From: Corynebacterium atrinae
GTDB lineage: Bacteria; Actinomycetota; Actinomycetes; Mycobacteriales; Mycobacteriaceae
DNA length: 64,000 nucleotides
Assembly: GCF_030408455.1 (NCBI RefSeq)
Contig: NZ_CP046977.1
Location: 620,001 to 684,000, forward strand
Reading direction: 5' to 3'
Positions 1 through 64,000 of the stretch are shown in pieces (positions within the stretch are counted from its first letter, which is position 1; each line of letters opens with the position of its first letter). Position numbers and translations under genes: made by a program. The notes below the pieces were generated by a model that worked only from the letters and a program-made list of their open reading frames with translations, searched no databases and was not told the DNA's origin.

Positions 1-1
1 G

Positions 2-478
2 GAGGAACGTCGCCTGTTCTACGTCGGCATTACCCGCGCGCGGGAGCATTTGCACCTGTCCTGGGCGCTGGCGCGGCAAGAAGGCGGCCGCAAATCCCGC
101 AGCCGCACCCGCTTCCTTGACGGAATCGTGCCGGAGCTAGAGATCGAGAAGGTCCCCGCGCGCACCGTTCGCCCCAAGCGCTGCCGGGTGTGCGGACAGC
201 CCCTGGCAACACCCGCGGAGAAGGTGCTGGGCCGACACGAAGGCTGCCCCTCAGGCGCGGACGAAGCCGTCTTTGAGACGCTGCGCGCCTGGCGCTCCGA
301 AGTCGCCCGCGAGAACAACGTCCCCGCCTACCTGATTTTCTCCGATGCCACCCTCATGGCGGTCGCCGAAGCAGCACCGCAGGACGAACCCGAACTGCTC
401 GAGGTCCCCGGCATCGGCCCCGTCAAAGCCGAGCGCTTCGGCGCGGACCTGCTCGCCCTGCTCGATTCCTTCCGCTAG
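2..478 (+). CDS. uvrD2: ATP-dependent DNA helicase UvrD2, C-terminal part (5' end outside window)
   Basis: This is the C-terminal 158 residues of a superfamily 1 DNA helicase that begins before the window. Helicase motif VI (FYVGITRARE) lies at fragment residues 6-15. A putative zinc site follows: CRVC at about 61-64, then HEGC about 15 residues later (CxxC/HxxC). An HRDC domain fills about residues 75-158 and ends in a helix-hairpin-helix-like EVPGIGPVKAERFG. The combination of motif VI, a Cys-rich linker and HRDC is typical of mycobacterial and corynebacterial UvrD2, a 3'-5' helicase of DNA repair. The mycobacterial linker is described as a tetracysteine; here one ligand appears to be His. 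The stop overlaps the end of the convergent neighbour by 4 bp. Confidence 0.92.
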   Translation, partial: EERRLFYVGITRAREHLHLSWALARQEGGRKSRSRTRFLDGIVPELEIEKVPARTVRPKRCRVCGQPLATPAEKVLGRHEGCPSGADEAVFETLRAWRSEVARENNVPAYLIFSDATLMAVAEAAPQDEPELLEVPGIGPVKAERFGADLLALLDSFR

Positions 479-1278
479 AAACAGACCGGGCAGCGGGGGT
501 GGGTGCCCCACACGGCCTCCTCGTCCATCCCATAAGGATCAATAGTGAAGGTCTGGCCAGGTGGCGGGGCCTGCCCGCGCAGCATATCGAGCGTGACCAC
601 CGCCAACCGCACCGCCGTCGCCGCCACCACCACGGGGTCCGGAGCCACCGGCCCACCCGGCAGTTGCGTGACCACGCGGTGCCAAAACTCATCCTGGTCC
701 GTCCGGTGCAGATCGACGCAGAGCGGACACGCCCCGCGGCTTGTTACCCGCACGGGACCTACCACCCCCCGCTTATCGACGATCGCCCCACTCACCCACG
801 TGCGCGCACAGCGCGCTAAGGCGGGCGCCATCACCCGGGCATGCGCCAAGCGATCCACCACGAGGACAGGACCGCTGACGTCGGTCTTTGCCAGGTAAGA
901 AAGTTCCGACTCGCCCCTCACGGGCGTGCGCACCCGCACCCCGGACTCTTCGAGTAGCGAGGAGGTGGTTACCGCCAACGCCCCGCGCCCTAAGAGGACA
1001 ACAGATTCCGCCCGCACCGGGACGAGGATCTCGAAGGCCAACAGATCATCGACGAGGCTGCGGGCGGCGGCCAGCGATAAGCCCAGCGTGCTCAAGTGAT
1101 GAACCACCTGGGCCACCGTGTGCGGTTTGCGAGTCTTTAACAATTCCGACACCACCAGCGGCGCCTGGGCGAGTTCCACCACCCCGGAGCGCGTGGCATC
1201 AAGACCAAACTGAACCGCCCTCTGCCCCCGCAGGAACACATGCGCCCCCGGTGCCAGCCGCACTCGCAGCTCGGACAT
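475..1278 (-). CDS. ThiF/TOMM cyclodehydratase-like protein (leader-peptide-binding type)
   Basis: A 267-residue protein resembling the ThiF-like half of TOMM/bacteriocin cyclodehydratases and mycobacterial Rv3196. A Rossmann-like strand-loop (VVLLGRGALA) lies near residues 93-102. Two CxxC pairs, C184/C187 (ACPLCVDLHRTD) and C263/C266 at the extreme C-terminus, probably hold a structural zinc as in E1-like enzymes. No precursor peptide, YcaO or dehydrogenase gene is near, so a thiazole/oxazole pathway is not supported here; the role is unknown. Its place between uvrD2 and a DUF2342 protein matches the mycobacterial order, which suggests a conserved actinobacterial housekeeping role. It converges on uvrD2 (4 bp overlap) and diverges from the metallopeptidase gene. 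Confidence 0.7.
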   Translation of the reverse strand: MSELRVRLAPGAHVFLRGQRAVQFGLDATRSGVVELAQAPLVVSELLKTRKPHTVAQVVHHLSTLGLSLAAARSLVDDLLAFEILVPVRAESVVLLGRGALAVTTSSLLEESGVRVRTPVRGESELSYLAKTDVSGPVLVVDRLAHARVMAPALARCARTWVSGAIVDKRGVVGPVRVTSRGACPLCVDLHRTDQDEFWHRVVTQLPGGPVAPDPVVVAATAVRLAVVTLDMLRGQAPPPGQTFTIDPYGMDEEAVWGTHPRCPVCF

Positions 1279-1332
1279 GCCGCATCACCCTTCCCCCTCG
1301 CACACATTCGACCACAGATACAATGCGCTGTC

Positions 1333-1860
1333 ATGCCCACTGAGTTCGCTGCGTCCGCCGAGTTCGCCGAGATCGAAGTTATTCGCTCCGCCCGCCGCAC
1401 CCGCACGGTCCAGGCACGTCAGGTGGGGCAGAAGATTATCGTGCGAATCCCCGCCCGCATGAGCGCGGCGGAAGAAAAGAAGGCCGTGGCTAGCATCGTG
1501 GACCGGCTGCGGCACAAGACCACGAGCTCGCACACCTCAGATGAGGACCTGCAGGCACGGGCTGAGGCGCTCAACAATTCCGTGCTGGAGGGTCGGGCGA
1601 CAGTCGGATCGATCCGCTGGGTGGCCAACCAGCAACGGCGTTGGGGATCGTGCACCCCTTCTACCGGGGACATCCGCATCAGCGATCGGCTCAAGGACGT
1701 TCCCAGCTACGTGGTGGATGCGGTCATCGTCCATGAATTAACCCACACCTTCATCCCCGGCCACGGGCCAGAGTTTTGGGTGTGGGCAGACAAAGTGCCC
1801 AAGGCCGAGCGGGCCAAGGGCTACCTTGAGGCGTACCAGCGGTTGACGGGGACCGCTTAA
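1333..1860 (+). CDS. YgjP-type (DUF45/M48-like) zinc metallopeptidase
   Basis: A 175-residue protein with the YgjP/DUF45 signature: RRWGSCTPSTGDIRIS at about 102-117, then the zinc-binding HELTH (H134, E135, H138) and a third histidine at H144 in PGHGPEFW. The family is thought to be soluble zinc peptidases; substrates are unknown. The start chosen is ATG 1333; an upstream in-frame extension to 1240 would run into the divergent gene and lacks family similarity. The stop codon overlaps the end of the convergent DUF2342 gene by 4 bp, so the two transcripts end head-on. Confidence 0.85.
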   Translation: MPTEFAASAEFAEIEVIRSARRTRTVQARQVGQKIIVRIPARMSAAEEKKAVASIVDRLRHKTTSSHTSDEDLQARAEALNNSVLEGRATVGSIRWVANQQRRWGSCTPSTGDIRISDRLKDVPSYVVDAVIVHELTHTFIPGHGPEFWVWADKVPKAERAKGYLEAYQRLTGTA

Positions 1861-3260
1861 GAGTCCTTGCCGTCGGGGTCCTGAGGATCTTGGGGATCGT
1901 CCTTCTCAACTTCCCCGCGGAGCATTTCCTCCAGTTTGGCAAACTCTTCATCAAAGCCATCATCGCCGCCCTCATCGAGCAGGCCATCGATGAACTCGGC
2001 GGAGTTGTCCAGGTGCTCGGCCAGGGGCATGAAGTCCGGATGCTCCCAAATCTTGTCGCGACGTTCCTGGCCCACGGCAACGTCAACGCGGCGCCACAGC
2101 TCCACGGCTTCGGTGATCTTCGGGGCATTGAGCTCGATGCCGACGATCTTGGCGAAGGCCTGCTCCGCCGATCCGCCGGACGCACGGCGGCGTCGCCACG
2201 CTTCCGTCATCGGCACCGTCGCAGGCATCCTCTCCGCCAAGGCATCGGTGACAACGTACTCCACCCAGCCCTCGACCAGTGCCAAAAGCGTCTCCAGGCG
2301 GGAGGCCGCCGCAGCATTGCGGGAAGAGATGCGGGGAGACAAGTCCTTGCCCTGCAGGCGCTGCATGGCGTCGTGGAGGGCAGCCGGATCGCCGGTCTCG
2401 ATGTTGAGCTCGCGGGTCGCCTCCTCAATGTGAGAAGTGTCAATCACCAGCCCCGCCGCGTATTCCTCGACGGAGGCGACGATGCGCTCGACCAACCACG
2501 GCACGTGGCGGTACAGGCGCTGGCGGGCCGATTCCCGAGCCGCGACGTAGACGATGACCTCTTGAGGCTTAATATCCAGGTCCTTGGCCGCGGAGGAAAT
2601 GTTCGCGGGCAGCAGCGCCGTAACGTCCGTCGGGGCGACGGGCAGGCCGAAGTCAGAGCCGGTGAGCGCCTGGGACGCCAAGTCACCGAGGGCATTTCCC
2701 AACTGCATACCGAAGTTCATGCCGGAGAGGGAATTCATCACCTGCAGCATGGGGCCGGCCATCTCGCGGGCCTGCTCCGGCAGGGACTCAATCTGCGCTT
2801 CGTTCATATGCTCGGCGACGGGGGTGACCAGGCGCTTCCACATCGGCAGGGTCTGGGTGAGCCAATCCTCCGCATTCCACGCGAGGACTCGACCGCCCGA
2901 AGCTGGCAAGTCGGTGGAATTATCCAGCCACAGGTCAGCGAGGCGAACAGCCTCCTGCACCGCGTTGGCATCCTGCTCGCGCACCGGCTTCTGCGCGCCA
3001 ATCTGCTGGTTGGCAATGCGCTCAGCGAGCTTGTAGTTCACTGCCTCAGAATTTTCGGGGGAGTTCATCGTGGAACCCATGCCCGAGAGCATCTGTCCGA
3101 ACTGGTTAAGCATGTCGCCTAGACCGCCGGAGCCCTGCCCGCCGGCATCACCGGGGGAGCCGAAGCCAAACGCCTCAAAAGGATTCTGCTCGCGGCGCCG
3201 CTTCTCATCGTCCTCATCGTCAGAATTACCAAAGTTAAAGCCAAATCCGCCTGTATTCAT
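1857..3260 (-). CDS. DUF2342 family putative zinc-dependent metalloprotease
   Basis: A 467-residue soluble protein of the actinobacterial DUF2342/zincin-like family (Rv3195-like). The N-terminus (1-70) is Gly/Asp-rich and disordered; the C-terminal 20 residues are acidic with PQDPQDPD repeats. The central core carries the family region VIVYVAARESARQRLYRHVPWLVERI near residues 236-261. From memory, most relatives read REAAHxRL at this spot, with the His as a presumed metal ligand; here the sequence is RESARQRL, so that ligand may be lost. The later EGWVEYV and DALAERMP segments are kept. A role in proteolysis is inferred from the family only. It diverges from the PDZ-Lon gene with about 80 bp between, as in mycobacteria. 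Confidence 0.8.
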   Translation of the reverse strand: MNTGGFGFNFGNSDDEDDEKRRREQNPFEAFGFGSPGDAGGQGSGGLGDMLNQFGQMLSGMGSTMNSPENSEAVNYKLAERIANQQIGAQKPVREQDANAVQEAVRLADLWLDNSTDLPASGGRVLAWNAEDWLTQTLPMWKRLVTPVAEHMNEAQIESLPEQAREMAGPMLQVMNSLSGMNFGMQLGNALGDLASQALTGSDFGLPVAPTDVTALLPANISSAAKDLDIKPQEVIVYVAARESARQRLYRHVPWLVERIVASVEEYAAGLVIDTSHIEEATRELNIETGDPAALHDAMQRLQGKDLSPRISSRNAAAASRLETLLALVEGWVEYVVTDALAERMPATVPMTEAWRRRRASGGSAEQAFAKIVGIELNAPKITEAVELWRRVDVAVGQERRDKIWEHPDFMPLAEHLDNSAEFIDGLLDEGGDDGFDEEFAKLEEMLRGEVEKDDPQDPQDPDGKDS

Positions 3261-3341
3261 GTCCCCAATCTACCGGCGCCCACCGGAAAACGGCCATGGT
3301 AGTAGAAACGCTGACAGCGAACACAGGTACCCTGGCTCTCC

Positions 3342-4409
3342 GTGAACCGTCCTCGCCGCCGCCTCCACACCCTCGCCTGGGGATCCATTCCGGTGCTCGC
3401 CCTCCTCGCACTGGTCTCTCTGGACCACGTTCCGGGCACCCAGATCTCCCTGACCGTGCCCTATGCGGCGGAAGGTCCGGGACCCATCTTCGACACGCTT
3501 GGCGACGTCGACGGCGTCCCCGTCGTCGAGATCGATGGCTCCGGCGAACCCGTCGACCCAACCTCGGGTCAACTGCAGATGACCACCGTCTCGGTGCGCA
3601 CCAACATGACCCTGGCGCAGGCGATGGGCCGGTGGCTGACCACCGATGACACCCTCGTGCCCATTGAGCAGATCTTCCCGCCCGACCTCACCCAGGAAGA
3701 AGTAGAGCAGTCGAATAAGCAGGCGTTTAGCTCCTCGGAGGCCTCCGCGACGGTAGCCGCCATGAATCACTTGGGCCGACCAGTGCAGGTCGTCGTGGCG
3801 GACACGGTGGAAAATTCCGCGGCCGTGGGAGTGCTCGACAGCGGGGATATCATTACCGGCGTAGACGGCCAGACCGTTGATCAGCCCGGCCAGGTGCAGG
3901 ATAAGGTGCGCGCGAAGAAACCCGGCGACTCGGTAGACCTAGAGTTGTTGCGCGATGGACAGCCGGAGGCGGTCACGGTGACGCTGGGGGAAACCCCCCA
4001 GGACCCGTCCGTGCCAATGCTCGGCATCCTCATGAACTCCGAACCCACCGACGGCATCGATGTCTCCTACAACCTGCAAGACGTCGGCGGTCCCAGCGCC
4101 GGGATGATTTTCTCCCTGGCGGTGATTGACAAACTCTCGCCCGGTGAGCTCAACGGCGGCCGCAACGTCGCCGGTACCGGCACCATCTCCGAAGACGGTA
4201 CGGTCGGGCCGATTGGCGGCATCGTGCACAAGGTGCGAGCCGCCCAGGAGGACGGTGCCGAATTGTTCTTGGCCCCCGCTGCGAACTGCTCAGAAGCGAC
4301 GAGCCGCGACCACGGTGACATGGTGATTGCCAAGGTATCCACCCTCGACGAGGCCATCACCGCGATGACCGATTTCGCCGCCGGCCGCGACGTCGCTACC
4401 TGCTCCTAG
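3342..4409 (+). CDS. YlbL-type PDZ-Lon serine protease, membrane anchored
   Basis: A 355-residue membrane-anchored protease. A basic N-terminus is followed by one hydrophobic segment (about 11-27). A PDZ domain spans about 135-215 (VLDSGDIITGVDGQTV). The C-terminal Lon-protease domain (about 225-345) contains the Ser-Lys dyad: S252 in VGGPSAGM and K297 in GGIVHKVRAA. The active site would face outside the membrane. Family members degrade or trim envelope proteins; Bacillus YlbL is linked to the SOS cell-division inhibitor. The start is GTG 3342; no ATG fits better. It pairs head-to-head with DUF2342 and ends 4 bp inside the lipoprotein gene coming from the other strand. Confidence 0.9.
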   Translation: MNRPRRRLHTLAWGSIPVLALLALVSLDHVPGTQISLTVPYAAEGPGPIFDTLGDVDGVPVVEIDGSGEPVDPTSGQLQMTTVSVRTNMTLAQAMGRWLTTDDTLVPIEQIFPPDLTQEEVEQSNKQAFSSSEASATVAAMNHLGRPVQVVVADTVENSAAVGVLDSGDIITGVDGQTVDQPGQVQDKVRAKKPGDSVDLELLRDGQPEAVTVTLGETPQDPSVPMLGILMNSEPTDGIDVSYNLQDVGGPSAGMIFSLAVIDKLSPGELNGGRNVAGTGTISEDGTVGPIGGIVHKVRAAQEDGAELFLAPAANCSEATSRDHGDMVIAKVSTLDEAITAMTDFAAGRDVATCS

Positions 4410-5068
4410 GAAGCGTCTTCGGTCGGTTCCGTCGGTTCCTTCGGAGCTGAGGAGGTGCGCTCCGCCAGACCCAGCTCGTAGATCTTCTTCTCCGGGTCCT
4501 CCCGGTCAGAAGACACCATCTGCTGCATGACCAGGCCCTTATCATTGTCCACTACCGTGATCACCGCCGTCGTTCCCAACGTCGACCAACCCACGACCCG
4601 AGTGCCGGTATCCTCCACCACCCGCGAGCTCCGCAGTTCGGTCAGCAGCTGTGTCGTCGACGCCGCCTTCGACTGCGAATCAAAGAATTGAAACTGGCCG
4701 ACCTCCGTGCCCGAGCACTCGTAGGCGTCATTGATCCCGCTCGGATTACACGAGTCAAAATGCTCAAACAGTGAGGCCGGCGCCAGCGAGCCAAAGAGTT
4801 TCTGGGCTTCCGCCACGTCCTTGGGCAGCCCGTTCTTCTTCGAAGAACTCGCCGTCGTGCTTGCCGACGCCGTCGTATCCTCTACCTCTGCCGAGGTGGT
4901 CGTCGTCTCAGCGGACTGCTGCGACTGCGACGTTGTCGCCGAGGCCGTCTCCGAGGGAGCGGGCGTGGGATCGCCCTCTTCATTGTTATTGCCACACGCG
5001 ACTAACCCCGCACTCAACGCAACGCAAGCGGCGAGAACAGAAAGGCGGGCAGTGGGGAAGTGGCGCAC
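4406..5068 (-). CDS. Secreted lipoprotein, function unknown
   Basis: A 220-residue lipoprotein precursor. The N-terminus has a basic start, a hydrophobic core and a lipobox ending LVAC (Cys at about 25) followed by GNN, so the mature protein should be lipid-anchored outside the membrane. Residues 30-80 are a Ser/Thr/Glu-rich linker; a compact domain of about 130 residues follows (LPKDVAEAQKLFGSLAP... to GLAE) with two cysteines (SCNP, ECSG) that could form a disulphide. The last 20 residues are Pro/Glu/Thr-rich. I do not recognise the domain. The stop overlaps the PDZ-Lon gene end by 4 bp. Confidence 0.8.
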   Translation of the reverse strand: MRHFPTARLSVLAACVALSAGLVACGNNNEEGDPTPAPSETASATTSQSQQSAETTTTSAEVEDTTASASTTASSSKKNGLPKDVAEAQKLFGSLAPASLFEHFDSCNPSGINDAYECSGTEVGQFQFFDSQSKAASTTQLLTELRSSRVVEDTGTRVVGWSTLGTTAVITVVDNDKGLVMQQMVSSDREDPEKKIYELGLAERTSSAPKEPTEPTEDAS

Positions 5069-5113
5069 GACGGGGATACTCCTCAGGGCTGATCGAGAGA
5101 CGTCCCGGCCAGT

Positions 5114-5653
5114 CTAGTCGACCTCTTCCATGTCCTGTTCCAAGCCATATCGCAGGGCCATGAGTACACCCGGTGCCACACCTGGGCCACCACGCAAATT
5201 TATTCGGTCTTCCGCGAAGGGATCCCCCTCGGCGAGTTCCTCTTCAGTGGGGCGCATTTGGAGCAGTGTCAGCTCCACGCCTTCAGCCCGCAGCACCCCG
5301 GAGTAAAGCCGGGCGGGGCGGGGAGCGGCGTCGGCTGCCTCGTCGGCGTCCGCAGTATCGCGGAACGAGATCTCCTGGGCCAAGATAACCCCCTCCACCT
5401 CCACTGGCCAGGCCAACCGCGAGAGGTAGTCGCCCAATTCGTCGGAGCCGGGGAGGATATGTGAGGGCAAGTCCTGGACCACCAGGGTCAGCGGAGAGGC
5501 CTCGTCCGGGTCTGCCAGCTGATCGGCTAAGAGCTCGGTTGGGACCAGCGCGAACAGCGTTGGCGGGGCATCCCACCCTTCGGCATGCACGAAATCGACG
5601 GCCTCAAGCATTGCCGCATTGAGGGCCGGAGTGGCGGAATCGGGTGCACTCAT
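5114..5653 (-). CDS. PPA1309 family protein
   Basis: A 179-residue acidic cytoplasmic protein without signal or membrane segments, matching the actinobacterial PPA1309 family: an N-terminal ALNAAMLEAVDFVHAEGWDAPPTLFALV, a middle WPVEVEGVILAQEISF and a C-terminal end LRGGPGVAPGVLMALRYG. Biochemical function is unknown. It is almost always found next to the UPF0182 membrane protein gene, here divergent and 88 bp away, which suggests a shared role or shared regulation. The start is ATG 5653. Confidence 0.8.
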   Translation of the reverse strand: MSAPDSATPALNAAMLEAVDFVHAEGWDAPPTLFALVPTELLADQLADPDEASPLTLVVQDLPSHILPGSDELGDYLSRLAWPVEVEGVILAQEISFRDTADADEAADAAPRPARLYSGVLRAEGVELTLLQMRPTEEELAEGDPFAEDRINLRGGPGVAPGVLMALRYGLEQDMEEVD

Positions 5654-5741
5654 CGTTCATCCTTTTAGTCACGAAGGGGGGAATTTCTCTAGGCTAGGAC
5701 AGTACACCTGCAGGTTTTATTAACAATTTAGGAGTAAGGAC

Positions 5742-8732
5742 TTGGCCACCGGCCTTTCACAACCCTCCCCGTCCCTGAGCCGACCGCCAAAGGCGTTGAC
5801 GTGGACCATCGGCATCGTTGGTCTCTTGTTCGTCCTGGCTCCGATGGCAGTCGGCTTCTATACCGACTGGCTTTGGTTCGGCGAAGTCGATTTCCGAGGG
5901 GTGTTCACCAAGGTCATCGTGGTGCGCATCATCCTCTTCTTCGTGTTCGCCCTCATCGCCGGCTTTATCACTTGGCTGACAGGCTACTTCACCTGGCGTA
6001 ATCGTCCGGACAGTCTCGAGCACATGGACCTCAACTCACCGGTCCACCAATACCGGCGCGCCCTGGACAAGTCGGTTCGTGCGCTGCTAATCGGCATCCC
6101 GGTCGTCGTCGCTCTGTTGGCCGGATTCATCGGCCAAGGTTCCTGGCGCACAGTGATGATGTTCCTCAACGGTGAGTCATTTGGCGTCGACGATCCGCAG
6201 TTCGGACTCGATCTTGGCTTCTACGCCTTCTCGCTGCCGGCGCTTCGCCTCATCGTGGAAACGCTATCCATGCTTGTTGTCGTTGCCTTCCTCGTCGCCC
6301 TCATCGGGCACTACCTGTTGGGAAGCATCAAGATCGGCAACCAGGCCATGGGTGTCAAGGGCAATGTGGCCCGCCCCGCCCTTGTGCAACTGTCCGTCAC
6401 CGCGGGCATCTGGATGCTGCTGCAGGTCGTTTCCTACTGGCTCGACCGTTACGACCTCCTCTTCCTCCGCCAGGACACCTTCACTGGCGCAGGCTACACG
6501 GACATTCACGCCGTCCTGCCCGCCAAGATCATCCTCATGATCATCGCGGTGTTCGTCGCGCTCGCATTCTTCTCCGCCATCGTGCTCAAGGATCTGCGCA
6601 TCCCGGCTCTTGCCGTCGTGCTCATGCTCCTGTCCTCCTTCGCCATCGGCTTCGCATGGCCGCAGCTGATGGAGCGCTTCTCCGTTCTGCCGAACCGTGC
6701 CGCCAAGGAAGCGGAGTACATCTCCCGCAACATCGAGGCGACCCGCCAGGCCTACGGCCTCACCGATGACGACGTGACCTACCTGGAGAACTGGGGATCC
6801 ACCGAGGTCAGCGACGAAGCTGTCGCTGCTGACGTGGCCACGATCTCAAACATTCGACTCCTCGATCCGGAGATCCTGTCGCCGACGTTCACCCAGATGG
6901 AGCAGCTGCGTAACTTCTACGGCTTCCCGGATCACCTCTCGGTGGACCGCTACGAGGTCGACGGTGAAATGCGTGACTTCGTCGTCGCTGCCCGCGAGCT
7001 CAACCCGAACTCGCTGCGCGAAAACCAGCAGGACTGGATCAACCGCCACACCGTCTACACCCACGGCAACGGCTTTATCGCCGCGCAGGCCAACACTGTC
7101 GACGAGGCCGCCCGTGACGCCGGCTCCACCCGTGGTGGCTTCCCTGTGTTCACCGTCTCCGACCTCCAGACCAACGCCGCCCGCGAAGAAGCGGAAAGCG
7201 CCGAGGAGCTGGGCATCAAGGTTGACCAGCCGCGCATCTACTTCGGTCCCGTCATTGCTTCCGGCACCGGCAACGCCGACTACGCCATCGTTGGCGACAG
7301 CGGTCAAGGGGCCGTGGAGTACGACACCGACACCAGCACCTTCACCTACGACGGTTCCGGCGGCGTCGGTATCGGCAACCTGTTCAATCGCACCGCCTTC
7401 GCGCTGCGCTACCAGGAGATGAACTTCCTCCTCTCGGACCGAGTCAGCGGCGACTCGAAGGTGATCTTCGAGCGCGACCCGCGCTCTCGTGTGGAAAAGG
7501 TCGCCCCGTGGCTGACCACCGATTCCAAGACCTACCCCGCGGTGATTGATGGCCGCGTGAAGTGGATCGTCGACGGCTACACCACGCTCAGCGGCCTGCC
7601 GTACTCTCAGCAGACCTCCCTGACGGAGACCACCACCGACGCGCTCAACCCGCAGGGCACCAACCAGCGTTTGATCTCTGACAACGTTGGCTACATCCGC
7701 AACTCCGTCAAGGCGACGGTCGATGCCTATGACGGCACCGTCGAGCTCTACGAGTTCGACACCGAAGACCCCGTCCTCAAGGCCTGGCAGGGGATCTTCC
7801 CGGACACCGTCAAGCCCGAAAGTGAGATCACCCCGGAGCTCCGTGAGCACCTGCGCTACCCGGAGGACCTGTTCAAGGTGCAGCGAGAACTACTCGCCCG
7901 CTACCACGTCGACGATCCCGGAGTCTTCTTCACCAACGACGCCTTCTGGTCCGTACCGGAAGACCCGACCGCTGCCGAAAACAGCCGGGCTCTTAACCAG
8001 CCGCCGTACTACGTCGTCGCTGCTGATCCGGACACCCAAAAGTCCAGCTTCCAGCTCATCACGCCCTTCCGTGGCCTTAACCGCCAGTTCCTGGCCGCGC
8101 ACATGGCTGTGAGCTCCGATCCGGAGACCTACGGTCGCATCACCGTCCGCGTGCTGCCGACCAACACTCAGAAGCAGGGCCCCAAGCAGGCCCAGGATGC
8201 CCTGGAATCCTCCGACCAGGTCGCACGTGACCGCGCCCTGTGGCAGGACACCAACGACCTGCACTTCGGTAACCTGCTGACCTTGCCGGTGGGTGGCGGC
8301 GAGATCCTCTACGCGGAGCCGATCTACTCGCAGCGTAAGGATCAAGAGTCCGCCTTCCCGAAGCTCCTGCGCATGCTCGTCTCCTACAAGGGCCGCGTAG
8401 GATACGCGCCGACCATCGCCGAGGCACTGTCTCAGGTGGGCATCGATCCGAGTGCCGCTCAGGACATTGAAGTTGTCGACGGCGGTGACTCCGGCAGCAC
8501 TCCGACCCCACCGACCACGGAGGAGGGCTCCACGCCTGACAGCACGCCAACGACGACTCCGACCCCGCCAGCCAGCGGAACGGGTGCCGAGGGTGAAGCA
8601 ATCGCCAGGATCAACCAGGCCCTGAGCGACGTCGAAAAGGCCCGCACCGGATCTCACGAGGAATACGGTCGAGCTCTAGATAAGTTGGACGAAGCAGTGA
8701 AGAACTACCAGTCCCTCACCGGCGGCCAATAA
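5742..8732 (+). CDS. UPF0182 family large membrane protein
   Basis: A 996-residue protein of the UPF0182 family (Rv3193c-like). About seven hydrophobic segments crowd the first 310 residues, including the hallmark ALTWTIGIVGLLFVLAP and TDWLWFGEV. A large extracytoplasmic domain follows, with the family's VLPNRAAKEAEYISRNIEATRQAYGL and later RLISDNVGYIRNSVKATVDAYDGTV. Near the C-terminus a Thr/Pro/Ser-rich linker (about 910-945) leads into a short helical tail. The function is unknown. The start is TTG 5742, preceded by AGGAG with good spacing; no ATG or GTG is nearer. The initiator tRNA gene lies 118 bp downstream. Confidence 0.92.
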   Translation: MATGLSQPSPSLSRPPKALTWTIGIVGLLFVLAPMAVGFYTDWLWFGEVDFRGVFTKVIVVRIILFFVFALIAGFITWLTGYFTWRNRPDSLEHMDLNSPVHQYRRALDKSVRALLIGIPVVVALLAGFIGQGSWRTVMMFLNGESFGVDDPQFGLDLGFYAFSLPALRLIVETLSMLVVVAFLVALIGHYLLGSIKIGNQAMGVKGNVARPALVQLSVTAGIWMLLQVVSYWLDRYDLLFLRQDTFTGAGYTDIHAVLPAKIILMIIAVFVALAFFSAIVLKDLRIPALAVVLMLLSSFAIGFAWPQLMERFSVLPNRAAKEAEYISRNIEATRQAYGLTDDDVTYLENWGSTEVSDEAVAADVATISNIRLLDPEILSPTFTQMEQLRNFYGFPDHLSVDRYEVDGEMRDFVVAARELNPNSLRENQQDWINRHTVYTHGNGFIAAQANTVDEAARDAGSTRGGFPVFTVSDLQTNAAREEAESAEELGIKVDQPRIYFGPVIASGTGNADYAIVGDSGQGAVEYDTDTSTFTYDGSGGVGIGNLFNRTAFALRYQEMNFLLSDRVSGDSKVIFERDPRSRVEKVAPWLTTDSKTYPAVIDGRVKWIVDGYTTLSGLPYSQQTSLTETTTDALNPQGTNQRLISDNVGYIRNSVKATVDAYDGTVELYEFDTEDPVLKAWQGIFPDTVKPESEITPELREHLRYPEDLFKVQRELLARYHVDDPGVFFTNDAFWSVPEDPTAAENSRALNQPPYYVVAADPDTQKSSFQLITPFRGLNRQFLAAHMAVSSDPETYGRITVRVLPTNTQKQGPKQAQDALESSDQVARDRALWQDTNDLHFGNLLTLPVGGGEILYAEPIYSQRKDQESAFPKLLRMLVSYKGRVGYAPTIAEALSQVGIDPSAAQDIEVVDGGDSGSTPTPPTTEEGSTPDSTPTTTPTPPASGTGAEGEAIARINQALSDVEKARTGSHEEYGRALDKLDEAVKNYQSLTGGQ

Positions 8733-8751
8733 TCGCCAGTGACCTTGCGAT

Positions 8752-8780
8752 TTGGGTTCCCCCCTGCGTCTGGGTATAGT
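8752..8780 (+). promoter_or_regulatory. Probable promoter of initiator tRNA
   Basis: TTGGGT at 8752-8757 and TATAGT at 8775-8780 are separated by 17 bp and lie about 70 bp before the tRNA gene. This fits a vegetative sigma-70-like promoter. Assignment is by motif only. Confidence 0.5.
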
Positions 8781-8850
8781 TTCATCTTGTCGCCGAGACA
8801 GCCTGTTAAAACAGAGAAGTCACGGCGAGGTGAAATTGAATATCACCCGA

Positions 8851-8927
8851 CGCGGGGTGGAGCAGCTCGGTAGCTCGCTGGGCTCATAACCCAGAGGTCG
8901 TAGGTTCGAATCCTGCCCCCGCTACCA
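8851..8927 (+). tRNA. Initiator tRNA-fMet (CAU)
   Basis: A 77-nt cloverleaf with anticodon CAU. Initiator features are present: position 1 (C) does not pair with position 72 (T), and the anticodon stem carries the three G:C pairs (GGG/CCC) that favour P-site binding. The T-arm GGTTCGAATCC is intact and the 3' CCA is encoded. The sequence is close to the mycobacterial initiator tRNA. Confidence 0.96.
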
Positions 8928-8934
8928 ATTCACC

Positions 8935-8968
8935 AGAAACCCTCTCAACTTCGGTTGAGAGGGTTTCT
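8935..8968 (+). terminator. Terminator after tRNA-fMet
   Basis: A perfect 15-bp stem (AGAAACCCTCTCAAC and its complement) closes a TTCG tetraloop 7 nt after the tRNA. The 3' arm ends in GGGTTTCT, giving a short T tract. Confidence 0.85.
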
Positions 8969-9002
8969 GCGTTGTCGGCCCCGGGCGATGTCGCAAGGGG
9001 CA

Positions 9003-9088
9003 CCAAAAGGGCAATTCGAGTTCACCCATTAATCGAGTGGCGGGATCCGGGCACTCGATTAATGGGTGAAGTCATATCGCACTTTTGG
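9003..9088. repeat. 86-bp palindromic repeat, type A copy 1
   Basis: An intergenic inverted repeat whose inner arms TTCACCCATTAATCGAGTG and complement flank GCGGGATCCGGG. It is bounded by CCAAAAG on the left and CTTTTGG on the right. Copies 2 (41209-41294) and 3 (59588-59673) have the same 86-bp length. The two outer arms of this copy differ from each other: the left reads GGGCAATTCGAG, the right GTCATATCGCAC. No coding capacity. Confidence 0.9.
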
Positions 9089-9257
9089 GTCCAGGGGCCG
9101 ACCCATCCTTGCTGCGTCCCCATGGAGTGGTGGTTGTCGGTAGCAACCTGATTTTCGTAGCCGGTGAGCTGTACTTCTGTTGCGTCATCCGACCTCTACT
9201 TGAGGAAGTAGATCGGAACAAGACATAGGGCACTTCACTTCAGCACCCGCTGAGTCG
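9089..9257. other. Spacer between repeats, nothing recognised
   Basis: About 170 bp between the two palindromes. A small inverted repeat TCTACTT/AAGTAGA occurs near 9196-9213. I see no gene, RNA or promoter here. Confidence 0.5.
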
Positions 9258-9337
9258 GCGAAACCCGCACTTCCTAACAACTTGGCGGGTTAGGAAGGGG
9301 GATTGACCCCAGAGTTGTTAGGAAGTGCGGATTTTGG
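9258..9337. repeat. 80-bp palindromic repeat, type B copy 1
   Basis: Arms CCGCACTTCCTAACAACT (9265-9282) and its exact complement (9313-9330) enclose about 30 bp. It ends in TTTTGG on the right. A diverged second copy of equal length lies at 41049-41128. It sits just beyond the 3' end of the methyltransferase gene. Confidence 0.85.
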
Positions 9338-9360
9338 GCCCCCTCGTGAGGGCCACGTCC

Positions 9361-10113
9361 TCACTTCTGTCCGAGGTAGACCTCGGTGACATAGGGGATT
9401 GTCAGCTGGCCGTCGGCATCGCTCCATTCTGCCGTTGGTGCTTCGAGGGCAGCGGTGTACTCAGCTCCGTGGGTGTGCAGGGCTGCTTGTGATTGGGTGG
9501 AGGAGGCGCTCATTCCCATGAATTGCTCTGGCGTCTTCTTTTGGCTCCAGTGGAATTGCTTGAGGTTCGCCGTGGGGAAGGTCGTGAGCAACTCGGCCTG
9601 AATGTCGATCTTCCGGTAGTCGCGCTGGTACCCGGGTGACCAGGTCTCGAGGAGGGTCTCGTAGGCATCCGCGAAGCCGCCGGAGTGGTAGTCGCGGTTG
9701 TTTTGCATGATGGCCAAGCCGCCGTGCGTGCTCAGCGCCGCGTATGCCTCCGTGAGGAAGCGTTCCCGGTCCAACCACTGATAAGACTGCCCGGCGGTGA
9801 TGAGGTCCACGGGGCTAAGAGTCGATAGCAGCGCCTCGGCTTCGCCTTGGATCCACTCGAGATTGGGGAACTTCCTGGTGCCCACCTGAATCATGTCGTG
9901 GGAGTAGTCGATGCCGACGACTCGGCAGTCGGCGGGCAGGAGGGGGAGGAGTCCTTCAAGGACTATTCCGGTTCCGGCACCGACGTCGACGACGGTAGCG
10001 GCGGAGCCGAGGTCACACTCGGAGGAAATCCACTCGAAAGCGAAACGGGGGTAGCGGGGGCGTTCGCGGTCATAGTCCTCGGCTAGTCCATCGAAGGGAC
10101 AAGCGGTGCTCAT
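9361..10113 (-). CDS. Class I SAM-dependent methyltransferase
   Basis: A 250-residue cytoplasmic protein with a class I methyltransferase fold. Motif I is VVDVGAGTGIV at about 41-51, followed by the acidic residue of motif II in VVGIDYSHDMI and a later ITAGQSYQWLD segment typical of the YcgJ/UbiE-like Methyltransf_11 group. The start MSTACPFDGLAEDYDRERPRYP is usual for this group, where the YDRxRP stretch binds near the cofactor. Substrate is unknown. The gene stands alone, with palindromic repeats at its 3' end and a divergent secreted protease at its 5' end. This makes it a plausible non-core gene. Confidence 0.82.
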   Translation of the reverse strand: MSTACPFDGLAEDYDRERPRYPRFAFEWISSECDLGSAATVVDVGAGTGIVLEGLLPLLPADCRVVGIDYSHDMIQVGTRKFPNLEWIQGEAEALLSTLSPVDLITAGQSYQWLDRERFLTEAYAALSTHGGLAIMQNNRDYHSGGFADAYETLLETWSPGYQRDYRKIDIQAELLTTFPTANLKQFHWSQKKTPEQFMGMSASSTQSQAALHTHGAEYTAALEAPTAEWSDADGQLTIPYVTEVYLGQK

Positions 10114-10297
10114 GGGTGAGGTCCTTCCACTGTCATGTCTAAAGCGTTGACTCCTTCGAGCCTATTCCCCGGATGCATCCTGGGAGACGGATAACCATTT
10201 GGACACGGTTGGGATTTCGGACGTCGGGGAGGGGGTGGGCGTGGCATGATGACGGCAGAAAGTTTCCGGGTACGACAAGAGAAGAGAATCCCCCACA

Positions 10298-11365
10298 ATG
10301 CGACGGCTGTCCCGCGTTCGAAGTGTTTTGATGTCCACAGTGATGATGGGGGCGTTACTCGCGGCTGCTCCGACGTTGGCGAACGCGCAGGGAGTTGATT
10401 CGGCACAGTTTGTGGATCGCGTGCGAGCTGACTTGGCGTCGGTGGGAATACCGACGGCTCCGGTGGATAAGTCGATCACGGATGCCGTTGATAAGTCCAT
10501 CGCCGATGTTGTCCCGCAGGAGTTCCTGGCGTGGAACCCGGCAGAGCCTTTTGCAGAGCCGGTGGAGGTGACCCCGGAGATCCGCGAGCGTTTCGTGTCG
10601 GAGGAATTCGTTCCCCTCGATCCGAATTACCGCTGGCAGATGGACCCGGTGTCCAAGGCCATGGCTGGTAAGCCGAACTCTGAGTTCATTCTTCATCGAG
10701 TGCCCGGCTCGTGGTTTGATGCTCCCCGCATTCCGGAGGAGTCCATGGTGGTTCAGAATCAGGATGCCTCGCTGTATGGCCCGGGAACGCCGGTGTACAT
10801 CGGCGGGAACATGATGTGCACTCTCGGTGTCGTGGGTACGGACTCGGAAGGTCGAAAGGTCGGACTGACCGCGGGGCACTGCGGCAAGGCGGGGGACAAG
10901 GTCTTTTCTGCGGACTCCTGGCAGGTGGGGCCGACGGGCACCGTCGTGGCGTCGAACTACCTGCATGACTATTCCGTCATTGAGCTCGGATCCAATGCGG
11001 AGATCACCCGCAGCTACAACGGTGTCACGGTGAATTCGGTCGGCGGGCCGGTTTCTCCGGGTCAGTTGCTGTGCAAGCAGGGCGTGGCCACGGGCAACAC
11101 CTGTGGCAATGTGTGGAGCGCCGATTCGTACACCCAGATCTCTCAGGTGTGCGCGATGATGGGTGATTCCGGTGGGCCGGTCATGGCGGGCGATCGGATG
11201 GTTGGCATGATTTCGGGCGGGTCGTTGCCCTTCCCGGAGCTGGCTTGCCGCACCCCGTTGCAGGGCCCGCTGTTCATGCCGACGGTGTCCACCTCGATGG
11301 ACACCGTCGTGCAGGATCTCGACGCCCGTGGGGGCGTGGGAGCTGGGTTCCAGCTCGCGGAGTAA
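10298..11365 (+). CDS. Secreted trypsin-like serine protease (S1 family)
   Basis: A 355-residue precursor. A Sec signal peptide covers about 1-30 (MRRLSRVRSVLMS... to LANAQG). Residues 31-150 look like a propeptide or N-terminal extension. The chymotrypsin fold follows with the catalytic triad visible: H194 in LTAGHCG, D224 in LHDYSVIELG and S291 in MMGDSGGPV. Cys pairs (C174/C195 and C259/C269, C285 near the active Ser) fit extracellular disulphides. It resembles corynebacterial S1 proteases of unknown substrate. The stop abuts the convergent hisN gene with no gap. Confidence 0.88.
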   Translation: MRRLSRVRSVLMSTVMMGALLAAAPTLANAQGVDSAQFVDRVRADLASVGIPTAPVDKSITDAVDKSIADVVPQEFLAWNPAEPFAEPVEVTPEIRERFVSEEFVPLDPNYRWQMDPVSKAMAGKPNSEFILHRVPGSWFDAPRIPEESMVVQNQDASLYGPGTPVYIGGNMMCTLGVVGTDSEGRKVGLTAGHCGKAGDKVFSADSWQVGPTGTVVASNYLHDYSVIELGSNAEITRSYNGVTVNSVGGPVSPGQLLCKQGVATGNTCGNVWSADSYTQISQVCAMMGDSGGPVMAGDRMVGMISGGSLPFPELACRTPLQGPLFMPTVSTSMDTVVQDLDARGGVGAGFQLAE

Positions 11366-12148
11366 TTAGCGCAAGGTAGATAGGACGGCGCCGTGCAGCA
11401 GCCCATTGGTTGCCACGGCGTCGCCGCCGTGGGGGCCGTCCTCGCCAGTTAGTGACGTAAATCGGCCGCCGGCCTCGGTGACCAAGATGGCCAGGGGGGC
11501 CAAGTCCCAGAGGGACACTTCGGGCTCGGCAGCAATATCGACGGCGCCCTCGGCTACGAGGCAGTAGGAGAAGAAGTCGCCGAAGCCGCGCAGCCGCCAC
11601 GTCTTCTCCGACAGCGAGTAAAAGTTGTCCCTTAAGCCGCGTTCGTCCCAGCCGGCGAGGGAGGAAAACGACACGGAGGCGTCGGAAAGCTGGGTGACGC
11701 CGGAGACGGACAGTTTCTTGGGGGAGCCACCGTTGAACGTGCGCCACGCGCCGGATTCTTCGGCGGCGTACCAGCGGCGCGTGAGCGCCGGGGCGGAGAT
11801 GACGCCGACGACGGGGCGGCCGTCGACAAGCAAGGCAATGAGCGTGGCCCACACGGGCACGCCGCGGACGAAGTTCTTTGTGCCGTCGATGGGATCGATG
11901 ATCCACTGGCGGCCCTCGAAGGTGACGTCGCCGCCGAATTCCTCGCCGAGGATCGCATCGGAGGGCCTGGAAGCAGCCAACTTGGTGCGCAGGAGTTCCT
12001 CGCAGGCGAGGTCGGCATCGGAGACCGGAGTGAGATCGGGCTTGGAGTCGACGCGGAGGTCGGTGGCCTCGAAGCGATCGAGGGTCAAGGCATCGGCGAG
12101 ATCCGCGAGTTCGAGGGCTAAAGCGAGGTCATCGGCGTAACTGCTCAT
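11366..12148 (-). CDS. hisN: Histidinol-phosphatase, inositol-monophosphatase type
   Basis: A 260-residue Mg-dependent phosphatase of the inositol monophosphatase superfamily. The metal-binding motifs are present: GEEFGG (Glu, about 69-74), [11 protein letters not shown] (about 88-98) and the C-terminal [18 protein letters not shown]. The family's corynebacterial member next to a second IMPase and prfB is HisN, which makes histidinol from histidinol phosphate, the eighth step of histidine synthesis. The specificity is inferred from context and similarity. It overlaps the upstream IMPase gene by 4 bp (ATGA), so the two are translated together. Confidence 0.83.
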
Positions 12149-13008
12149 GCTGACATCCTAGCCAGCGCCGCCGTAGCCTGCTCCACTGCCAGCGTGTTTC
12201 CCGCCACGCACCACGTGACTCCACCGGCCTCGACCTTGATGCCGATGCCGCCGGCGCCCTCCACGAGGGCCTTGCCGGGCAGCCAATCCCAATCGGCGAC
12301 GGAATGTTGGATCCATACCCCGAGCGAACCATCGGCCACCGATGCGAGGTCGACGGACCCCGCCCCGAACATGCGCAAGGTGGCGAACTCGGTGGCCACG
12401 CTCACCCACGCCGCGCGGACCGCTTCCTGCGCCAAGAAGGTGGGGTGCAGGTAGGTGGCCAGGCTCAGCTGTGCGGCGGGCTGGGCGTTGAGCTTATCGA
12501 CGCCCGCCCCATCCCGGGTCGTCGCAATCCCCGGGCCGCCGAACCAGGTGTAGCCCATCGCGGGGCGGTGAACCGCCCCGAAAAGGAGAGCCTCCGGCTG
12601 CGAGGGGTCACCTTCGACGAGCGCGAGGGCGGAGCACCAGTAGTCCGAGCCTGAGGTGAAGTTATAGGTACCGTCCACGGGGTCAACCACCCAGGTCCGC
12701 CCTGATGCGGACTCCCGGGCCGCTCCCTCCTCGCCGAGCACACCATCCTCGGGGCGCAGGATCTCCAGCACTCCCGCGACGAAATCCTCCGCCGCCCGGT
12801 CCGCTGCTGTGACCACGTCCGAGACGGAGGTTTTCTGCTCGCTTTCCACCCCTTGCTCCCGCATCCGCCAGGCCAACCGGCCGGCGTTGTAGACCAGGGC
12901 CTGCGCCAGGGCTTCATCGGAATCCGTCTCGTGGGCGACGGCAAAGGTCTTGGTGATGGCGGCGATCATGTCTTCAAGCGTGGTAGCTGGTTGAGTCATG
13001 GGGTCCAT
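12145..13008 (-). CDS. Inositol monophosphatase family protein
   Basis: A 287-residue paralog of the following hisN product. Key motifs are [21 protein letters not shown] and [18 protein letters not shown], which supply the metal-binding Glu/Asp residues. A likely substrate is a sugar or inositol phosphate; this cannot be read from the sequence. The start at ATG 13008 is preceded by AAGAGG with 5-nt spacing; ATG 12999 is an alternative. It is the first gene of a two-gene unit with hisN and diverges from the small membrane protein gene 41 bp away. Confidence 0.8.
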
Positions 13009-13049
13009 TGTGCCTCTTGAGGCCCAGACTGTCCGGGTAGAGTGGGTGA

Positions 13050-13493
13050 ATGTTAATGAACATCATTGGCTTGTTGACCATAGTGGTGCTCTTCGGTGTT
13101 CCGCAGATCGTCGGCATGGCCTTCGCCGGAAACGCCAGGCGCGCGTGGAAAGCCCGCGGCCTCGGCATCGCAGGCGGAGTGATCATCTGGTTCGCCACGA
13201 TGTGGACGATGCTCAATGGAGGTGAATACCACCCGCTGCAGATCGTCGCCTGCGCGATTGCTTCCATCACCCTGGTGGTGTGGTTGACCCTCAAGGTATC
13301 GGGCAAAGCGCTGGTGGGGGCGTGGGCAACCTCCTTCGGCCTCGGCATCGGGTTCTTCATCACGGCGGTCCTGCCGGACGAAACGGGGCAAGCCGCCATG
13401 GGACTGTTCATGCTCAATGCCGGAACTGCCGCGGGCCTGTTTTTGGTAGCGCTGATCGCACGATTGCCCCGCCAACTGCGCAACGTAGACTAA
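13050..13493 (+). CDS. Small integral membrane protein, function unknown
   Basis: A 147-residue hydrophobic protein with four or five predicted membrane helices (about 5-25, 40-57, 65-83, 90-108 and 118-138). It has a short basic loop (GNARRAWKARG) after helix 1 and a basic C-terminus (RLPRQLRN), consistent with the C-terminus inside. I do not recognise a family. It sits 6 bp before prfB and may be cotranscribed with it. ATG 13056 is an alternative start. Confidence 0.7.
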   Translation: MLMNIIGLLTIVVLFGVPQIVGMAFAGNARRAWKARGLGIAGGVIIWFATMWTMLNGGEYHPLQIVACAIASITLVVWLTLKVSGKALVGAWATSFGLGIGFFITAVLPDETGQAAMGLFMLNAGTAAGLFLVALIARLPRQLRNVD

Positions 13494-13499
13494 CGGGTT

Positions 13500-14603
13500 A
13501 TGCGACCGGAAATATCTGCTGCGTTGGACGACATTGATTCCACCCTCTCCACCATCGAAAAGGTGATGGACCCGGAGGAGATGTCCGCCCGGGTGAGGGA
13601 ATTGGAGCAGCAAGCAGCTGACCCGTCGTTGTGGGACGATCCAGAGCACGCTCAGACGGTGACCTCGGAGCTTTCCTCCGTCCAGGGCAAGCTGCGCAAG
13701 CTCACCGAGCTGCGCCAGCGCCTCGATGATCTGCCAATCATGTACGAACTCGCCGAGGAAGAGGGCGAGGATGACGGCTCGGTCGATGAGGAGCTTGAGG
13801 AGCTGCGCGCCCAGGTCGAAGCCCTTGAGGTGACGACGATGCTGTCGGGGGAGTATGACCAGCGCGAAGCCGTGATCAACATCCGCTCCGGCGCTGGTGG
13901 CGTTGATGCCGCGGATTGGGCGGAAATGCTCATGCGCATGTACACCCGATGGGCGGAGAAGAACGGCCACAAAGTCGACGTGTACGACATTTCCTATGCT
14001 GAGGAAGCGGGCATCAAGTCCGCGACGTTCGTGGTGCACGGTGACTATATGTACGGAACGCTTTCTGTCGAGCAGGGTGCGCACCGTCTCGTCCGCATTA
14101 GCCCGTTTGATAACCAGGGCCGTCGCCAAACCTCGTTCGCCGAGGTTGAGGTTCTACCCGTGGTCGAGCAAACCGACTCGATCGAGATCGCCGATTCGGA
14201 GATCCGCGTCGATGTTTACCGCTCCTCCGGACCTGGTGGCCAGTCCGTGAACACGACCGACTCCGCGGTGCGCCTCACCCATATTCCCACCGGAATCGTG
14301 GTGACCTGCCAGAACGAGAAGTCACAGATCCAGAACAAAGCCTCCGCCATGCGCGTGCTCCAGGCAAAGCTGTTGGAGCGCAAGCGCCAGGAAGAGCGCG
14401 CCGAAATGGACGCTTTGGGTGCCGGTGGCAATGCCTCTTGGGGTAATCAGATGCGGTCCTACGTGCTGCACCCTTACCAAATGGTCAAGGACCTGCGGAA
14501 CAACTTTGAAGTCAACGACCCCACGAAGGTGCTCGATGGCGACATCGACGGCTTCCTCGAAGCGGGCATCCGTTGGCGGATGGCGGAGCAGCAGGACGCC
14601 TAG
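13500..14603 (+). CDS. prfB: Peptide chain release factor 2
   Basis: A 367-residue class I release factor. The UGA/UAA recognition tripeptide SPF is visible in [10 protein letters not shown], marking RF2 rather than RF1. The peptidyl-tRNA hydrolysis motif GGQ lies at about residue 245 in [19 protein letters not shown]. The gene reads through in one frame, with no internal UGA frameshift site of the kind that controls prfB in enterobacteria. The order prfB-ftsE-ftsX-smpB is the classical actinobacterial arrangement, here interrupted by a transporter gene on the opposite strand. It overlaps that gene's 3' end by 4 bp. Confidence 0.97.
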
Positions 14604-16180
14604 CTGGGCACGTACTCCATGGGGGTGCCGGGCCCGAGCGGGATGCCGAGGGTGTACCACGCGGCGAAGGCGAGGAACCAGCCGACGAGCATGGCGATAG
14701 AAAACGGCAGAGCCAGCGACATGAGCGTGCCCACCCCAGCCGGTTTGTAATAGCGCTGGAGGAACGTCAGCGCTAGAGCGAAGTAGGGGCTCATCGGCGT
14801 GATGATGTTCGTGGGGGAATCGCCCATGCGGAAGAGCATCTGAGAGACCTCGGGGGACACGCCAACCAGCATCATCATCGGCACGATGACCGGGGCCATG
14901 AGCGCCCACTGCGCCGAACCGGACGTAATGAACAGGTTGAGCAGGGCCACCATGAGGACTAAACCGCCGAACATGAGCAGCGGCGGGAGGTTCCACGTCT
15001 GCAGGAGTTCCGAACCCTTGATCGCCGTCCATACTCCGAGGTTGGACCAGCTGAACCAGGCGAGGAACTGCGCCACGGCGAATAAAAGCACGAGCATGGG
15101 GAGCAGTGACTTCAAGCCGCGAGCCATGAAGGAGGGGATGTCGCCAGCGTTCTCGATGGTCTTGGCAGCAACGCCGTAGACGAGCCCGAGGAAGAAGAAG
15201 GCCAGGGCAATCGGGATGGCCACGGAGCGGATGAGTGGGCTGTTCATGGCTCCGTCGTCGGTGACCATCGGTGAGCCCGGGATGAAGAGCAGCGCGAAGT
15301 AGACCGCGAGGTAGCCGACGAGGGCGATGCCGGTGATGCCGAGGGCCTTGGATTCGGTGGGGCTCAGCGAGAGGTCGTTCTTATCCTCTTCACCCTCGCC
15401 GAAGGAGATCTCCGAGTAGTCGATCTGATCGTGGTCGACGAGCTCGCGGGCTTTACGGTCGACGAACAGCTCGGTGACGGCGGTGATGATGAGCGCCAAG
15501 ACAATGGCGGAGAAGATAACGAAGTAGATGTTGGCCAGGGGAGAGACGACGTAGTCCGGGTCGATGATCTGCGCAGCTGAGGTGGACAGGCCGGCGAGGA
15601 GGAGGTCGGTGATGTTGAGGATGAGGGAGGCGTTGAAGCCGGCGGAAGAGGCGGCGAAGGCGACCATGGCACCGACGATGGGGGAGCGGCCCACGGCGTG
15701 GAAGGCCATGGCACCAAGGGGGATGAGGATGACGTAAATGGCATCAGAGGCGACGGATCCGGTGACGCCGGCCAGCGCGAGGGCGAAGGTGAGCGTGCGA
15801 GGACCAACCTTGGACACCATGGCGCGGACCAGCGCGGAGAGGAGCCCGGAGTGCTCGGCCACGGCCACGCCCAGCATGACGGTGAGGATCACTCCCAGGG
15901 GCGGGAATTCGGTGAAGTTGGATACCGCTTCAGAGACCATGCGTTGCAGGCCGTCCGGGGTGAGCAGGTTGGTCACCTCGACGGTTTCGCCGGTGTCGGG
16001 TTTTATGGCCGACATGCCCGCTGCTGAGCCGATCCAGCTGGCGAGGGCGACGAGACCGGCGAGGATGACAAAGAGCCAGAAAGGGTCGGGGAGCTTGTTG
16101 CCCAGCTTTTCGACGATTCCGAGGAACCCGGAAGCCTTGTTCGGTTGCGGCCGCTGTGTGGTCGTTGGCGATTGACTCAT
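14600..16180 (-). CDS. AbgT family transporter
   Basis: A 526-residue integral membrane protein with about 12 hydrophobic helices, matching the AbgT family (p-aminobenzoyl-glutamate uptake in E. coli; sulphonamide efflux by MtrF/YdaH relatives). Characteristic segments are [21 protein letters not shown] near the N-terminus and [18 protein letters not shown] and [19 protein letters not shown] near the C-terminus. Direction and substrate in this organism are not known. The chosen start ATG 16180 has AGGAAATT just upstream; a longer start at 16237 lacks a site. It is convergent to prfB with a 4-bp overlap, so it is inserted into the usual prfB-ftsE junction. Confidence 0.88.
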
Positions 16181-16279
16181 AATTTCCTGACCATATAGGA
16201 CGCGGGAAGGTGAGGCTACTTTGACAACTTCCGCCACTTTTGTTTCATCTGTAACAGTCGGTTGGCTACAGTGAGGGGC

Positions 16280-16969
16280 GTGATCACCTTCGAATCAGTC
16301 ACCAAGGTCTACAAAACCTCGACGCGGCCTGCCCTGGACAACATCAGCCTCACGATCGAAAAGGGTCAATTCGCCTTCCTCATCGGACCCTCGGGCTCCG
16401 GCAAGTCCACCTTCTTGGAGTTGTTGGTCAGGGAGGAAAACGTCACCTCCGGTGATATCCACTTCGCGGACTTCCACGTGAACAAGCTGAAGGGACGTCA
16501 GATCAACCAACTGCGCCAGCGCATCGGTTACGTCTTCCAGGACTTTCGGTTGCTGCCCAAACTCAACGTCCACGACAACGTTGCGTTTGCACTGGAGGTG
16601 ATTGGCAAGAATAAAAAGCACATCGACAAGGCTGTTCCCAATGCTCTGGAGATGGTCGGCTTGGCTGCCAAGGCCAACCGCATGCCCAATGAGCTCTCGG
16701 GCGGCGAGCAGCAGCGGGTCGCCGTGGCCCGCGCCATTATCAACCGCCCGCTGCTTCTCTTGGCCGACGAGCCCACCGGCAACCTCGACCCGGAGACCTC
16801 CGACGACATCATGACCCTGCTCAGCCAAATCAACCGGGGTGGCACCACCGTCATCATGTCCACACACAATGCCCGCGCTGTCGACGACATGCGTCGCCGC
16901 GTCATCGAACTCAACCTCGGAAGCCTCGTGCGCGATGATCAGCACGGCGTCTACGGCGAATCCCGATAG
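16280..16969 (+). CDS. ftsE: Cell division ATP-binding protein FtsE
   Basis: A 229-residue ABC ATPase. Walker A is GPSGSGKST, the signature is LSGGEQQR and Walker B is [10 protein letters not shown], followed by the His switch in MSTHN. With FtsX it forms the membrane complex that activates cell-wall hydrolases (in mycobacteria RipC) at division. The start is taken as GTG 16280, giving [12 protein letters not shown], which matches relatives; GAGGGG lies only 1 nt before it, so the message may be leaderless or start at 16271. ftsX follows after 25 bp. Confidence 0.95.
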
Positions 16970-16994
16970 TTAAAGGACAAGGTAGGAGCACCTG

Positions 16995-17897
16995 ATGAAA
17001 CCTGGATTCGTATTCCGAGAAGCCCTGCGCGGCCTGGGCCGCAACGTCACCATGACGATTGCCTTGATCATCACAACGGCGATCTCCTTGGCTTTGCTGG
17101 CCACCGGCTTCCTGGTCACCAACATGACCGAGGACACCAAGAACATTTACCTCGACCGCGTGGAAGTGATGATTCAGTTCGACGAGGACATCTCCGCCAA
17201 CGATGCCGACTGTTCCTCCGCCGGGTGCCAGGAGGTGCGCGACCTGCTGGAGGGCGCCGACGGCGTCGAATCGGTCACCTACCGCTCCCGAGAGCAGTCC
17301 TACGAGCGCTTCCTCGAGGTGTTCCAGGACACCGACCCGCAGCTCGCCGCCGAGACCTCGCCGGATGCCCTGCCCGCCGCCTTGCACGTGCGCCTGACCG
17401 ATCCGCTCGAGCAGTCCGCGCTCGATCCCGTGCGTGACCTGCCGCAGGTGGACACCATCGTCGATCAGGTCGACGACCTCCGTGGCGCCACCGACAATCT
17501 TGACGCCGTCCGCAACGCCACCTTCCTCGTTGCCGCGGTCCAGGCGCTAGCCGCGATCTTCCTCATTGCCAACATGGTCCAGATCGCCGCTTTCAGCCGC
17601 CGCGATGAAATGGCGATCATGCGCATGGTCGGCGCTTCCCGCTGGTACACCCAGGCCCCGTTCGTCCTGGAGGCAGTGTTTGCCACGCTCGTCGGCTCGA
17701 TCCTGGCGACGGTTGGTTTGTTCCTGGGCAAAGAATTTGTCATCGACAACGCGCTGCGGGGACTCTACGATTCTCAGCTCATCGCGCCCGTCACCACCTC
17801 CGATATTTGGCTCGTCGCCCCCATCGTCGCCATCATCGGTGTCATCTTCTCTGGCATCACCGCACAGGTGGCGCTGCGTAGTTATGTGAGAAAGTAG
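16995..17897 (+). CDS. ftsX: Cell division protein FtsX
   Basis: A 300-residue FtsX permease-like protein. One N-terminal membrane helix (about 21-43) is followed by an extracytoplasmic domain of about 125 residues containing a close cysteine pair (DADCSSAGCQE), as in actinobacterial FtsX. Three C-terminal helices follow around 175-295, with the family's FSRRDEMAIMRMVGAS loop between them. FtsX carries the FtsE signal across the membrane to peptidoglycan hydrolases. An AAGG-type ribosome site precedes ATG 16995. The two tail-anchored genes follow after only 4 bp. Confidence 0.96.
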   Translation: MKPGFVFREALRGLGRNVTMTIALIITTAISLALLATGFLVTNMTEDTKNIYLDRVEVMIQFDEDISANDADCSSAGCQEVRDLLEGADGVESVTYRSREQSYERFLEVFQDTDPQLAAETSPDALPAALHVRLTDPLEQSALDPVRDLPQVDTIVDQVDDLRGATDNLDAVRNATFLVAAVQALAAIFLIANMVQIAAFSRRDEMAIMRMVGASRWYTQAPFVLEAVFATLVGSILATVGLFLGKEFVIDNALRGLYDSQLIAPVTTSDIWLVAPIVAIIGVIFSGITAQVALRSYVRK

Positions 17898-17901
17898 AGC
17901 C

Positions 17902-18567
17902 ATGACCTGGACCCTCGCCCTCGCGGCCACCCCCACCGGCATCGGCGCCGCAAAACTCGGCGCCGCCGGCTCACCCCACATCCTCGGTTTCTTCCCCGAG
18001 ATTGACCGGGCTATGCGGGCCGCCGCCCAAGGAGAGGAAAGCAAACTACCTGGCCACACGGTTCTCATCTCCGAGGTTGGCATCCCCCCATACGAACTGA
18101 AGTGGTACTTGGGGGAGTTGGTCATCGAGAAGATCCCCGCCCGCGACGTCCAGGTCAGGTCGGACATCGAGGTCCTGAGCACCGCCTACGGCGCGCCGGT
18201 CTTGCTTATCGACGCCGACCGCGACATCATGGTGCCCCCGCCCGCCACCCGCGGCGAGCCCATCCACGTCGGTAGAGCATCCGAGATCATGGAGGCCGAT
18301 CCGGCCATCCGGCCCGTCCTCATCGGGCACCCCGACACCCGTGGGGGAGTCGTCGAAGCCTTCGCCGAGCTGTCCCCCGAGGTCATCGACCGCCAAGAAC
18401 TCGCCCGGTTGGCTCTGTTTCACCCGACGACGGAATCGATCGTCACCATCCCAGAGTCCGCCTCGGAGGCGGAACCAACCGAAACCAAGGACCGAAAGAC
18501 CCTTAACCTCGTCCTTATCCTGGTGGTGGCCGCCGCGATCGTCCTCGGTGTGTCTTTCCTCTTCTAA
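17902..18567 (+). CDS. Tail-anchored protein of unknown function, paralog 1
   Basis: A 221-residue protein with no signal peptide, a soluble body of about 195 residues and one C-terminal membrane helix (about 201-219, LVLILVVAAAIVLGVSFLF), so it should be tail-anchored with the body in the cytoplasm. The N-terminus TWTLALAATPTGIGAAKLG resembles the first phosphate loop of the actin/Hsp70 fold, but this is a weak likeness. Blocks shared with the next gene are ILGFFPEID, VRSDIEVLS, VLLIDADRD and VLIGHPDTR. An Hsp70-like fold with a membrane anchor recalls the Rv3446c-type proteins of type VII secretion loci; this is only a guess. It lies 4 bp after ftsX, so it is probably cotranscribed with the division genes. 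Confidence 0.72.
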   Translation: MTWTLALAATPTGIGAAKLGAAGSPHILGFFPEIDRAMRAAAQGEESKLPGHTVLISEVGIPPYELKWYLGELVIEKIPARDVQVRSDIEVLSTAYGAPVLLIDADRDIMVPPPATRGEPIHVGRASEIMEADPAIRPVLIGHPDTRGGVVEAFAELSPEVIDRQELARLALFHPTTESIVTIPESASEAEPTETKDRKTLNLVLILVVAAAIVLGVSFLF

Positions 18568-18570
18568 AAC

Positions 18571-19251
18571 ATGAACTGGGATATCGGGCTCTCCGCCGGC
18601 CCGGGCGGATTCGGCGTGGCGATATCCCTGGCGGAAGGGCAGACGCATCTGCTCGGCATTTTCCCCACCGTCGCCCGCTGCGTCACCTCCGCTTTCAACG
18701 CCGCGCCCTCGCGCCAGCCCCGTCGCGTCGTCCTCGTCCACCCGACGGGAATCTCCGTCCAGCAACTCGGCCGCTACGTCGGCGATCTCGCCGCCGCCGG
18801 GTTCGACCCCGACAGGGTCGAGCTGCGCAGCGACATCGATGTCCTCGAGTCCACGATCGTCCCCCGGGCATTGCTTATCGACGCCGACCGGGACCTCCTC
18901 GTCGGCCGCCTCCTGCGGACCGCACCCTTCGACGCCGACACCCTCTCCCGCCACGTTGCCGACGACCCCGTTCACACTCGCGTCTTCCTCACCGGTCACC
19001 CCGAAGTCCGTGACCGCTACCTCGTCGCTGACCGCTACCTCGTCGCTGGCCGCGACTTCGCGCCCCAGATCGTGGAGCGGCCCGCCTTCGCCGCCCTGGC
19101 GTTAGATACTCCCACCACCACTTCGATCATGTCCACGCCCCGACTCGGGAGTTCCCTCATGCTGGGCCCGCGCCGGGCCTGGCCCCTCCTCATCACGATG
19201 GCCATCGCCGTGATCATCGTCGTCGGTTGGACAGTGCTGTTCTTGACCTAG
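18571..19251 (+). CDS. Tail-anchored protein of unknown function, paralog 2
   Basis: A 226-residue paralog of the preceding product, starting 3 bp after it. It shares the order of conserved blocks: NWDIGLSAGPGGFGVA at the N-terminus, HLLGIFPTVAR, LRSDIDVLES, ALLIDADRD, FLTGHPEVRD and a TPTTTSIM stretch before the C-terminal membrane helix (about 203-224). An exact tandem duplication of 18 bp (19012-19029 and 19030-19047) gives a repeated DRYLVA; the first paralog lacks it. No catalytic motif is evident. Its position between ftsX and smpB suggests an accessory role in division or envelope biology, but nothing proves this. Confidence 0.72.
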   Translation: MNWDIGLSAGPGGFGVAISLAEGQTHLLGIFPTVARCVTSAFNAAPSRQPRRVVLVHPTGISVQQLGRYVGDLAAAGFDPDRVELRSDIDVLESTIVPRALLIDADRDLLVGRLLRTAPFDADTLSRHVADDPVHTRVFLTGHPEVRDRYLVADRYLVAGRDFAPQIVERPAFAALALDTPTTTSIMSTPRLGSSLMLGPRRAWPLLITMAIAVIIVVGWTVLFLT

Positions 19252-19277
19252 ACACGGCCTGTACCATGGGAAAAGTT

Positions 19278-19766
19278 ATGGCCAAGAAAAAGAAACCCCA
19301 GGACCGGGCCGTCCTGGCAAGCAACCGCAAGGCCCGGCACGACTACAACATTCTTGAAACCTTCGAATGCGGCGTCGCTCTCGTCGGCACCGAAATCAAG
19401 TCACTGCGTGAAGGCAAAGTGTCCATCACCGATGCCTTCGCCACCGTCGACGAAGGCGAAGTCTGGCTGCGCAACCTCCACATCCCCGAATACTCCAGGG
19501 GCTCCTGGACAAACCACTCCCCGAAGCGCACCCGCAAGCTGCTGCTGCACCGACGCGAGATCGACTCCATCATGGGCAAAGTCCGTGATGGCAACCGCAC
19601 CCTCATCCCGCTGCAGTTGTACCTGAAGGAAGGACGAGTCAAGCTCGAACTCGGGCTAGCCCAAGGTAAACAGGACTACGACAAGCGACAAGACATCAAG
19701 CGCCGGACCGAGGAACGGGAGATCACCCGTGAACTCGGCCGCCGCGTGAAGGGGATCACCGGATGA
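19278..19766 (+). CDS. smpB: SsrA-binding protein SmpB
   Basis: A 162-residue tmRNA-binding protein. It starts at ATG 19278 (MAKKKKPQ), not at an upstream in-frame codon at 19227 that overlaps the previous gene. Family blocks are VALVGTEIKSLREGKVSI, HIPEYSRGSW, RTRKLLLHRREI and the basic C-terminal tail DYDKRQDIKRR. SmpB carries tmRNA into stalled ribosomes; its partner gene ssrA lies about 760 bp downstream. The stop overlaps the start of the SDR gene (ATGA). Confidence 0.97.
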   Translation: MAKKKKPQDRAVLASNRKARHDYNILETFECGVALVGTEIKSLREGKVSITDAFATVDEGEVWLRNLHIPEYSRGSWTNHSPKRTRKLLLHRREIDSIMGKVRDGNRTLIPLQLYLKEGRVKLELGLAQGKQDYDKRQDIKRRTEEREITRELGRRVKGITG

Positions 19767-20446
19767 AAACCGCACTCATCACCGGAGCCAGCCGAGGCAT
19801 CGGCGCAGCCATCGCCCACGACTTGGGCCGTGACCATCACATCCTGGTGGGGGCTACGAGTGACGAGGGGGCACGCGCGGTCGTCGATAAGCTTCCTAGT
19901 GCCGAACCCTTTGTGGTTGATCTGACGGACCCTGCCGCCGTGGCGGCAGCAGTTTCCGGCATCGACAGCCTGGACGTGCTCGTGCACTCCGCTGGCGTGG
20001 CCACCCTCGGCACCGTCGAAGAATTAACCCCAGCCCAATGGAACGACGTCTTCGCCCTCAACGTCTTCGCCGTCGCCGAACTCACCCGCCTCCTGCTCCC
20101 CGCAGTGCGCGCCGCCCGCGGCACCATCGTCGCCATCAACTCCGGCTCCGGCCACCACTCCGGCGCCGGAAGCTCCGTCTACTCCGGCAGCAAATTCGCC
20201 CTCCGCGCCTTCACCGACGCCCTCCGCGAAGAAGAACTCGGACGACTCCGCGTCACCTCCGTCCACCCCGGCCGCGTAGACACCGACATGCAAATCCAAC
20301 TCCAAGCCCACGGCGGCAACCACGACTACGACGGCGGCCTCTACGTCCAACCCGCGTCCATCGCCGCCGCCGTCCGCCTCGCCGTCGACGCCACCGACGA
20401 CGCCGTCGTCCAAGAAATCTCCGTCCGACCCAGCGGCCTGCGATAA
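19763..20446 (+). CDS. Short-chain dehydrogenase/reductase
   Basis: A 227-residue SDR. The cofactor loop is TGASRGIG at about 7-14 (TGxxxGxG), followed by DLTDPAAV, the NNAG-equivalent HSAGVA, catalytic Ser in INSGSGH and YxxxK in VYSGSKFALRAF. The lack of an acidic residue after the second strand hints at NADPH use, but this is uncertain. The substrate is unknown. It is translationally coupled to smpB and is often found between smpB and ssrA in corynebacteria. The second half has strongly C-biased third positions. Confidence 0.88.
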   Translation: MKTALITGASRGIGAAIAHDLGRDHHILVGATSDEGARAVVDKLPSAEPFVVDLTDPAAVAAAVSGIDSLDVLVHSAGVATLGTVEELTPAQWNDVFALNVFAVAELTRLLLPAVRAARGTIVAINSGSGHHSGAGSSVYSGSKFALRAFTDALREEELGRLRVTSVHPGRVDTDMQIQLQAHGGNHDYDGGLYVQPASIAAAVRLAVDATDDAVVQEISVRPSGLR

Positions 20447-20523
20447 ACACTTGCCATTCGCTCAGGCTTGCGCTAATGTCGAGCTTCCCGCGGAACGATT
20501 GCATAATCCCGCCGCAGGACTAC

Positions 20524-20899
20524 GGGGCTGATTTTGGTTTCGACTTCGTATAGTGAGCCAGGGGAAGCGTGCCGGTGCAGGCTGAGGACCACCGTAAGCG
20601 TCGCAGCAAACTGATAAGCGCCGAGAACACTCAGCGCGACTACGCCCTCGCTGCCTAAGCAAGCGACCGCGTGTCTGTCAGACCGGGTTTGTCTCTGACC
20701 CGGACCCTGGCATCGACTAAGAGGCTAGCTGCTCAGCCGCGTCAGCGGGGCTGAGCGGGACACCTTACCGCCGACTGGGCCCATCATCCGGGACGAGTTC
20801 GTCCGAGCCGGAGGGTCAAGCAGAGATCATGCGCGAACTGCGCACGGAGAAGCCCTGGCGAGTTAACGGAGGACCCGGGTTCAATTCCCGGCAGCTCCA
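20524..20899 (+). ncRNA. ssrA: Transfer-messenger RNA (tmRNA)
   Basis: The 5' end GGGGCTGATTTTGGTTTCGAC pairs with the 3' CAGCTCC, forming the tRNA-like acceptor stem, and the T-arm GGTTCAATTCC is present. The CCA end is not fully encoded. The tag reading frame runs from GCC 20620 to TAA 20656-20658 and encodes AENTQRDYALAA, close to the C. glutamicum tag. With SmpB it rescues stalled ribosomes and marks the product for proteolysis. Confidence 0.95.
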
Positions 20900-20905
20900 C
20901 AAAGA

Positions 20906-20941
20906 AGGAAACCCCAGACCCGCGATGGTCTGGGGTTTCCT
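20906..20941 (+). terminator. Terminator after tmRNA
   Basis: A perfect 15-bp stem (AGGAAACCCCAGACC and complement) with a 6-nt loop begins 7 nt after the tmRNA end and is followed by TCTCATTT. Confidence 0.85.
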
Positions 20942-20991
20942 CTCATTTAGGGCACTGGTTGGCGCTCCTGTGGGATAGGGAACTCAAGGGA

Positions 20992-21279
20992 TCAGGAGTT
21001 GTCGTAAACGCTGTCGCGTCGGCCGATGGAGAACACCTCGATGGTCACCGTAGAGTCGTGGATCGACGCCAGGATGCGGTAGGAGCCCACTCGGTAACGC
21101 CATTCACCTGAACGGTTCGCCGACAGGCCCTTGCCGAAGGCTCGCGGGTCGACGCAGCCATCGAGGTTGTTCTTGATCCACGTTGCGAGGATCTTGGCGT
21201 CGAAGCGATCCATCTTCTTCAGTTGCTTGCGGGCTTTCGCTGTCAGTTGTACGCGGTAGGTACCGGGTGGAGTCGGCAT
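20992..21279 (-). CDS. RelE/ParE family toxin
   Basis: A 95-residue basic protein with the RelE/ParE fold pattern: YRVQLTAKARKQLKKMDR helix, then AFGKGLSANRSGEWRYRVGSYRILASI and a final EVFSIGRRDSVYDN. The GEWRYRVGSYRIL segment and the terminal IGRRxxVY are hallmarks of RelE-type mRNA interferases, which cut mRNA on the ribosome. The start at 21279 overlaps the antitoxin stop by one base, the normal antitoxin-first arrangement. It begins 50 bp after the tmRNA terminator. Confidence 0.9.
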   Translation of the reverse strand: MPTPPGTYRVQLTAKARKQLKKMDRFDAKILATWIKNNLDGCVDPRAFGKGLSANRSGEWRYRVGSYRILASIHDSTVTIEVFSIGRRDSVYDNS

Positions 21280-21491
21280 CAGGCGAGTTCGTCGAGGATC
21301 TCGTCGATGGTGAACCGTTCGCCGGAATCGTGGGCGATGGCTTCGCGGAGTTCCTGGAGATCATAGGAGTCCTCGATCTTCTCGAAGATGGCGGCTCGGG
21401 CGAAGTCGGAGATGGTGACACCCTCGAAGGCAGCAAACTTGCGGACAAGTTCCGCGTCTTGCTCGCTCATGCGGACAGTCATCGTGTGCAT
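21279..21491 (-). CDS. RelB-like ribbon-helix-helix antitoxin
   Basis: A 70-residue acidic protein. The N-terminal TMTVRMSEQDAELVRKFAA strand and helix followed by GVTISDFARAAIFEKIED form a ribbon-helix-helix DNA-binding domain; the C-terminal half (RFTIDEILDELA) should wrap the toxin. It is the first gene of the toxin-antitoxin operon and is expected to repress its own promoter; a 25-bp palindrome sits just upstream. ATG 21482 is an alternative start. Confidence 0.88.
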   Translation of the reverse strand: MHTMTVRMSEQDAELVRKFAAFEGVTISDFARAAIFEKIEDSYDLQELREAIAHDSGERFTIDEILDELA

Positions 21492-21516
21492 TGTTCGGCC
21501 TCCTCTGTGATTACAG

Positions 21517-21541
21517 CTCCTGAATACAGTGTATTCAGGAG
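21517..21541. promoter_or_regulatory. Probable toxin-antitoxin operator
   Basis: Perfect 12-bp arms (CTCCTGAATACA and complement) around a single central base, 26 bp upstream of the antitoxin start. This is the expected size and place of a ribbon-helix-helix operator. Binding is inferred. Confidence 0.65.
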
Positions 21542-21658
21542 TGATTGCCTCGGCAATCCTTGGGGATGCGTCCAGGTTAGGGGGTTACGAGGTCGGGCAA
21601 CCGAAGACTAGAGTCTGTCAAGCCCCGGGTTTTGTGGAGGGTCTGGAAATTGGAGAAC

Positions 21659-22600
21659 TCAACCAGCAGCGGCCATAACCGCCAACTGTGAGTGAGCTTC
21701 ATCAGGCGTGCGATAGCCAATCTGGGAGTGAAGCCGAGCAGAGTTGTACCACCCGACCCACTGCGCTGTAGCAGCCATGACATCGATGAGTCCGTCCCAG
21801 TGGTGGCGGTCAATCAACTCGGCCTTGTACACCGAGTTCAATGCTTCGGCCATCGCATTGTCGTAGGAGTCGCCCCTGGATCCGACAGAGGCGACAACCT
21901 CACTATCGGCCAGGGTGTCGGTGTAATGCACCGCCCGGTATTGCACGCCTCTATCGCTGTGGTGGACCAGCCCGGCCACCGACTCGCCCGCACGCCGACG
22001 GGCAGCTAACGCCATGGTCACCGCATCAGTAGCTAATGATTGCCGCAGGTGATTGGTGACCTGCCAGCCGACGATCTGTCGGGAGTAGACATCTAAGACA
22101 AACGCGGTATACACCCAGCCCAACGCAGTGGGAATGTAGGTGATGTCCGCGACCCACAACTGATTCGGTGCCAGTACCCCGAATACCCGGTCAACCAGAT
22201 CTGTAGGGCAATCAGCAGCGTCAGCCGAGCGTGTGGATGGTTTCTTCCGCTTGCGACGCACACCATCGAGGCTGGCCTCACGCATGAGCCGTTCCACGGT
22301 GCAGCGGGCGACATGCCCGCAGCTGCCGTCACGGTTGATCGCGTGCCACATCTTCCGCACCCCGTAACAGGAGTAGTTCTCGGCGTGGATTCGACGAAGA
22401 GCAGCCACGATCTTCACATCACGGATGGCCCTGGCCGAGGTAGGTCGGGATTTGAAGGCGTAATAGGAGCTCGTCGCGATACGCGCGGGAGTACTAGCTA
22501 GTACCCGTACGATCGGCTCGACACCAAACTCCTTACGGTTGTCGTCAATGAAGGCGACGATTACCGGTGTGGGCGGTCGTGGCTGCGCCGCGATAGACAA
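21659..22600 (-). CDS. IS3-family transposase OrfB
   Basis: A 313-residue DDE transposase. An HTH_21-like N-terminal part (EFGVEPIVRVL, CYGVRKMWHAI) precedes the rve integrase core. The catalytic triad is visible: Asp in LWVADITYIP, Asp in HHSDRGVQY and Glu in YDNAMAEALNSVYKAE, 35 residues later. OrfB overlaps OrfA by 40 bp in the -1 frame, so the active enzyme would be an OrfAB fusion made by frameshifting. The frame is intact. Confidence 0.92.
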   Translation of the reverse strand: MSIAAQPRPPTPVIVAFIDDNRKEFGVEPIVRVLASTPARIATSSYYAFKSRPTSARAIRDVKIVAALRRIHAENYSCYGVRKMWHAINRDGSCGHVARCTVERLMREASLDGVRRKRKKPSTRSADAADCPTDLVDRVFGVLAPNQLWVADITYIPTALGWVYTAFVLDVYSRQIVGWQVTNHLRQSLATDAVTMALAARRRAGESVAGLVHHSDRGVQYRAVHYTDTLADSEVVASVGSRGDSYDNAMAEALNSVYKAELIDRHHWDGLIDVMAATAQWVGWYNSARLHSQIGYRTPDEAHSQLAVMAAAG

Positions 22601-22875
22601 GCCGAAGCCCTCTTCAAGATCTCATTAGCACGCCGGGATTCGGCGAGTTCGGCACGTAGCCGCCGGTTTTCTGCCTCTAGATCGAGGGACTCATCGACAG
22701 CGGTGGCACCAGATTTCTTGTGGGCGCTGACCCAGCTACGCAGGGTTTCGCGGTTGAGTCCGAGTTGTTCAGCTACCCGACCGGCTGCACCGCGTGCGGT
22801 GACTGAGTCGGATTGGGCGTGGATGACGAGTTCGATGGCGCGTGCTTTGAGCTCGTCGGGGTACTTCTTAGGCAT
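22561..22875 (-). CDS. IS3-family transposase OrfA
   Basis: A 104-residue DNA-binding subunit starting at ATG 22875 (MPKKYPDELKARAIELV). It has a helix-turn-helix (GRVAEQLGLNRETLRSWV) and a leucine-zipper-like coiled coil (LDLEAENRRLRAELAESRRANEILKRAS). It binds the terminal repeats as part of the OrfAB transposase. I could not find a classic A6G slippery run at the overlap. Confidence 0.88.
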   Translation of the reverse strand: MPKKYPDELKARAIELVIHAQSDSVTARGAAGRVAEQLGLNRETLRSWVSAHKKSGATAVDESLDLEAENRRLRAELAESRRANEILKRASACLSRRSHDRPHR

Positions 22876-22933
22876 TGATAGATTCCTTGAGGATGTGCAG
22901 GTTTGCACCCTCCATTAAACACGGGACACAACA

Positions 22934-23103
22934 GAGAAATCACCGAGGGAGATTCCCATGTGGGTCTCCCACAGCTCAGTGTAGAAGTGGGACCACGGGG
23001 AGTTTGCCCACACCAGCGCCACGATGGTGACGGCCACGAGGAGGAGCGCACTGCCCGATTCGGTGCGTAATCGTTGGACGATGCCCAAGGAAGGTAATTG
23101 CAT
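22934..23103 (-). pseudogene. nhaA: nhaA Na+/H+ antiporter, 5' fragment truncated by IS3
   Basis: About 56 codons remain. They encode a typical NhaA N-terminus: a short leader, LRTESGSALLLVAVTIVALVWANSPW (first membrane helix and the conserved WANSPW), then HFYTELWETHMGISLGDFS. The frame then enters the IS end and stops within a few codons. Normal NhaA has about 390-430 residues, so nearly 90% is missing. The other side of the IS shows no NhaA sequence, so the rest was deleted. The gene cannot make an antiporter. Confidence 0.85.
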
Positions 23104-23195
23104 GTGTATTTCTCTCGGGGGAGAGACGGCAACGGGTCAACGCTGAGGCGGCCCGTCATGTCTAACGGTTGGGACTAGTCCATACTACTTAGGCC

Positions 23196-24122
23196 TTAAG
23201 AATCGCAGTCCTCGAGGAACTCGATCGTCGGGATGAAGAAGAGGGTTCCGGTGGTGGCGGTGGAGAAGTCCAGGATGCGGTCGTGATTACCGGGAGGGGA
23301 GCCGATGAACATGTTGTCGAGCATCTTTTCCGTGATGGCGGGGTCCTTGGCGTAGCCAATGAAGTAGGTGCCGAACTCCTCGGCGGTGACCTCGCCGAAG
23401 ATCATGTTCTCGCGGACGATCTGGAGGTCGTTGCCGTCGTCATCGGTGATGGTGTTGGCGGCGACGTGGGAGTTGCTGGGCTTGATGTCATCCGGCAGCT
23501 CGATGTCGTCGAGCTTGGTGCGGCCGATGACCTTTTCCTGTTCCTCCACGGTCTCGTGGTTCCAGGAGGTGAGGTCGTGGAGGTACTTCTGCACGATGAG
23601 GTAAGAACCCCCGGTGAAGTCCGGGTCGGAGGAATCGATGGTCACGGCGTCGATGGCGGCGAGGCCTTCGGGATTTTCGGTGCCGTCGACGAAACCGAGG
23701 AGGTCGCGCTCGTCGAAGTACTTGAAGGTGTGGGTTTCGTCCTCGACCGTGACGGAGCCATCGAGGCGGGCCATGAACTGGCGGGCGAGCTCGAAGCACA
23801 GATCGAAGCGCTGGGCGCGGATGTGGAAGACGAGGTCGCCGGGAGTGGACGGCGCTTGGTGGATCGCACCTTGGACTGCCCGGAAGGGGTGGAGGTGGGC
23901 GGGACGGGGGCCGTCAAAAAGCTTGTCCCACGCATTGGAGCCGATGCCGACGACCGCCGTGAGGCGGTCTTCCTTGGCGCGGAAGGCGACTGAGCGGATG
24001 AGGCCGGGGACGTCGGCAAGCAAGGTGCGGACGGTGGCTTCGGAGCCCTCCTTGAGGCTCAAGACGAGGACTATCGCGGAGCTGGCTGGCGGGACGACGA
24101 CTGGTTGGGATGTGGTGGTCAT
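23196..24122 (-). CDS. Dyp-type haem peroxidase
   Basis: A 308-residue dye-decolorising peroxidase, probably class P/B by length. The hallmark GFVDGTENP (GxxDG with the catalytic Asp) lies near residue 141; the proximal haem His is probably in the SNSHVAANT region, and distal Arg and Phe are in the later FGEVTAEEFGTYFIGYAKDP to RILDFSTATTGTLFFIP stretch. No Tat or Sec signal is seen. The start ATG 24122 has GAGGAG 7 nt upstream; a longer start at 24158 lacks one. It diverges from a siderophore uptake operon, so a link to haem or iron is possible; encapsulin, a common partner, is not in the window. Confidence 0.9.
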   Translation of the reverse strand: MTTTSQPVVVPPASSAIVLVLSLKEGSEATVRTLLADVPGLIRSVAFRAKEDRLTAVVGIGSNAWDKLFDGPRPAHLHPFRAVQGAIHQAPSTPGDLVFHIRAQRFDLCFELARQFMARLDGSVTVEDETHTFKYFDERDLLGFVDGTENPEGLAAIDAVTIDSSDPDFTGGSYLIVQKYLHDLTSWNHETVEEQEKVIGRTKLDDIELPDDIKPSNSHVAANTITDDDGNDLQIVRENMIFGEVTAEEFGTYFIGYAKDPAITEKMLDNMFIGSPPGNHDRILDFSTATTGTLFFIPTIEFLEDCDS

Positions 24123-24249
24123 GTGAGCACTCCTCAGGCAGATTGGCTGTGCTTCCACCTTAGGTCGCGCGAGAGGTGGCGTGGGGGAATGCCCACTCTG
24201 CCAGTGGTTTTGCTGATGGTGGGGTAAGGGAATGAGGGTGAAAGTTAAA

Positions 24250-24268
24250 TTAGGCTTTGCTTACTAAG
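24250..24268 (+). promoter_or_regulatory. Probable DtxR iron box and promoter of siderophore operon
   Basis: TTAGGCTTTGCTTACTAAG matches about 13 of 19 positions of the DtxR consensus. It overlaps the likely -35 region (TTGCTT 24257-24262) of a promoter whose -10 is TATAGT at 24279-24284. A repressor bound here would block transcription when iron is plentiful. The match is partial. Confidence 0.55.
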
Positions 24269-24362
24269 GGTATCCTTGTATAGTTTCCTGCGAACGTTAT
24301 CCGAGTTCATTGTGACCTAGCCTCCGGGGGCGAGAAGCCCCACAAAACTTACGAAGGACATC

Positions 24363-25364
24363 ATGGCCAAGATTCGTTACTCGCTCGTCGCTGCCGTAGC
24401 CGCCGCGAGCCTCGTGCTGACTGCCTGTGGAAACGGGGACTCATCCTCCACCAGCGACACCACCGCAGCCAGTGGCACCACCTTCATCACCGTAGAAGAC
24501 AACTTCGGCACGGAAGAGATCGCGCAGCCGATCGAGCGCGTTGCCATCACCGACAACCGTTCCTTCGAGATTCTCGACGACTGGGGTGTCGTGCCCGTTG
24601 CGGTTCCGAAGGCCCTGGTGCCTGCCACCGTGCCGGACTACAAGGACAACGCCGACATCGTTGACTTGGGCAACCACCGCGAGCCGAACCTCGAGGCCCT
24701 GGCCGCAGCTCAGCCTGACCTCGTTGTCAACGGTCAGCGCTTCACGCAGTACCGGGAGGACATCGTCAAGCTTGTTCCGGAGGCAGCCGTCGTTGACTTC
24801 TCGCCCCGCGACGACGAGCCGTTGGACGAGGAACTGAAGCGCCAGGTCACTGAGCTGGGTGTGATCTTTGACAAGGAAGCCGAAGCTGAAAAGCTTGTCG
24901 CTGACTTCGACGCCGCCCTCGCTCGCGCTAAGGCTGCCTACGATCCTTCTAAGAAGGTCATGGCCGTCAACGTTTCTGGCGGCACCATCGGCTTCATCGC
25001 TCCGAGCATCGGCCGTACCTACGGCCCCGTATTCGATCTGCTCAACCTGACCCCGGCGCTCGAAGTCGATGACGCTTCCCAGAACCACCAGGGTGATGAC
25101 ATCTCCGTCGAGGCCATCGCAGCCGCCAACCCCGACTGGATTCTCGTCCTTGACCGAGACGGTGGCACCAGCTCCCGCAACGAACCTGATTACGTCGCCG
25201 CCAAGGACATCATCGAGGGCTCCGAGCCGCTGAAGAACGTTGTTGCCATTCAAGAAGGCCACGTTGTCTACGCTCCGCAGGACACCTACACCAACGAGAA
25301 CATCATCACCTACACCGAGATGCTGAACGACATCGCGGATGCCTTCGAGGCCCAGAACAACTAG
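24363..25364 (+). CDS. Siderophore ABC transporter substrate-binding lipoprotein
   Basis: A 333-residue lipoprotein. The signal peptide ends in a lipobox LTAC (Cys about residue 21) followed by GNGDSSS. The mature part is a class III periplasmic-binding fold of the FatB/CeuE/YclQ type: TFITVEDNFGTEEIAQPIERVAI, then DIVDLGNHREPNLEALAAAQPDLVV and NPDWILVLDRDGG. It would capture an iron-loaded catecholate-type siderophore outside the membrane and deliver it to the permeases encoded next. The gene starts a four-gene operon behind a probable DtxR box. Confidence 0.92.
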   Translation: MAKIRYSLVAAVAAASLVLTACGNGDSSSTSDTTAASGTTFITVEDNFGTEEIAQPIERVAITDNRSFEILDDWGVVPVAVPKALVPATVPDYKDNADIVDLGNHREPNLEALAAAQPDLVVNGQRFTQYREDIVKLVPEAAVVDFSPRDDEPLDEELKRQVTELGVIFDKEAEAEKLVADFDAALARAKAAYDPSKKVMAVNVSGGTIGFIAPSIGRTYGPVFDLLNLTPALEVDDASQNHQGDDISVEAIAAANPDWILVLDRDGGTSSRNEPDYVAAKDIIEGSEPLKNVVAIQEGHVVYAPQDTYTNENIITYTEMLNDIADAFEAQNN

Positions 25365-25405
25365 GTTCATTCTGGACTTATAGCTCCACCACAGTAGGGA
25401 AATTC

Positions 25406-26395
25406 ATGACGACAGCGACAGCGGCGACCAGCCGAGACGCCCGCACGAGGAAAAAACTCTTCGATTGGAAGCTTCTCCTCGGAGTGGCGGTGGTTCTCGG
25501 ATTGCTCGCCGCTTCGTTGTCGGTGGGTGAATACGACATTCTCAATACCAGCGATGGCTGGGACATGTTCGCCACCACCCGCATTCCCCGGACCATTGCA
25601 CTGGTGCTCTCAGGCGCTGCGATGGCGATGTCCGGCCTGGTGATGCAGCTTCTCACGCAGAACCGCTTCGTCGAGCCCACGACCACCGGAACTACCGAAT
25701 GGGCCGGGCTTGGGCTGCTGGCGGTGACCTACTTCGTGCCCGCCGCATCCCTGCTCGACCGAATGTTTGGCGCCGTCTTCTTCGCCTTCATCGGCACAAT
25801 GGTCTTCTTCCTCTTTCTCCGCCGAGTTTCCCTGCGCTCCAGCCTCATCGTGCCGATCATCGGCATCATGCTCGGCGCAGTGGTGAGCTCGATTTCCACC
25901 TTCTTCGCCCTGCAGACCAACCTGCTCCAATCGTTGGGCGTGTGGTTTGCCGGCTCCTTCACTGACATCTTCCGCGGCCAATACGAAGCGCTGTGGATCG
26001 TCGTCATCGTGGTGGTGGCCGTGTTCATCTACGCCGATCGCCTCACCGTCGCCGGAATGGGTGAAGAGGTAGCCACCAACGTGGGCCTCAACTACAACCG
26101 AATGCTGCTCATCGGCACCGGCCTCATCGCGGTGGCGACGGGCGTGGTCACCGTCGTCGTGGGTAACCTGCCTTTCCTCGGGCTCATCGTCCCCAACGTG
26201 GTCTCGATGTTCCGTGGCGACGATCTCCGCTCCAACCTCCCGTGGGTGGCACTGCTTGGCATCGGCATCGTCACCGTCTGCGACCTTATCGGCCGCACCA
26301 TCATTTCTCCCTTCGAGATTCCGGTGTCCGTGATCCTCGGCATTATCGGCGCCATCGTCTTCGTCTTCCTGATCGTGAGGCAGCGCCGTGGATAA
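25406..26395 (+). CDS. Siderophore ABC transporter permease 1 (FecCD family)
   Basis: A 329-residue FecCD-type permease with about nine membrane helices (from KLLLGVAVVLGLLAASLSVG to the C-terminal VILGIIGAIVFVFLIV). Family motifs are TRIPRTIALVLSGAAMAMSGLVMQ near the N-terminus and GNLPFLGLIVPNVVSMFRGDD, the loop that contacts the ATPase. It resembles YclN of the Bacillus petrobactin system. It pairs with the next permease and overlaps its start by 8 bp. Confidence 0.9.
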   Translation: MTTATAATSRDARTRKKLFDWKLLLGVAVVLGLLAASLSVGEYDILNTSDGWDMFATTRIPRTIALVLSGAAMAMSGLVMQLLTQNRFVEPTTTGTTEWAGLGLLAVTYFVPAASLLDRMFGAVFFAFIGTMVFFLFLRRVSLRSSLIVPIIGIMLGAVVSSISTFFALQTNLLQSLGVWFAGSFTDIFRGQYEALWIVVIVVVAVFIYADRLTVAGMGEEVATNVGLNYNRMLLIGTGLIAVATGVVTVVVGNLPFLGLIVPNVVSMFRGDDLRSNLPWVALLGIGIVTVCDLIGRTIISPFEIPVSVILGIIGAIVFVFLIVRQRRG

Positions 26396-27536
26396 GAAGC
26401 GCTACGTCGAAGACATGGTTGAGCGGCCGGATTCCGCGGGAGTGGAAAATTTCCTCGGCAAAGAGACGGCTGCAGCTGCCCGCCAGGAGCAACTCGAGGA
26501 AACTTGGCCGAAGCACACTCCTGCCTCGCCACTCGGCCGCACGGCTGGGACCTTCCAGTCGCGGGCCGCCGCCCGCCGATACTGGATTATCTTGACAGCC
26601 GTCTACGGATTCGGGCTCCTCTTTGCCTTCGGTCTGCTGGCCTGGGGCAACCCCATGCCGTTTGGCAGTTCGACCTTTTGGCTCATCGCTCAACGGCGTG
26701 CCGACGCCGTCATAGCCATGATCATCGTCGCCGTCTGCCAGGCGGTGGCCACCGTGGCTTTCCAGACGGTGACCAACAATCGAATTATCACGCCGTCGAT
26801 CATGGGATTTGAATCGCTCTATACCGCGATCCATACCTCGACCATCTACTTTTTCGGTGCCGCCGGTCTCATCCAGGCCCGCAACCTCACGACTTTCCTG
26901 TTGCAGCTCGTTCTCATGGTGGGGCTTTCTCTCCTTCTTTACTCGTGGCTGTTGACGGGTAAGCACTCCAACATGCATGCCATGCTGCTGGTGGGAATCG
27001 TCATCGGCGGCGGCTTGGGCTCTGTTTCCACCTTCATGCAGCGCATGCTTACGCCTTCGGACTTCGACATCCTCACCGCCCGACTTTTCGGCTCGGTCAA
27101 CAACGCGGACCCGTCCTACTACCCGATCGCCATCACGCTTGTCGGGGGAGCGACGCTGCTCATGTACCTCAATTCCCGCAAACTCAATATCATCGCGCTC
27201 GGCCGAGATACCTCAACTAACCTGGGTTTGCCGTACAAGGGCCTGGCCATTTACACGTTGATCCTGGTTTCCGTGCTCATGGCGGTGTCGACGGCGCTTG
27301 TCGGTCCGATGACTTTCCTCGGGTTCCTGGTGGCCACCCTGGCCTACCAATTCGCCGATACCTATGACCACCGTTTCCTCTTTCCCATGGCGGCGGGCTT
27401 GGCATTCCTCGTGCTCACCGGGGCATACTTCATCATGAATCACGTCTTCTATGCCCAGGGCGTGGTCTCCATCATCATTGAGCTGATTGGCGGCTCGGTG
27501 TTCCTGTACGTCATCCTCAGAAAGGGCCGGCTGTGA
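26388..27536 (+). CDS. Siderophore ABC transporter permease 2 (FecCD family)
   Basis: A 382-residue FecCD permease, longer than its partner because of a soluble N-terminal extension of about 60 residues (MDKKRYVEDMVERPDSAG...). The extension is not typical of the family. Nine or so helices follow. Motifs include FQTVTNNRIITPSIMGFESLY and GPMTFLGFLVATLAYQF. It resembles YclO. A later start inside the extension cannot be excluded, for example ATG 26415. It overlaps the first permease by 8 bp and the ATPase gene by 4 bp. Confidence 0.87.
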   Translation: MDKKRYVEDMVERPDSAGVENFLGKETAAAARQEQLEETWPKHTPASPLGRTAGTFQSRAAARRYWIILTAVYGFGLLFAFGLLAWGNPMPFGSSTFWLIAQRRADAVIAMIIVAVCQAVATVAFQTVTNNRIITPSIMGFESLYTAIHTSTIYFFGAAGLIQARNLTTFLLQLVLMVGLSLLLYSWLLTGKHSNMHAMLLVGIVIGGGLGSVSTFMQRMLTPSDFDILTARLFGSVNNADPSYYPIAITLVGGATLLMYLNSRKLNIIALGRDTSTNLGLPYKGLAIYTLILVSVLMAVSTALVGPMTFLGFLVATLAYQFADTYDHRFLFPMAAGLAFLVLTGAYFIMNHVFYAQGVVSIIIELIGGSVFLYVILRKGRL

Positions 27537-28288
27537 TTACGCTGAACAATGTCCGCAAGGAATACAACAGTGAGGTCGCCATTGGCCCGGTGAATCTGGA
27601 GATTCCCGCCGGCGGAATCACTGCCCTCGTGGGCCCCAATGGTGCCGGCAAGTCGACCTTACTCACCATGATTGGTCGACTTCTCGCCTTGGATGACGGC
27701 GATATCAAGGTGGCGCAGTACGACGTGTCCACCACTAAGTCCAAGGACTTGGCCAAGATCATTTCCATCCTGCGCCAGGAAAATCACTTCATCACCAAGC
27801 TGACGGTGCGCCAGCTCGTTGGCTTTGGTCGTTTCCCTTATTCCGGTGGGCGATTGACCAAAGAGGATGAGGCGATCATTTCTCGCTACATCGACTTCCT
27901 TCACCTCACGGATCTGGAGAATCGCTACCTCGATCAGTTGTCCGGCGGTCAGCGTCAGCGCGCCTATGTCGCGATGGTCTTGTGCCAGGAAACTGATTAC
28001 GTGCTTCTCGACGAACCCCTCAACAACCTCGACATCGCCCACTCCGTCGAGATGATGCGCCATCTGCATCAGGCGGCCCGCGAGCTCGGCCGCACCATCA
28101 TCGTCGTTCTACATGACATCAACTTCGCCGCCCAATACGCCGATTACATCTGCGCGGTGAAGGCTGGCGAAATCGTCGAGTTCGGCCCTTCCGCGGAGAT
28201 CATGTGCGATGAGGTCCTCACGAGCATCTTCAACACCCCGGTTCAGGTCATCGAAGGGCCCAACGGTCCGATCGCCACGTACCACTAA
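27533..28288 (+). CDS. Siderophore ABC transporter ATP-binding protein
   Basis: A 251-residue ABC ATPase of the FepC/YclP type. Walker A is GPNGAGKST, the Q-loop is ILRQENHF, the signature is LSGGQRQR and Walker B is YVLLDEP, with the switch His in VLHDIN. It energises uptake through the two permeases. The start overlaps the preceding stop (GTGATTA), so translation is coupled. No terminator is evident before the rrn promoter region. Confidence 0.94.
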   Translation: MITLNNVRKEYNSEVAIGPVNLEIPAGGITALVGPNGAGKSTLLTMIGRLLALDDGDIKVAQYDVSTTKSKDLAKIISILRQENHFITKLTVRQLVGFGRFPYSGGRLTKEDEAIISRYIDFLHLTDLENRYLDQLSGGQRQRAYVAMVLCQETDYVLLDEPLNNLDIAHSVEMMRHLHQAARELGRTIIVVLHDINFAAQYADYICAVKAGEIVEFGPSAEIMCDEVLTSIFNTPVQVIEGPNGPIATYH

Positions 28289-28343
28289 AAGATGCTTTTC
28301 GACGCCCGCCCGTCCCGACGTTTATCCGCCGTGACCGGCAGAT

Positions 28344-28373
28344 TTGTCTTATCTGCATCGATCTTCGTATAGT
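28344..28373 (+). promoter_or_regulatory. rrn promoter candidate P1
   Basis: TTGTCT (28344-28349) and TATAGT (28368-28373) are separated by 18 bp, about 530 bp before mature 16S rRNA. Tandem distant promoters are usual for actinobacterial rrn operons. Confidence 0.55.
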
Positions 28374-28444
28374 ATTCAACGTTGCCAACGAGCAGCCGAG
28401 AGGTTGCAAGGCGGCAGAGAAAATATGAACTTCATAGCCCGGAT

Positions 28445-28473
28445 TTGACAGTGTCAGTCCGCTAGCGTAAGTT
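28445..28473 (+). promoter_or_regulatory. rrn promoter candidate P2
   Basis: A consensus -35 TTGACA (28445-28450) and TAAGTT (28468-28473) are separated by 17 bp. The perfect -35 box makes this a good candidate for the main rrn promoter. Confidence 0.6.
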
Positions 28474-28524
28474 CAAACAAGTCGCTCCGAGCGGGTCGCA
28501 AGGCCGCAGCAGAGGGTGTACGGA

Positions 28525-28553
28525 TGTTGTGTGAGAACTCAATAGTGTGCCAA
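28525..28553 (+). promoter_or_regulatory. rrn leader box (conserved actinobacterial leader motif)
   Basis: The motif TGTGTGAGAACTCAATAGTG matches a conserved leader element of actinobacterial rrn operons, thought to act in antitermination or rRNA processing. A second copy with three changes lies in the 16S-23S spacer at 30768-30792. The rest of the leader (28554-28902) is G/T-rich; I see no gene in it. Confidence 0.6.
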
Positions 28554-28902
28554 TGTACTTTTGTTTGTGATGATGATTGTGCTGTTGGCCAGCTGTGCCC
28601 TCCGGCGTGTTGTTTGGTGGGTGTGGTTGGTGTGTGCCGGGTGGTACCTCTTCTTGGATCGGGTGCCACGGTAAATAACGCGCCATGTGCATGTCCCTGT
28701 GAGGGGGTGTGTGGGTGGTGAGTGTGTCCGGTACGTGCAGTGATTTGACAGTCGTTGTCGTATATTTTTTTGCCCACCTTGTATCTTCCCCGTCGGGTTG
28801 TGGGGGTGGGTGTGAGCAGTTGATGATTTTTTTTGAATCGTTGGTTGTTTGTTTTTTGGTTGGGTTTTGGGCTCTGCCTGGAATTGTTTCTTCTGAAATT
28901 TT

Positions 28903-34032
<5,130 letters not shown>

Positions 34033-34210
34033 GCGCACGCTTGAGTGATTGAGTGTGGTGGTGTTGCGCAACGTAACAAAAATAAACCAATGATCGCCCT
34101 TGTGGTGGTTGGTTCGCGTCCATTATGCAGTGTCTGACACAGCATCGTGTCACGAAACAGTTCACGTGCCTTGCCTTGTGTGGGGTGGGTGGTGTTGTTT
34201 CGGTGGGTGT

Positions 34211-34328
34211 GTCGGTGGTTGATGGCAGCAGGGAAACGCCCGGTCCCTTTCCGAACCCGGAAGCTAAGCCTGGTTGCGCTGATGGTACTGCACCTGGGAG
34301 GGTGTGGGAGAGTAGGTTACCGCCGACG
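34211..34328 (+). rRNA. rrf: 5S ribosomal RNA
   Basis: About 118 nt with the universal core GGGAAACGCCCGGTCCC and TTCCGAACCCGGAAGCTAAG. The 5' GTCGGTGG pairs with 3' ACCGCCGAC. A second TCGGTGG just upstream (34199-34205) makes the exact 5' end uncertain by about 10 nt. Confidence 0.95.
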
Positions 34329-34351
34329 CTAAAAATTTAACAAGAAGTTGG

Positions 34352-34403
34352 AAGGCTCTGTACGATTGATCCCTTGGTGGGTTGGTGGTACAGAGCCTTT
34401 TTC
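34352..34403 (+). terminator. rrn operon terminator
   Basis: Stem AAGGCTCTGTAC pairs with GTACAGAGCCTT across a 24-nt loop and is followed by TTTTCTTTT. It lies 24 bp after 5S. Confidence 0.85.
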
Positions 34404-34493
34404 TTTTGCATGCATGCCAAAAGAGGGTGGGTTAGCTATTGGCATCGCCGGTGACACCACAACAACGAGAAGTTGATTGTCGCGCACCTGGCG

Positions 34494-34965
34494 CTAGCTC
34501 ATAGTCGGAAACAGCCGTGACGGCGCAGCAAAACTCCGCTCCTTGCCACTCAGAGGATCGATGAACCTGAGCCCGCTAGCCCTTAGATGCATGGGAACGC
34601 GGAAGTCTTCTTCGGCTTCGGTGTGGATGCGTGGGTACACGGGATCGCCGAGAATCGGCACGCCGGCGGCCCACATGTGGAGACGCAGCTGGTGCGTCCG
34701 ACCTGTTTTCGGTTGGAGCACATAGCGACCCTGGGGTTCTAGGGGGCCGTGGACGCTAGTCAGTGCTACTTGTTAATCGGGAGCGACTGGCTGCACGACG
34801 AGAAGTGTTGTGTGTGCATTGGGCTCTCCGGGGGTGATGAATCCTTGAATGTCGCCGGGGGTTTTGATCATGTGTGACGACCAGTCCAGGATGCCATGGT
34901 TGCCACGATGTGAGATCACCATGTTAAAAGGGTTCCTCTCGCAGCCCCGAGGGCGGGTGAGAGGA
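34494..34965 (-). pseudogene. RluA-type 23S rRNA pseudouridine synthase remnant with in-frame stop
   Basis: The minus strand from about 34965 encodes a degraded RluA-family C-terminal half. It reads RNPFNMVISHRGNHGILDW, then SHMIKTPGDIQGFITPGEPNAH and a TAA stop at 34773-34775; the same frame continues with QVALTSVHGPLEPQGRYVL, then QPKTGRTHQLRLHMWAAGVP and ILGDPVYPRI to the normal end at 34494. The PKTGRTHQLRxHM block is the family signature. The N-terminal half with the catalytic Asp is absent: a TGA precedes the homologous stretch and the aminotransferase gene follows. One nonsense change plus a 5' loss show a decayed gene, next to the rrn operon. Confidence 0.78.
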
Positions 34966-34999
34966 GCCCCATTAACAGCGTGAGATCACGCGAAGAGAA

Positions 35000-36166
35000 C
35001 TAAATGCCTAGCTGGGTGATCCGCCGGGCGGCCTCGGCCAGTCTTTCGGGCCGTTTGCAGAAGGCGAAGCGGACTTTGGTGCGCCAGGGTTCAGGGTCGT
35101 CGCAGAAAACTTGGACTGGAATGGCGGCAACGCCAATCTGTTGGGGGAGAGCGGTGCAGAACTCGACGCCGTCGCTGAAGCCCAGGGGAGCGATGTCGAC
35201 CACGGTGAAGTAGGTGCCCGCGGTGGAGGAGACGGGGAAGCCGGCGGTGCGGAGGGCGTCGCCAAGCATGTCTCGGTTGGCTTGCAGGTCGCTGACCATT
35301 GCCTGGAGCCAAGCCGATTCGTGTTCCATGGCGTATTGGACGGCCGGTTGGAAAGGCGTGGGTCCGACGTAGGTCATGAATTGCTTGGCTTTAAGGACGA
35401 CGTCGAGAAGCGGGGCGGGGGCGAGTGCCCAGCCGATTTTCCAGCCGGTCACGTTGTAGGTTTTCGCGGCGGAGGAGACGGTGATGGTCCGGGACCACAT
35501 GCCCGGCAGGGCGGCCAGGGCGGTGTGCGTGGCGCCGTCAAAGACGAGATTTTCGTAAACCTCATCAGAAAGGACGAGCAGGTCGAGCTCCACGCAGACA
35601 GTGGAAAGCTCCAACAAGACCTCCCGGGAAAACACGGAGCCGGTCGGGTTGTGCGGGGAGTTGATGATGATCATGGCGGTCCGCGGAGTGATGGCGGCGC
35701 GGACGGCATCGACGTCGACGGTCCAGGTATCCCCGGCCGGTGCCAGCGGAACCGCAACACGGGTCGCCCCGGCCAACGCAATGGCGGCGGCGTAGGCGTC
35801 GTAGTAGGGCTCAAGGACGATGACCTCGGAGCCCGGTTCGACGAGGCCTAGGACGGTGGCGGAGATAGCTTCGGTGGCACCGACGGTGACCAGCACTTCC
35901 GCGTCCGCATCGTAAGCCACCCCGTAGTCGCGCTGGCGCTGCCTGGCGATCGCCGAACGCAGCCCCAGGAAACCGCGGCCGGGTCCGTATTGGTTGTTGC
36001 CGGAGGAGATCTCGGAGCAGGCGAGTTCGAGCATGGCGGCGGGGCCGTCGGAATCTGGGTAGCCCTGGCCAAGGTTGATGGCGTCGTATTTGGCGGCCAG
36101 CTCGGTCATCGTGGCGAAGACGGTTTCGCCGAAGGGCTGCAGGCGCGTAACTTCCCTGCCGCTCAT
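35000..36166 (-). CDS. PLP-dependent class I/II aminotransferase
   Basis: A 388-residue fold-type I aminotransferase. The PLP-lysine lies in SSAAKTYNVTGWKIGWAL near residue 232, and IINSPHNPTGSVFS and LSDEVYENLVFDG supply the conserved Asn and Asp/Tyr. It is closest in pattern to the YbdL/DapC-like group (Rv0858c), so methionine/keto-acid or N-succinyl-diaminopimelate transamination are both possible. The start ATG 36166 gives MSGREVTRLQPFGETVF; upstream in-frame codons run into the next gene. It overlaps the DUF3239 gene end by 4 bp. Confidence 0.88.
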   Translation of the reverse strand: MSGREVTRLQPFGETVFATMTELAAKYDAINLGQGYPDSDGPAAMLELACSEISSGNNQYGPGRGFLGLRSAIARQRQRDYGVAYDADAEVLVTVGATEAISATVLGLVEPGSEVIVLEPYYDAYAAAIALAGATRVAVPLAPAGDTWTVDVDAVRAAITPRTAMIIINSPHNPTGSVFSREVLLELSTVCVELDLLVLSDEVYENLVFDGATHTALAALPGMWSRTITVSSAAKTYNVTGWKIGWALAPAPLLDVVLKAKQFMTYVGPTPFQPAVQYAMEHESAWLQAMVSDLQANRDMLGDALRTAGFPVSSTAGTYFTVVDIAPLGFSDGVEFCTALPQQIGVAAIPVQVFCDDPEPWRTKVRFAFCKRPERLAEAARRITQLGI

Positions 36167-36813
36167 GACAGCACCAGGAGGTTGAAGTCGGTGGCTTTGA
36201 CATCGCTGAGCCGCTTGCGGGCCTTCTCCAGGCGGTTCCACTGGTCGTCGGGAATGGATTTGCGGGCAATTTCTACCAGGTCCACATCGGGGGTGCCCCA
36301 GGCGATGGGCATGGGGGAAATCTCGTCCCAATGGTCTTGGTTGCGGACGGTGCGGCGGCCGGAGACAGCGGCAACGGGCAGGCGGGTGCCCAGCTTGGGG
36401 TCCTTGATGCCGTTGATGCGGGTCACAGTGCGCAGTGCCGCGCCCCAGCGCGGAGGGAGGTCAGGGTCGACGTTGGTGTTGACCAGGGCCATGATGACGA
36501 AGTCGCGTTCGTTGACTTCAGCGATGACGGCCGGAGCCAGCGGGTACTTGTCATAGAGGTCTTGGGCGGTGCCGACCTGGCGGGGCACGACGAACACGAG
36601 GAAGAAGCACACGATGGCGAAGGTCAGCAGGATAAGTCCGGTGATGAAGCCCCAGGCCTGACCGGCGCCGAACCAGAAGTACACTGCCCCCGCAAGTACT
36701 AGGAGAATGAGGCCGAACACGCCTGCCGAGAGTTGGAGACGCCGGGTGTCTTTGAGCATCTCGTTGTTCTTCTTGGCAAATGCCTCGTCGACATCAAACT
36801 TAAATACCTTCAT
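36163..36813 (-). CDS. DUF3239-type membrane protein
   Basis: A 216-residue protein with two adjacent membrane helices (about 29-50 and 55-77) and a cytoplasmic domain of about 135 residues (from VVPRQVGTAQDLYDKYPLAP to NLLVLS). The domain matches my memory of the corynebacterial DUF3239 family; its function is unknown. It is in one unit with the aminotransferase (4-bp overlap) and lies 11 bp after the XPB gene, so all three may be cotranscribed. Confidence 0.72.
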   Translation of the reverse strand: MKVFKFDVDEAFAKKNNEMLKDTRRLQLSAGVFGLILLVLAGAVYFWFGAGQAWGFITGLILLTFAIVCFFLVFVVPRQVGTAQDLYDKYPLAPAVIAEVNERDFVIMALVNTNVDPDLPPRWGAALRTVTRINGIKDPKLGTRLPVAAVSGRRTVRNQDHWDEISPMPIAWGTPDVDLVEIARKSIPDDQWNRLEKARKRLSDVKATDFNLLVLS

Positions 36814-36824
36814 GGGGTTTCATC

Positions 36825-38483
36825 CTAATCGAGGTCGTCGGCGTCGATGATGCGGTAGGCGTAGCCCTGCTCGGCGAGGAATCGTTGCCGGTGGGCAGCG
36901 TATTCGGAGTCGAGGGTGTCCCGGGAGACAACGGAGTAGAAGTGGGCTTCGCCGCCGTCGGCCTTGGGCCGCAGCAATCGGCCGAGGCGTTGGGCTTCCT
37001 CCTGCCGGGAACCGAATGTGCCGGACACCTGGATGGCGACGGCTGCCTCGGGCAGGTCGATCGAGAAGTTCGCCACCTTGCTCACCACCAACACGGAGAT
37101 GTCGCCCGAGCGGAACGCATCGAAAAGCTCCTGGCGGCGCTTGGTGGAGGTGCGGCCCTCGATGATGGGGGCGTCGAAACGCTCGGACAACTCTTCGAGT
37201 TGGTCCAGGTAGGCCCCGATGATCAGCGTCGGCTGTCCGGCATGACGTTTCAAAAGCTTATCGACGACCCGCATCTTCGCCCCCGCACTCGCCGCCAGGC
37301 GGTAGCGGTCCGAGGTCTCGGCCGTGGCATAGGTCATCCGCTCCGCTTCGCTCATCGTGGTGCGGACTTCCACGCATTCGGCCGTGGCGATGAAGCCCTG
37401 GGCCTCGATGTCTTTCCAGGGGGCGTCGTAGCGTTTGGGGCCGATGAGGGAGAAGACGTCACCCTCGCGGCCGTCCTCGCGCACGAGGGTGGCGGTGAGA
37501 CCGAGGCGACGCCGTGATTGCAAGTCTGAGGTCATGCGGAACACGGGGGCCGGGAGGAGGTGAACCTCGTCGTAGATGATGAGGCCCCAGTCGCGGGAAT
37601 CGAAAAGCTCCAGGGCCCGGTACTCGCCCTTCGTTTTGCGGGTGACCACCTGGTACGTGGCGATGGTGACCGGGCGGATCTCCTTGCGTTCGCCGGAGTA
37701 CTCGCCGATCTCCTCGGCGGTGAGAGTCGTGCGCCGGAGCAACTCGTCGCGCCATTGACGGCCTGCGACGGTATTGGTGACGAGGATCAGCGTCGTCGCC
37801 TGGGCCCGCGCCATCGAGGCCGCCCCGACCATGGTTTTACCGGCCCCACAGGGCAACACGACGACTCCTGAGCCGCCCTCCCAGAACGAGTCGGCGGCGT
37901 AGCGCTGGTAGTCGCGCAGCTCCCAGTGTTCGTTGGCGGTGGACAAGGCGATGGGATGAGCTTCGCCGTCGACGTAGCCGGCAAGGTCTTCTGCGGGCCA
38001 GCCCACTTTGAGCAGTTCTTGCTTCAGTCGCCCACGTTCGGAGGGGTGCACGGCAAAGGTCTCGTCATCGATCCGCTCACCGAACATCGGTCGAATCTTT
38101 TTGTGCCGTTCCAGCTCGGCGAGGATCGCTGGCTCGGCCGATTCGAGGACGAGGCCGTGGGCCGGGTGTTTGTGCAACCGCACGCGACCGTAGCGAGACA
38201 TGGTCTCGGCGACGTCGATAAGCAAAGGCTGGGGGACGGGGAAGCGGGAGAAACGCTCCAGGACATCGACCACCTGCTCGGCGTCGTGGCCCGCGGCGCG
38301 CGCGTTCCACAGCGCGAGGGGCGTGATGCGATAGGTATGCACGTGCTCGGGGGCGCGTTCTAGCTCGGCGAACGGCGCGAGGGCGGCGCGGGCCTCATCG
38401 GCCAGGGCGTGATCAATCTCCAGCAGGACCGTCTTGTCCGATTGCACGATGAGGGGTCCGTCGCCAAAAGCCATGGACGCCAT
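36825..38483 (-). CDS. XPB/ERCC3-type DNA repair helicase
   Basis: A 552-residue superfamily 2 helicase of the bacterial XPB group. An N-terminal domain (1-180) leads to ELRDYQRYAADSFWEGG (Q-like region), Walker A LPCGAGKTM, the DEVHLLP box and SAT-like LTATLVREDG. The C-terminal half has LIIGAYLDQLEELSERF and the motif VI QEEAQRLGRLLRPK. Bacterial XPB is a 3'-5' helicase believed to work in nucleotide excision repair or transcription-coupled repair with the nuclease Bax1 in archaea; no Bax1 is near. The neighbouring 734-residue protein is its usual partner in actinobacteria. ATG 38474 is an alternative start. Confidence 0.93.
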   Translation of the reverse strand: MASMAFGDGPLIVQSDKTVLLEIDHALADEARAALAPFAELERAPEHVHTYRITPLALWNARAAGHDAEQVVDVLERFSRFPVPQPLLIDVAETMSRYGRVRLHKHPAHGLVLESAEPAILAELERHKKIRPMFGERIDDETFAVHPSERGRLKQELLKVGWPAEDLAGYVDGEAHPIALSTANEHWELRDYQRYAADSFWEGGSGVVVLPCGAGKTMVGAASMARAQATTLILVTNTVAGRQWRDELLRRTTLTAEEIGEYSGERKEIRPVTIATYQVVTRKTKGEYRALELFDSRDWGLIIYDEVHLLPAPVFRMTSDLQSRRRLGLTATLVREDGREGDVFSLIGPKRYDAPWKDIEAQGFIATAECVEVRTTMSEAERMTYATAETSDRYRLAASAGAKMRVVDKLLKRHAGQPTLIIGAYLDQLEELSERFDAPIIEGRTSTKRRQELFDAFRSGDISVLVVSKVANFSIDLPEAAVAIQVSGTFGSRQEEAQRLGRLLRPKADGGEAHFYSVVSRDTLDSEYAAHRQRFLAEQGYAYRIIDADDLD

Positions 38484-38492
38484 TATGGCACG

Positions 38493-40697
38493 TCAGTCCA
38501 ACAGCACCTCCGTGATGCGACGCAGCAGGAATCGCTGCACGTCACCAGAGACTTCGTCGAGGGCGTCGACTTGGCCGGCGCTCACCGTCAGCGGCGTCAC
38601 CACCCGGTGCACAGCGCGCCCCTGCTTATCGACGAACCCGAGGGTCACCGTCCGCCCGCCCCGCGCCGCCGCCTGCAACACTGCCAGAGTCCTCCCGCTT
38701 TCGGCAGGTACTTTCTGGGAGGTGTCGTCCGCGTGGCGGATCGCGGTCACCGCCGCGGCAATGCGCTCGGTGGGTAAAGCGGTGGTGCGAGTGGCGGCTG
38801 GCGGGGGAGTGGGCAACCGCAGAGGTTGCGGACGAATGTCCAACAAGGCCCCCGAGGCATCCTCAGCCACGGGTTGGAAACCAGCCCCCCGCAGGGCGTC
38901 GATAACCCGGACCAAAGGGGCCTGGGAAATGGCGACGGTGGGGGCGATGATCTGGAGAGCGACGTCTTCGGCGGCAGGCGAGCGGCCGGCCTCAGCCAGG
39001 AGGGCTGGGTCATCGCAACGCACGTAGCTTAGCGCGGGTCCACCGCGGAGGGTGCCGTGGCGACGCGCGACGTCGTCGATGAGATAGGTGATGGACTGCG
39101 GCACCTCGCCGAGGACGTGGTCGCCCAGCCAGTTCTTCACCTCTTCCGCCGTGCGGCCGGCGTCGAGAGCGCGGCGAATGGACGCATCAGAGACCCGATA
39201 GACACTGGCCAACCCGCCCGAATCGAGGTCACCGAGCAACTCCAATTCCGTCTGCAGGGAACGGGGAAGCGGGCCCGGGGCGAGGATCGTCATATCCGCT
39301 TGCGCGATGACGCGCTCGACGGTACCCGGGGTGGTATCGGCAGCGACGGAGTCGGCATCGGCCTCCGGGTCGAGCAGCGCGCGCAACAGGGAAGTGGCGG
39401 TACCGCCGGCGAGGGCCCCAATCCAGCGGGCCTCGGCGAGGATCTCTTCCACGGTGCTCGGCGGCAAAAGAGTGGCGGCGATGGGGTGGGTGAAGAAGAA
39501 ATCATCCAGCATGTCCTCGTCGCTCAAATTCACCCCGGGGGCAGGGTGGGAGAACTGAGAAAGCACGAGCTGGCGCTGCTCAGCCAACTGCGGGCGGAGA
39601 GACGCCTCGGAGAGCAAACGGATCGGGAGCTTCTTCTCATCCTTCTTCCCCACGAGCCACGTAGCCCAGGGGGAGGTGAGCCAGCTGCGCAACAGGGTCA
39701 GCCATTGCGTGCTCAGTTCCGCCTCTAACCATTCATCAGCCGCCTGCGTGGGAGCCAAGCCTTCCTCGCCGCGGGCGAGCAGCCGGGCAGCCGTGCCGAG
39801 GCCAACAAGCCGATTGATCTCTTCCTCGCTGACCCCGAGCTGGCGAGACAAGGAGGCCGTAGCCCGCACACCGAGAGCACCATCCTTGAGAAGTTCTGCC
39901 GGATGCGCACCTAGCCAATCCAGCAGCTGCCGCAGATGGCGGGCGACCTCGAGCCCCGCGCCGGCGCCGATGGTGTCGGCGCGGTCGAGGCCGCGGGCGT
40001 CGTTAAGCATCTCCCCTCTCACCCGCAGCGAGGGGACCAACGGCCGGGCCACCTGCGGGCGTCCCAAGAGTGCGGCGCGAATGCCGCGGGGTAGGCGCAC
40101 GGTGCCCGCGTCAACGCGGGTGAGCAGTCCAGCGGAGAGGAGTTGCGAAATGGGGTGGGCGGGATCAGCATCTGGGGCGGCGTGCCTGGTCGTGCCCACG
40201 CCACCGGAATGGAGCAACGTGTCCAGAATGGCGCGCTGCTGGGCAGGAAGATCATCCGGCAACTGCGGAGTCGTGCTGTCCAGCAGCTGCCAATCCTGCG
40301 GCAACGCCGGCATCGCTTCACTAGTGAGGAGCAGGCTGCCGGGGCTGCCAAAGAGAATGGCGAGCGCGCTTAGCCTGTCCGCGGCCGCCTGGATCTGCCC
40401 TGGGGTGGCAGCGGGAATGCGCCGATCTGCTTCTTCATGGAGGGCGGTGGAGGTGATCGGCTCCAGCTCCGCCCCCAGCTCAGCCGCGACTTCGACCACC
40501 GCGAGCTCAAGCGCCGTGAGTGTCCTCAACGTCCGCCCGACTGAGGCACGCAGCTGCAAGCGAGCCGCCAAGGGGGTGATCCCCGGGGGGAGCGGCAAGA
40601 CCACGTCGGGGCGCGCGCCGAGGAGGAAACTCAGCTCATCATCGCTGCGCTGTGCCAACCAGGTGCGGAAATCGGGACGATCGGGGGTAGATGTCAT
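38493..40697 (-). CDS. Helicase-associated protein (XPB/Ssl2 N-terminal-like; Rv0862c type)
   Basis: A 734-residue soluble protein without helicase motifs. The N-terminus (FRTWLAQRSDDELSFLLGARPDV) and the following Leu/Ala-rich winged-helix-like repeats match the helicase-associated family next to XPB in actinobacteria. A C-terminal domain (from about 480, DMTILAPGPLPRSLQTELELLGDL to RYVRCDDPALL) resembles the XPB N-terminal-like damage recognition domain. The last 70 residues (GGRTVTLGFVDKQGRAVHRVVTPL) form a WYL-like beta module. It probably works with XPB in repair; this is inferred from consistent gene pairing. It starts only 10 bp upstream of XPB. Confidence 0.82.
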   Translation of the reverse strand: MTSTPDRPDFRTWLAQRSDDELSFLLGARPDVVLPLPPGITPLAARLQLRASVGRTLRTLTALELAVVEVAAELGAELEPITSTALHEEADRRIPAATPGQIQAAADRLSALAILFGSPGSLLLTSEAMPALPQDWQLLDSTTPQLPDDLPAQQRAILDTLLHSGGVGTTRHAAPDADPAHPISQLLSAGLLTRVDAGTVRLPRGIRAALLGRPQVARPLVPSLRVRGEMLNDARGLDRADTIGAGAGLEVARHLRQLLDWLGAHPAELLKDGALGVRATASLSRQLGVSEEEINRLVGLGTAARLLARGEEGLAPTQAADEWLEAELSTQWLTLLRSWLTSPWATWLVGKKDEKKLPIRLLSEASLRPQLAEQRQLVLSQFSHPAPGVNLSDEDMLDDFFFTHPIAATLLPPSTVEEILAEARWIGALAGGTATSLLRALLDPEADADSVAADTTPGTVERVIAQADMTILAPGPLPRSLQTELELLGDLDSGGLASVYRVSDASIRRALDAGRTAEEVKNWLGDHVLGEVPQSITYLIDDVARRHGTLRGGPALSYVRCDDPALLAEAGRSPAAEDVALQIIAPTVAISQAPLVRVIDALRGAGFQPVAEDASGALLDIRPQPLRLPTPPPAATRTTALPTERIAAAVTAIRHADDTSQKVPAESGRTLAVLQAAARGGRTVTLGFVDKQGRAVHRVVTPLTVSAGQVDALDEVSGDVQRFLLRRITEVLLD

Positions 40698-40753
40698 GGT
40701 GTGGACGAGTTTAATGGCAGTTCAAGTTACTTTTTGTCCCCGGGTTTGCAAGA

Positions 40754-40954
40754 ATGGACGGCATGGCAAACGTTGAGAAGAAGGGCTACGTCGATCCGGC
40801 CTGGCCGAAGAATATCCCTGAAGACGGTCACGTGGTGACCGAATTGATCTCCAAGCTGGCTGGCGCGTCCAGCCCCTTCGGCGACGACACCGTGCTTCCG
40901 GTCCCGGCCGAGCAGCTCGGCTACGTCCACCCGTACACCCGCTTCAACCACTAA
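40754..40954 (+). CDS. Small conserved actinobacterial protein
   Basis: A 66-residue protein rich in Pro and Asp (PAWPKNIPEDGHVVTELISKLAG, then PAEQLGYVHPYTRFNH). It lacks signal or membrane segments. Its place, divergent from the XPB-partner gene, is similar to that of mycobacterial Rv0863, which is also small; I am not certain of homology. ATG 40763 (MANVEKKGY) is an alternative start. A strong hairpin follows. Confidence 0.65.
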   Translation: MDGMANVEKKGYVDPAWPKNIPEDGHVVTELISKLAGASSPFGDDTVLPVPAEQLGYVHPYTRFNH

Positions 40955-40976
40955 GCGTACTTTTCTTCCATCGCGG

Positions 40977-41023
40977 ATCCCCCGCACCCCAGGCACGTTT
41001 GTGCTGGCCAGGGTGCGGGGGAT
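40977..41023 (+). terminator. Hairpin terminator after the small gene
   Basis: Stem ATCCCCCGCACCC pairs with GGGTGCGGGGGAT across a 21-nt loop, 22 bp after the stop codon. No clear T tract follows. Confidence 0.6.
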
Positions 41024-41048
41024 TGGCGTGTCTGCGTCTCTCTCAACG

Positions 41049-41128
41049 TGAAAACCCGCTTTCGCTAACAACTTGGTGGGTTCGGAAGGCAGTTAGATGC
41101 CAGAGTTGTTAGCGAGTGCGGGTTTTGG
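41049..41128. repeat. 80-bp palindromic repeat, type B copy 2
   Basis: Arms at 41055-41073 and 41104-41122 pair with two mismatches (core CGCTAACAACT). Left end TGAAAA, right end TTTTGG. It has the same 80-bp length as the copy at 9258-9337. Confidence 0.85.
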
Positions 41129-41208
41129 GGTCGGCCTGGAAATCAGATGGCTCGGCCGACACACTCGTTCGCTACGGAGCCTTCGGCAACACGCTGCGCG
41201 CCTACGGG
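41129..41208. other. Spacer between repeats, nothing recognised
   Basis: 80 bp between the type B and type A palindromes. No ORF, RNA or promoter is apparent. Confidence 0.5.
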
Positions 41209-41294
41209 GTAAAAGTGCGATATGACTTCACCCATTAATCGAGTGGCGGGATCCGGGCACTCGATTAATGGGTGAAGTCATATCGCACTCTTGG
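41209..41294. repeat. 86-bp palindromic repeat, type A copy 2
   Basis: The most symmetrical copy: 31-bp perfect arms (41215-41245 and 41258-41288, starting GTGCGATATGACTTCACCC) enclose the 12-bp loop GCGGGATCCGGG. The ends are GTAAAAG and CTCTTGG. Confidence 0.92.
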
Positions 41295-41328
41295 CACCCA
41301 CCCCACACTGGTCCCTCCGACGACTAAG

Positions 41329-41352
41329 CCCCCGCACCAAGCGGTGCGGGGG
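41329..41352 (-). terminator. Terminator of rpf1
   Basis: A 10-bp G/C stem (CCCCCGCACC and complement) with an AAGC loop begins 23 bp after the rpf1 stop on the minus strand. The T tract is weak. Confidence 0.65.
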
Positions 41353-41374
41353 TGTGTCAGGCGTCTGGGGGAGT

Positions 41375-42491
<1,117 letters not shown>

Positions 42492-42875
42492 GTGCCGATC
42501 GGCAAGGTGAAGTGGTACGACGCCGGAAAGGGCTTCGGTTTCGTCTCTAACCCGGGGGATGAGGATGTGTATGTCGGCAAGCAGGTGCTGCCTGAGGGCG
42601 TAGAAGAGCTGGTTGCTGGGCAGCGCATTGAATTTGACTTCGCTGCCGGCCGCCGCGGCCCCCAAGCGCTGCGCGTCAAAGTACTGGACTCCCCGCGCCG
42701 CCGGCCCACTCACAAGCACAAGCCGGAGGAACTCTCCAGCATGATTTCCGACTTGCTTACTTTGCTTGAAACCCAGGTGCAGCCCGGGCTCGCCGCTGGC
42801 CGTTACCCCGAGCGTAAGGTCGGCCGCCAGGTCGCGGAAATCCTCCGCGCCGTGGCGAAGGAGCTCGACGCTTAG
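42492..42875 (+). CDS. cspA: Cold-shock domain protein CspA (long corynebacterial type)
   Basis: A 127-residue protein. The cold-shock domain occupies about 1-68 with the RNA-binding motifs [15 protein letters not shown] (RNP1-like KGFGFV) and DVYVGKQVL (RNP2-like). A C-terminal extension of about 55 residues ([23 protein letters not shown] to RAVAKELDA) is helical and typical of actinobacterial CspA. It should bind single-stranded RNA/DNA as a chaperone. The start is GTG 42492 with GTGAGGA 3-9 nt before it. Confidence 0.92.
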
Positions 42876-42891
42876 TGCCGCGTCGCGTTCG

Positions 42892-43419
42892 CTAGCTCAT
42901 CGTGCTCAGTGACCACACCGTTGTATAAGGAGTTTCCTCGCCGGCCTCGTTGTATCCGAGCATGACGGAGGAAACCTCGACGACCATGAGGCGGGGGCGG
43001 TCGGAGTTCTCGCCAGTCGGCTCGGTTGAACCCGGGATCTCCACTCGCTCTGCGTCGTTGGCGCCATGGAGTTGTTGGTCGTTGGCCGCCGGATCGTCGT
43101 AGATCATGAGGACTTGCCAGTCGTGGTCGTAGATCTCCTCGGGGATCTCTAGCACCAGCGTGTCCTCGGGGCCCACCGTTAGATTGGGTACCTCGCCTTC
43201 GGGGCATTCCACGCCTGGCTCGCACACCAGGTACGGGGAGATCTCGAGGGAGGTGTCTCCGACGCTCGCGCCGATAGTCACATCTTGCGGCTGTGGGCCG
43301 GGGCGATTGTTCCACCAATTCTGCAGCAACACACCGCCGACCAACAGGATAACGACGGCAATCAGAAGAGCGAGGATCTGCAGCAGGGACTTCTGCCGCG
43401 CCTGTTTACGGGTGGCCAT
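42892..43419 (-). CDS. DUF2771 family membrane-anchored protein
   Basis: A 175-residue protein with a basic N-terminus and one membrane helix (about 12-33, LLQILALLIAVVILLVGGVLL), leaving about 140 residues outside. The external domain has a cysteine pair (VCEPGVEC) and a beta-rich pattern, consistent with DUF2771, whose function is unknown. It is followed 11 bp earlier on the same strand by the glutaminyl cyclase gene, so the two form a unit of exported proteins. Confidence 0.72.
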   Translation of the reverse strand: MATRKQARQKSLLQILALLIAVVILLVGGVLLQNWWNNRPGPQPQDVTIGASVGDTSLEISPYLVCEPGVECPEGEVPNLTVGPEDTLVLEIPEEIYDHDWQVLMIYDDPAANDQQLHGANDAERVEIPGSTEPTGENSDRPRLMVVEVSSVMLGYNEAGEETPYTTVWSLSTMS

Positions 43420-43430
43420 GGGTCCCCATC

Positions 43431-44234
43431 CTACCGTTGGGGAACGAACTCAACCTCATACAGGTCGGGCCAGTGCTTGCCGCTGAGCAGGAAGCGATCG
43501 GTGCCGGGGATGTGCGCAATCCCGTTGAGGACATTGTTGGGATCGGGGTTGGAATTGTTGGGAAGCCCTGAGGCGTCGATGGTGCCGGTGACCTGGCCGG
43601 TGGCGGCGTCGATACGCAAGATGTCGGTGCTGAGGAAGACGTTGGCGTAGACGTTGCCATCGACGCATTCGAGTTCGTTGAGGTCGATGACTTCTTGGTC
43701 TTCACGGTTTACCACGGTGCGGGAGCGTTCCTCGAAGGTTACGGGGTCAAGGTGGCGCAACTCGTCCGTGCCGTCGGACATGATGAGTTCGTCCGCGAAG
43801 GAGCACAGCCCCCAGCCTTCACCGGGGTAGTCAACGCGGTCCAATTCCGCCAGCGTTTGCGCATCGCGCTTGATGGCGATCCCGTTGAGCCAAGTCAATT
43901 GCCAAATGACGTCGCCGTGACGGGTGATGCCCTCCCCGAAGAACCGCGGCTCCAGGTCCACCGACGCCAGTTCCTGGCCAGACAAGTCGCGGCGATAGAG
44001 GCGGGACTTGTCCCATTGGCCGGTACCGACGAGCAGAGTGCCGTCCTCTTCCATCTCCAACCCTTGGGTGAAGCTCAACACGTCAAATGGGTAGGAGGTG
44101 ATGATGTTGGCCTCCAACGGTTCGACGGCCAGGCCCGCCTTCTCCTTGGGGGCCGCGCAGGCGCTCAAGGCGAGAGCGGGAACCACGGCTAAAGCGAAGG
44201 CTGAGGCGGCGACTCGGAGGCTCATGACCAACAT
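43431..44234 (-). CDS. Glutaminyl-peptide cyclotransferase, lipoprotein
   Basis: A 267-residue precursor. The lipobox LSAC (Cys about 25) indicates a lipid-anchored protein. The mature part is a five-bladed beta-propeller of the plant/bacterial glutaminyl cyclase family: SYPFDVLSFTQGLEMEEDGTLLVGTG (with catalytic Glu), YPGEGWGLCSF, LNELECVDGNVYANVF, DPNNVLNGIAHIPGTDRFLLSGKHWP. It would convert N-terminal Gln of exported proteins to pyroglutamate. The start is ATG 44234, or ATG 44225. It diverges from the DUF3027 gene by 20 bp. Confidence 0.9.
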   Translation of the reverse strand: MLVMSLRVAASAFALAVVPALALSACAAPKEKAGLAVEPLEANIITSYPFDVLSFTQGLEMEEDGTLLVGTGQWDKSRLYRRDLSGQELASVDLEPRFFGEGITRHGDVIWQLTWLNGIAIKRDAQTLAELDRVDYPGEGWGLCSFADELIMSDGTDELRHLDPVTFEERSRTVVNREDQEVIDLNELECVDGNVYANVFLSTDILRIDAATGQVTGTIDASGLPNNSNPDPNNVLNGIAHIPGTDRFLLSGKHWPDLYEVEFVPQR

Positions 44235-44254
44235 TCTGCCCCAGATGGCCCATA

Positions 44255-44938
44255 ATGAGTGGCGTGTCCCCTAGCAATCGTCGCCGGAAAAACAGCCCGC
44301 TTCTCGACGCCCAGGCCGTCGACCTCGCCCGCACCGCACTGGAGGAGCTCGGGGACGGCGGGGTAGGCGACCACATCGGGGTCCAGGTTCTGGGGCGCAA
44401 TGTGGCAAATCACCGCTTCGCGGCGGATGTCCCCGGCTACAGCGGCTGGGAGTGGAACGCGGTCCTGGCCTGTGCCTCGGGCTCACGGCACGTCACTATC
44501 AACGAGCTGGCGCTCGTGCCCGCACCGAGCGGGGACGCGCTGCAGGCTCCCGAATGGGTGCCGTGGGCCGATCGGATTCGCCCTGGCGACCTAGGCCCCG
44601 GCGATCTCATGCCGCCGGAACCTGATGATTCGCGCCTCGACGACGAGGGAAAGCTCTCCGATCAGGGCCTGCGGGACGCGCTGCAGCGCTGGCGCACCGG
44701 CGAATATGGCCCGACCAGTGAGTTCGCCGAAAAAGCCACCCTCGACTGCGGCACCTGTGCCTTCTTTGTCCCCGTCGGCGATGTCATTGGCTCCAATTTC
44801 GGGGCTTGTGTCAATGAATACTCGGCCGACGGCCACCTGGTGCATGCCAAGTACGGCTGCGGTGCCCACTCGCGCACTCCCGCCGACTCGCTTGTCGACG
44901 CCCCCGATGCCTACGACGACGAAGGCATCATCTTCTAG
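44255..44938 (+). CDS. DUF3027 family protein
   Basis: A 227-residue soluble protein of the DUF3027 family (Rv0883c-like). An N-terminal block LDAQAVDLARTALEELGDGGVGDHIG and the middle GWEWNAVLACASGSRHVTINELALVP are shared family features. A C-terminal zinc-like motif is visible: TLDCGTCAFFVP, FGACVNEYSADG and YGCGAHS, giving four Cys and one His. The function is unknown; binding of nucleic acid or protein by the zinc site is a guess. Confidence 0.8.
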   Translation: MSGVSPSNRRRKNSPLLDAQAVDLARTALEELGDGGVGDHIGVQVLGRNVANHRFAADVPGYSGWEWNAVLACASGSRHVTINELALVPAPSGDALQAPEWVPWADRIRPGDLGPGDLMPPEPDDSRLDDEGKLSDQGLRDALQRWRTGEYGPTSEFAEKATLDCGTCAFFVPVGDVIGSNFGACVNEYSADGHLVHAKYGCGAHSRTPADSLVDAPDAYDDEGIIF

Positions 44939-44945
44939 TCGTCTT

Positions 44946-45650
44946 CTAGACGTTTTCCGCCTTTGCCCACATCCGCTCGTTGATCTCGCGGTGGGTGGGA
45001 GCCCCTCCCCGTGGTTGACCGGTGATCTGCGGCGGAAGAGTGGAACCGTATTCCATCCAACCGGTGACGTTGCGGACACCTTCCAGCGAGCTCATCAACC
45101 ACGTCTCCTTGGTGCGGAGCTGATGCATGGGCAGACCGGAGGGATGCTCGACGATGTCGACCCCGGCGTCGATAAGCATGCCTAAGGTGGCGTCCAGCGT
45201 GATGGACTGCGCGGCGCGGGGGTGCGCGGAAACGTGGGCGGTACCCCCGCTGAGGTAGAGGACGCTGGAGAAGATGCCGGAGATGATGTTGCCGCGTTCG
45301 TCGACAAGCAATCCAGCACCGGCGCCTCGATTACGCACCCGCTGCAGCTTGTTCATCTGCCACCCAAAGTCCGGACCCTTGCGCGTCGGGCGACGGCGCT
45401 CATCCCGAATGCCCTCGGCATCGACCACCACATCATCCGGCGGCATCACCGCGGGCCGCAGGTCAACGGACACTGTGGAGCCCACTACCTCGATGTGGGG
45501 GCGGAAGACACCGGGGCCCGCGGAGCGCAACGTCGCCAACACTTCGTCCTCGGCGGAGGGGTGGAAAGTGGTCGCAGTGCGCAGCCGATGAAGGTGGGCA
45601 CCTAGGTTGGCCACCCGACCATCACGCATGAGGAAAGTTGTGGCGTACAC
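44946..45650 (-). CDS. Class IV aminotransferase / aminodeoxychorismate lyase-like
   Basis: A 234-residue fold-type IV PLP enzyme of the PabC/IlvE group. The PLP lysine is probably in PTRKGPDFGWQMNKLQ (about residue 110), followed by LVDERGNIISGIFSSVLYLSGG with the conserved Glu replaced by Ile-Ser, and TKETWLMSSLEGVRNVTGW near the C-terminus. The N-terminus MYATTFLMRDGRVANLGAHLHRL is typical. It could make p-aminobenzoate from aminodeoxychorismate, but no pabAB lies in the window, so the reaction is unproven. The DUF3027 gene converges on it with 7 bp between. Confidence 0.75.
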   Translation of the reverse strand: MYATTFLMRDGRVANLGAHLHRLRTATTFHPSAEDEVLATLRSAGPGVFRPHIEVVGSTVSVDLRPAVMPPDDVVVDAEGIRDERRRPTRKGPDFGWQMNKLQRVRNRGAGAGLLVDERGNIISGIFSSVLYLSGGTAHVSAHPRAAQSITLDATLGMLIDAGVDIVEHPSGLPMHQLRTKETWLMSSLEGVRNVTGWMEYGSTLPPQITGQPRGGAPTHREINERMWAKAENV

Positions 45651-45784
45651 GTAGCTCAGCTCCTTGGGATATCGCTCATGAATCTAGGCGAAGTTGTGTG
45701 GAAACGCGATTGAGTCCAAAATTCAGTGGTTGGAATTGTCACCATTTGAGCCACAATTGAATTTCTGAACAGGGGAACCACACC

Positions 45785-47248
45785 ATGACCGCTGGCGTGC
45801 AAACGGCCCGAAACAGCAGCGCCTTGGACCGCTATTTTCATATCTCGGAACGAGGCTCCACCGTCGGCACTGAGGTTCGCGCCGGCGTGGTCACCTTCTT
45901 CGCGATGGCCTACATCGTCATCCTCAACCCGCTGATCATCGGCACTGTCGAAGACGTGAACGGCAACACCCTGGGTATCCCGCAGGTCGCGGCCGCCACC
46001 GCCCTCACCGCCGGCGTGATGACGATCGCCTTCGGCCTCATCGCCCGCTACCCCTTCGGCATTGCCGCTGGCCTGGGCTTGAACACACTCGTTGCCGTCA
46101 CCCTCGTCGCCAGCGAGGGCCTGACCTGGCCAGAAGCTATGGGCCTCGTCGTCATCGACGGCATCGTCATCGTGGTGCTGGCAATTTCTGGCTTCCGCAC
46201 CGCCGTGTTCCGCGCCATCCCGCAGTCCATGAAGGCTGCCATGGGCGTGGGCATCGGCATGTTCATCGCCATGATCGGGCTTGTCGACGCCGGCTTCGTC
46301 CGCCGCATCCCCGACGCCGCCGGCACCACCGTCCCCGTCGGCCTGGGCATCGACGGTTCCGTCGCCTCGTGGCCGACCCTCACCTTCGTCCTCGGCCTCA
46401 TCATCTGCGGCTTCATGGTCGTCCGCCGCGTGCGCGGTGGCCTTTTCCTCGGCATCGTCGCCACGACCGTCATCGCCATGATCGTCGAAGCCGTCACCCA
46501 CTCGGGCGCCTCCTTCGAAGACGGCCAGCCCAACCCCACCGGCTGGTCGCTGGCCGTGCCCATGATCCCTGACACCTTCGGAGGTCTGCCGGACCTCTCC
46601 CTCGTCGGCGCTGTCGACCTGATCGGCGCCTTCACCCGCATCGGTGTGCTGGCCGCGTCGCTGCTGGTGTTCACCCTCGTCCTGGCCAACTTCTTCGACG
46701 CCATGGGCACCATGACCGCGTTGGGTAAGCAGGGCAACCTCGTCGGTGACGACGGCGTGCTGCCCGACATGAAGCGGGCCCTGGTCGTCGAGGGCTTCGG
46801 CGCTATCGTCGGCGGCGGCACCTCCACCTCTTCGGCCACTGTTTACGCCGATTCTTCCGCAGGTATCGCCGACGGCGCCCGCACCGGCTTGGCCAACATT
46901 GTCACCGGCGTGCTGTTCCTCTTGGCCATGTTCCTCACCCCGCTCTACGAGGTCGTCCCGATCGAGGCCGCCGCACCCGTGCTCGTCATCGTCGGCGCCA
47001 TGATGATCGCCCAGATCACCGACATCGACTGGTCGAAGTTCCACATCGCCCTCCCGGCCTTCCTCACCATCGTCATCATGCCGTTTACCTACTCCATCGC
47101 CAACGGCATCGGCGTCGGCTTCATTGCCTTCTCCGTCATGGCCGTGGCCGCAGGTAAAGCCAAGGACGTCCACTGGATCATGTGGCTCGTCTCCGCCCTC
47201 TTCGTTCTCTTCTTCGGCATGGACCCGATCCTGCAGGCCATCAACTAA
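45785..47248 (+). CDS. NCS2 family purine permease (AzgA type)
   Basis: A 487-residue permease with about 13 membrane segments. The first block FHISERGSTVGTEVRAGVVTFFAMAYIVILNP is the start signature of AzgA-like NCS2 carriers. ANFFDAMGTMTALG and GGGTSTSSATVYADSSAGIADGARTG form the conserved substrate and helix-break regions. Relatives import adenine, guanine or hypoxanthine with protons. It has an AGGGGAACCACACC leader before ATG 45785. No purine riboswitch was seen in the 134-bp leader. trmH follows after 3 bp. Confidence 0.9.
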   Translation: MTAGVQTARNSSALDRYFHISERGSTVGTEVRAGVVTFFAMAYIVILNPLIIGTVEDVNGNTLGIPQVAAATALTAGVMTIAFGLIARYPFGIAAGLGLNTLVAVTLVASEGLTWPEAMGLVVIDGIVIVVLAISGFRTAVFRAIPQSMKAAMGVGIGMFIAMIGLVDAGFVRRIPDAAGTTVPVGLGIDGSVASWPTLTFVLGLIICGFMVVRRVRGGLFLGIVATTVIAMIVEAVTHSGASFEDGQPNPTGWSLAVPMIPDTFGGLPDLSLVGAVDLIGAFTRIGVLAASLLVFTLVLANFFDAMGTMTALGKQGNLVGDDGVLPDMKRALVVEGFGAIVGGGTSTSSATVYADSSAGIADGARTGLANIVTGVLFLLAMFLTPLYEVVPIEAAAPVLVIVGAMMIAQITDIDWSKFHIALPAFLTIVIMPFTYSIANGIGVGFIAFSVMAVAAGKAKDVHWIMWLVSALFVLFFGMDPILQAIN

Positions 47249-47251
47249 CCC

Positions 47252-48070
47252 ATGCGCATTCGTATTGACGACCCTGCCGACCCCCGGCTGGATGACGTCC
47301 GCGACCTAAAGAAGTCCGACGGACCCTCCCGCCGACTCGTCATCGCCGAGGGCCCCCTCGTGGTCGGCCGACTATTGGAATCCCGCTTCCCGGTCCGCAG
47401 CATCGTCGGCTACGCCCGCAAGCTCGACACCTTCCTCGAATCCCACGATGTGGACGACGCCATCCCCATCTACGAGGTCACCCGCGACATGCTCACCGAG
47501 GTGGCAGGCTTCGACATGCACCGCGGCCTCCTCGCTGCAGCCGACCGCGCCCCGGAGCCCTCCGTGGAGTCCATCCTCGCCTCCGCCTCGACCATCGTCG
47601 TCCTCGAGGGAGTGGGCGACCACGAGAACATTGGTTCGCTCTTCCGCAACGCCGCCGGAATGGGCGCGGACGCCATGCTCTTTGGCAATGGCTGCGCCGA
47701 CCCGCTCTACCGTCGGGTCGTTCGCGTCTCCATGGGTCACGTCCTGCGCACCCCCTACGCGCACCTGGAAGGCACCTACACGACGTGGCAACGGTCCCTG
47801 TCGCAACTACGCGACGCCGGCTTCCACCTCGTCTCACTCACCCCAGATCCCAACGCCGCCCACCTCGCTGATGCGCTTGTCGACGCCGCAGGGAATCCCC
47901 ACCCCAAAGTCGCCCTGCTCGTCGGCTCCGAGGGCCCGGGCCTGACAGAACACGCGATGCGTGCCACGGACGTCCGCGCCCGAATCCCCATGGCACCGGG
48001 CACCGACTCCCTCAACCTGGCCACTTCGGCGGCGATCGCCTTCTACGAACGCGATCGCAGCCTGCGCTAG
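47252..48070 (+). CDS. TrmH/SpoU family RNA 2'-O-methyltransferase
   Basis: A 272-residue SPOUT methyltransferase with an N-terminal substrate-binding part (1-95) and the knotted catalytic domain. The three motifs are DHENIGSLFRNAAGMGADAML (motif 1, with Asn and Arg), LLVGSEGPGLTEHAM (motif 2) and IPMAPGTDSLNLATSAAIAFYE (motif 3). It should methylate ribose 2'-OH in rRNA or tRNA; the site is not predictable. It is coupled with the upstream permease (3 bp gap). Confidence 0.9.
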   Translation: MRIRIDDPADPRLDDVRDLKKSDGPSRRLVIAEGPLVVGRLLESRFPVRSIVGYARKLDTFLESHDVDDAIPIYEVTRDMLTEVAGFDMHRGLLAAADRAPEPSVESILASASTIVVLEGVGDHENIGSLFRNAAGMGADAMLFGNGCADPLYRRVVRVSMGHVLRTPYAHLEGTYTTWQRSLSQLRDAGFHLVSLTPDPNAAHLADALVDAAGNPHPKVALLVGSEGPGLTEHAMRATDVRARIPMAPGTDSLNLATSAAIAFYERDRSLR

Positions 48071-48079
48071 CGGGCAGAC

Positions 48080-48904
48080 CTAGCCGCGGTCGGTATGCCG
48101 CAGTTTGTCGCTCAGGTAGGCGCGGGCGTTGCGCCACCGTCGGGTCAGCGATCCGCGGAAGCTCTGGACAGCCTCCGCTGAAGAATCCGCGAAACGAACG
48201 AACGCGTCTGACTCTTCCTTGTGTTCCTCGTAGTCGTCATAGTCGCCATCCACCGGCCCTAGCTCCGGGGCCTGCCTGACACGGCCCTGGGGGGCATCAT
48301 TGAACTTCGGTTCGGGGCGGCCGTCCACGGCGTAAGCCACGACTTGGATATCGGGTCCCTCGGGGGAGACATCGACACCAATCCACTGCCGCTGGGCCTC
48401 TTCTACCAAGTCGCTGGGCTCGAAAGGGAGGGAGATCCCGCCGATTGATTCGGCGCGTTCGCCGGCCCAGAAGGGCGACTCAAAGGGCTCAGGCAGGCCG
48501 ACGTCCTCGTAGGTGCGGGTGCGCGTCGCACACAGGGAGCGTTTGAGCACTCCGCCGCGCCAATGGGCGAATCCGCCGTAGCCGCGGGCGCCGCTCGCGA
48601 AAGCATAAACCTCGGCGGCGGGCACGGAATCGAGCAGGCGTGAGCTGATCTCGGAGAGCTGGGGGACGTCTTGGATGACCGTCTGCACGATGGTGAGGCC
48701 GGGGAATCCGGCGACGTAGAACTCGCCAGTCGAGGCGGGCGCGGAGCGGTTGAGGGGGAATTGGCCGATGGGCACGATCGGCCACGCGGGGTTAAGTTGC
48801 GCGAGGTACTTGCGGCCGTAGCCGCGGTCGGCCTTGGGCTCCGCCTCGATGACCGTGGCTGGCTCGGCGGCCGTGACGAACCAGAGGGTAACAACGGATT
48901 CCAT
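48080..48904 (-). CDS. DUF6928-like protein
   Basis: A 274-residue soluble acidic protein. The first 200 residues (WFVTAAEPATVIEAEPKADR, YLAQLNPAWPIVPIGQFPLN, EFYVAGFPGLTIVQ) resemble the actinobacterial DUF6928 pattern as I remember it. The last 50 residues are acidic and end in a basic segment (SLTRRWRNARAYLSDKLRHT). The function is unknown. It begins 2 bp after the sepH stop, so it is probably cotranscribed with it. The start is ATG 48904; a longer frame would overlap sepH. Confidence 0.65.
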   Translation of the reverse strand: MESVVTLWFVTAAEPATVIEAEPKADRGYGRKYLAQLNPAWPIVPIGQFPLNRSAPASTGEFYVAGFPGLTIVQTVIQDVPQLSEISSRLLDSVPAAEVYAFASGARGYGGFAHWRGGVLKRSLCATRTRTYEDVGLPEPFESPFWAGERAESIGGISLPFEPSDLVEEAQRQWIGVDVSPEGPDIQVVAYAVDGRPEPKFNDAPQGRVRQAPELGPVDGDYDDYEEHKEESDAFVRFADSSAEAVQSFRGSLTRRWRNARAYLSDKLRHTDRG

Positions 48905-48906
48905 TG

Positions 48907-49788
48907 CTACCCGCGTGGGCGCTTCGTATTCGTCCGCACGCCGAGGAGGACGTCTTCCCAATGCGGGGTCACTGCTTTACGACGTCGCTTCGTCGACGCC
49001 GCGGGCTTATCCTCCGGGTCCGGGTGGCGCAGAAACTCCTCACCTTCGGCGACTCCGTCGCCTTCGAAGTCGAGGTCGTCGGGCTCTTCTTCGTAGCGGT
49101 TGCCCCGCCCGACGGAGGTCAAGGTGCGCACGGGCTGGACGAAATCGGGGTCGGTGAGGTCCGCGGCGATGGCGTTGCGGGCTTCAGCCGTCGATGCGGA
49201 AGAGGCGTGGTTGTTGACGGTCCATTCGGCTTCGTTGTCCGATAGCCCCGCCGTCCAGCTCACGCGCACGACCCACTTGCCGGTGGGCTCGCGGTAGGCA
49301 TCCCACGTGCTGTCGGCGACGGATTGACCACGGGCGGCGAACGCCGTGGCGAGGACTTCCCACAGGGTCAGCTTGGCCGGGCCGTCTTCGCGGATAGGGT
49401 GGGCCTGTTTAGCCAGCTCCGCCATGCGTTGGCGCTCCAGGATGACGGGGTGGGCGAAAGGCTCGACGCGGGACTCGGCAACGCCCATCTCCTCGGCGAG
49501 GTCGGCGATGCTGGCGCCGCTGCGGATGCGCCCCTGGATGTCTCGCGGGCGCATGGTCAGGGGAGTGGTGAGCAGTGGGTCCGGCGCGGGAATGGAACGT
49601 TCAACCTCGACGACGGCTTCCTCGGGCTCCGGCTCTGCCGGAGTTTCTACGGCGGGAGGGGCCAAGAGGGAGGTGCGGGCGGCGTCGTCAAGCGAATCGA
49701 CCGCAACGAAGAACTGTTCGCCATCCTCGGCGCGCAGCACCAAGGAGGTATCGGTTGAATCTTCATTGACGAGGAACAGCTCGCGCAT
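48907..49788 (-). CDS. sepH: Septation protein SepH (DUF3071)
   Basis: A 293-residue protein. The N-terminal DUF3071 part (MRELFLVNEDSTDTSLVLRAEDG) and the helix-turn-helix-like MRPRDIQGRIRSGASIADLAEEMGVAESRVEPFAHPVILERQRMAELA are SepH features; the C-terminal third is variable and acidic, with a basic end (KRRRKAVTPHWEDVLLGV) that is conserved in the family. SepH binds FtsZ and helps assemble division filaments in actinobacteria. Its place next to serC is typical of Corynebacterium. Confidence 0.88.
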   Translation of the reverse strand: MRELFLVNEDSTDTSLVLRAEDGEQFFVAVDSLDDAARTSLLAPPAVETPAEPEPEEAVVEVERSIPAPDPLLTTPLTMRPRDIQGRIRSGASIADLAEEMGVAESRVEPFAHPVILERQRMAELAKQAHPIREDGPAKLTLWEVLATAFAARGQSVADSTWDAYREPTGKWVVRVSWTAGLSDNEAEWTVNNHASSASTAEARNAIAADLTDPDFVQPVRTLTSVGRGNRYEEEPDDLDFEGDGVAEGEEFLRHPDPEDKPAASTKRRRKAVTPHWEDVLLGVRTNTKRPRG

Positions 49789-49888
49789 GAGTTCTCCTTC
49801 GGGCCAGCGGGACTGATGCGTCTACCCTAACGCAGACATGCGCCGAACCGTGGCAGGTCCGGCGCATGTTGATGCGGGTCAACGGGGC

Positions 49889-51529
<1,641 letters not shown>

Positions 51530-52822
51530 GTGGCTACTGACAACAATGACAAGGCCGTACTCCACTACCCGGGCGGCGAGTTCGAAATGGACATCATCAA
51601 AGCCACAGAAGGCAATGATGGTGTTGTCCTGGGGAAGATGCTGGCTGATACCGGTCTGGTGACCTTCGACCCAGGCTACGTCTCCACCGGCTCTTGCGAA
51701 TCTGAGATCACCTACATCGATGGTGAAAATGGCGTCCTGCGCCACCGTGGATACGACATTGCTGATTTGGCGGAGAACGCCACCTTCAACGAGGTGTCCT
51801 ACCTGCTGATCAACGGTGAGCTGCCGACCGTCGAGGAGCTGCACAAGTTCAACGACGACATCCGCCACCACACCCTGCTCGACGAAGACTTCAAGTCGCA
51901 GTTCAACGTCTTCCCGCGTAACGCGCACCCGATGTCCGTACTGGCGTCCTCCGTCAACATCTTGTCCACCTACTACCAGGACGAGCTTGACCCGCTGAAC
52001 GAAGAGCACCTGGACAAGGCCACCGTCCGCCTCATGGCGAAGGTGCCCATGCTGGCCGCTTACGCCTACCGGGCTTCCAAGGGTGCTCCGTACATGTACC
52101 CGGACAACTCCCTCAACGCCCGCGAGAACTTCCTCCGCATGATGTTCGGTTACCCGACCGAGCCCTATGAGGTTGATCCCATCATGGTCAAGGCTCTGGA
52201 CAAGCTCCTCATTCTGCACGCCGACCACGAGCAGAACTGCTCCACCTCCACTGTCCGCATGATTGGTTCGGCGCATGCCAACATGTTCGTTTCCATCGCC
52301 GGCGGTATCAACGCCCTTTCCGGCCCGCTGCACGGTGGTGCCAACCAGGCCGTCCTCGAAATGCTCGAGGAGATTGATGCCAACGGTGGCGACGCAACAG
52401 ACTTCATGAACCGCGTGAAGAACAAGGAGAAGGGTGTCCGCCTCATGGGCTTCGGACACCGCGTCTACCGCAACTACGATCCGCGCGCGGCCATCGTCAA
52501 GGACACCGCATACGAGATCCTCGATCACCTCGGCGGCGACCACCTGCTTGACCTGGCGATGAAGCTGGAGGAGATCGCACTCAACGACGAGTACTTCATC
52601 TCCCGCAAGCTCTACCCGAACGTGGACTTCTACACCGGCCTCATCTACCGCGCCATGGGCTTCCCGACGGACTTCTTCACCGTCCTCTTCGCCATCGGCC
52701 GCCTGCCGGGCTGGATTGCTCACTACCGCGAGCAGCTGAAGACCTCCACGAAGATCAACCGCCCGCGCCAGATCTACACCGGCCAGAACCTGCGCACTCT
52801 CACCCCCCGTGAAGAGCGCTAA
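51530..52822 (+). CDS. gltA: Citrate synthase
   Basis: A 430-residue type II citrate synthase. Catalytic residues sit in ADHEQNCSTSTVRMIGSAHANMFVS (His), GPLHGGANQAVLEMLEEI (His) and FYTGLIYRAMGFPTDFFTVLFAIGRLPGWIAHYREQ (Asp). The N-terminus has the usual beta-sheet part (KAVLHYPGGEFEMDIIKA, GNDGVVLGKMLADTGLVTFDPGY). It condenses acetyl-CoA and oxaloacetate. The start is GTG 51530. A hairpin follows the stop directly. Confidence 0.97.
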   Translation: MATDNNDKAVLHYPGGEFEMDIIKATEGNDGVVLGKMLADTGLVTFDPGYVSTGSCESEITYIDGENGVLRHRGYDIADLAENATFNEVSYLLINGELPTVEELHKFNDDIRHHTLLDEDFKSQFNVFPRNAHPMSVLASSVNILSTYYQDELDPLNEEHLDKATVRLMAKVPMLAAYAYRASKGAPYMYPDNSLNARENFLRMMFGYPTEPYEVDPIMVKALDKLLILHADHEQNCSTSTVRMIGSAHANMFVSIAGGINALSGPLHGGANQAVLEMLEEIDANGGDATDFMNRVKNKEKGVRLMGFGHRVYRNYDPRAAIVKDTAYEILDHLGGDHLLDLAMKLEEIALNDEYFISRKLYPNVDFYTGLIYRAMGFPTDFFTVLFAIGRLPGWIAHYREQLKTSTKINRPRQIYTGQNLRTLTPREER

Positions 52823-52823
52823 A

Positions 52824-52841
52824 AGGCGCTAAGCAGCGCCT
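52824..52841 (+). terminator. Short hairpin after gltA
   Basis: AGGCGCT/AGCGCCT around AAGC starts 2 nt after the stop codon. A T tract is missing, so termination may rely on the larger hairpin at 52848-52894. Confidence 0.45.
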
Positions 52842-52847
52842 AACTCA

Positions 52848-52894
52848 GCCGGGCACATCGGGACCTCTTTATAATGGGGTCCGTTGTGCCCGGC
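52848..52894 (+). terminator. Large hairpin between gltA and FKBP gene with TATAAT in its loop
   Basis: Outer stem GCCGGGCACA pairs exactly with TGTGCCCGGC, then an inner stem GGACC/GGTCC, around a loop holding TATAAT (52870-52875). It may end the gltA message and at the same time hold the -10 box of the FKBP promoter, whose ATG is 50 bp on. Confidence 0.55.
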
Positions 52895-52924
52895 TCGACT
52901 ATTTCTAAAGGAGACAATTTCCAC

Positions 52925-53284
52925 ATGGAAAAGCCACAGATTGACACCCAGTCCGGACCTGCCCCTGAAGAACTCGTGGCCGTTGATCTCATCGTCGGTG
53001 ACGGCGACGAGGCCCAGCCAGGTGGCCTGGTTAAGGTCCACTACGTCGGCGTCGACTTCGAATCCGGCCAGGAGTTTGACTCTTCCTGGGACCGCGGCGA
53101 GGCTATTGAGTTTCCCCTCAACGGCCTGATTGCCGGTTGGCAAGAGGGTATCCCCGGCATGAAGGTGGGTGGGCGTCGCCAGCTCACCATCCCGCCGGAG
53201 CTGGCCTATGGCCCCGCAGGTGGCGGGCACCCGCTCTCCGGCCGCACCCTGGTGTTCGTGATTGACCTGCTCAGCGTCGGTTAA
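52925..53284 (+). CDS. FKBP-type peptidyl-prolyl isomerase
   Basis: A 119-residue FKBP domain without a signal peptide. Conserved pieces are VKVHYVGVDFESGQEFDSSWDRGEAIEFPL, LIAGWQEGIPGMKVGGRRQLTIPPELAYG and the final LVFVIDLL. Active-site Tyr, Asp, Trp and Tyr residues are in place. It catalyses cis-trans isomerisation of prolines, probably in the cytoplasm. The start ATG 52925 follows AAAGGAG. It converges on malic enzyme with no gap. Confidence 0.94.
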   Translation: MEKPQIDTQSGPAPEELVAVDLIVGDGDEAQPGGLVKVHYVGVDFESGQEFDSSWDRGEAIEFPLNGLIAGWQEGIPGMKVGGRRQLTIPPELAYGPAGGGHPLSGRTLVFVIDLLSVG

Positions 53285-54469
53285 TTATTGAGCGTTTTCC
53301 CATGCAGCGGCGACCGCCTTGCTCACGGCAGGGGCGACGCGGGCATCGAGAGGTGAGGGGACAATGTACTCCACATCGAGATGCTCCTCGGCGACCTTGG
53401 CGATAGCGCGGGACGCCGCTAATTTCATGGCCGGGGTGATCTTGGTGGCCCCAGCCTGCAGTGCGCCGTGGAAGATGCCGGGGAACGCAAGGACGTTATT
53501 GATCTGATTGGGGAAGTCCGAGCGTCCGGTGGCAACAACGGCGCCGTAGCGGTGCGCCAGTTCCGGATCGATCTCCGGGTCGGGGTTGGCCAAGGAGAAG
53601 AGGATCGGCTCGGGCGCCATGCCCTTGAGCGCCTCTTCTGACACGTGGCCGCGCGAAAGCCCGATGAAGCAGTCGGCGCCGGCGAGTGCGTCGGCGACGG
53701 ATCCTTCCACCGCTCGGGGGTTGGTGGTGGCGGCGAGCTCTCGCTTGATGTCGTTGAGGTCCTCACGCCCGGCGTGGACGGTGCCGCGCGAGTCGAGCAT
53801 GATGATGTCGGATACGCCGGCGTCGAGAAGCATTTTTGCGCATGCGACTCCGGCAGCCCCCGCGCCGGAGATGACTACCTTGAGGTCCTGCATGGTGCGG
53901 CCCAGCAGCGTGCAGGCATTGCCGAGCGCTGCGGTGATGACGACAGCGGTGCCGTGCTGGTCGTCGTGCATGACGGGGATGTCGAGAGCCTCGACGAGGC
54001 GACGTTCCACCTCAAAACAACGCGGCGCGGAGATGTCTTCGAGGTTGATCGCGCCGAAGGAAGGGGCGATGGCCTTGATGGTGGTGACCAGGGCGTCGGT
54101 ATCAGTTTCATCGAGGACGATCGGGAAGGCATTGAGGCCGGCGAAGCGGTCGAAAAGCTGGGCTTTACCCTCCATGACGGGCAGGGCGGCCTGGGGTCCG
54201 ATGTCGCCGAGTCCGAGCACGGCCGTGCCATCCGAAATGATTGCGACGGTGTGCCCCACGCCGGTGTAGCGGTGTGCGAGCTTGGGGTTTTCGGCAATTG
54301 CCGTGCAGACTTGAGCCACACCCGGGGTGTAAGAGATGGACAGATCGCGTTGGGTCTTTAAGGGGCGGGCGGTGTGGATGGAAAGCTTGCCGCCCTCGTG
54401 CGCGGCGAAAATCTCGTGGTCTGAGAGTTCGGAAATATGATGGGCGTGGGGACTACGCGGGTCAGTCAT
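53285..54469 (-). CDS. malE: Malic enzyme (short NAD(P)-dependent type)
   Basis: A 394-residue malic enzyme of the short bacterial class. SISYTPGVAQVC (Tyr), GDIGPQAALPVMEGKAQLFDRFAG (Lys) and MHDDQHGTAVVITAAL (metal-binding Asp) are the active-site blocks; VVISGAGAAGVACAKMLLDAG is the dinucleotide fold. Length matches C. glutamicum MalE (about 392). It decarboxylates malate to pyruvate. The start ATG 54469 has AGGATGG before it. It diverges from the aldo/keto reductase gene. Confidence 0.94.
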   Translation of the reverse strand: MTDPRSPHAHHISELSDHEIFAAHEGGKLSIHTARPLKTQRDLSISYTPGVAQVCTAIAENPKLAHRYTGVGHTVAIISDGTAVLGLGDIGPQAALPVMEGKAQLFDRFAGLNAFPIVLDETDTDALVTTIKAIAPSFGAINLEDISAPRCFEVERRLVEALDIPVMHDDQHGTAVVITAALGNACTLLGRTMQDLKVVISGAGAAGVACAKMLLDAGVSDIIMLDSRGTVHAGREDLNDIKRELAATTNPRAVEGSVADALAGADCFIGLSRGHVSEEALKGMAPEPILFSLANPDPEIDPELAHRYGAVVATGRSDFPNQINNVLAFPGIFHGALQAGATKITPAMKLAASRAIAKVAEEHLDVEYIVPSPLDARVAPAVSKAVAAAWENAQ

Positions 54470-54533
54470 ATGGACCATCCTAAGGTGTGATGGGGGTCCG
54501 ATCGGGCACACATGGACAGTAATAAAGGGCACA

Positions 54534-55412
54534 ATGGGCAATATGACGACGAATAGTCCCGTGAAAGTGCCCAGCGTCACCCTCAATGATGGAACCGAAA
54601 TGCCTCAGCTTGGGCTGGGGACGTGGAACCTGACGGGGGAGGACGGCGCACGCATCGTCCGCGAGGCCATCGCAATGGGCTATCGCCATATTGATACAGC
54701 TTCGATTTATCACAACGAAGAAGAGGTTGGCCAGGCGATCCGAGAAGCCATCGCCGCCGGTGATGTTACCCGCGAGGAGCTGTTTGTCACCTCCAAGCTG
54801 TGGAACGACGACCAGGGCGAGGACCGTGTGCCCGCCGCCTTCCAGGAGTCGCTGCACCGGCTCGGCCTGGAATACCTCGACCTCTACTTGGTGCACTGGC
54901 CGGCCCCGTCGCTGGGGAAGTACCTGGAAAGCTACGAGGCCATCGCCCGCCTCCAGGGCCTCGGAGTCATCCAGTCCATCGGAGTGTCGAACTTCTACGA
55001 AGAAGTTCTCCACGAGCTTATCGACGCCACCGGGACCGCCCCAGCCGTCAATCAGGTAGAGCTGCATCCCGGCTTTTCCCAAGCTCCGCTGCGTCAGGTC
55101 CACGAAGAGCTGGGAATCCTCACCGAGGCCTGGTCGCCGCTCGGCCGTGGTGCCGTGCTGGCGGATCCGGTCCTGGACGCCGTGGCCCGGGACGTGGGGA
55201 AGACGACAGCTCAGGTGGCCTTGCGCTGGGAGATGCAACTGGGCTGCTCCGCTATTCCGAAGTCCACCAACCTCCAGCGGTTGGAGAAGATTCTCGAGGT
55301 CACGGACTTCTCGCTGAATTCCGCCCAGATGGATGCTATTAGCGATTTGGACCATGCCGAGGGCTTTGGGCGGATTTTCGACGATCCCCGCTCTTATCCG
55401 AGCGAAGACTAG
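54534..55412 (+). CDS. Aldo/keto reductase
   Basis: A 292-residue AKR of the 2,5-diketo-gluconate reductase-like group. The catalytic tetrad is visible: Asp and Tyr in HIDTASIYHNEEEVG, Lys in LFVTSKLWND and His in YLVHWP. The C-terminal SAIPKSTNLQRLEKILEV binds the NADPH phosphate. Substrate is unknown. ATG 54543 is an alternative start. The gene is 64 bp from malE on the opposite strand. Confidence 0.9.
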   Translation: MGNMTTNSPVKVPSVTLNDGTEMPQLGLGTWNLTGEDGARIVREAIAMGYRHIDTASIYHNEEEVGQAIREAIAAGDVTREELFVTSKLWNDDQGEDRVPAAFQESLHRLGLEYLDLYLVHWPAPSLGKYLESYEAIARLQGLGVIQSIGVSNFYEEVLHELIDATGTAPAVNQVELHPGFSQAPLRQVHEELGILTEAWSPLGRGAVLADPVLDAVARDVGKTTAQVALRWEMQLGCSAIPKSTNLQRLEKILEVTDFSLNSAQMDAISDLDHAEGFGRIFDDPRSYPSED

Positions 55413-55481
55413 TTGACCAGCCTGGCACCGCGCTGACCTGCATTTAGTTCAATGGTTGGCTAAGTGAGTTAAGCGAGGTGC

Positions 55482-55567
55482 TAGGCATTGGCAAGGCTTG
55501 CTAATATCGGCAATCTAGCTAACGGATGCTTTGCAAAATTAGCTATTGCCGATGTCTGTATTTTTGG
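55482..55567. repeat. Imperfect palindrome, possible type C repeat
   Basis: Arms ATCGGCAATCTAGCTAA (55506-55522) and TTAGCTATTGCCGAT (55539-55553) flank CGGATGCTTTGCAAAA. The right end TATTTTTGG resembles the ends of the type A and B repeats. The left end is diverged. Single copy in the window. Confidence 0.55.
55528..55540 (+). promoter_or_regulatory. Probable RamB site upstream of mctBC
   Basis: GCTTTGCAAAATT contains the palindromic TTTGCAAA core of RamB sites. In C. glutamicum RamA and RamB control the mct genes. It lies at the loop of the type C palindrome, 257 bp before mctB. Confidence 0.5.
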
Positions 55568-55796
55568 GGGTAGAAGCCGCCCCGTCGAATGTCCAGCTTA
55601 GGGGAGTGCTCGGGGGTGGGGAGTGGGTCTAATCGGTAAAAGATTTCTGTTTCGCTTCGTCGTTGCATTGTGGGGCAGGTAACTTCAATTTGCAGCACGC
55701 GGTGTGATCACTGGCACAGGACGTACGTCCCGTGGCAGAGGCCACCACAAGATTGACCCCCAGAATTCTCTGGGGCCAAGTGAAAGAGAGATCAAC

Positions 55797-56144
55797 GTGA
55801 GTGCAACTCCAGTGGTCCGCCCGGATGGACGGCGCGAGCCGACCTCCCAGGACTTCATCGACATGCAAAACAGCGAGCAGTTTAAAAAGCTGCGGAGGAC
55901 CTACCGGTCCTTCACCTTCCCCATGTCTGTGGCCTTCTTCGTTTGGTTCATCCTCTACGTTCTCGTGGCTACCTTCGCTGCGGACTGGATGGGCACCGAG
56001 ATCGGCGGCGGCTTTAACATCGGCATCGTCTTCGGACTCCTGCAGTTCGTGACCACCTTCGTGATCACCTGGGTCTACGTGCGGTACGCCAACAAGAACA
56101 TCGAGCCGCAAGCGGCCGCCATTCGCGAAGCAATGGAGGGTTAG
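55797..56144 (+). CDS. mctB: MctB-type small membrane protein (DUF485)
   Basis: A 115-residue DUF485 protein with two membrane helices (about 41-63 and 75-97) and the family block SEQFKKLRRTYRSFTFPMSVAFFVWFILYVL. It is the small partner of acetate/monocarboxylate symporters; its exact role is not known. The start GTG 55797 (VSATPVVRPDG) follows GAGAG; an upstream in-frame start at 55704 would put part of the leader into protein. It is followed by mctC after 3 bp. Confidence 0.88.
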   Translation: MSATPVVRPDGRREPTSQDFIDMQNSEQFKKLRRTYRSFTFPMSVAFFVWFILYVLVATFAADWMGTEIGGGFNIGIVFGLLQFVTTFVITWVYVRYANKNIEPQAAAIREAMEG

Positions 56145-56147
56145 AAC

Positions 56148-57794
56148 ATGACCACTGCATACCTTGCTCAGGAATCTTCCAGCACCGGCAACCCGATCCT
56201 CAATATTGCGGTCTTCGTTGTCTTCATCGTTGTCACCATGGCCGTGGTCATGCGCGCCGGCAAGTCCACCAAGGAAGCAGCCGACTTCTACACCGGTGGC
56301 GCATCCTTCACCGGCACCCAGAACGGCCTCGCCATCGCAGGTGACTACCTGTCTGCTGCGTCCTTCCTCGGTATCGTCGGCTCCATCGCCATTACCGGTT
56401 ACGACGGCTTCCTTTACTCCATTGGCTTCTTCGTCGCATGGCTGGTCGCCCTGCTGCTCGTCGCCGAGCCGCTGCGTAACGTCGGCCGCTTCACCATGGC
56501 TGACGTCCTCTCCTTCCGACTGCGCCAGAAGCCGGTCCGTGTGGCCGCCGCCGTGGGTACCCTCGCGGTCTCTCTCTTCTACCTCATCGCCCAGATGGCC
56601 GGCGCCGGCTCGCTCGTCTCCGTGCTCCTCGACCTTCATGGCACCACGGAGCAGGCCATCGTCGTTGCTATCGTCGGCGTGATCATGATCGCTTACGTCC
56701 TCATCGGCGGCATGAAGGGCACCACCTACGTCCAGATGATCAAGGCTGTCCTGCTCGTCGGCGGCGTCGCAATTATGACCATCCTGGTCTTCGTCTCCAT
56801 CCGCGGCGGCTTCTCCACGCTGTTCCATGATGCAGTCGCGATGCACGCTGACTCCGCACAGCTTCAAAAGGTTGGCTACGAGGCCACCGACATCATGAAG
56901 CCGGGCCTGAAGTACGGCGGCACCTTCATCAAGCAGCTGGACTTCATCTCCTTGGGCCTCGCCCTGGTGCTGGGTACCGCTGGTCTGCCTCACGTCCTCA
57001 TGCGCTTCTACACGGTCCCGACCGCCCGTGAAGCACGTAAGTCCGTTACCTGGGCCATCGTCCTCATCGGTGCTTTCTACCTCATGACCCTGGTCCTCGG
57101 CTACGGCGCTGCCGCACTCGTCGGCCCGGACCGCATCCTCGCTGCTCCAGGTGGCGCGAATGCCGCAGCACCGCTGCTGGCGCTCGAACTCGGTGGCAGC
57201 ATCTTCATGGCCCTGATTTCCGCAGTCGCCTTCGCCACGGTCCTTGCGGTCGTCGCTGGCCTTGCCATCACGGCCTCGGCCTCCGTCGCCCACGATGTTT
57301 ACGACGCCGTCTTCCGCGATGGTCAGTCCTCCGAGGCAGAGCAGGTCCGCGTCTCTCGCATCACTGTTGTGGTCCTCGGTGTCATCTCCATCATCCTGGG
57401 CATCCTGGCCATGTCGCAGAACGTCGCCTTCCTGGTGTCCCTCGCCTTCGCCGTGGCCGCCTCTGCGAACCTGCCGACCATCCTGTACTCGCTGTACTGG
57501 AAGCGCTTCAACACCGTCGGTGCTGTCGCCTCCATGTACACCGGTACCTTCAGCGCCCTGATCCTCATCTTCCTGTCCCCGGCCGTCTCTGGCGCACCGT
57601 CCGCGATGTTCCCGAACAGCGACTGGTCGATCTTCCCGCTGACCAGCCCGGGCATCGTGTCCATCCCGCTGGCCTTCCTGGTGGGTTACCTGGCTACCGT
57701 GTTCAGCAAGCCGGACAACCTCGATCACCTTGCTTCCGAAATGGAAGTCCGCTCCCTCACCGGAGTTGGTGTGGAGGCCCCGGTCGACCACTAG
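56148..57794 (+). CDS. mctC: Monocarboxylate/sodium-solute symporter MctC
   Basis: A 548-residue sodium:solute symporter of the ActP group, with about 13 membrane helices. Signature regions are SFTGTQNGLAIAGDYLSAASFLGIVGSIAITGYDGFLYSIGF, ADVLSFRLRQKPVR and GTAGLPHVLMRFYTVP. The C. glutamicum MctC takes up pyruvate, acetate and propionate; gene order and length (551 there) support the same role. A strong hairpin ends the message. Confidence 0.93.
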   Translation: MTTAYLAQESSSTGNPILNIAVFVVFIVVTMAVVMRAGKSTKEAADFYTGGASFTGTQNGLAIAGDYLSAASFLGIVGSIAITGYDGFLYSIGFFVAWLVALLLVAEPLRNVGRFTMADVLSFRLRQKPVRVAAAVGTLAVSLFYLIAQMAGAGSLVSVLLDLHGTTEQAIVVAIVGVIMIAYVLIGGMKGTTYVQMIKAVLLVGGVAIMTILVFVSIRGGFSTLFHDAVAMHADSAQLQKVGYEATDIMKPGLKYGGTFIKQLDFISLGLALVLGTAGLPHVLMRFYTVPTAREARKSVTWAIVLIGAFYLMTLVLGYGAAALVGPDRILAAPGGANAAAPLLALELGGSIFMALISAVAFATVLAVVAGLAITASASVAHDVYDAVFRDGQSSEAEQVRVSRITVVVLGVISIILGILAMSQNVAFLVSLAFAVAASANLPTILYSLYWKRFNTVGAVASMYTGTFSALILIFLSPAVSGAPSAMFPNSDWSIFPLTSPGIVSIPLAFLVGYLATVFSKPDNLDHLASEMEVRSLTGVGVEAPVDH

Positions 57795-57816
57795 GTTGAT
57801 CCTCTCCGCATAGAAA

Positions 57817-57854
57817 AGTGCCACCGTCGCGATAGCAATCGCGACGGTGGCACT
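57817..57854 (+). terminator. Terminator of mctBC
   Basis: A perfect 17-bp stem (AGTGCCACCGTCGCGAT and complement) with an AGCA loop begins 22 bp after the mctC stop and is followed by ATTATTT. Confidence 0.88.
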
Positions 57855-57867
57855 ATTATTTGTAGAT

Positions 57868-58680
57868 GTGTCTTCAACTAAAGGTCGCTTGACGACGATC
57901 GTCCTCGCCATCGTCGTCATCATGGCACTCATTGCGGTGCCCGTTGTCTTCCTCTTCGGCCGCACCGGCGGGGAGAGCGAGTTAGACGCTGGAGGCGGGG
58001 AAGGCGGGAGCGTCGTCAAGCTCTTTGACTCAGCGGCCCCGATGGGGCCGGACACTGGGGTCTTCGACGACTACGCGATGGGCTCGCAGGTGAGCTTCTA
58101 CCGGCTTTCCGACGGCCATCGCACCGGCACCGCCACCGAGCGGTTCGCGCGTCCAGCGCTGAGCCTGAGCAAGCTCTACATCGCGGACTACGTCCTCGAG
58201 CGCGGCTCCCTCGCCGAACAATACGAGGCGATCGAGATGATCAGCTCCTCCGACGACCGGTCCGCAGACGACTTGTATGAAAAATACCCGACGTCGATCA
58301 CCGCGGTGGCCAGAAAGTATGGGCTCACTTCCACCCGGGCCGACGAACAGTGGGGCTATTCGGTGACGTCAACCTACGACGTTGTGAGCTTCATTGCCCA
58401 GCTCATGCAGAAGAATCCGACCCATCCCATCCTCGTCGCTATGGCGGAAGCCAGCCCCGTGGCTGCTGACGGCTACGGGCAGGACTTTGGCACCTCCACG
58501 CTGCCTGGGGTCATTGGAACTAAGTGGGGCTGGTCGGACGCGGGTGACCTTCATTCTTCGGTGTCCTTCGGGGAGAACTTCATCGTCGCCGCAGCCGTAA
58601 CGGGAACGTCAAACGACCTCACCGATCTCGTCGAATTTCAACTATCCGACGAGATCAATGAGGCCGCAAGGGTGAGGTAG
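57868..58680 (+). CDS. Membrane-anchored serine hydrolase-like protein (SxxK fold)
   Basis: A 270-residue protein. A basic start and one membrane helix (about 8-31, LTTIVLAIVVIMALIAVPVVFLF) anchor an extracytoplasmic domain of about 230 residues. That domain has features of the class A beta-lactamase/DD-peptidase fold: an SxxK motif in RPALSLSKLYIADYVLERG, an acidic SSDDRSADDLYEKYP stretch, and a KTG-like KWG in LPGVIGTKWGWSD. The KWG change and the lack of a clear SxN argue against true beta-lactamase. The start is GTG 57868; ATG 57847 lies inside the mctC terminator. The message may be leaderless, with TATTAT at 57854-57859. Confidence 0.7.
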   Translation: MSSTKGRLTTIVLAIVVIMALIAVPVVFLFGRTGGESELDAGGGEGGSVVKLFDSAAPMGPDTGVFDDYAMGSQVSFYRLSDGHRTGTATERFARPALSLSKLYIADYVLERGSLAEQYEAIEMISSSDDRSADDLYEKYPTSITAVARKYGLTSTRADEQWGYSVTSTYDVVSFIAQLMQKNPTHPILVAMAEASPVAADGYGQDFGTSTLPGVIGTKWGWSDAGDLHSSVSFGENFIVAAAVTGTSNDLTDLVEFQLSDEINEAARVR

Positions 58681-58683
58681 CGC

Positions 58684-59544
58684 CTAGCTGGACAGGCCCT
58701 GCACCGTCTTCACAATCTGGTTGATCTGGTTCTGATCAATGTTCGGCAGACCCGGGATGCTCGGAATTCCCGGGCTCGACGCTGCGGGGGCGGACGGAGC
58801 CTGACCCGGCATCCACTGGCCCCAGTCGTGGGCATAGACATTGTTGATATCCACCGTGAGGTTGCCGATCTTGCGCTGCTGCGACCCCGGCAACTGGTGG
58901 ATCGTGGTGCGCGGGTGGATCTTGCCGCCGGAACCCCAATCGTGCATCCAGTAGAAGGTGCCGATGTTGTCCCGCGACGCCCACTCAACGACGTTGTAGT
59001 TGCCGTAGACGCCCGTCTGCAGGCCCGCAGCACTCAGTGCCAGCTGGAACGCCTGCAGGTACGGGCGGATCTGGCGGTTGTACTGATCCCACGTCGGATT
59101 GTCATCGATAGCGACGTAGATCGGACGGCCATTGGGGCCACCCGCCGCGCGATGCAGCGCGATAGCCTGCGGGGCATGCACGGCGGCCCCGGCAGCGCCC
59201 TGGAGCCAGTCAGCGGTATTAGCGCGGCCGAACTGGTACACGGAGGCAGTGGAGAGGCCGTTCGCGGCGAAATCACGCGTCTCATTGAGCATGACCGGCT
59301 TGCCGACCATCCACTGTGCGTCCGGACGACGCTGCGACACGTAGCGCACGGCGCCGAGGTGACCGGCCGCCTTCACGGACGCGCCCGAGGGCACACCTGC
59401 GGCGTAATCGATGACGGTGCCCAGGATGGGTCCTAGGGCATGGGCTTGGGGGACGCTGGCGCCCACGGTTCCTACGGCGGCGGCAACAGCGGCGGTACGT
59501 AGGAAGGTGCGGCGGCTAACAGACACATTCTTCACAATGGCCAC
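58684..59544 (-). CDS. Tat-exported DUF1906 (glycoside-hydrolase-like) protein
   Basis: A 286-residue precursor with a twin-arginine signal (SRRTFLRTAAVAAAVGTVG, cleavage near AHA, about 37). The mature domain is DUF1906: GPILGTVIDYAAGVPSG, RYVSQRRPDAQWMVGKPVML, IYVAIDDNPT, TGVYGNYNVVEWAS and the C-terminal DINNVYAHDWGQW. The fold is a TIM barrel related to GH25-like lysozymes and may act on cell-wall sugars, but activity is unproven. A Pro/Ala-rich linker and a helical tail follow. The start at ATG 59544 lies 44 bp from a type A repeat. Confidence 0.87.
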   Translation of the reverse strand: MAIVKNVSVSRRTFLRTAAVAAAVGTVGASVPQAHALGPILGTVIDYAAGVPSGASVKAAGHLGAVRYVSQRRPDAQWMVGKPVMLNETRDFAANGLSTASVYQFGRANTADWLQGAAGAAVHAPQAIALHRAAGGPNGRPIYVAIDDNPTWDQYNRQIRPYLQAFQLALSAAGLQTGVYGNYNVVEWASRDNIGTFYWMHDWGSGGKIHPRTTIHQLPGSQQRKIGNLTVDINNVYAHDWGQWMPGQAPSAPAASSPGIPSIPGLPNIDQNQINQIVKTVQGLSS

Positions 59545-59587
59545 AGTAGCAACATCTGCCTCAATGGGCTAGGGGGAGGTGCTGGTG

Positions 59588-59673
59588 TGAAAAGGGTGAT
59601 TTGACTTCACCCATTAATCGAGTGCTGGCAATCGGCTGCTCGATTAATGGGTCATCTCGAATTGCCCTTTTGG
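59588..59673. repeat. 86-bp palindromic repeat, type A copy 3
   Basis: It shares the core CTTCACCCATTAATCGAG and its partner CTCGATTAATGGGT with copies 1 and 2, but the loop is changed (TGCTGGCAATCGGCTG). The right outer arm reads CTCGAATTGCCC, the complement of the left outer arm of copy 1. It ends in CTTTTGG. Confidence 0.88.
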
Positions 59674-59799
59674 CATCCTCGATCATTCTGACCGAGGTGA
59701 AGGAGCTCAGAGGGTGCGGAGCCAGGCACGGATACGGCGGCGCGGGTTACGTCCTTTAGCGTGGTGTATCTGTAACTGCCGGTGACGACCCCCAGAGAA

Positions 59800-61187
59800 A
59801 ATGTGGGCGACCACCGCAGTACCTTTCGAATCAACTCTTACCTCTCCTCGAAAGGGAACCCACGATGGCCGCTGGCCCCCATTCTATCGACCCGACCACC
59901 TACCTCGACGATCTACTCTCCCAGGCCTCGCCGGACCTGATGCGCGAGATGCTCCAAAGCTTCATCAACCAGATTCTGTCGACCCAGGCCGACCAGGTCT
60001 GCGGCGCCGATTACGCCACCACCAGTGATGCTCGCGTCAACGTCCGCAATGGCTACCGCCACCGCGACCTCGACACCCGCGTCGGCACCGTGGATGTCGC
60101 CGTGCCGAAGCTGCGCACCGGCTCATTCTTTCCGGACTGGCTGCTAGAACGACGCACCCGAGCCGAACGGGCCCTGACCACCGTCATCGCCACTTGCTAC
60201 CTGAAGGGCGTGTCCACCCGCAGGATGAACGACCTGGTCGCCACCCTCGGGATATCCAACCTGTCGAAGTCGCAGGTATCCGAGATGGCCAAGGATCTTG
60301 ACTCCATGGTGGAGGATTTCCGCACCCGGCCGCTGGATACCAGCCCGTATCTCTACGTCTCGTGTGACGCCCTAACCATGAAAGTCCGCGAAGGCGGACG
60401 GGTGGTCAAGACCTCCGTGCTGCTGGCCACCGGCGTCAACGCCGAAGGCTACCGGGAATTGCTGGGCATGCAGGTCGCCACATCCGAGTCAGTCGCCTCA
60501 TGGACCGGCTTCTTCCGCGATCTCAAGGCCCGGGGCCTAGATGAGGTGTACCTGGTCACCAGTGATGCGCACGTGGGTATCCAGCACGCGATCGGCGAGG
60601 TCCTGCCGAATGCGTCGTGGCAGCGGTGCCGCACTCATTTTGCGAAGAACCTGTCCGGGCTGGTGTCGAAGACGCAGTGGCCGACATTATCGGCGATGTT
60701 CCACACGATCTTCCAGCAACCGGATGCAGCATCGGTGTGGGCCCAGACCCGCGAAGTCGTGACCTTCTGCGAGCAGAAGTTCCCGCACGTAGCCGACTAC
60801 CTGGAGGAGTCCCTAGACGAGCTGTTGGCCTTCACCCACGCCCCGAAGAGCGTGTGGAAAAAAGTCTGGTCGAATAACCCCACCGAGCGGCTGAACCGGG
60901 AGATCCGCCGGCGTACCGACGTCGTCGGGATCTTCCCCAACCGGGACGCCGTGGTGCGTCTGGTGGGCGCGGTCCTGGCCGAGCAGCATGACGATTGGAT
61001 ACAGCAGAAGCGCTACATGTCGCTCACGGCACTGGAGCAGACGAAGGCCATGATGAGCGCCACCGTCATCGATGCCGGCGAATCCACTCAGGAGGTCGCA
61101 TGAGTCGACACCACTACCGGGCTCGGGACGGCCCTTGCACCGTCATCCTGCCTGTTTTATCGAAAGGCAGAAACACCACTCCCGCGG
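59800..61187 (+). mobile_element. IS256-family insertion sequence, ends approximate
   Basis: An intact IS256-type transposase gene with 65 bp before and 84 bp after it. A weak pair of end sequences (GTGGGCGACCACC...CCTTTCGA on the left, the complement of GCGGGAGTGG...CCTTTCGA on the right) may be the terminal repeats. The borders and a target duplication could not be settled by eye. Confidence 0.45.
59865..61103 (+). CDS. IS256-family transposase
   Basis: A 412-residue mutator-type transposase. The N-terminal part has VCGADYATTSDARVNVRNGYRHRDLDTRVGTVDVAVPKLRTGSFFP; the DDE core shows Asp in LYVSCDAL, Asp in EVYLVTSDAHVGIQHAI and Glu in SNNPTERLNREIRRRTDVVGIFPNRDAVVRLV, with C..H (WQRCRTHFAKN) between. 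The frame is intact, so the element may be active. The region from 61104 to 61326 after it holds no gene that I can see. Confidence 0.94.
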   Translation: MAAGPHSIDPTTYLDDLLSQASPDLMREMLQSFINQILSTQADQVCGADYATTSDARVNVRNGYRHRDLDTRVGTVDVAVPKLRTGSFFPDWLLERRTRAERALTTVIATCYLKGVSTRRMNDLVATLGISNLSKSQVSEMAKDLDSMVEDFRTRPLDTSPYLYVSCDALTMKVREGGRVVKTSVLLATGVNAEGYRELLGMQVATSESVASWTGFFRDLKARGLDEVYLVTSDAHVGIQHAIGEVLPNASWQRCRTHFAKNLSGLVSKTQWPTLSAMFHTIFQQPDAASVWAQTREVVTFCEQKFPHVADYLEESLDELLAFTHAPKSVWKKVWSNNPTERLNREIRRRTDVVGIFPNRDAVVRLVGAVLAEQHDDWIQQKRYMSLTALEQTKAMMSATVIDAGESTQEVA

Positions 61188-61326
61188 ACTTGACCGCGGC
61201 GCGCATCGGCATATGGAGAGGACGTGTTAAACGAGATCATGCGACCCATCGTCCATTTTCCGTACCAGGGCTGAGCATTTTGCACGCCGGCTCGGGTCTG
61301 GGGTCGCGATCAGGAAGTCGCGATGG

Positions 61327-61409
61327 CCAAAATTCTCTAGAATGTAAAACCCGATTCCCTGCGACCTGCGGAAACGGAAAGTAATACCATTCATTCTAGA
61401 GAATTTTGG
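61327..61409. repeat. 83-bp palindromic repeat, type D
   Basis: Perfect arms CCAAAATTCTCTAGAATG (61327-61344) and complement (61392-61409) around a 47-bp centre. Again the ends are CCAAAA and TTTTGG. Only one copy is in the window. It lies downstream of the tRNA-Arg gene on its strand. Confidence 0.7.
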
Positions 61410-61451
61410 CACCCGCCAGATCGCACCGCTCGAACGTGCCACATAAAGATG

Positions 61452-61480
61452 CGCCGGGAGCCCAACTAGTGGCTCCCGGC
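61452..61480 (-). terminator. Hairpin downstream of tRNA-Arg
   Basis: GCCGGGAGCC pairs with GGCTCCCGGC around about 8 nt (CAACTAGT). On the minus strand it lies about 45 bp after the tRNA 3' end. Confidence 0.6.
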
Positions 61481-61523
61481 GCCCGTGGTTCTGAGTGGAA
61501 CGATGTCTCGAGACATGAAAAAG

Positions 61524-61596
61524 CGCCCTAGAGAGGAATCGAACCTCCGACACCCGCTTTAGGAGAGCGGTGCTCTATCCACTGAGCTACTAGGGC
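61524..61596 (-). tRNA. tRNA-Arg (CCU)
   Basis: A 73-nt cloverleaf on the minus strand: acceptor GCCCTAG/CTAGGGC, D-loop AGCTCAGTGGATAGAGC, anticodon loop CTCCTAA with anticodon CCU reading AGG, and T-arm GGAGGTTCGATTCCTC. The CCA end is not encoded. Confidence 0.96.
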
Positions 61597-61715
61597 TGGA
61601 CGTGACTAGGTTAGCGCATATGGGGGAGGAGTCGGAAACTCATGGGGCGCCAACTAGTCTGTAGGGAGGACCTTAAAGCACCCCCACTACATTGATGTGA
61701 GAAAGGACCACAGCC

Positions 61716-61994
61716 GTGGCCCAGAACGAGCCCACCTTTACTGATGTCCAGCGCCGGGACATTGTCGTCGAAATTGTGACCAAGGACGGTGTGCCGGTGT
61801 TGTCGATCGAGAAGCAGGTGCCGGGTGGGTCGTCGAAACGCATTTTGTTGCTCAACAAGATTGACGCCAAGCAGCTGTCGAAGGTGCTGGATAATTACCT
61901 GAAGCAGGTGTATTCGCTGGAGCTGTCGGGTCTGAATTCGTCGTTGTCTCCGGCGGATATGGTGGAGCTTTTCGGCGAGGACGACGAGGACTAA
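61716..61994 (+). CDS. Small conserved hypothetical protein
   Basis: A 92-residue acidic protein starting at GTG 61716 after GAAAGGA. It reads as a short beta-sheet (DIVVEIVTKDGVPVLSIEKQVPGG, KRILLLNKIDA) followed by two helices and an acidic tail (FGEDDED). I do not recognise a family; the pattern could be a small nucleic-acid or protein-binding module. It lies between tRNA-Arg and the mycoredoxin gene and converges on the latter with 14 bp between. Confidence 0.68.
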   Translation: MAQNEPTFTDVQRRDIVVEIVTKDGVPVLSIEKQVPGGSSKRILLLNKIDAKQLSKVLDNYLKQVYSLELSGLNSSLSPADMVELFGEDDED

Positions 61995-62008
61995 CGCCCC
62001 CAAAACTC

Positions 62009-62269
62009 CTAAGCGCTGAGTTCTTCCAGCTTGCGGCGCACTGCCGAGGCCTCGGGGTTGGTGGCGTGGGTGCCGTCGGAGTATTTGACGGTGGGGACGA
62101 CGCGGTTGCCGTTGTTGACCGATTCGACCCAGGCGGCGGCATCGGTGTCGGCGTCGACGTCGATAAGCTCGTAGGGGGTTTCCGTCCGGTTAAGGCGGCT
62201 GATGAGGTTTCGGCAGTAGGGGCACCAGTCGGTGGCGTAGATGGTGACGTGCGCGGGGTTGGCGGTCAT
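62009..62269 (-). CDS. Mycoredoxin / glutaredoxin-like protein
   Basis: An 86-residue thioredoxin-fold protein. The CPYC active site is at residues 16-19 (YATDWCPYCRNLISRLN); the cis-Pro and the GNRVVPTVKYSDG strand follow, then TNPEASAVRRKLEEL. CPYC with a Trp before it and the Val-Pro-Thr loop fit mycoredoxin 1, which reduces mycothiol mixed disulphides in actinobacteria. The start ATG 62269 overlaps the folA stop by 4 bp, so the two are translated together. Confidence 0.87.
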   Translation of the reverse strand: MTANPAHVTIYATDWCPYCRNLISRLNRTETPYELIDVDADTDAAAWVESVNNGNRVVPTVKYSDGTHATNPEASAVRRKLEELSA

Positions 62270-62802
62270 GCGGCTTCCTTTCGTTGGTAACGCAAGAAAC
62301 GGTACCGCAAGGGGAGATCGCTGCGGTGACCGTCGAGGGTAAGCCGGCCTTTGTCGGAGATCAGCCAGTCGGTGTCGGAAACTAACCCGAAGCTGGCGGG
62401 GATGTCGGGGGCGAAAACGGCGCGGTCGCCGAGAGCATCTCCCAGGTGGGCACCTATGAGGGTGATTTCGAGGACGTCGACGTCGTCGATGGTCGCGGCG
62501 TAGACTTGTCCGCCGCCCATGACCCAGGATTCTTGGTCGGGATAGGTCAGGGAAGAAATGACGTGCCCGCCGGCTGACCACTGACCGGGTTCCCTGGAGC
62601 AGAGGATGTAGTTGTCGCGGCCCGGCAAGGGGCGAAAGGCTGGCGGCAGGCTCAGCCACGTGTGGCGGCCCATGATGACGGGATGGCCGGTGGTGACCTC
62701 GCGGAAGTGGGCTAAGTCTTCGGGCAGGTGCCAGGGCATGGACTGGCCGTCGCCTATGATCCCGTCGAGGGATTGCGCCCAGATGGCCCCGAGAAGTGAC
62801 AT
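62266..62802 (-). CDS. folA: Dihydrofolate reductase
   Basis: A 178-residue DHFR. The substrate-site block is LGAIWAQSLDGIIGDGQSMPWHLPEDLAHFREVT, with the catalytic Asp/Glu in PEDLAHF; GHPVIMGRHTWLSLP binds NADPH, and SWVMGGGQVYAAT is the second cofactor loop. It regenerates tetrahydrofolate used up by ThyA, whose gene lies directly upstream with a 1-bp overlap. Confidence 0.95.
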   Translation of the reverse strand: MSLLGAIWAQSLDGIIGDGQSMPWHLPEDLAHFREVTTGHPVIMGRHTWLSLPPAFRPLPGRDNYILCSREPGQWSAGGHVISSLTYPDQESWVMGGGQVYAATIDDVDVLEITLIGAHLGDALGDRAVFAPDIPASFGLVSDTDWLISDKGRLTLDGHRSDLPLRYRFLRYQRKEAA

Positions 62803-63611
62803 TAAACGGACACCTTGGCTTTGATGGTCGGGTGCGGGTCGTAGCCTTCGACGACGATGTCATCGAAGGTGTAATCAAACAGCGAGGGGGCTTTCCGCAG
62901 CTTTAGCTGCGGGTAGGGGCGCGCATCGCGGGAGAGTTGCTCGCGGACCTGGGCCAGGTGGTCGTCGTAAATGTGGCAGTCGCCGCCGGTCCAGATGAGC
63001 TCGCCTACCTTGAGGCCGGCCTGCTGCGCGAACATGTGCGTGAGCAGGGCATAAGAGGCGATGTTGAAGGGAACGCCGAGGAACATGTCTGCGGAGCGCT
63101 GGTAAACCTGCATGGACAGAGTGCCGTCGACGACGTAAAGCTGGAAGAGCAGATGGCAGGGGAGAAGTGCCATCTTGTCTAGTTCGCTGACGTTCCACGC
63201 GGAGACGATGTTGCGGCGCGAATCGGGATCTGACTGGAGCAACTCCAAAGCCCCGGCGATCTGGTCGATGTGGGTGCCGTTGGGAGTCGGCCAGGAGCGC
63301 CACTGCACGCCATACACCGGGCCCAGCTCGCCGTCCTCGGAGGCCCATTCGTTCCAAATCCGGATGCTGTTGTCCTGCAGCCAGCTGATGTTGGATTCCC
63401 CGCGCAGGAACCACAGCAGTTCGCCAACGACGGAGTGCAGGTGCACCTTCTTAGTGGTGAGCAGGGGAAAGGACTCGGCGAGGTTGTAGCGTAGTTGCCT
63501 GCCGAACACACTGAGGGTGCCCGTGCCGGTGCGATCACCTTTCTGGGCACCCTGGTCCAAGATTTCCTGGAGGAGATCTTCGTAGGGCGTGTCAATGGCG
63601 GAGTCGGTCAT
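62802..63611 (-). CDS. thyA: Thymidylate synthase
   Basis: A 269-residue ThyA. The N-terminal [19 protein letters not shown] (phosphate-binding Arg), the active-site cysteine in [14 protein letters not shown] (about residue 151), [21 protein letters not shown] and [10 protein letters not shown] are diagnostic. It methylates dUMP to dTMP using methylene-tetrahydrofolate. ATG 63611 ([14 protein letters not shown]) is preferred over 63623. Classic thyA-folA order. Confidence 0.96.
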
Positions 63612-63643
63612 GCGCTCCACCATACCGCTGGGATGAACAGGGA

Positions 63644-64000
63644 CTAGTAGCGGCCGTTTTCAGCCAGGAAGTCCGCGGCAATGCCTAAGATTTCCTCCGC
63701 CATCTCCGGGCGGCAGATGAGCACGTCCGGGAGGAAGGTGTCCTTGTGGTTGTAGGTCAACTCCGAGCCGTCGAGGCGGGAGCAGTGCAGGCCAGCAGCC
63801 TTGGCCACACCCACCGGAGCAGCCGAATCCCACTCGTACTGGCCGCCGGCGTGGACGTAGGCGTCGTAATCACCGAGCAAGACGTGCATGGCCTTGGCAC
63901 CGGCGGAGCCGATCGCCGCCGTCTGGAAGCCCAGCTTCTCTGCGATGTGCAGGGCGACTTTCGGGGGTCGGTTGTGGGAGATGGCGATCTTCTTGGCGTA
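63644..64000 (-). CDS. cysQ: 3'(2'),5'-bisphosphate nucleotidase CysQ, C-terminal part (5' end outside window)
   Basis: The last 118 codons of an inositol-monophosphatase-superfamily protein that begins beyond the window. Visible parts are [24 protein letters not shown], the turn [20 protein letters not shown], and [29 protein letters not shown] with the metal-binding Asp in WDSAAP. The pattern and place upstream of thyA-folA fit the corynebacterial CysQ, which clears 3'-phosphoadenosine phosphates. The stop lies 32 bp before the thyA start. Confidence 0.8.

What the first reader, a model, noticed from the sequence alone, without database searches (positions are those of the whole stretch)
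9003..9088. A family of exactly 86-bp intergenic palindromes (type A), three copies
Copies at 9003-9088, 41209-41294 and 59588-59673 have the same length, a shared core (TTCACCCATTAATCGAG and its complement), and CCAAAAG/CTTTTGG-type ends. Copy 2 has 31-bp perfect arms. Outer arms come in two versions (GTGCGATATGAC and GGGCAATTCGAG) that are mixed between the left and right ends of the copies, as if ends had been exchanged or the element inverted. Three copies in 64 kb suggest many in the genome. They could be miniature transposable elements, protein-binding sites or two-way terminators.
Basis: partly seen in the sequence, partly recalled or inferred. Interest (0 to 1): 0.75.

Follow-up and report, generated by a model that had tools for sequence, protein, structure and literature searches.

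The report
Palindromes paired with a nuclease gene
The 86-base palindromes are copies of a repeat of Corynebacterium that looks like a paired landing site for an unstudied DNA-cutting protein encoded beside some copies, a partnership resembling a known kind of selfish bacterial repeat but with a different enzyme.

Summary
In detail: three 86-bp palindromes in the window, 20 places in the genome, many right after stop codons. Arms are 35 nt; the variable centre is 16 nt in all 18 copies measured.

Covariance models find this architecture in 24 of 242 Corynebacterium genomes with clade-specific arm sequences. Centres fall into two classes, 16 and 27 nt, about one helical turn apart. Each arm is two direct 14-nt units.

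Eleven of 20 sites are filled at the orthologous place in C. testudinoris; eight are not. One copy looks like a recent duplicate and one centre is inverted.

The unexpected part is a gene for a ~310-aa protein (AbiEi-antitoxin-like fold plus Vsr/homing-type endonuclease domain) beside such palindromes in ten genomes (two loci). Among 60 other homologs, 27 have a strong palindrome nearby, against 15 of 250 background genes; arm sequences are unrelated but keep the 14-nt period.

Best reading: the arms are binding sites for this nuclease, in a REPIN/RAYT-like partnership. Binding, cutting and copying are inferred. No Y1 (RAYT) transposase was found in eight genomes; RNA-level folding gets no support. 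Plain operator sites are the main rival: in the more distant homologs the palindrome is mostly 5' of the gene.

The parts
9003..9088 (+). Palindrome copy 1 (86 bp): arm 9003-9037 (outer part GGGCAATTCGAG), 16-nt centre 9038-9053, arm 9054-9088 (outer part GTGCGATATGAC on the complement)
   Evidence: (model R2, 95.9 bits); orthologous site filled in C. testudinoris G257:C1:667730
41209..41294 (+). Palindrome copy 2 (86 bp): arm 41209-41243, centre 41244-41259 identical to copy 1, arm 41260-41294; both outer parts GTGCGATATGAC; probable recent copy of copy 1
   Evidence: centre 16 of 16; orthologous place in C. testudinoris holds a shorter unrelated stretch
59588..59673 (-). Palindrome copy 3 (86 bp), in minus orientation relative to copy 1: arms 59588-59622 and 59639-59673, centre 59623-59638
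   Evidence: orthologous site filled in C. testudinoris G257:C1:721200

Best explanation
The 86-bp palindrome is a dispersed copy of the cognate DNA site of a single-gene endonuclease. That protein (312 aa here, C1:1610587-1611525, minus strand, between truB and pptA, about 0.93 Mb from the window) has an AbiEi-antitoxin-like DNA-binding part and a Vsr / I-Bth0305I-type endonuclease domain (predicted). Shown here: the palindrome architecture (two 14-nt direct units per arm, inverted arms, centre 16 or 27 nt), gene-palindrome adjacency beyond background across species, and arms of gene-adjacent and dispersed copies that agree within clades. Inferred: AbiEi heads bind the units and meet across the centre on one face of the helix. 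Inferred and less sure: nicking or cutting at or near the palindrome drives repair copying, which keeps arms alike within a genome and now and then makes a new copy or flips the centre. So the pair works like REPIN/RAYT: a non-autonomous palindrome kept by a trans-acting gene and tolerated only in intergenic places such as gene ends. Binding of the protein to the palindromes I rate about 0.8; spreading or homogenising by the nuclease about 0.45.
Confidence: 0.55

Rival explanations
1. Dispersed operators: the palindromes are AbiEi-type operator sites. The one beside the gene autoregulates it, and the others regulate neighbours or are relics; the nuclease does no copying.
For: AbiEi and Rv2827c bind paired inverted repeats in their own promoters (PMC7319586, passages). 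In the truB-pptA clade the palindrome is 5' of the gene, and among the 40 weaker homologs 11 of the 14 strong palindromes are on the 5' side.
Against: In G021, G041, G049, G121, G226, G022, G235, G016, G103, G129, G120 and others the palindrome is on the 3' side. Of 20 G000 copies 11 lie within 100 bp of a gene 3' end and 4 within 100 bp of a 5' end. Up to 20 copies with shared arms need some way of spreading.
Confidence: 0.27
2. Bidirectional terminators or mRNA 3'-end hairpins: the hairpin ends or protects convergent transcripts, and its sequence spread by chance duplication.
For: Very stable folds (-47.6 to -80.8 kcal/mol). Positions right after stop codons, also beside orthologous genes in distant species (FMN reductase site: 17, 19, 13 and 21 bp after the stop in G000, G019, G139, G223).
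Against: No G.U excess over A.C in the transcript sense (57 against 51, P 0.63, 30 copies). No constant T-tract in G139 and G019 copies (by eye). Two fixed centre lengths and a 14-nt period are not needed for termination. Some copies are just 5' of genes.
Confidence: 0.1
3. MITE of an ordinary insertion sequence: a truncated transposon with about 35-bp inverted ends, moved by an IS transposase.
For: Inverted ends, several copies, one probable recent copy, an IS256-family transposase gene beside copy 3.
Against: Outside palindromes the core occurs only as three isolated 2-mismatch matches, at the level of the control pattern (2). Outermost bases vary and no clean target-site duplication was seen. 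The IS256 element is present at another place without the palindrome. Eleven of 20 sites are shared with the sister species.
Confidence: 0.04

Closest known systems
REPIN / RAYT (REP doublets with REP-associated tyrosine transposase)
   Same: Extragenic inverted doublets around a spacer, a trans-acting gene with a cognate copy next to it, repeat classes matched to the gene (PMC3116915, passages); long persistence (PMC8049555, start of abstract in listing).
   Different: No Y1 transposase in the 8 genomes searched; partner is an AbiEi-Vsr nuclease; each arm is two 14-nt direct units; centre fixed at 16 or 27 nt; at most 20 copies seen, while REPs usually exceed 100 (PMC2817692, start of abstract in listing).
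AbiEi autoregulatory operators (type IV toxin-antitoxin; S. agalactiae AbiEi, M. tuberculosis Rv2827c)
   Same: AbiEi-like fold; paired inverted repeats with gap classes about one turn apart (3 and 13 bp there, 16 and 27 nt here) (PMC7319586, passages).
   Different: Here joined to an endonuclease domain; arms with internal 14-nt repeats; sites dispersed over the chromosome and often 3' of the gene. A toxin partner gene was not looked for.
Vsr-fold homing endonuclease I-Bth0305I and Vsr
   Different: Not seen in an intron or intein; the associated DNA is a non-coding palindrome. What I-Bth0305I does is recalled.
MITEs, ERIC, NEMIS-type intergenic palindromes
   Same: Short, non-coding, intergenic, hairpin-forming (recalled).
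   Different: No parent IS or clean target-site duplication seen; conserved between clades as architecture, not sequence.

Membership tests
REPIN/RAYT | Extragenic inverted doublet with a short variable spacer, several copies | tested here: met
   20 places; none of the 20 inside a called ORF, though 3 overlap a called gene end by 4-23 nt; centre variable in sequence
REPIN/RAYT | Cognate Y1 (PF01797) transposase gene in the genome | tested here: not met
   0 of 8 genomes; control rings in 5 of 14
REPIN/RAYT | Repeat next to its partner gene | tested here: met
   met with a different partner, the AbiEi-Vsr gene
AbiEi operator | AbiEi-fold protein | tested here: met
AbiEi operator | Site in the promoter of its own gene | tested here: inconclusive
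   5' side in the truB-pptA clade and in 11 of 14 weaker homologs, 3' side in many of the best ones; promoters not mapped
AbiEi operator | Protein binds the repeats | not testable with these tools
   needs binding assays
MITE | Ends shared with an IS in the genome | tested here: not met
   core outside palindromes only as 3 isolated 2-mismatch matches, control 2
MITE | Target-site duplication at empty/filled pairs | tested here: inconclusive
   355290, 1198590 and 2327054 compared; no clean duplication, flanks diverged
Intrinsic terminator | GC-rich stem followed by a U-tract | tested here: inconclusive
   by eye the T-run is inside the stem in G000 and not constant in G139/G019; the terminator scan tool was not run
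Vsr/homing nuclease | PD-(D/E)XK Vsr-type domain | tested here: met
   PF18741 in 5 and PF04480 in 3 of 11 homologs at E 0.01; fold match
Vsr/homing nuclease | Cleaves a specific site and is copied into it | not testable with these tools
   no biochemistry

The most novel reading that the evidence does not exclude
A previously unnamed class of two-part genetic element in Corynebacterium: an AbiEi-Vsr nuclease and the palindromes it recognises, in which cutting by the nuclease copies and homogenises the palindromes, a homing-like drive of non-coding palindromes. Site and protein change specificity together, so that unrelated arm sequences keep one architecture.
Probability: 0.35. Interest if true: 0.95.

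Novelty: new variant of a known kind. Interest (0 to 1): 0.84.

Why it matters
In the passages I read, RAYT is the one partner named for dispersed bacterial palindromes. A second, unrelated partner would show that such partnerships arose more than once, would give a role to an abundant unnamed AbiEi-nuclease family (homologs in 169 of 242 Corynebacterium genomes), and would offer many protein-site pairs of different specificity for studying how recognition co-evolves.

Tried and rejected
Exact pattern scans of the named genome collection and of viral contigs found nothing (records near the window's genome may be left out there), and a nucleotide search found no relatives in 60 other genomes. 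Only structure-aware models reached them.

RAYT partner: not found in 8 genomes. Rfam: no palindrome hit at gathering on the window; only weak miRNA- and lncRNA-type hits at a lax threshold on 8940-9400. RNA-level selection: G.U against A.C is level. Order-wide R3 search: 2 of 397 genomes, both Corynebacterium, with strict filters and few candidates scored per genome. An early idea of a third centre class of 38-39 nt in C. hylobatis was dropped: anchored on the inner motif it is 27. Fold library rows other than AbiEi and the Vsr group were not followed.

Mistakes corrected: I reverse-complemented loci that were already in plus orientation; fixes the coordinates. My simple gene caller missed the nuclease gene in G000, G257, G223 and G049; searches recovered it, so context counts are approximate. 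One search stopped with an error after part of its output. The 32-arm period test used hand-trimmed arms; the less selected repeat is, which dropped 2 of 22 arms shorter than 20 nt and merged similar ones to 15. In one search I filled G002's dispersed set with G212 copies, so G002 is left out of the 12-of-13 count; the clades there are my own grouping. Searches scanned different flank lengths (700 and 350 bp) and slightly different loop ranges; the 13 hits counted lie within 135 bp. The 40 homologs were picked from the capped list, mostly by score, skipping some look-alikes and contig-edge ones.

Papers: PMC5217627, PMC2267715, PMC12306157, PMC3710099, PMC7319586 and PMC3116915 were seen as passages only; PMC8049555 and PMC2817692 as the start of the abstract in a listing. 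PMC5217627 reports spaced motifs in many genomes; the passages shown for Corynebacterium are CRISPR repeats. The listings of ten paper searches showed no description of this pair; subscription journals and most preprints are not held. Novelty is claimed only against these.

Full report
WHAT IS THERE. In the own genome model R2, built from 19 copies (A1), finds 20 places. None of the 20 lies inside a gene called by a simple script; three overlap a called gene end by 4 to 23 nt. Eleven of 20 lie within 100 bp of a gene's 3' end. Four lie within 100 bp of a 5' end: three, plus 1611607, whose neighbouring gene the script had missed. In some copies one arm has 14 extra bases.

RELATIVES. Exact patterns and nucleotide search saw the element only in this genome: 1 of 151 and 1 of 61 genomes, and nothing in named genome or viral contigs. 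Model R2 found it in 8 of 242 Corynebacterium genomes. The broader model R3 found it in 24 of 242, and in no other genus among 397 genomes of the order, under strict filters. The arms differ in sequence by clade: G000/G257 GTGCAATTCGAGTTCACCCATTAATCGAG; G102 CCCCAATTCGACTTCACCAATCAATCGAG; G139/G019/G223 GGGGTATTCGAGTTGGGGCATTAATCGGG; G121 AAATGCCCGCCAAGAGATGCCCGTCAGTCGAG (typical arms). Both arms change together: 219 both-side changes against 85 in shuffles of a 31-sequence alignment; the same holds within G000 alone, 36 against 20.

ARCHITECTURE. Anchored on the inner CGAG-like motif the centre is 16 nt in 54 and 27 nt in 25 of 88 measured copies; the other nine were 17 (3), 26 (3), 28 (1) and 13 (2), and nine of 97 copies could not be measured. 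Models built from 16- and 27-nt members favour those lengths, but the C. hylobatis and C. lemuris copies were found by an arm pattern alone, and 11 of their 15 measured centres are 27. Each arm is two direct copies of a 14-nt unit. Across 32 arm families identity at offset 14 is 0.51 against 0.255 shuffled (hand-trimmed arms). In 15 arms from the later scan it is 0.47 against 0.26, and no other offset exceeds 0.29. The two centre classes differ by 11, about one turn. Together these look like phased protein sites on duplex DNA. A transcript-level signature is absent: among 30 of 60 copies with exactly one gene end nearby, G.U and A.C mismatches are level at 57:51.

HISTORY. Of 20 places in G000, 11 are filled at the orthologous place in C. 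testudinoris (two of these with flanks alignable on one side only). Eight are not filled: three show a gap, one a shorter unrelated stretch, one what I read as a single-arm remnant, and three have alignable flanks with no palindrome between. One was not resolved. Two sites are filled even in distant species. At the FMN reductase site the palindrome lies 17, 19, 13 and 21 bp after the stop codon in G000, G019, G139 and G223. At the truB-pptA site a palindrome is present in G000, G257, G019, G139, G223, G018 and G060. Copying is suggested by 629003 and 661209, which share all 16 centre bases; the second site is not filled in the sister species. At 1831263/1897260 the centre is 15 of 16 identical only when inverted. 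At 1149609/1196211 both arms changed by matching pairs while the centre kept 14 of 16 bases. No clean target-site duplication was seen.

TESTING THE LINK. The ten discovery genes lie beside family palindromes but occupy only two syntenic loci: truB-pptA in seven genomes, another in G021, G041 and G049. I therefore tested other homologs with a sequence-blind inverted-repeat score (+1 match, -1.5 mismatch). Around the 20 of the 30 best homologs that were not discovery genes, a palindrome of score 18 or more is near in 13; one of these, G121, was in the search alignment. Around 40 weaker ones it is near in 14. Background genes had it in 15 of 250, and some of those hits are this element or the type-B palindrome (P 3e-12). 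Some of the 60 are close relatives of each other (G022/G226/G235; G034/G244/G176/G070), so they are not independent trials. Among the 14, 11 are 5' of the gene; all 13 counted are 3'. In 12 of 13 genomes the gene-adjacent arm matches the genome's other copies better than those of any other clade; G021 is the exception, and within clades the nearest relative sometimes matches slightly better. All 24 palindrome-bearing genomes have a homolog, but so do 145 of the other 218.

HOW IT PROBABLY WORKS. AbiEi proteins bind 23-bp inverted repeats 3 or 13 bp apart, and two of them did not bind each other's sites (PMC7319586, passages). By analogy protein heads on each arm, facing each other across a phased centre, would occupy the palindrome. 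The nuclease could then nick or cut, and repair from another copy or from the opposite arm would keep arms alike, flip centres and occasionally seed a new copy. Binding I rate 0.8 likely, the copying step 0.45; neither has been shown. The logic is that of REPIN/RAYT (PMC3116915, passages), but the RAYT test fails, so it is not filed there.

VERDICT. The palindrome is real, old and clade-tuned, and comes with a plausible cognate nuclease. In the listings of ten paper searches I saw no report of this pairing. Interest 0.84.

Noticed in passing
window 9261-9338 and 41052-41129: A second palindrome family (type B, AAAACCCGCACTTCCTAACAACT-like, with A- and T-runs at its ends, terminator-like) lies 172 and 79 bp from type A copies 1 and 2 and also just upstream of the 355290 copy; similar stretches occur in G257.
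   Followed up: partly
window 59744-61103: An IS256/Mutator-family transposase element; a second copy identical over 1360 bp lies at C1:78780-80139 of the same genome; in C. testudinoris the palindrome of copy 3 is present without it.
   Followed up: partly
L187, beside ORF 3737-5393 (G257, C. testudinoris): A different long palindrome, beginning GCGTGAAATCACC and ending GCGTGAGATCACGC, somewhat like the one beside a G204 homolog (L389): perhaps a second nuclease-palindrome pair.
   Followed up: no
L171/L318, L317 (G037), L176/L323 (G212), L180 (G175): Longer tandem arrays of a 14-nt unit (ATGCTTACYCCAGG-like) flank the centre on one or both sides.
   Followed up: no
G000 copies 1611607, 1611755, 225902, 1198590, 1312842: One arm carries an extra 14-nt unit; the two copies beside the nuclease gene are a tandem pair with centres alike in 15 of 16 bases.
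   Followed up: partly
L226, about 4696: C. phoceense has a different palindrome with a 7-nt centre after pptA, terminator-like.
   Followed up: no
window 41987-42165: A c-di-AMP riboswitch match overlapping the 5' end of the resuscitation-promoting-factor-like ORF 41375-42142.
   Followed up: no
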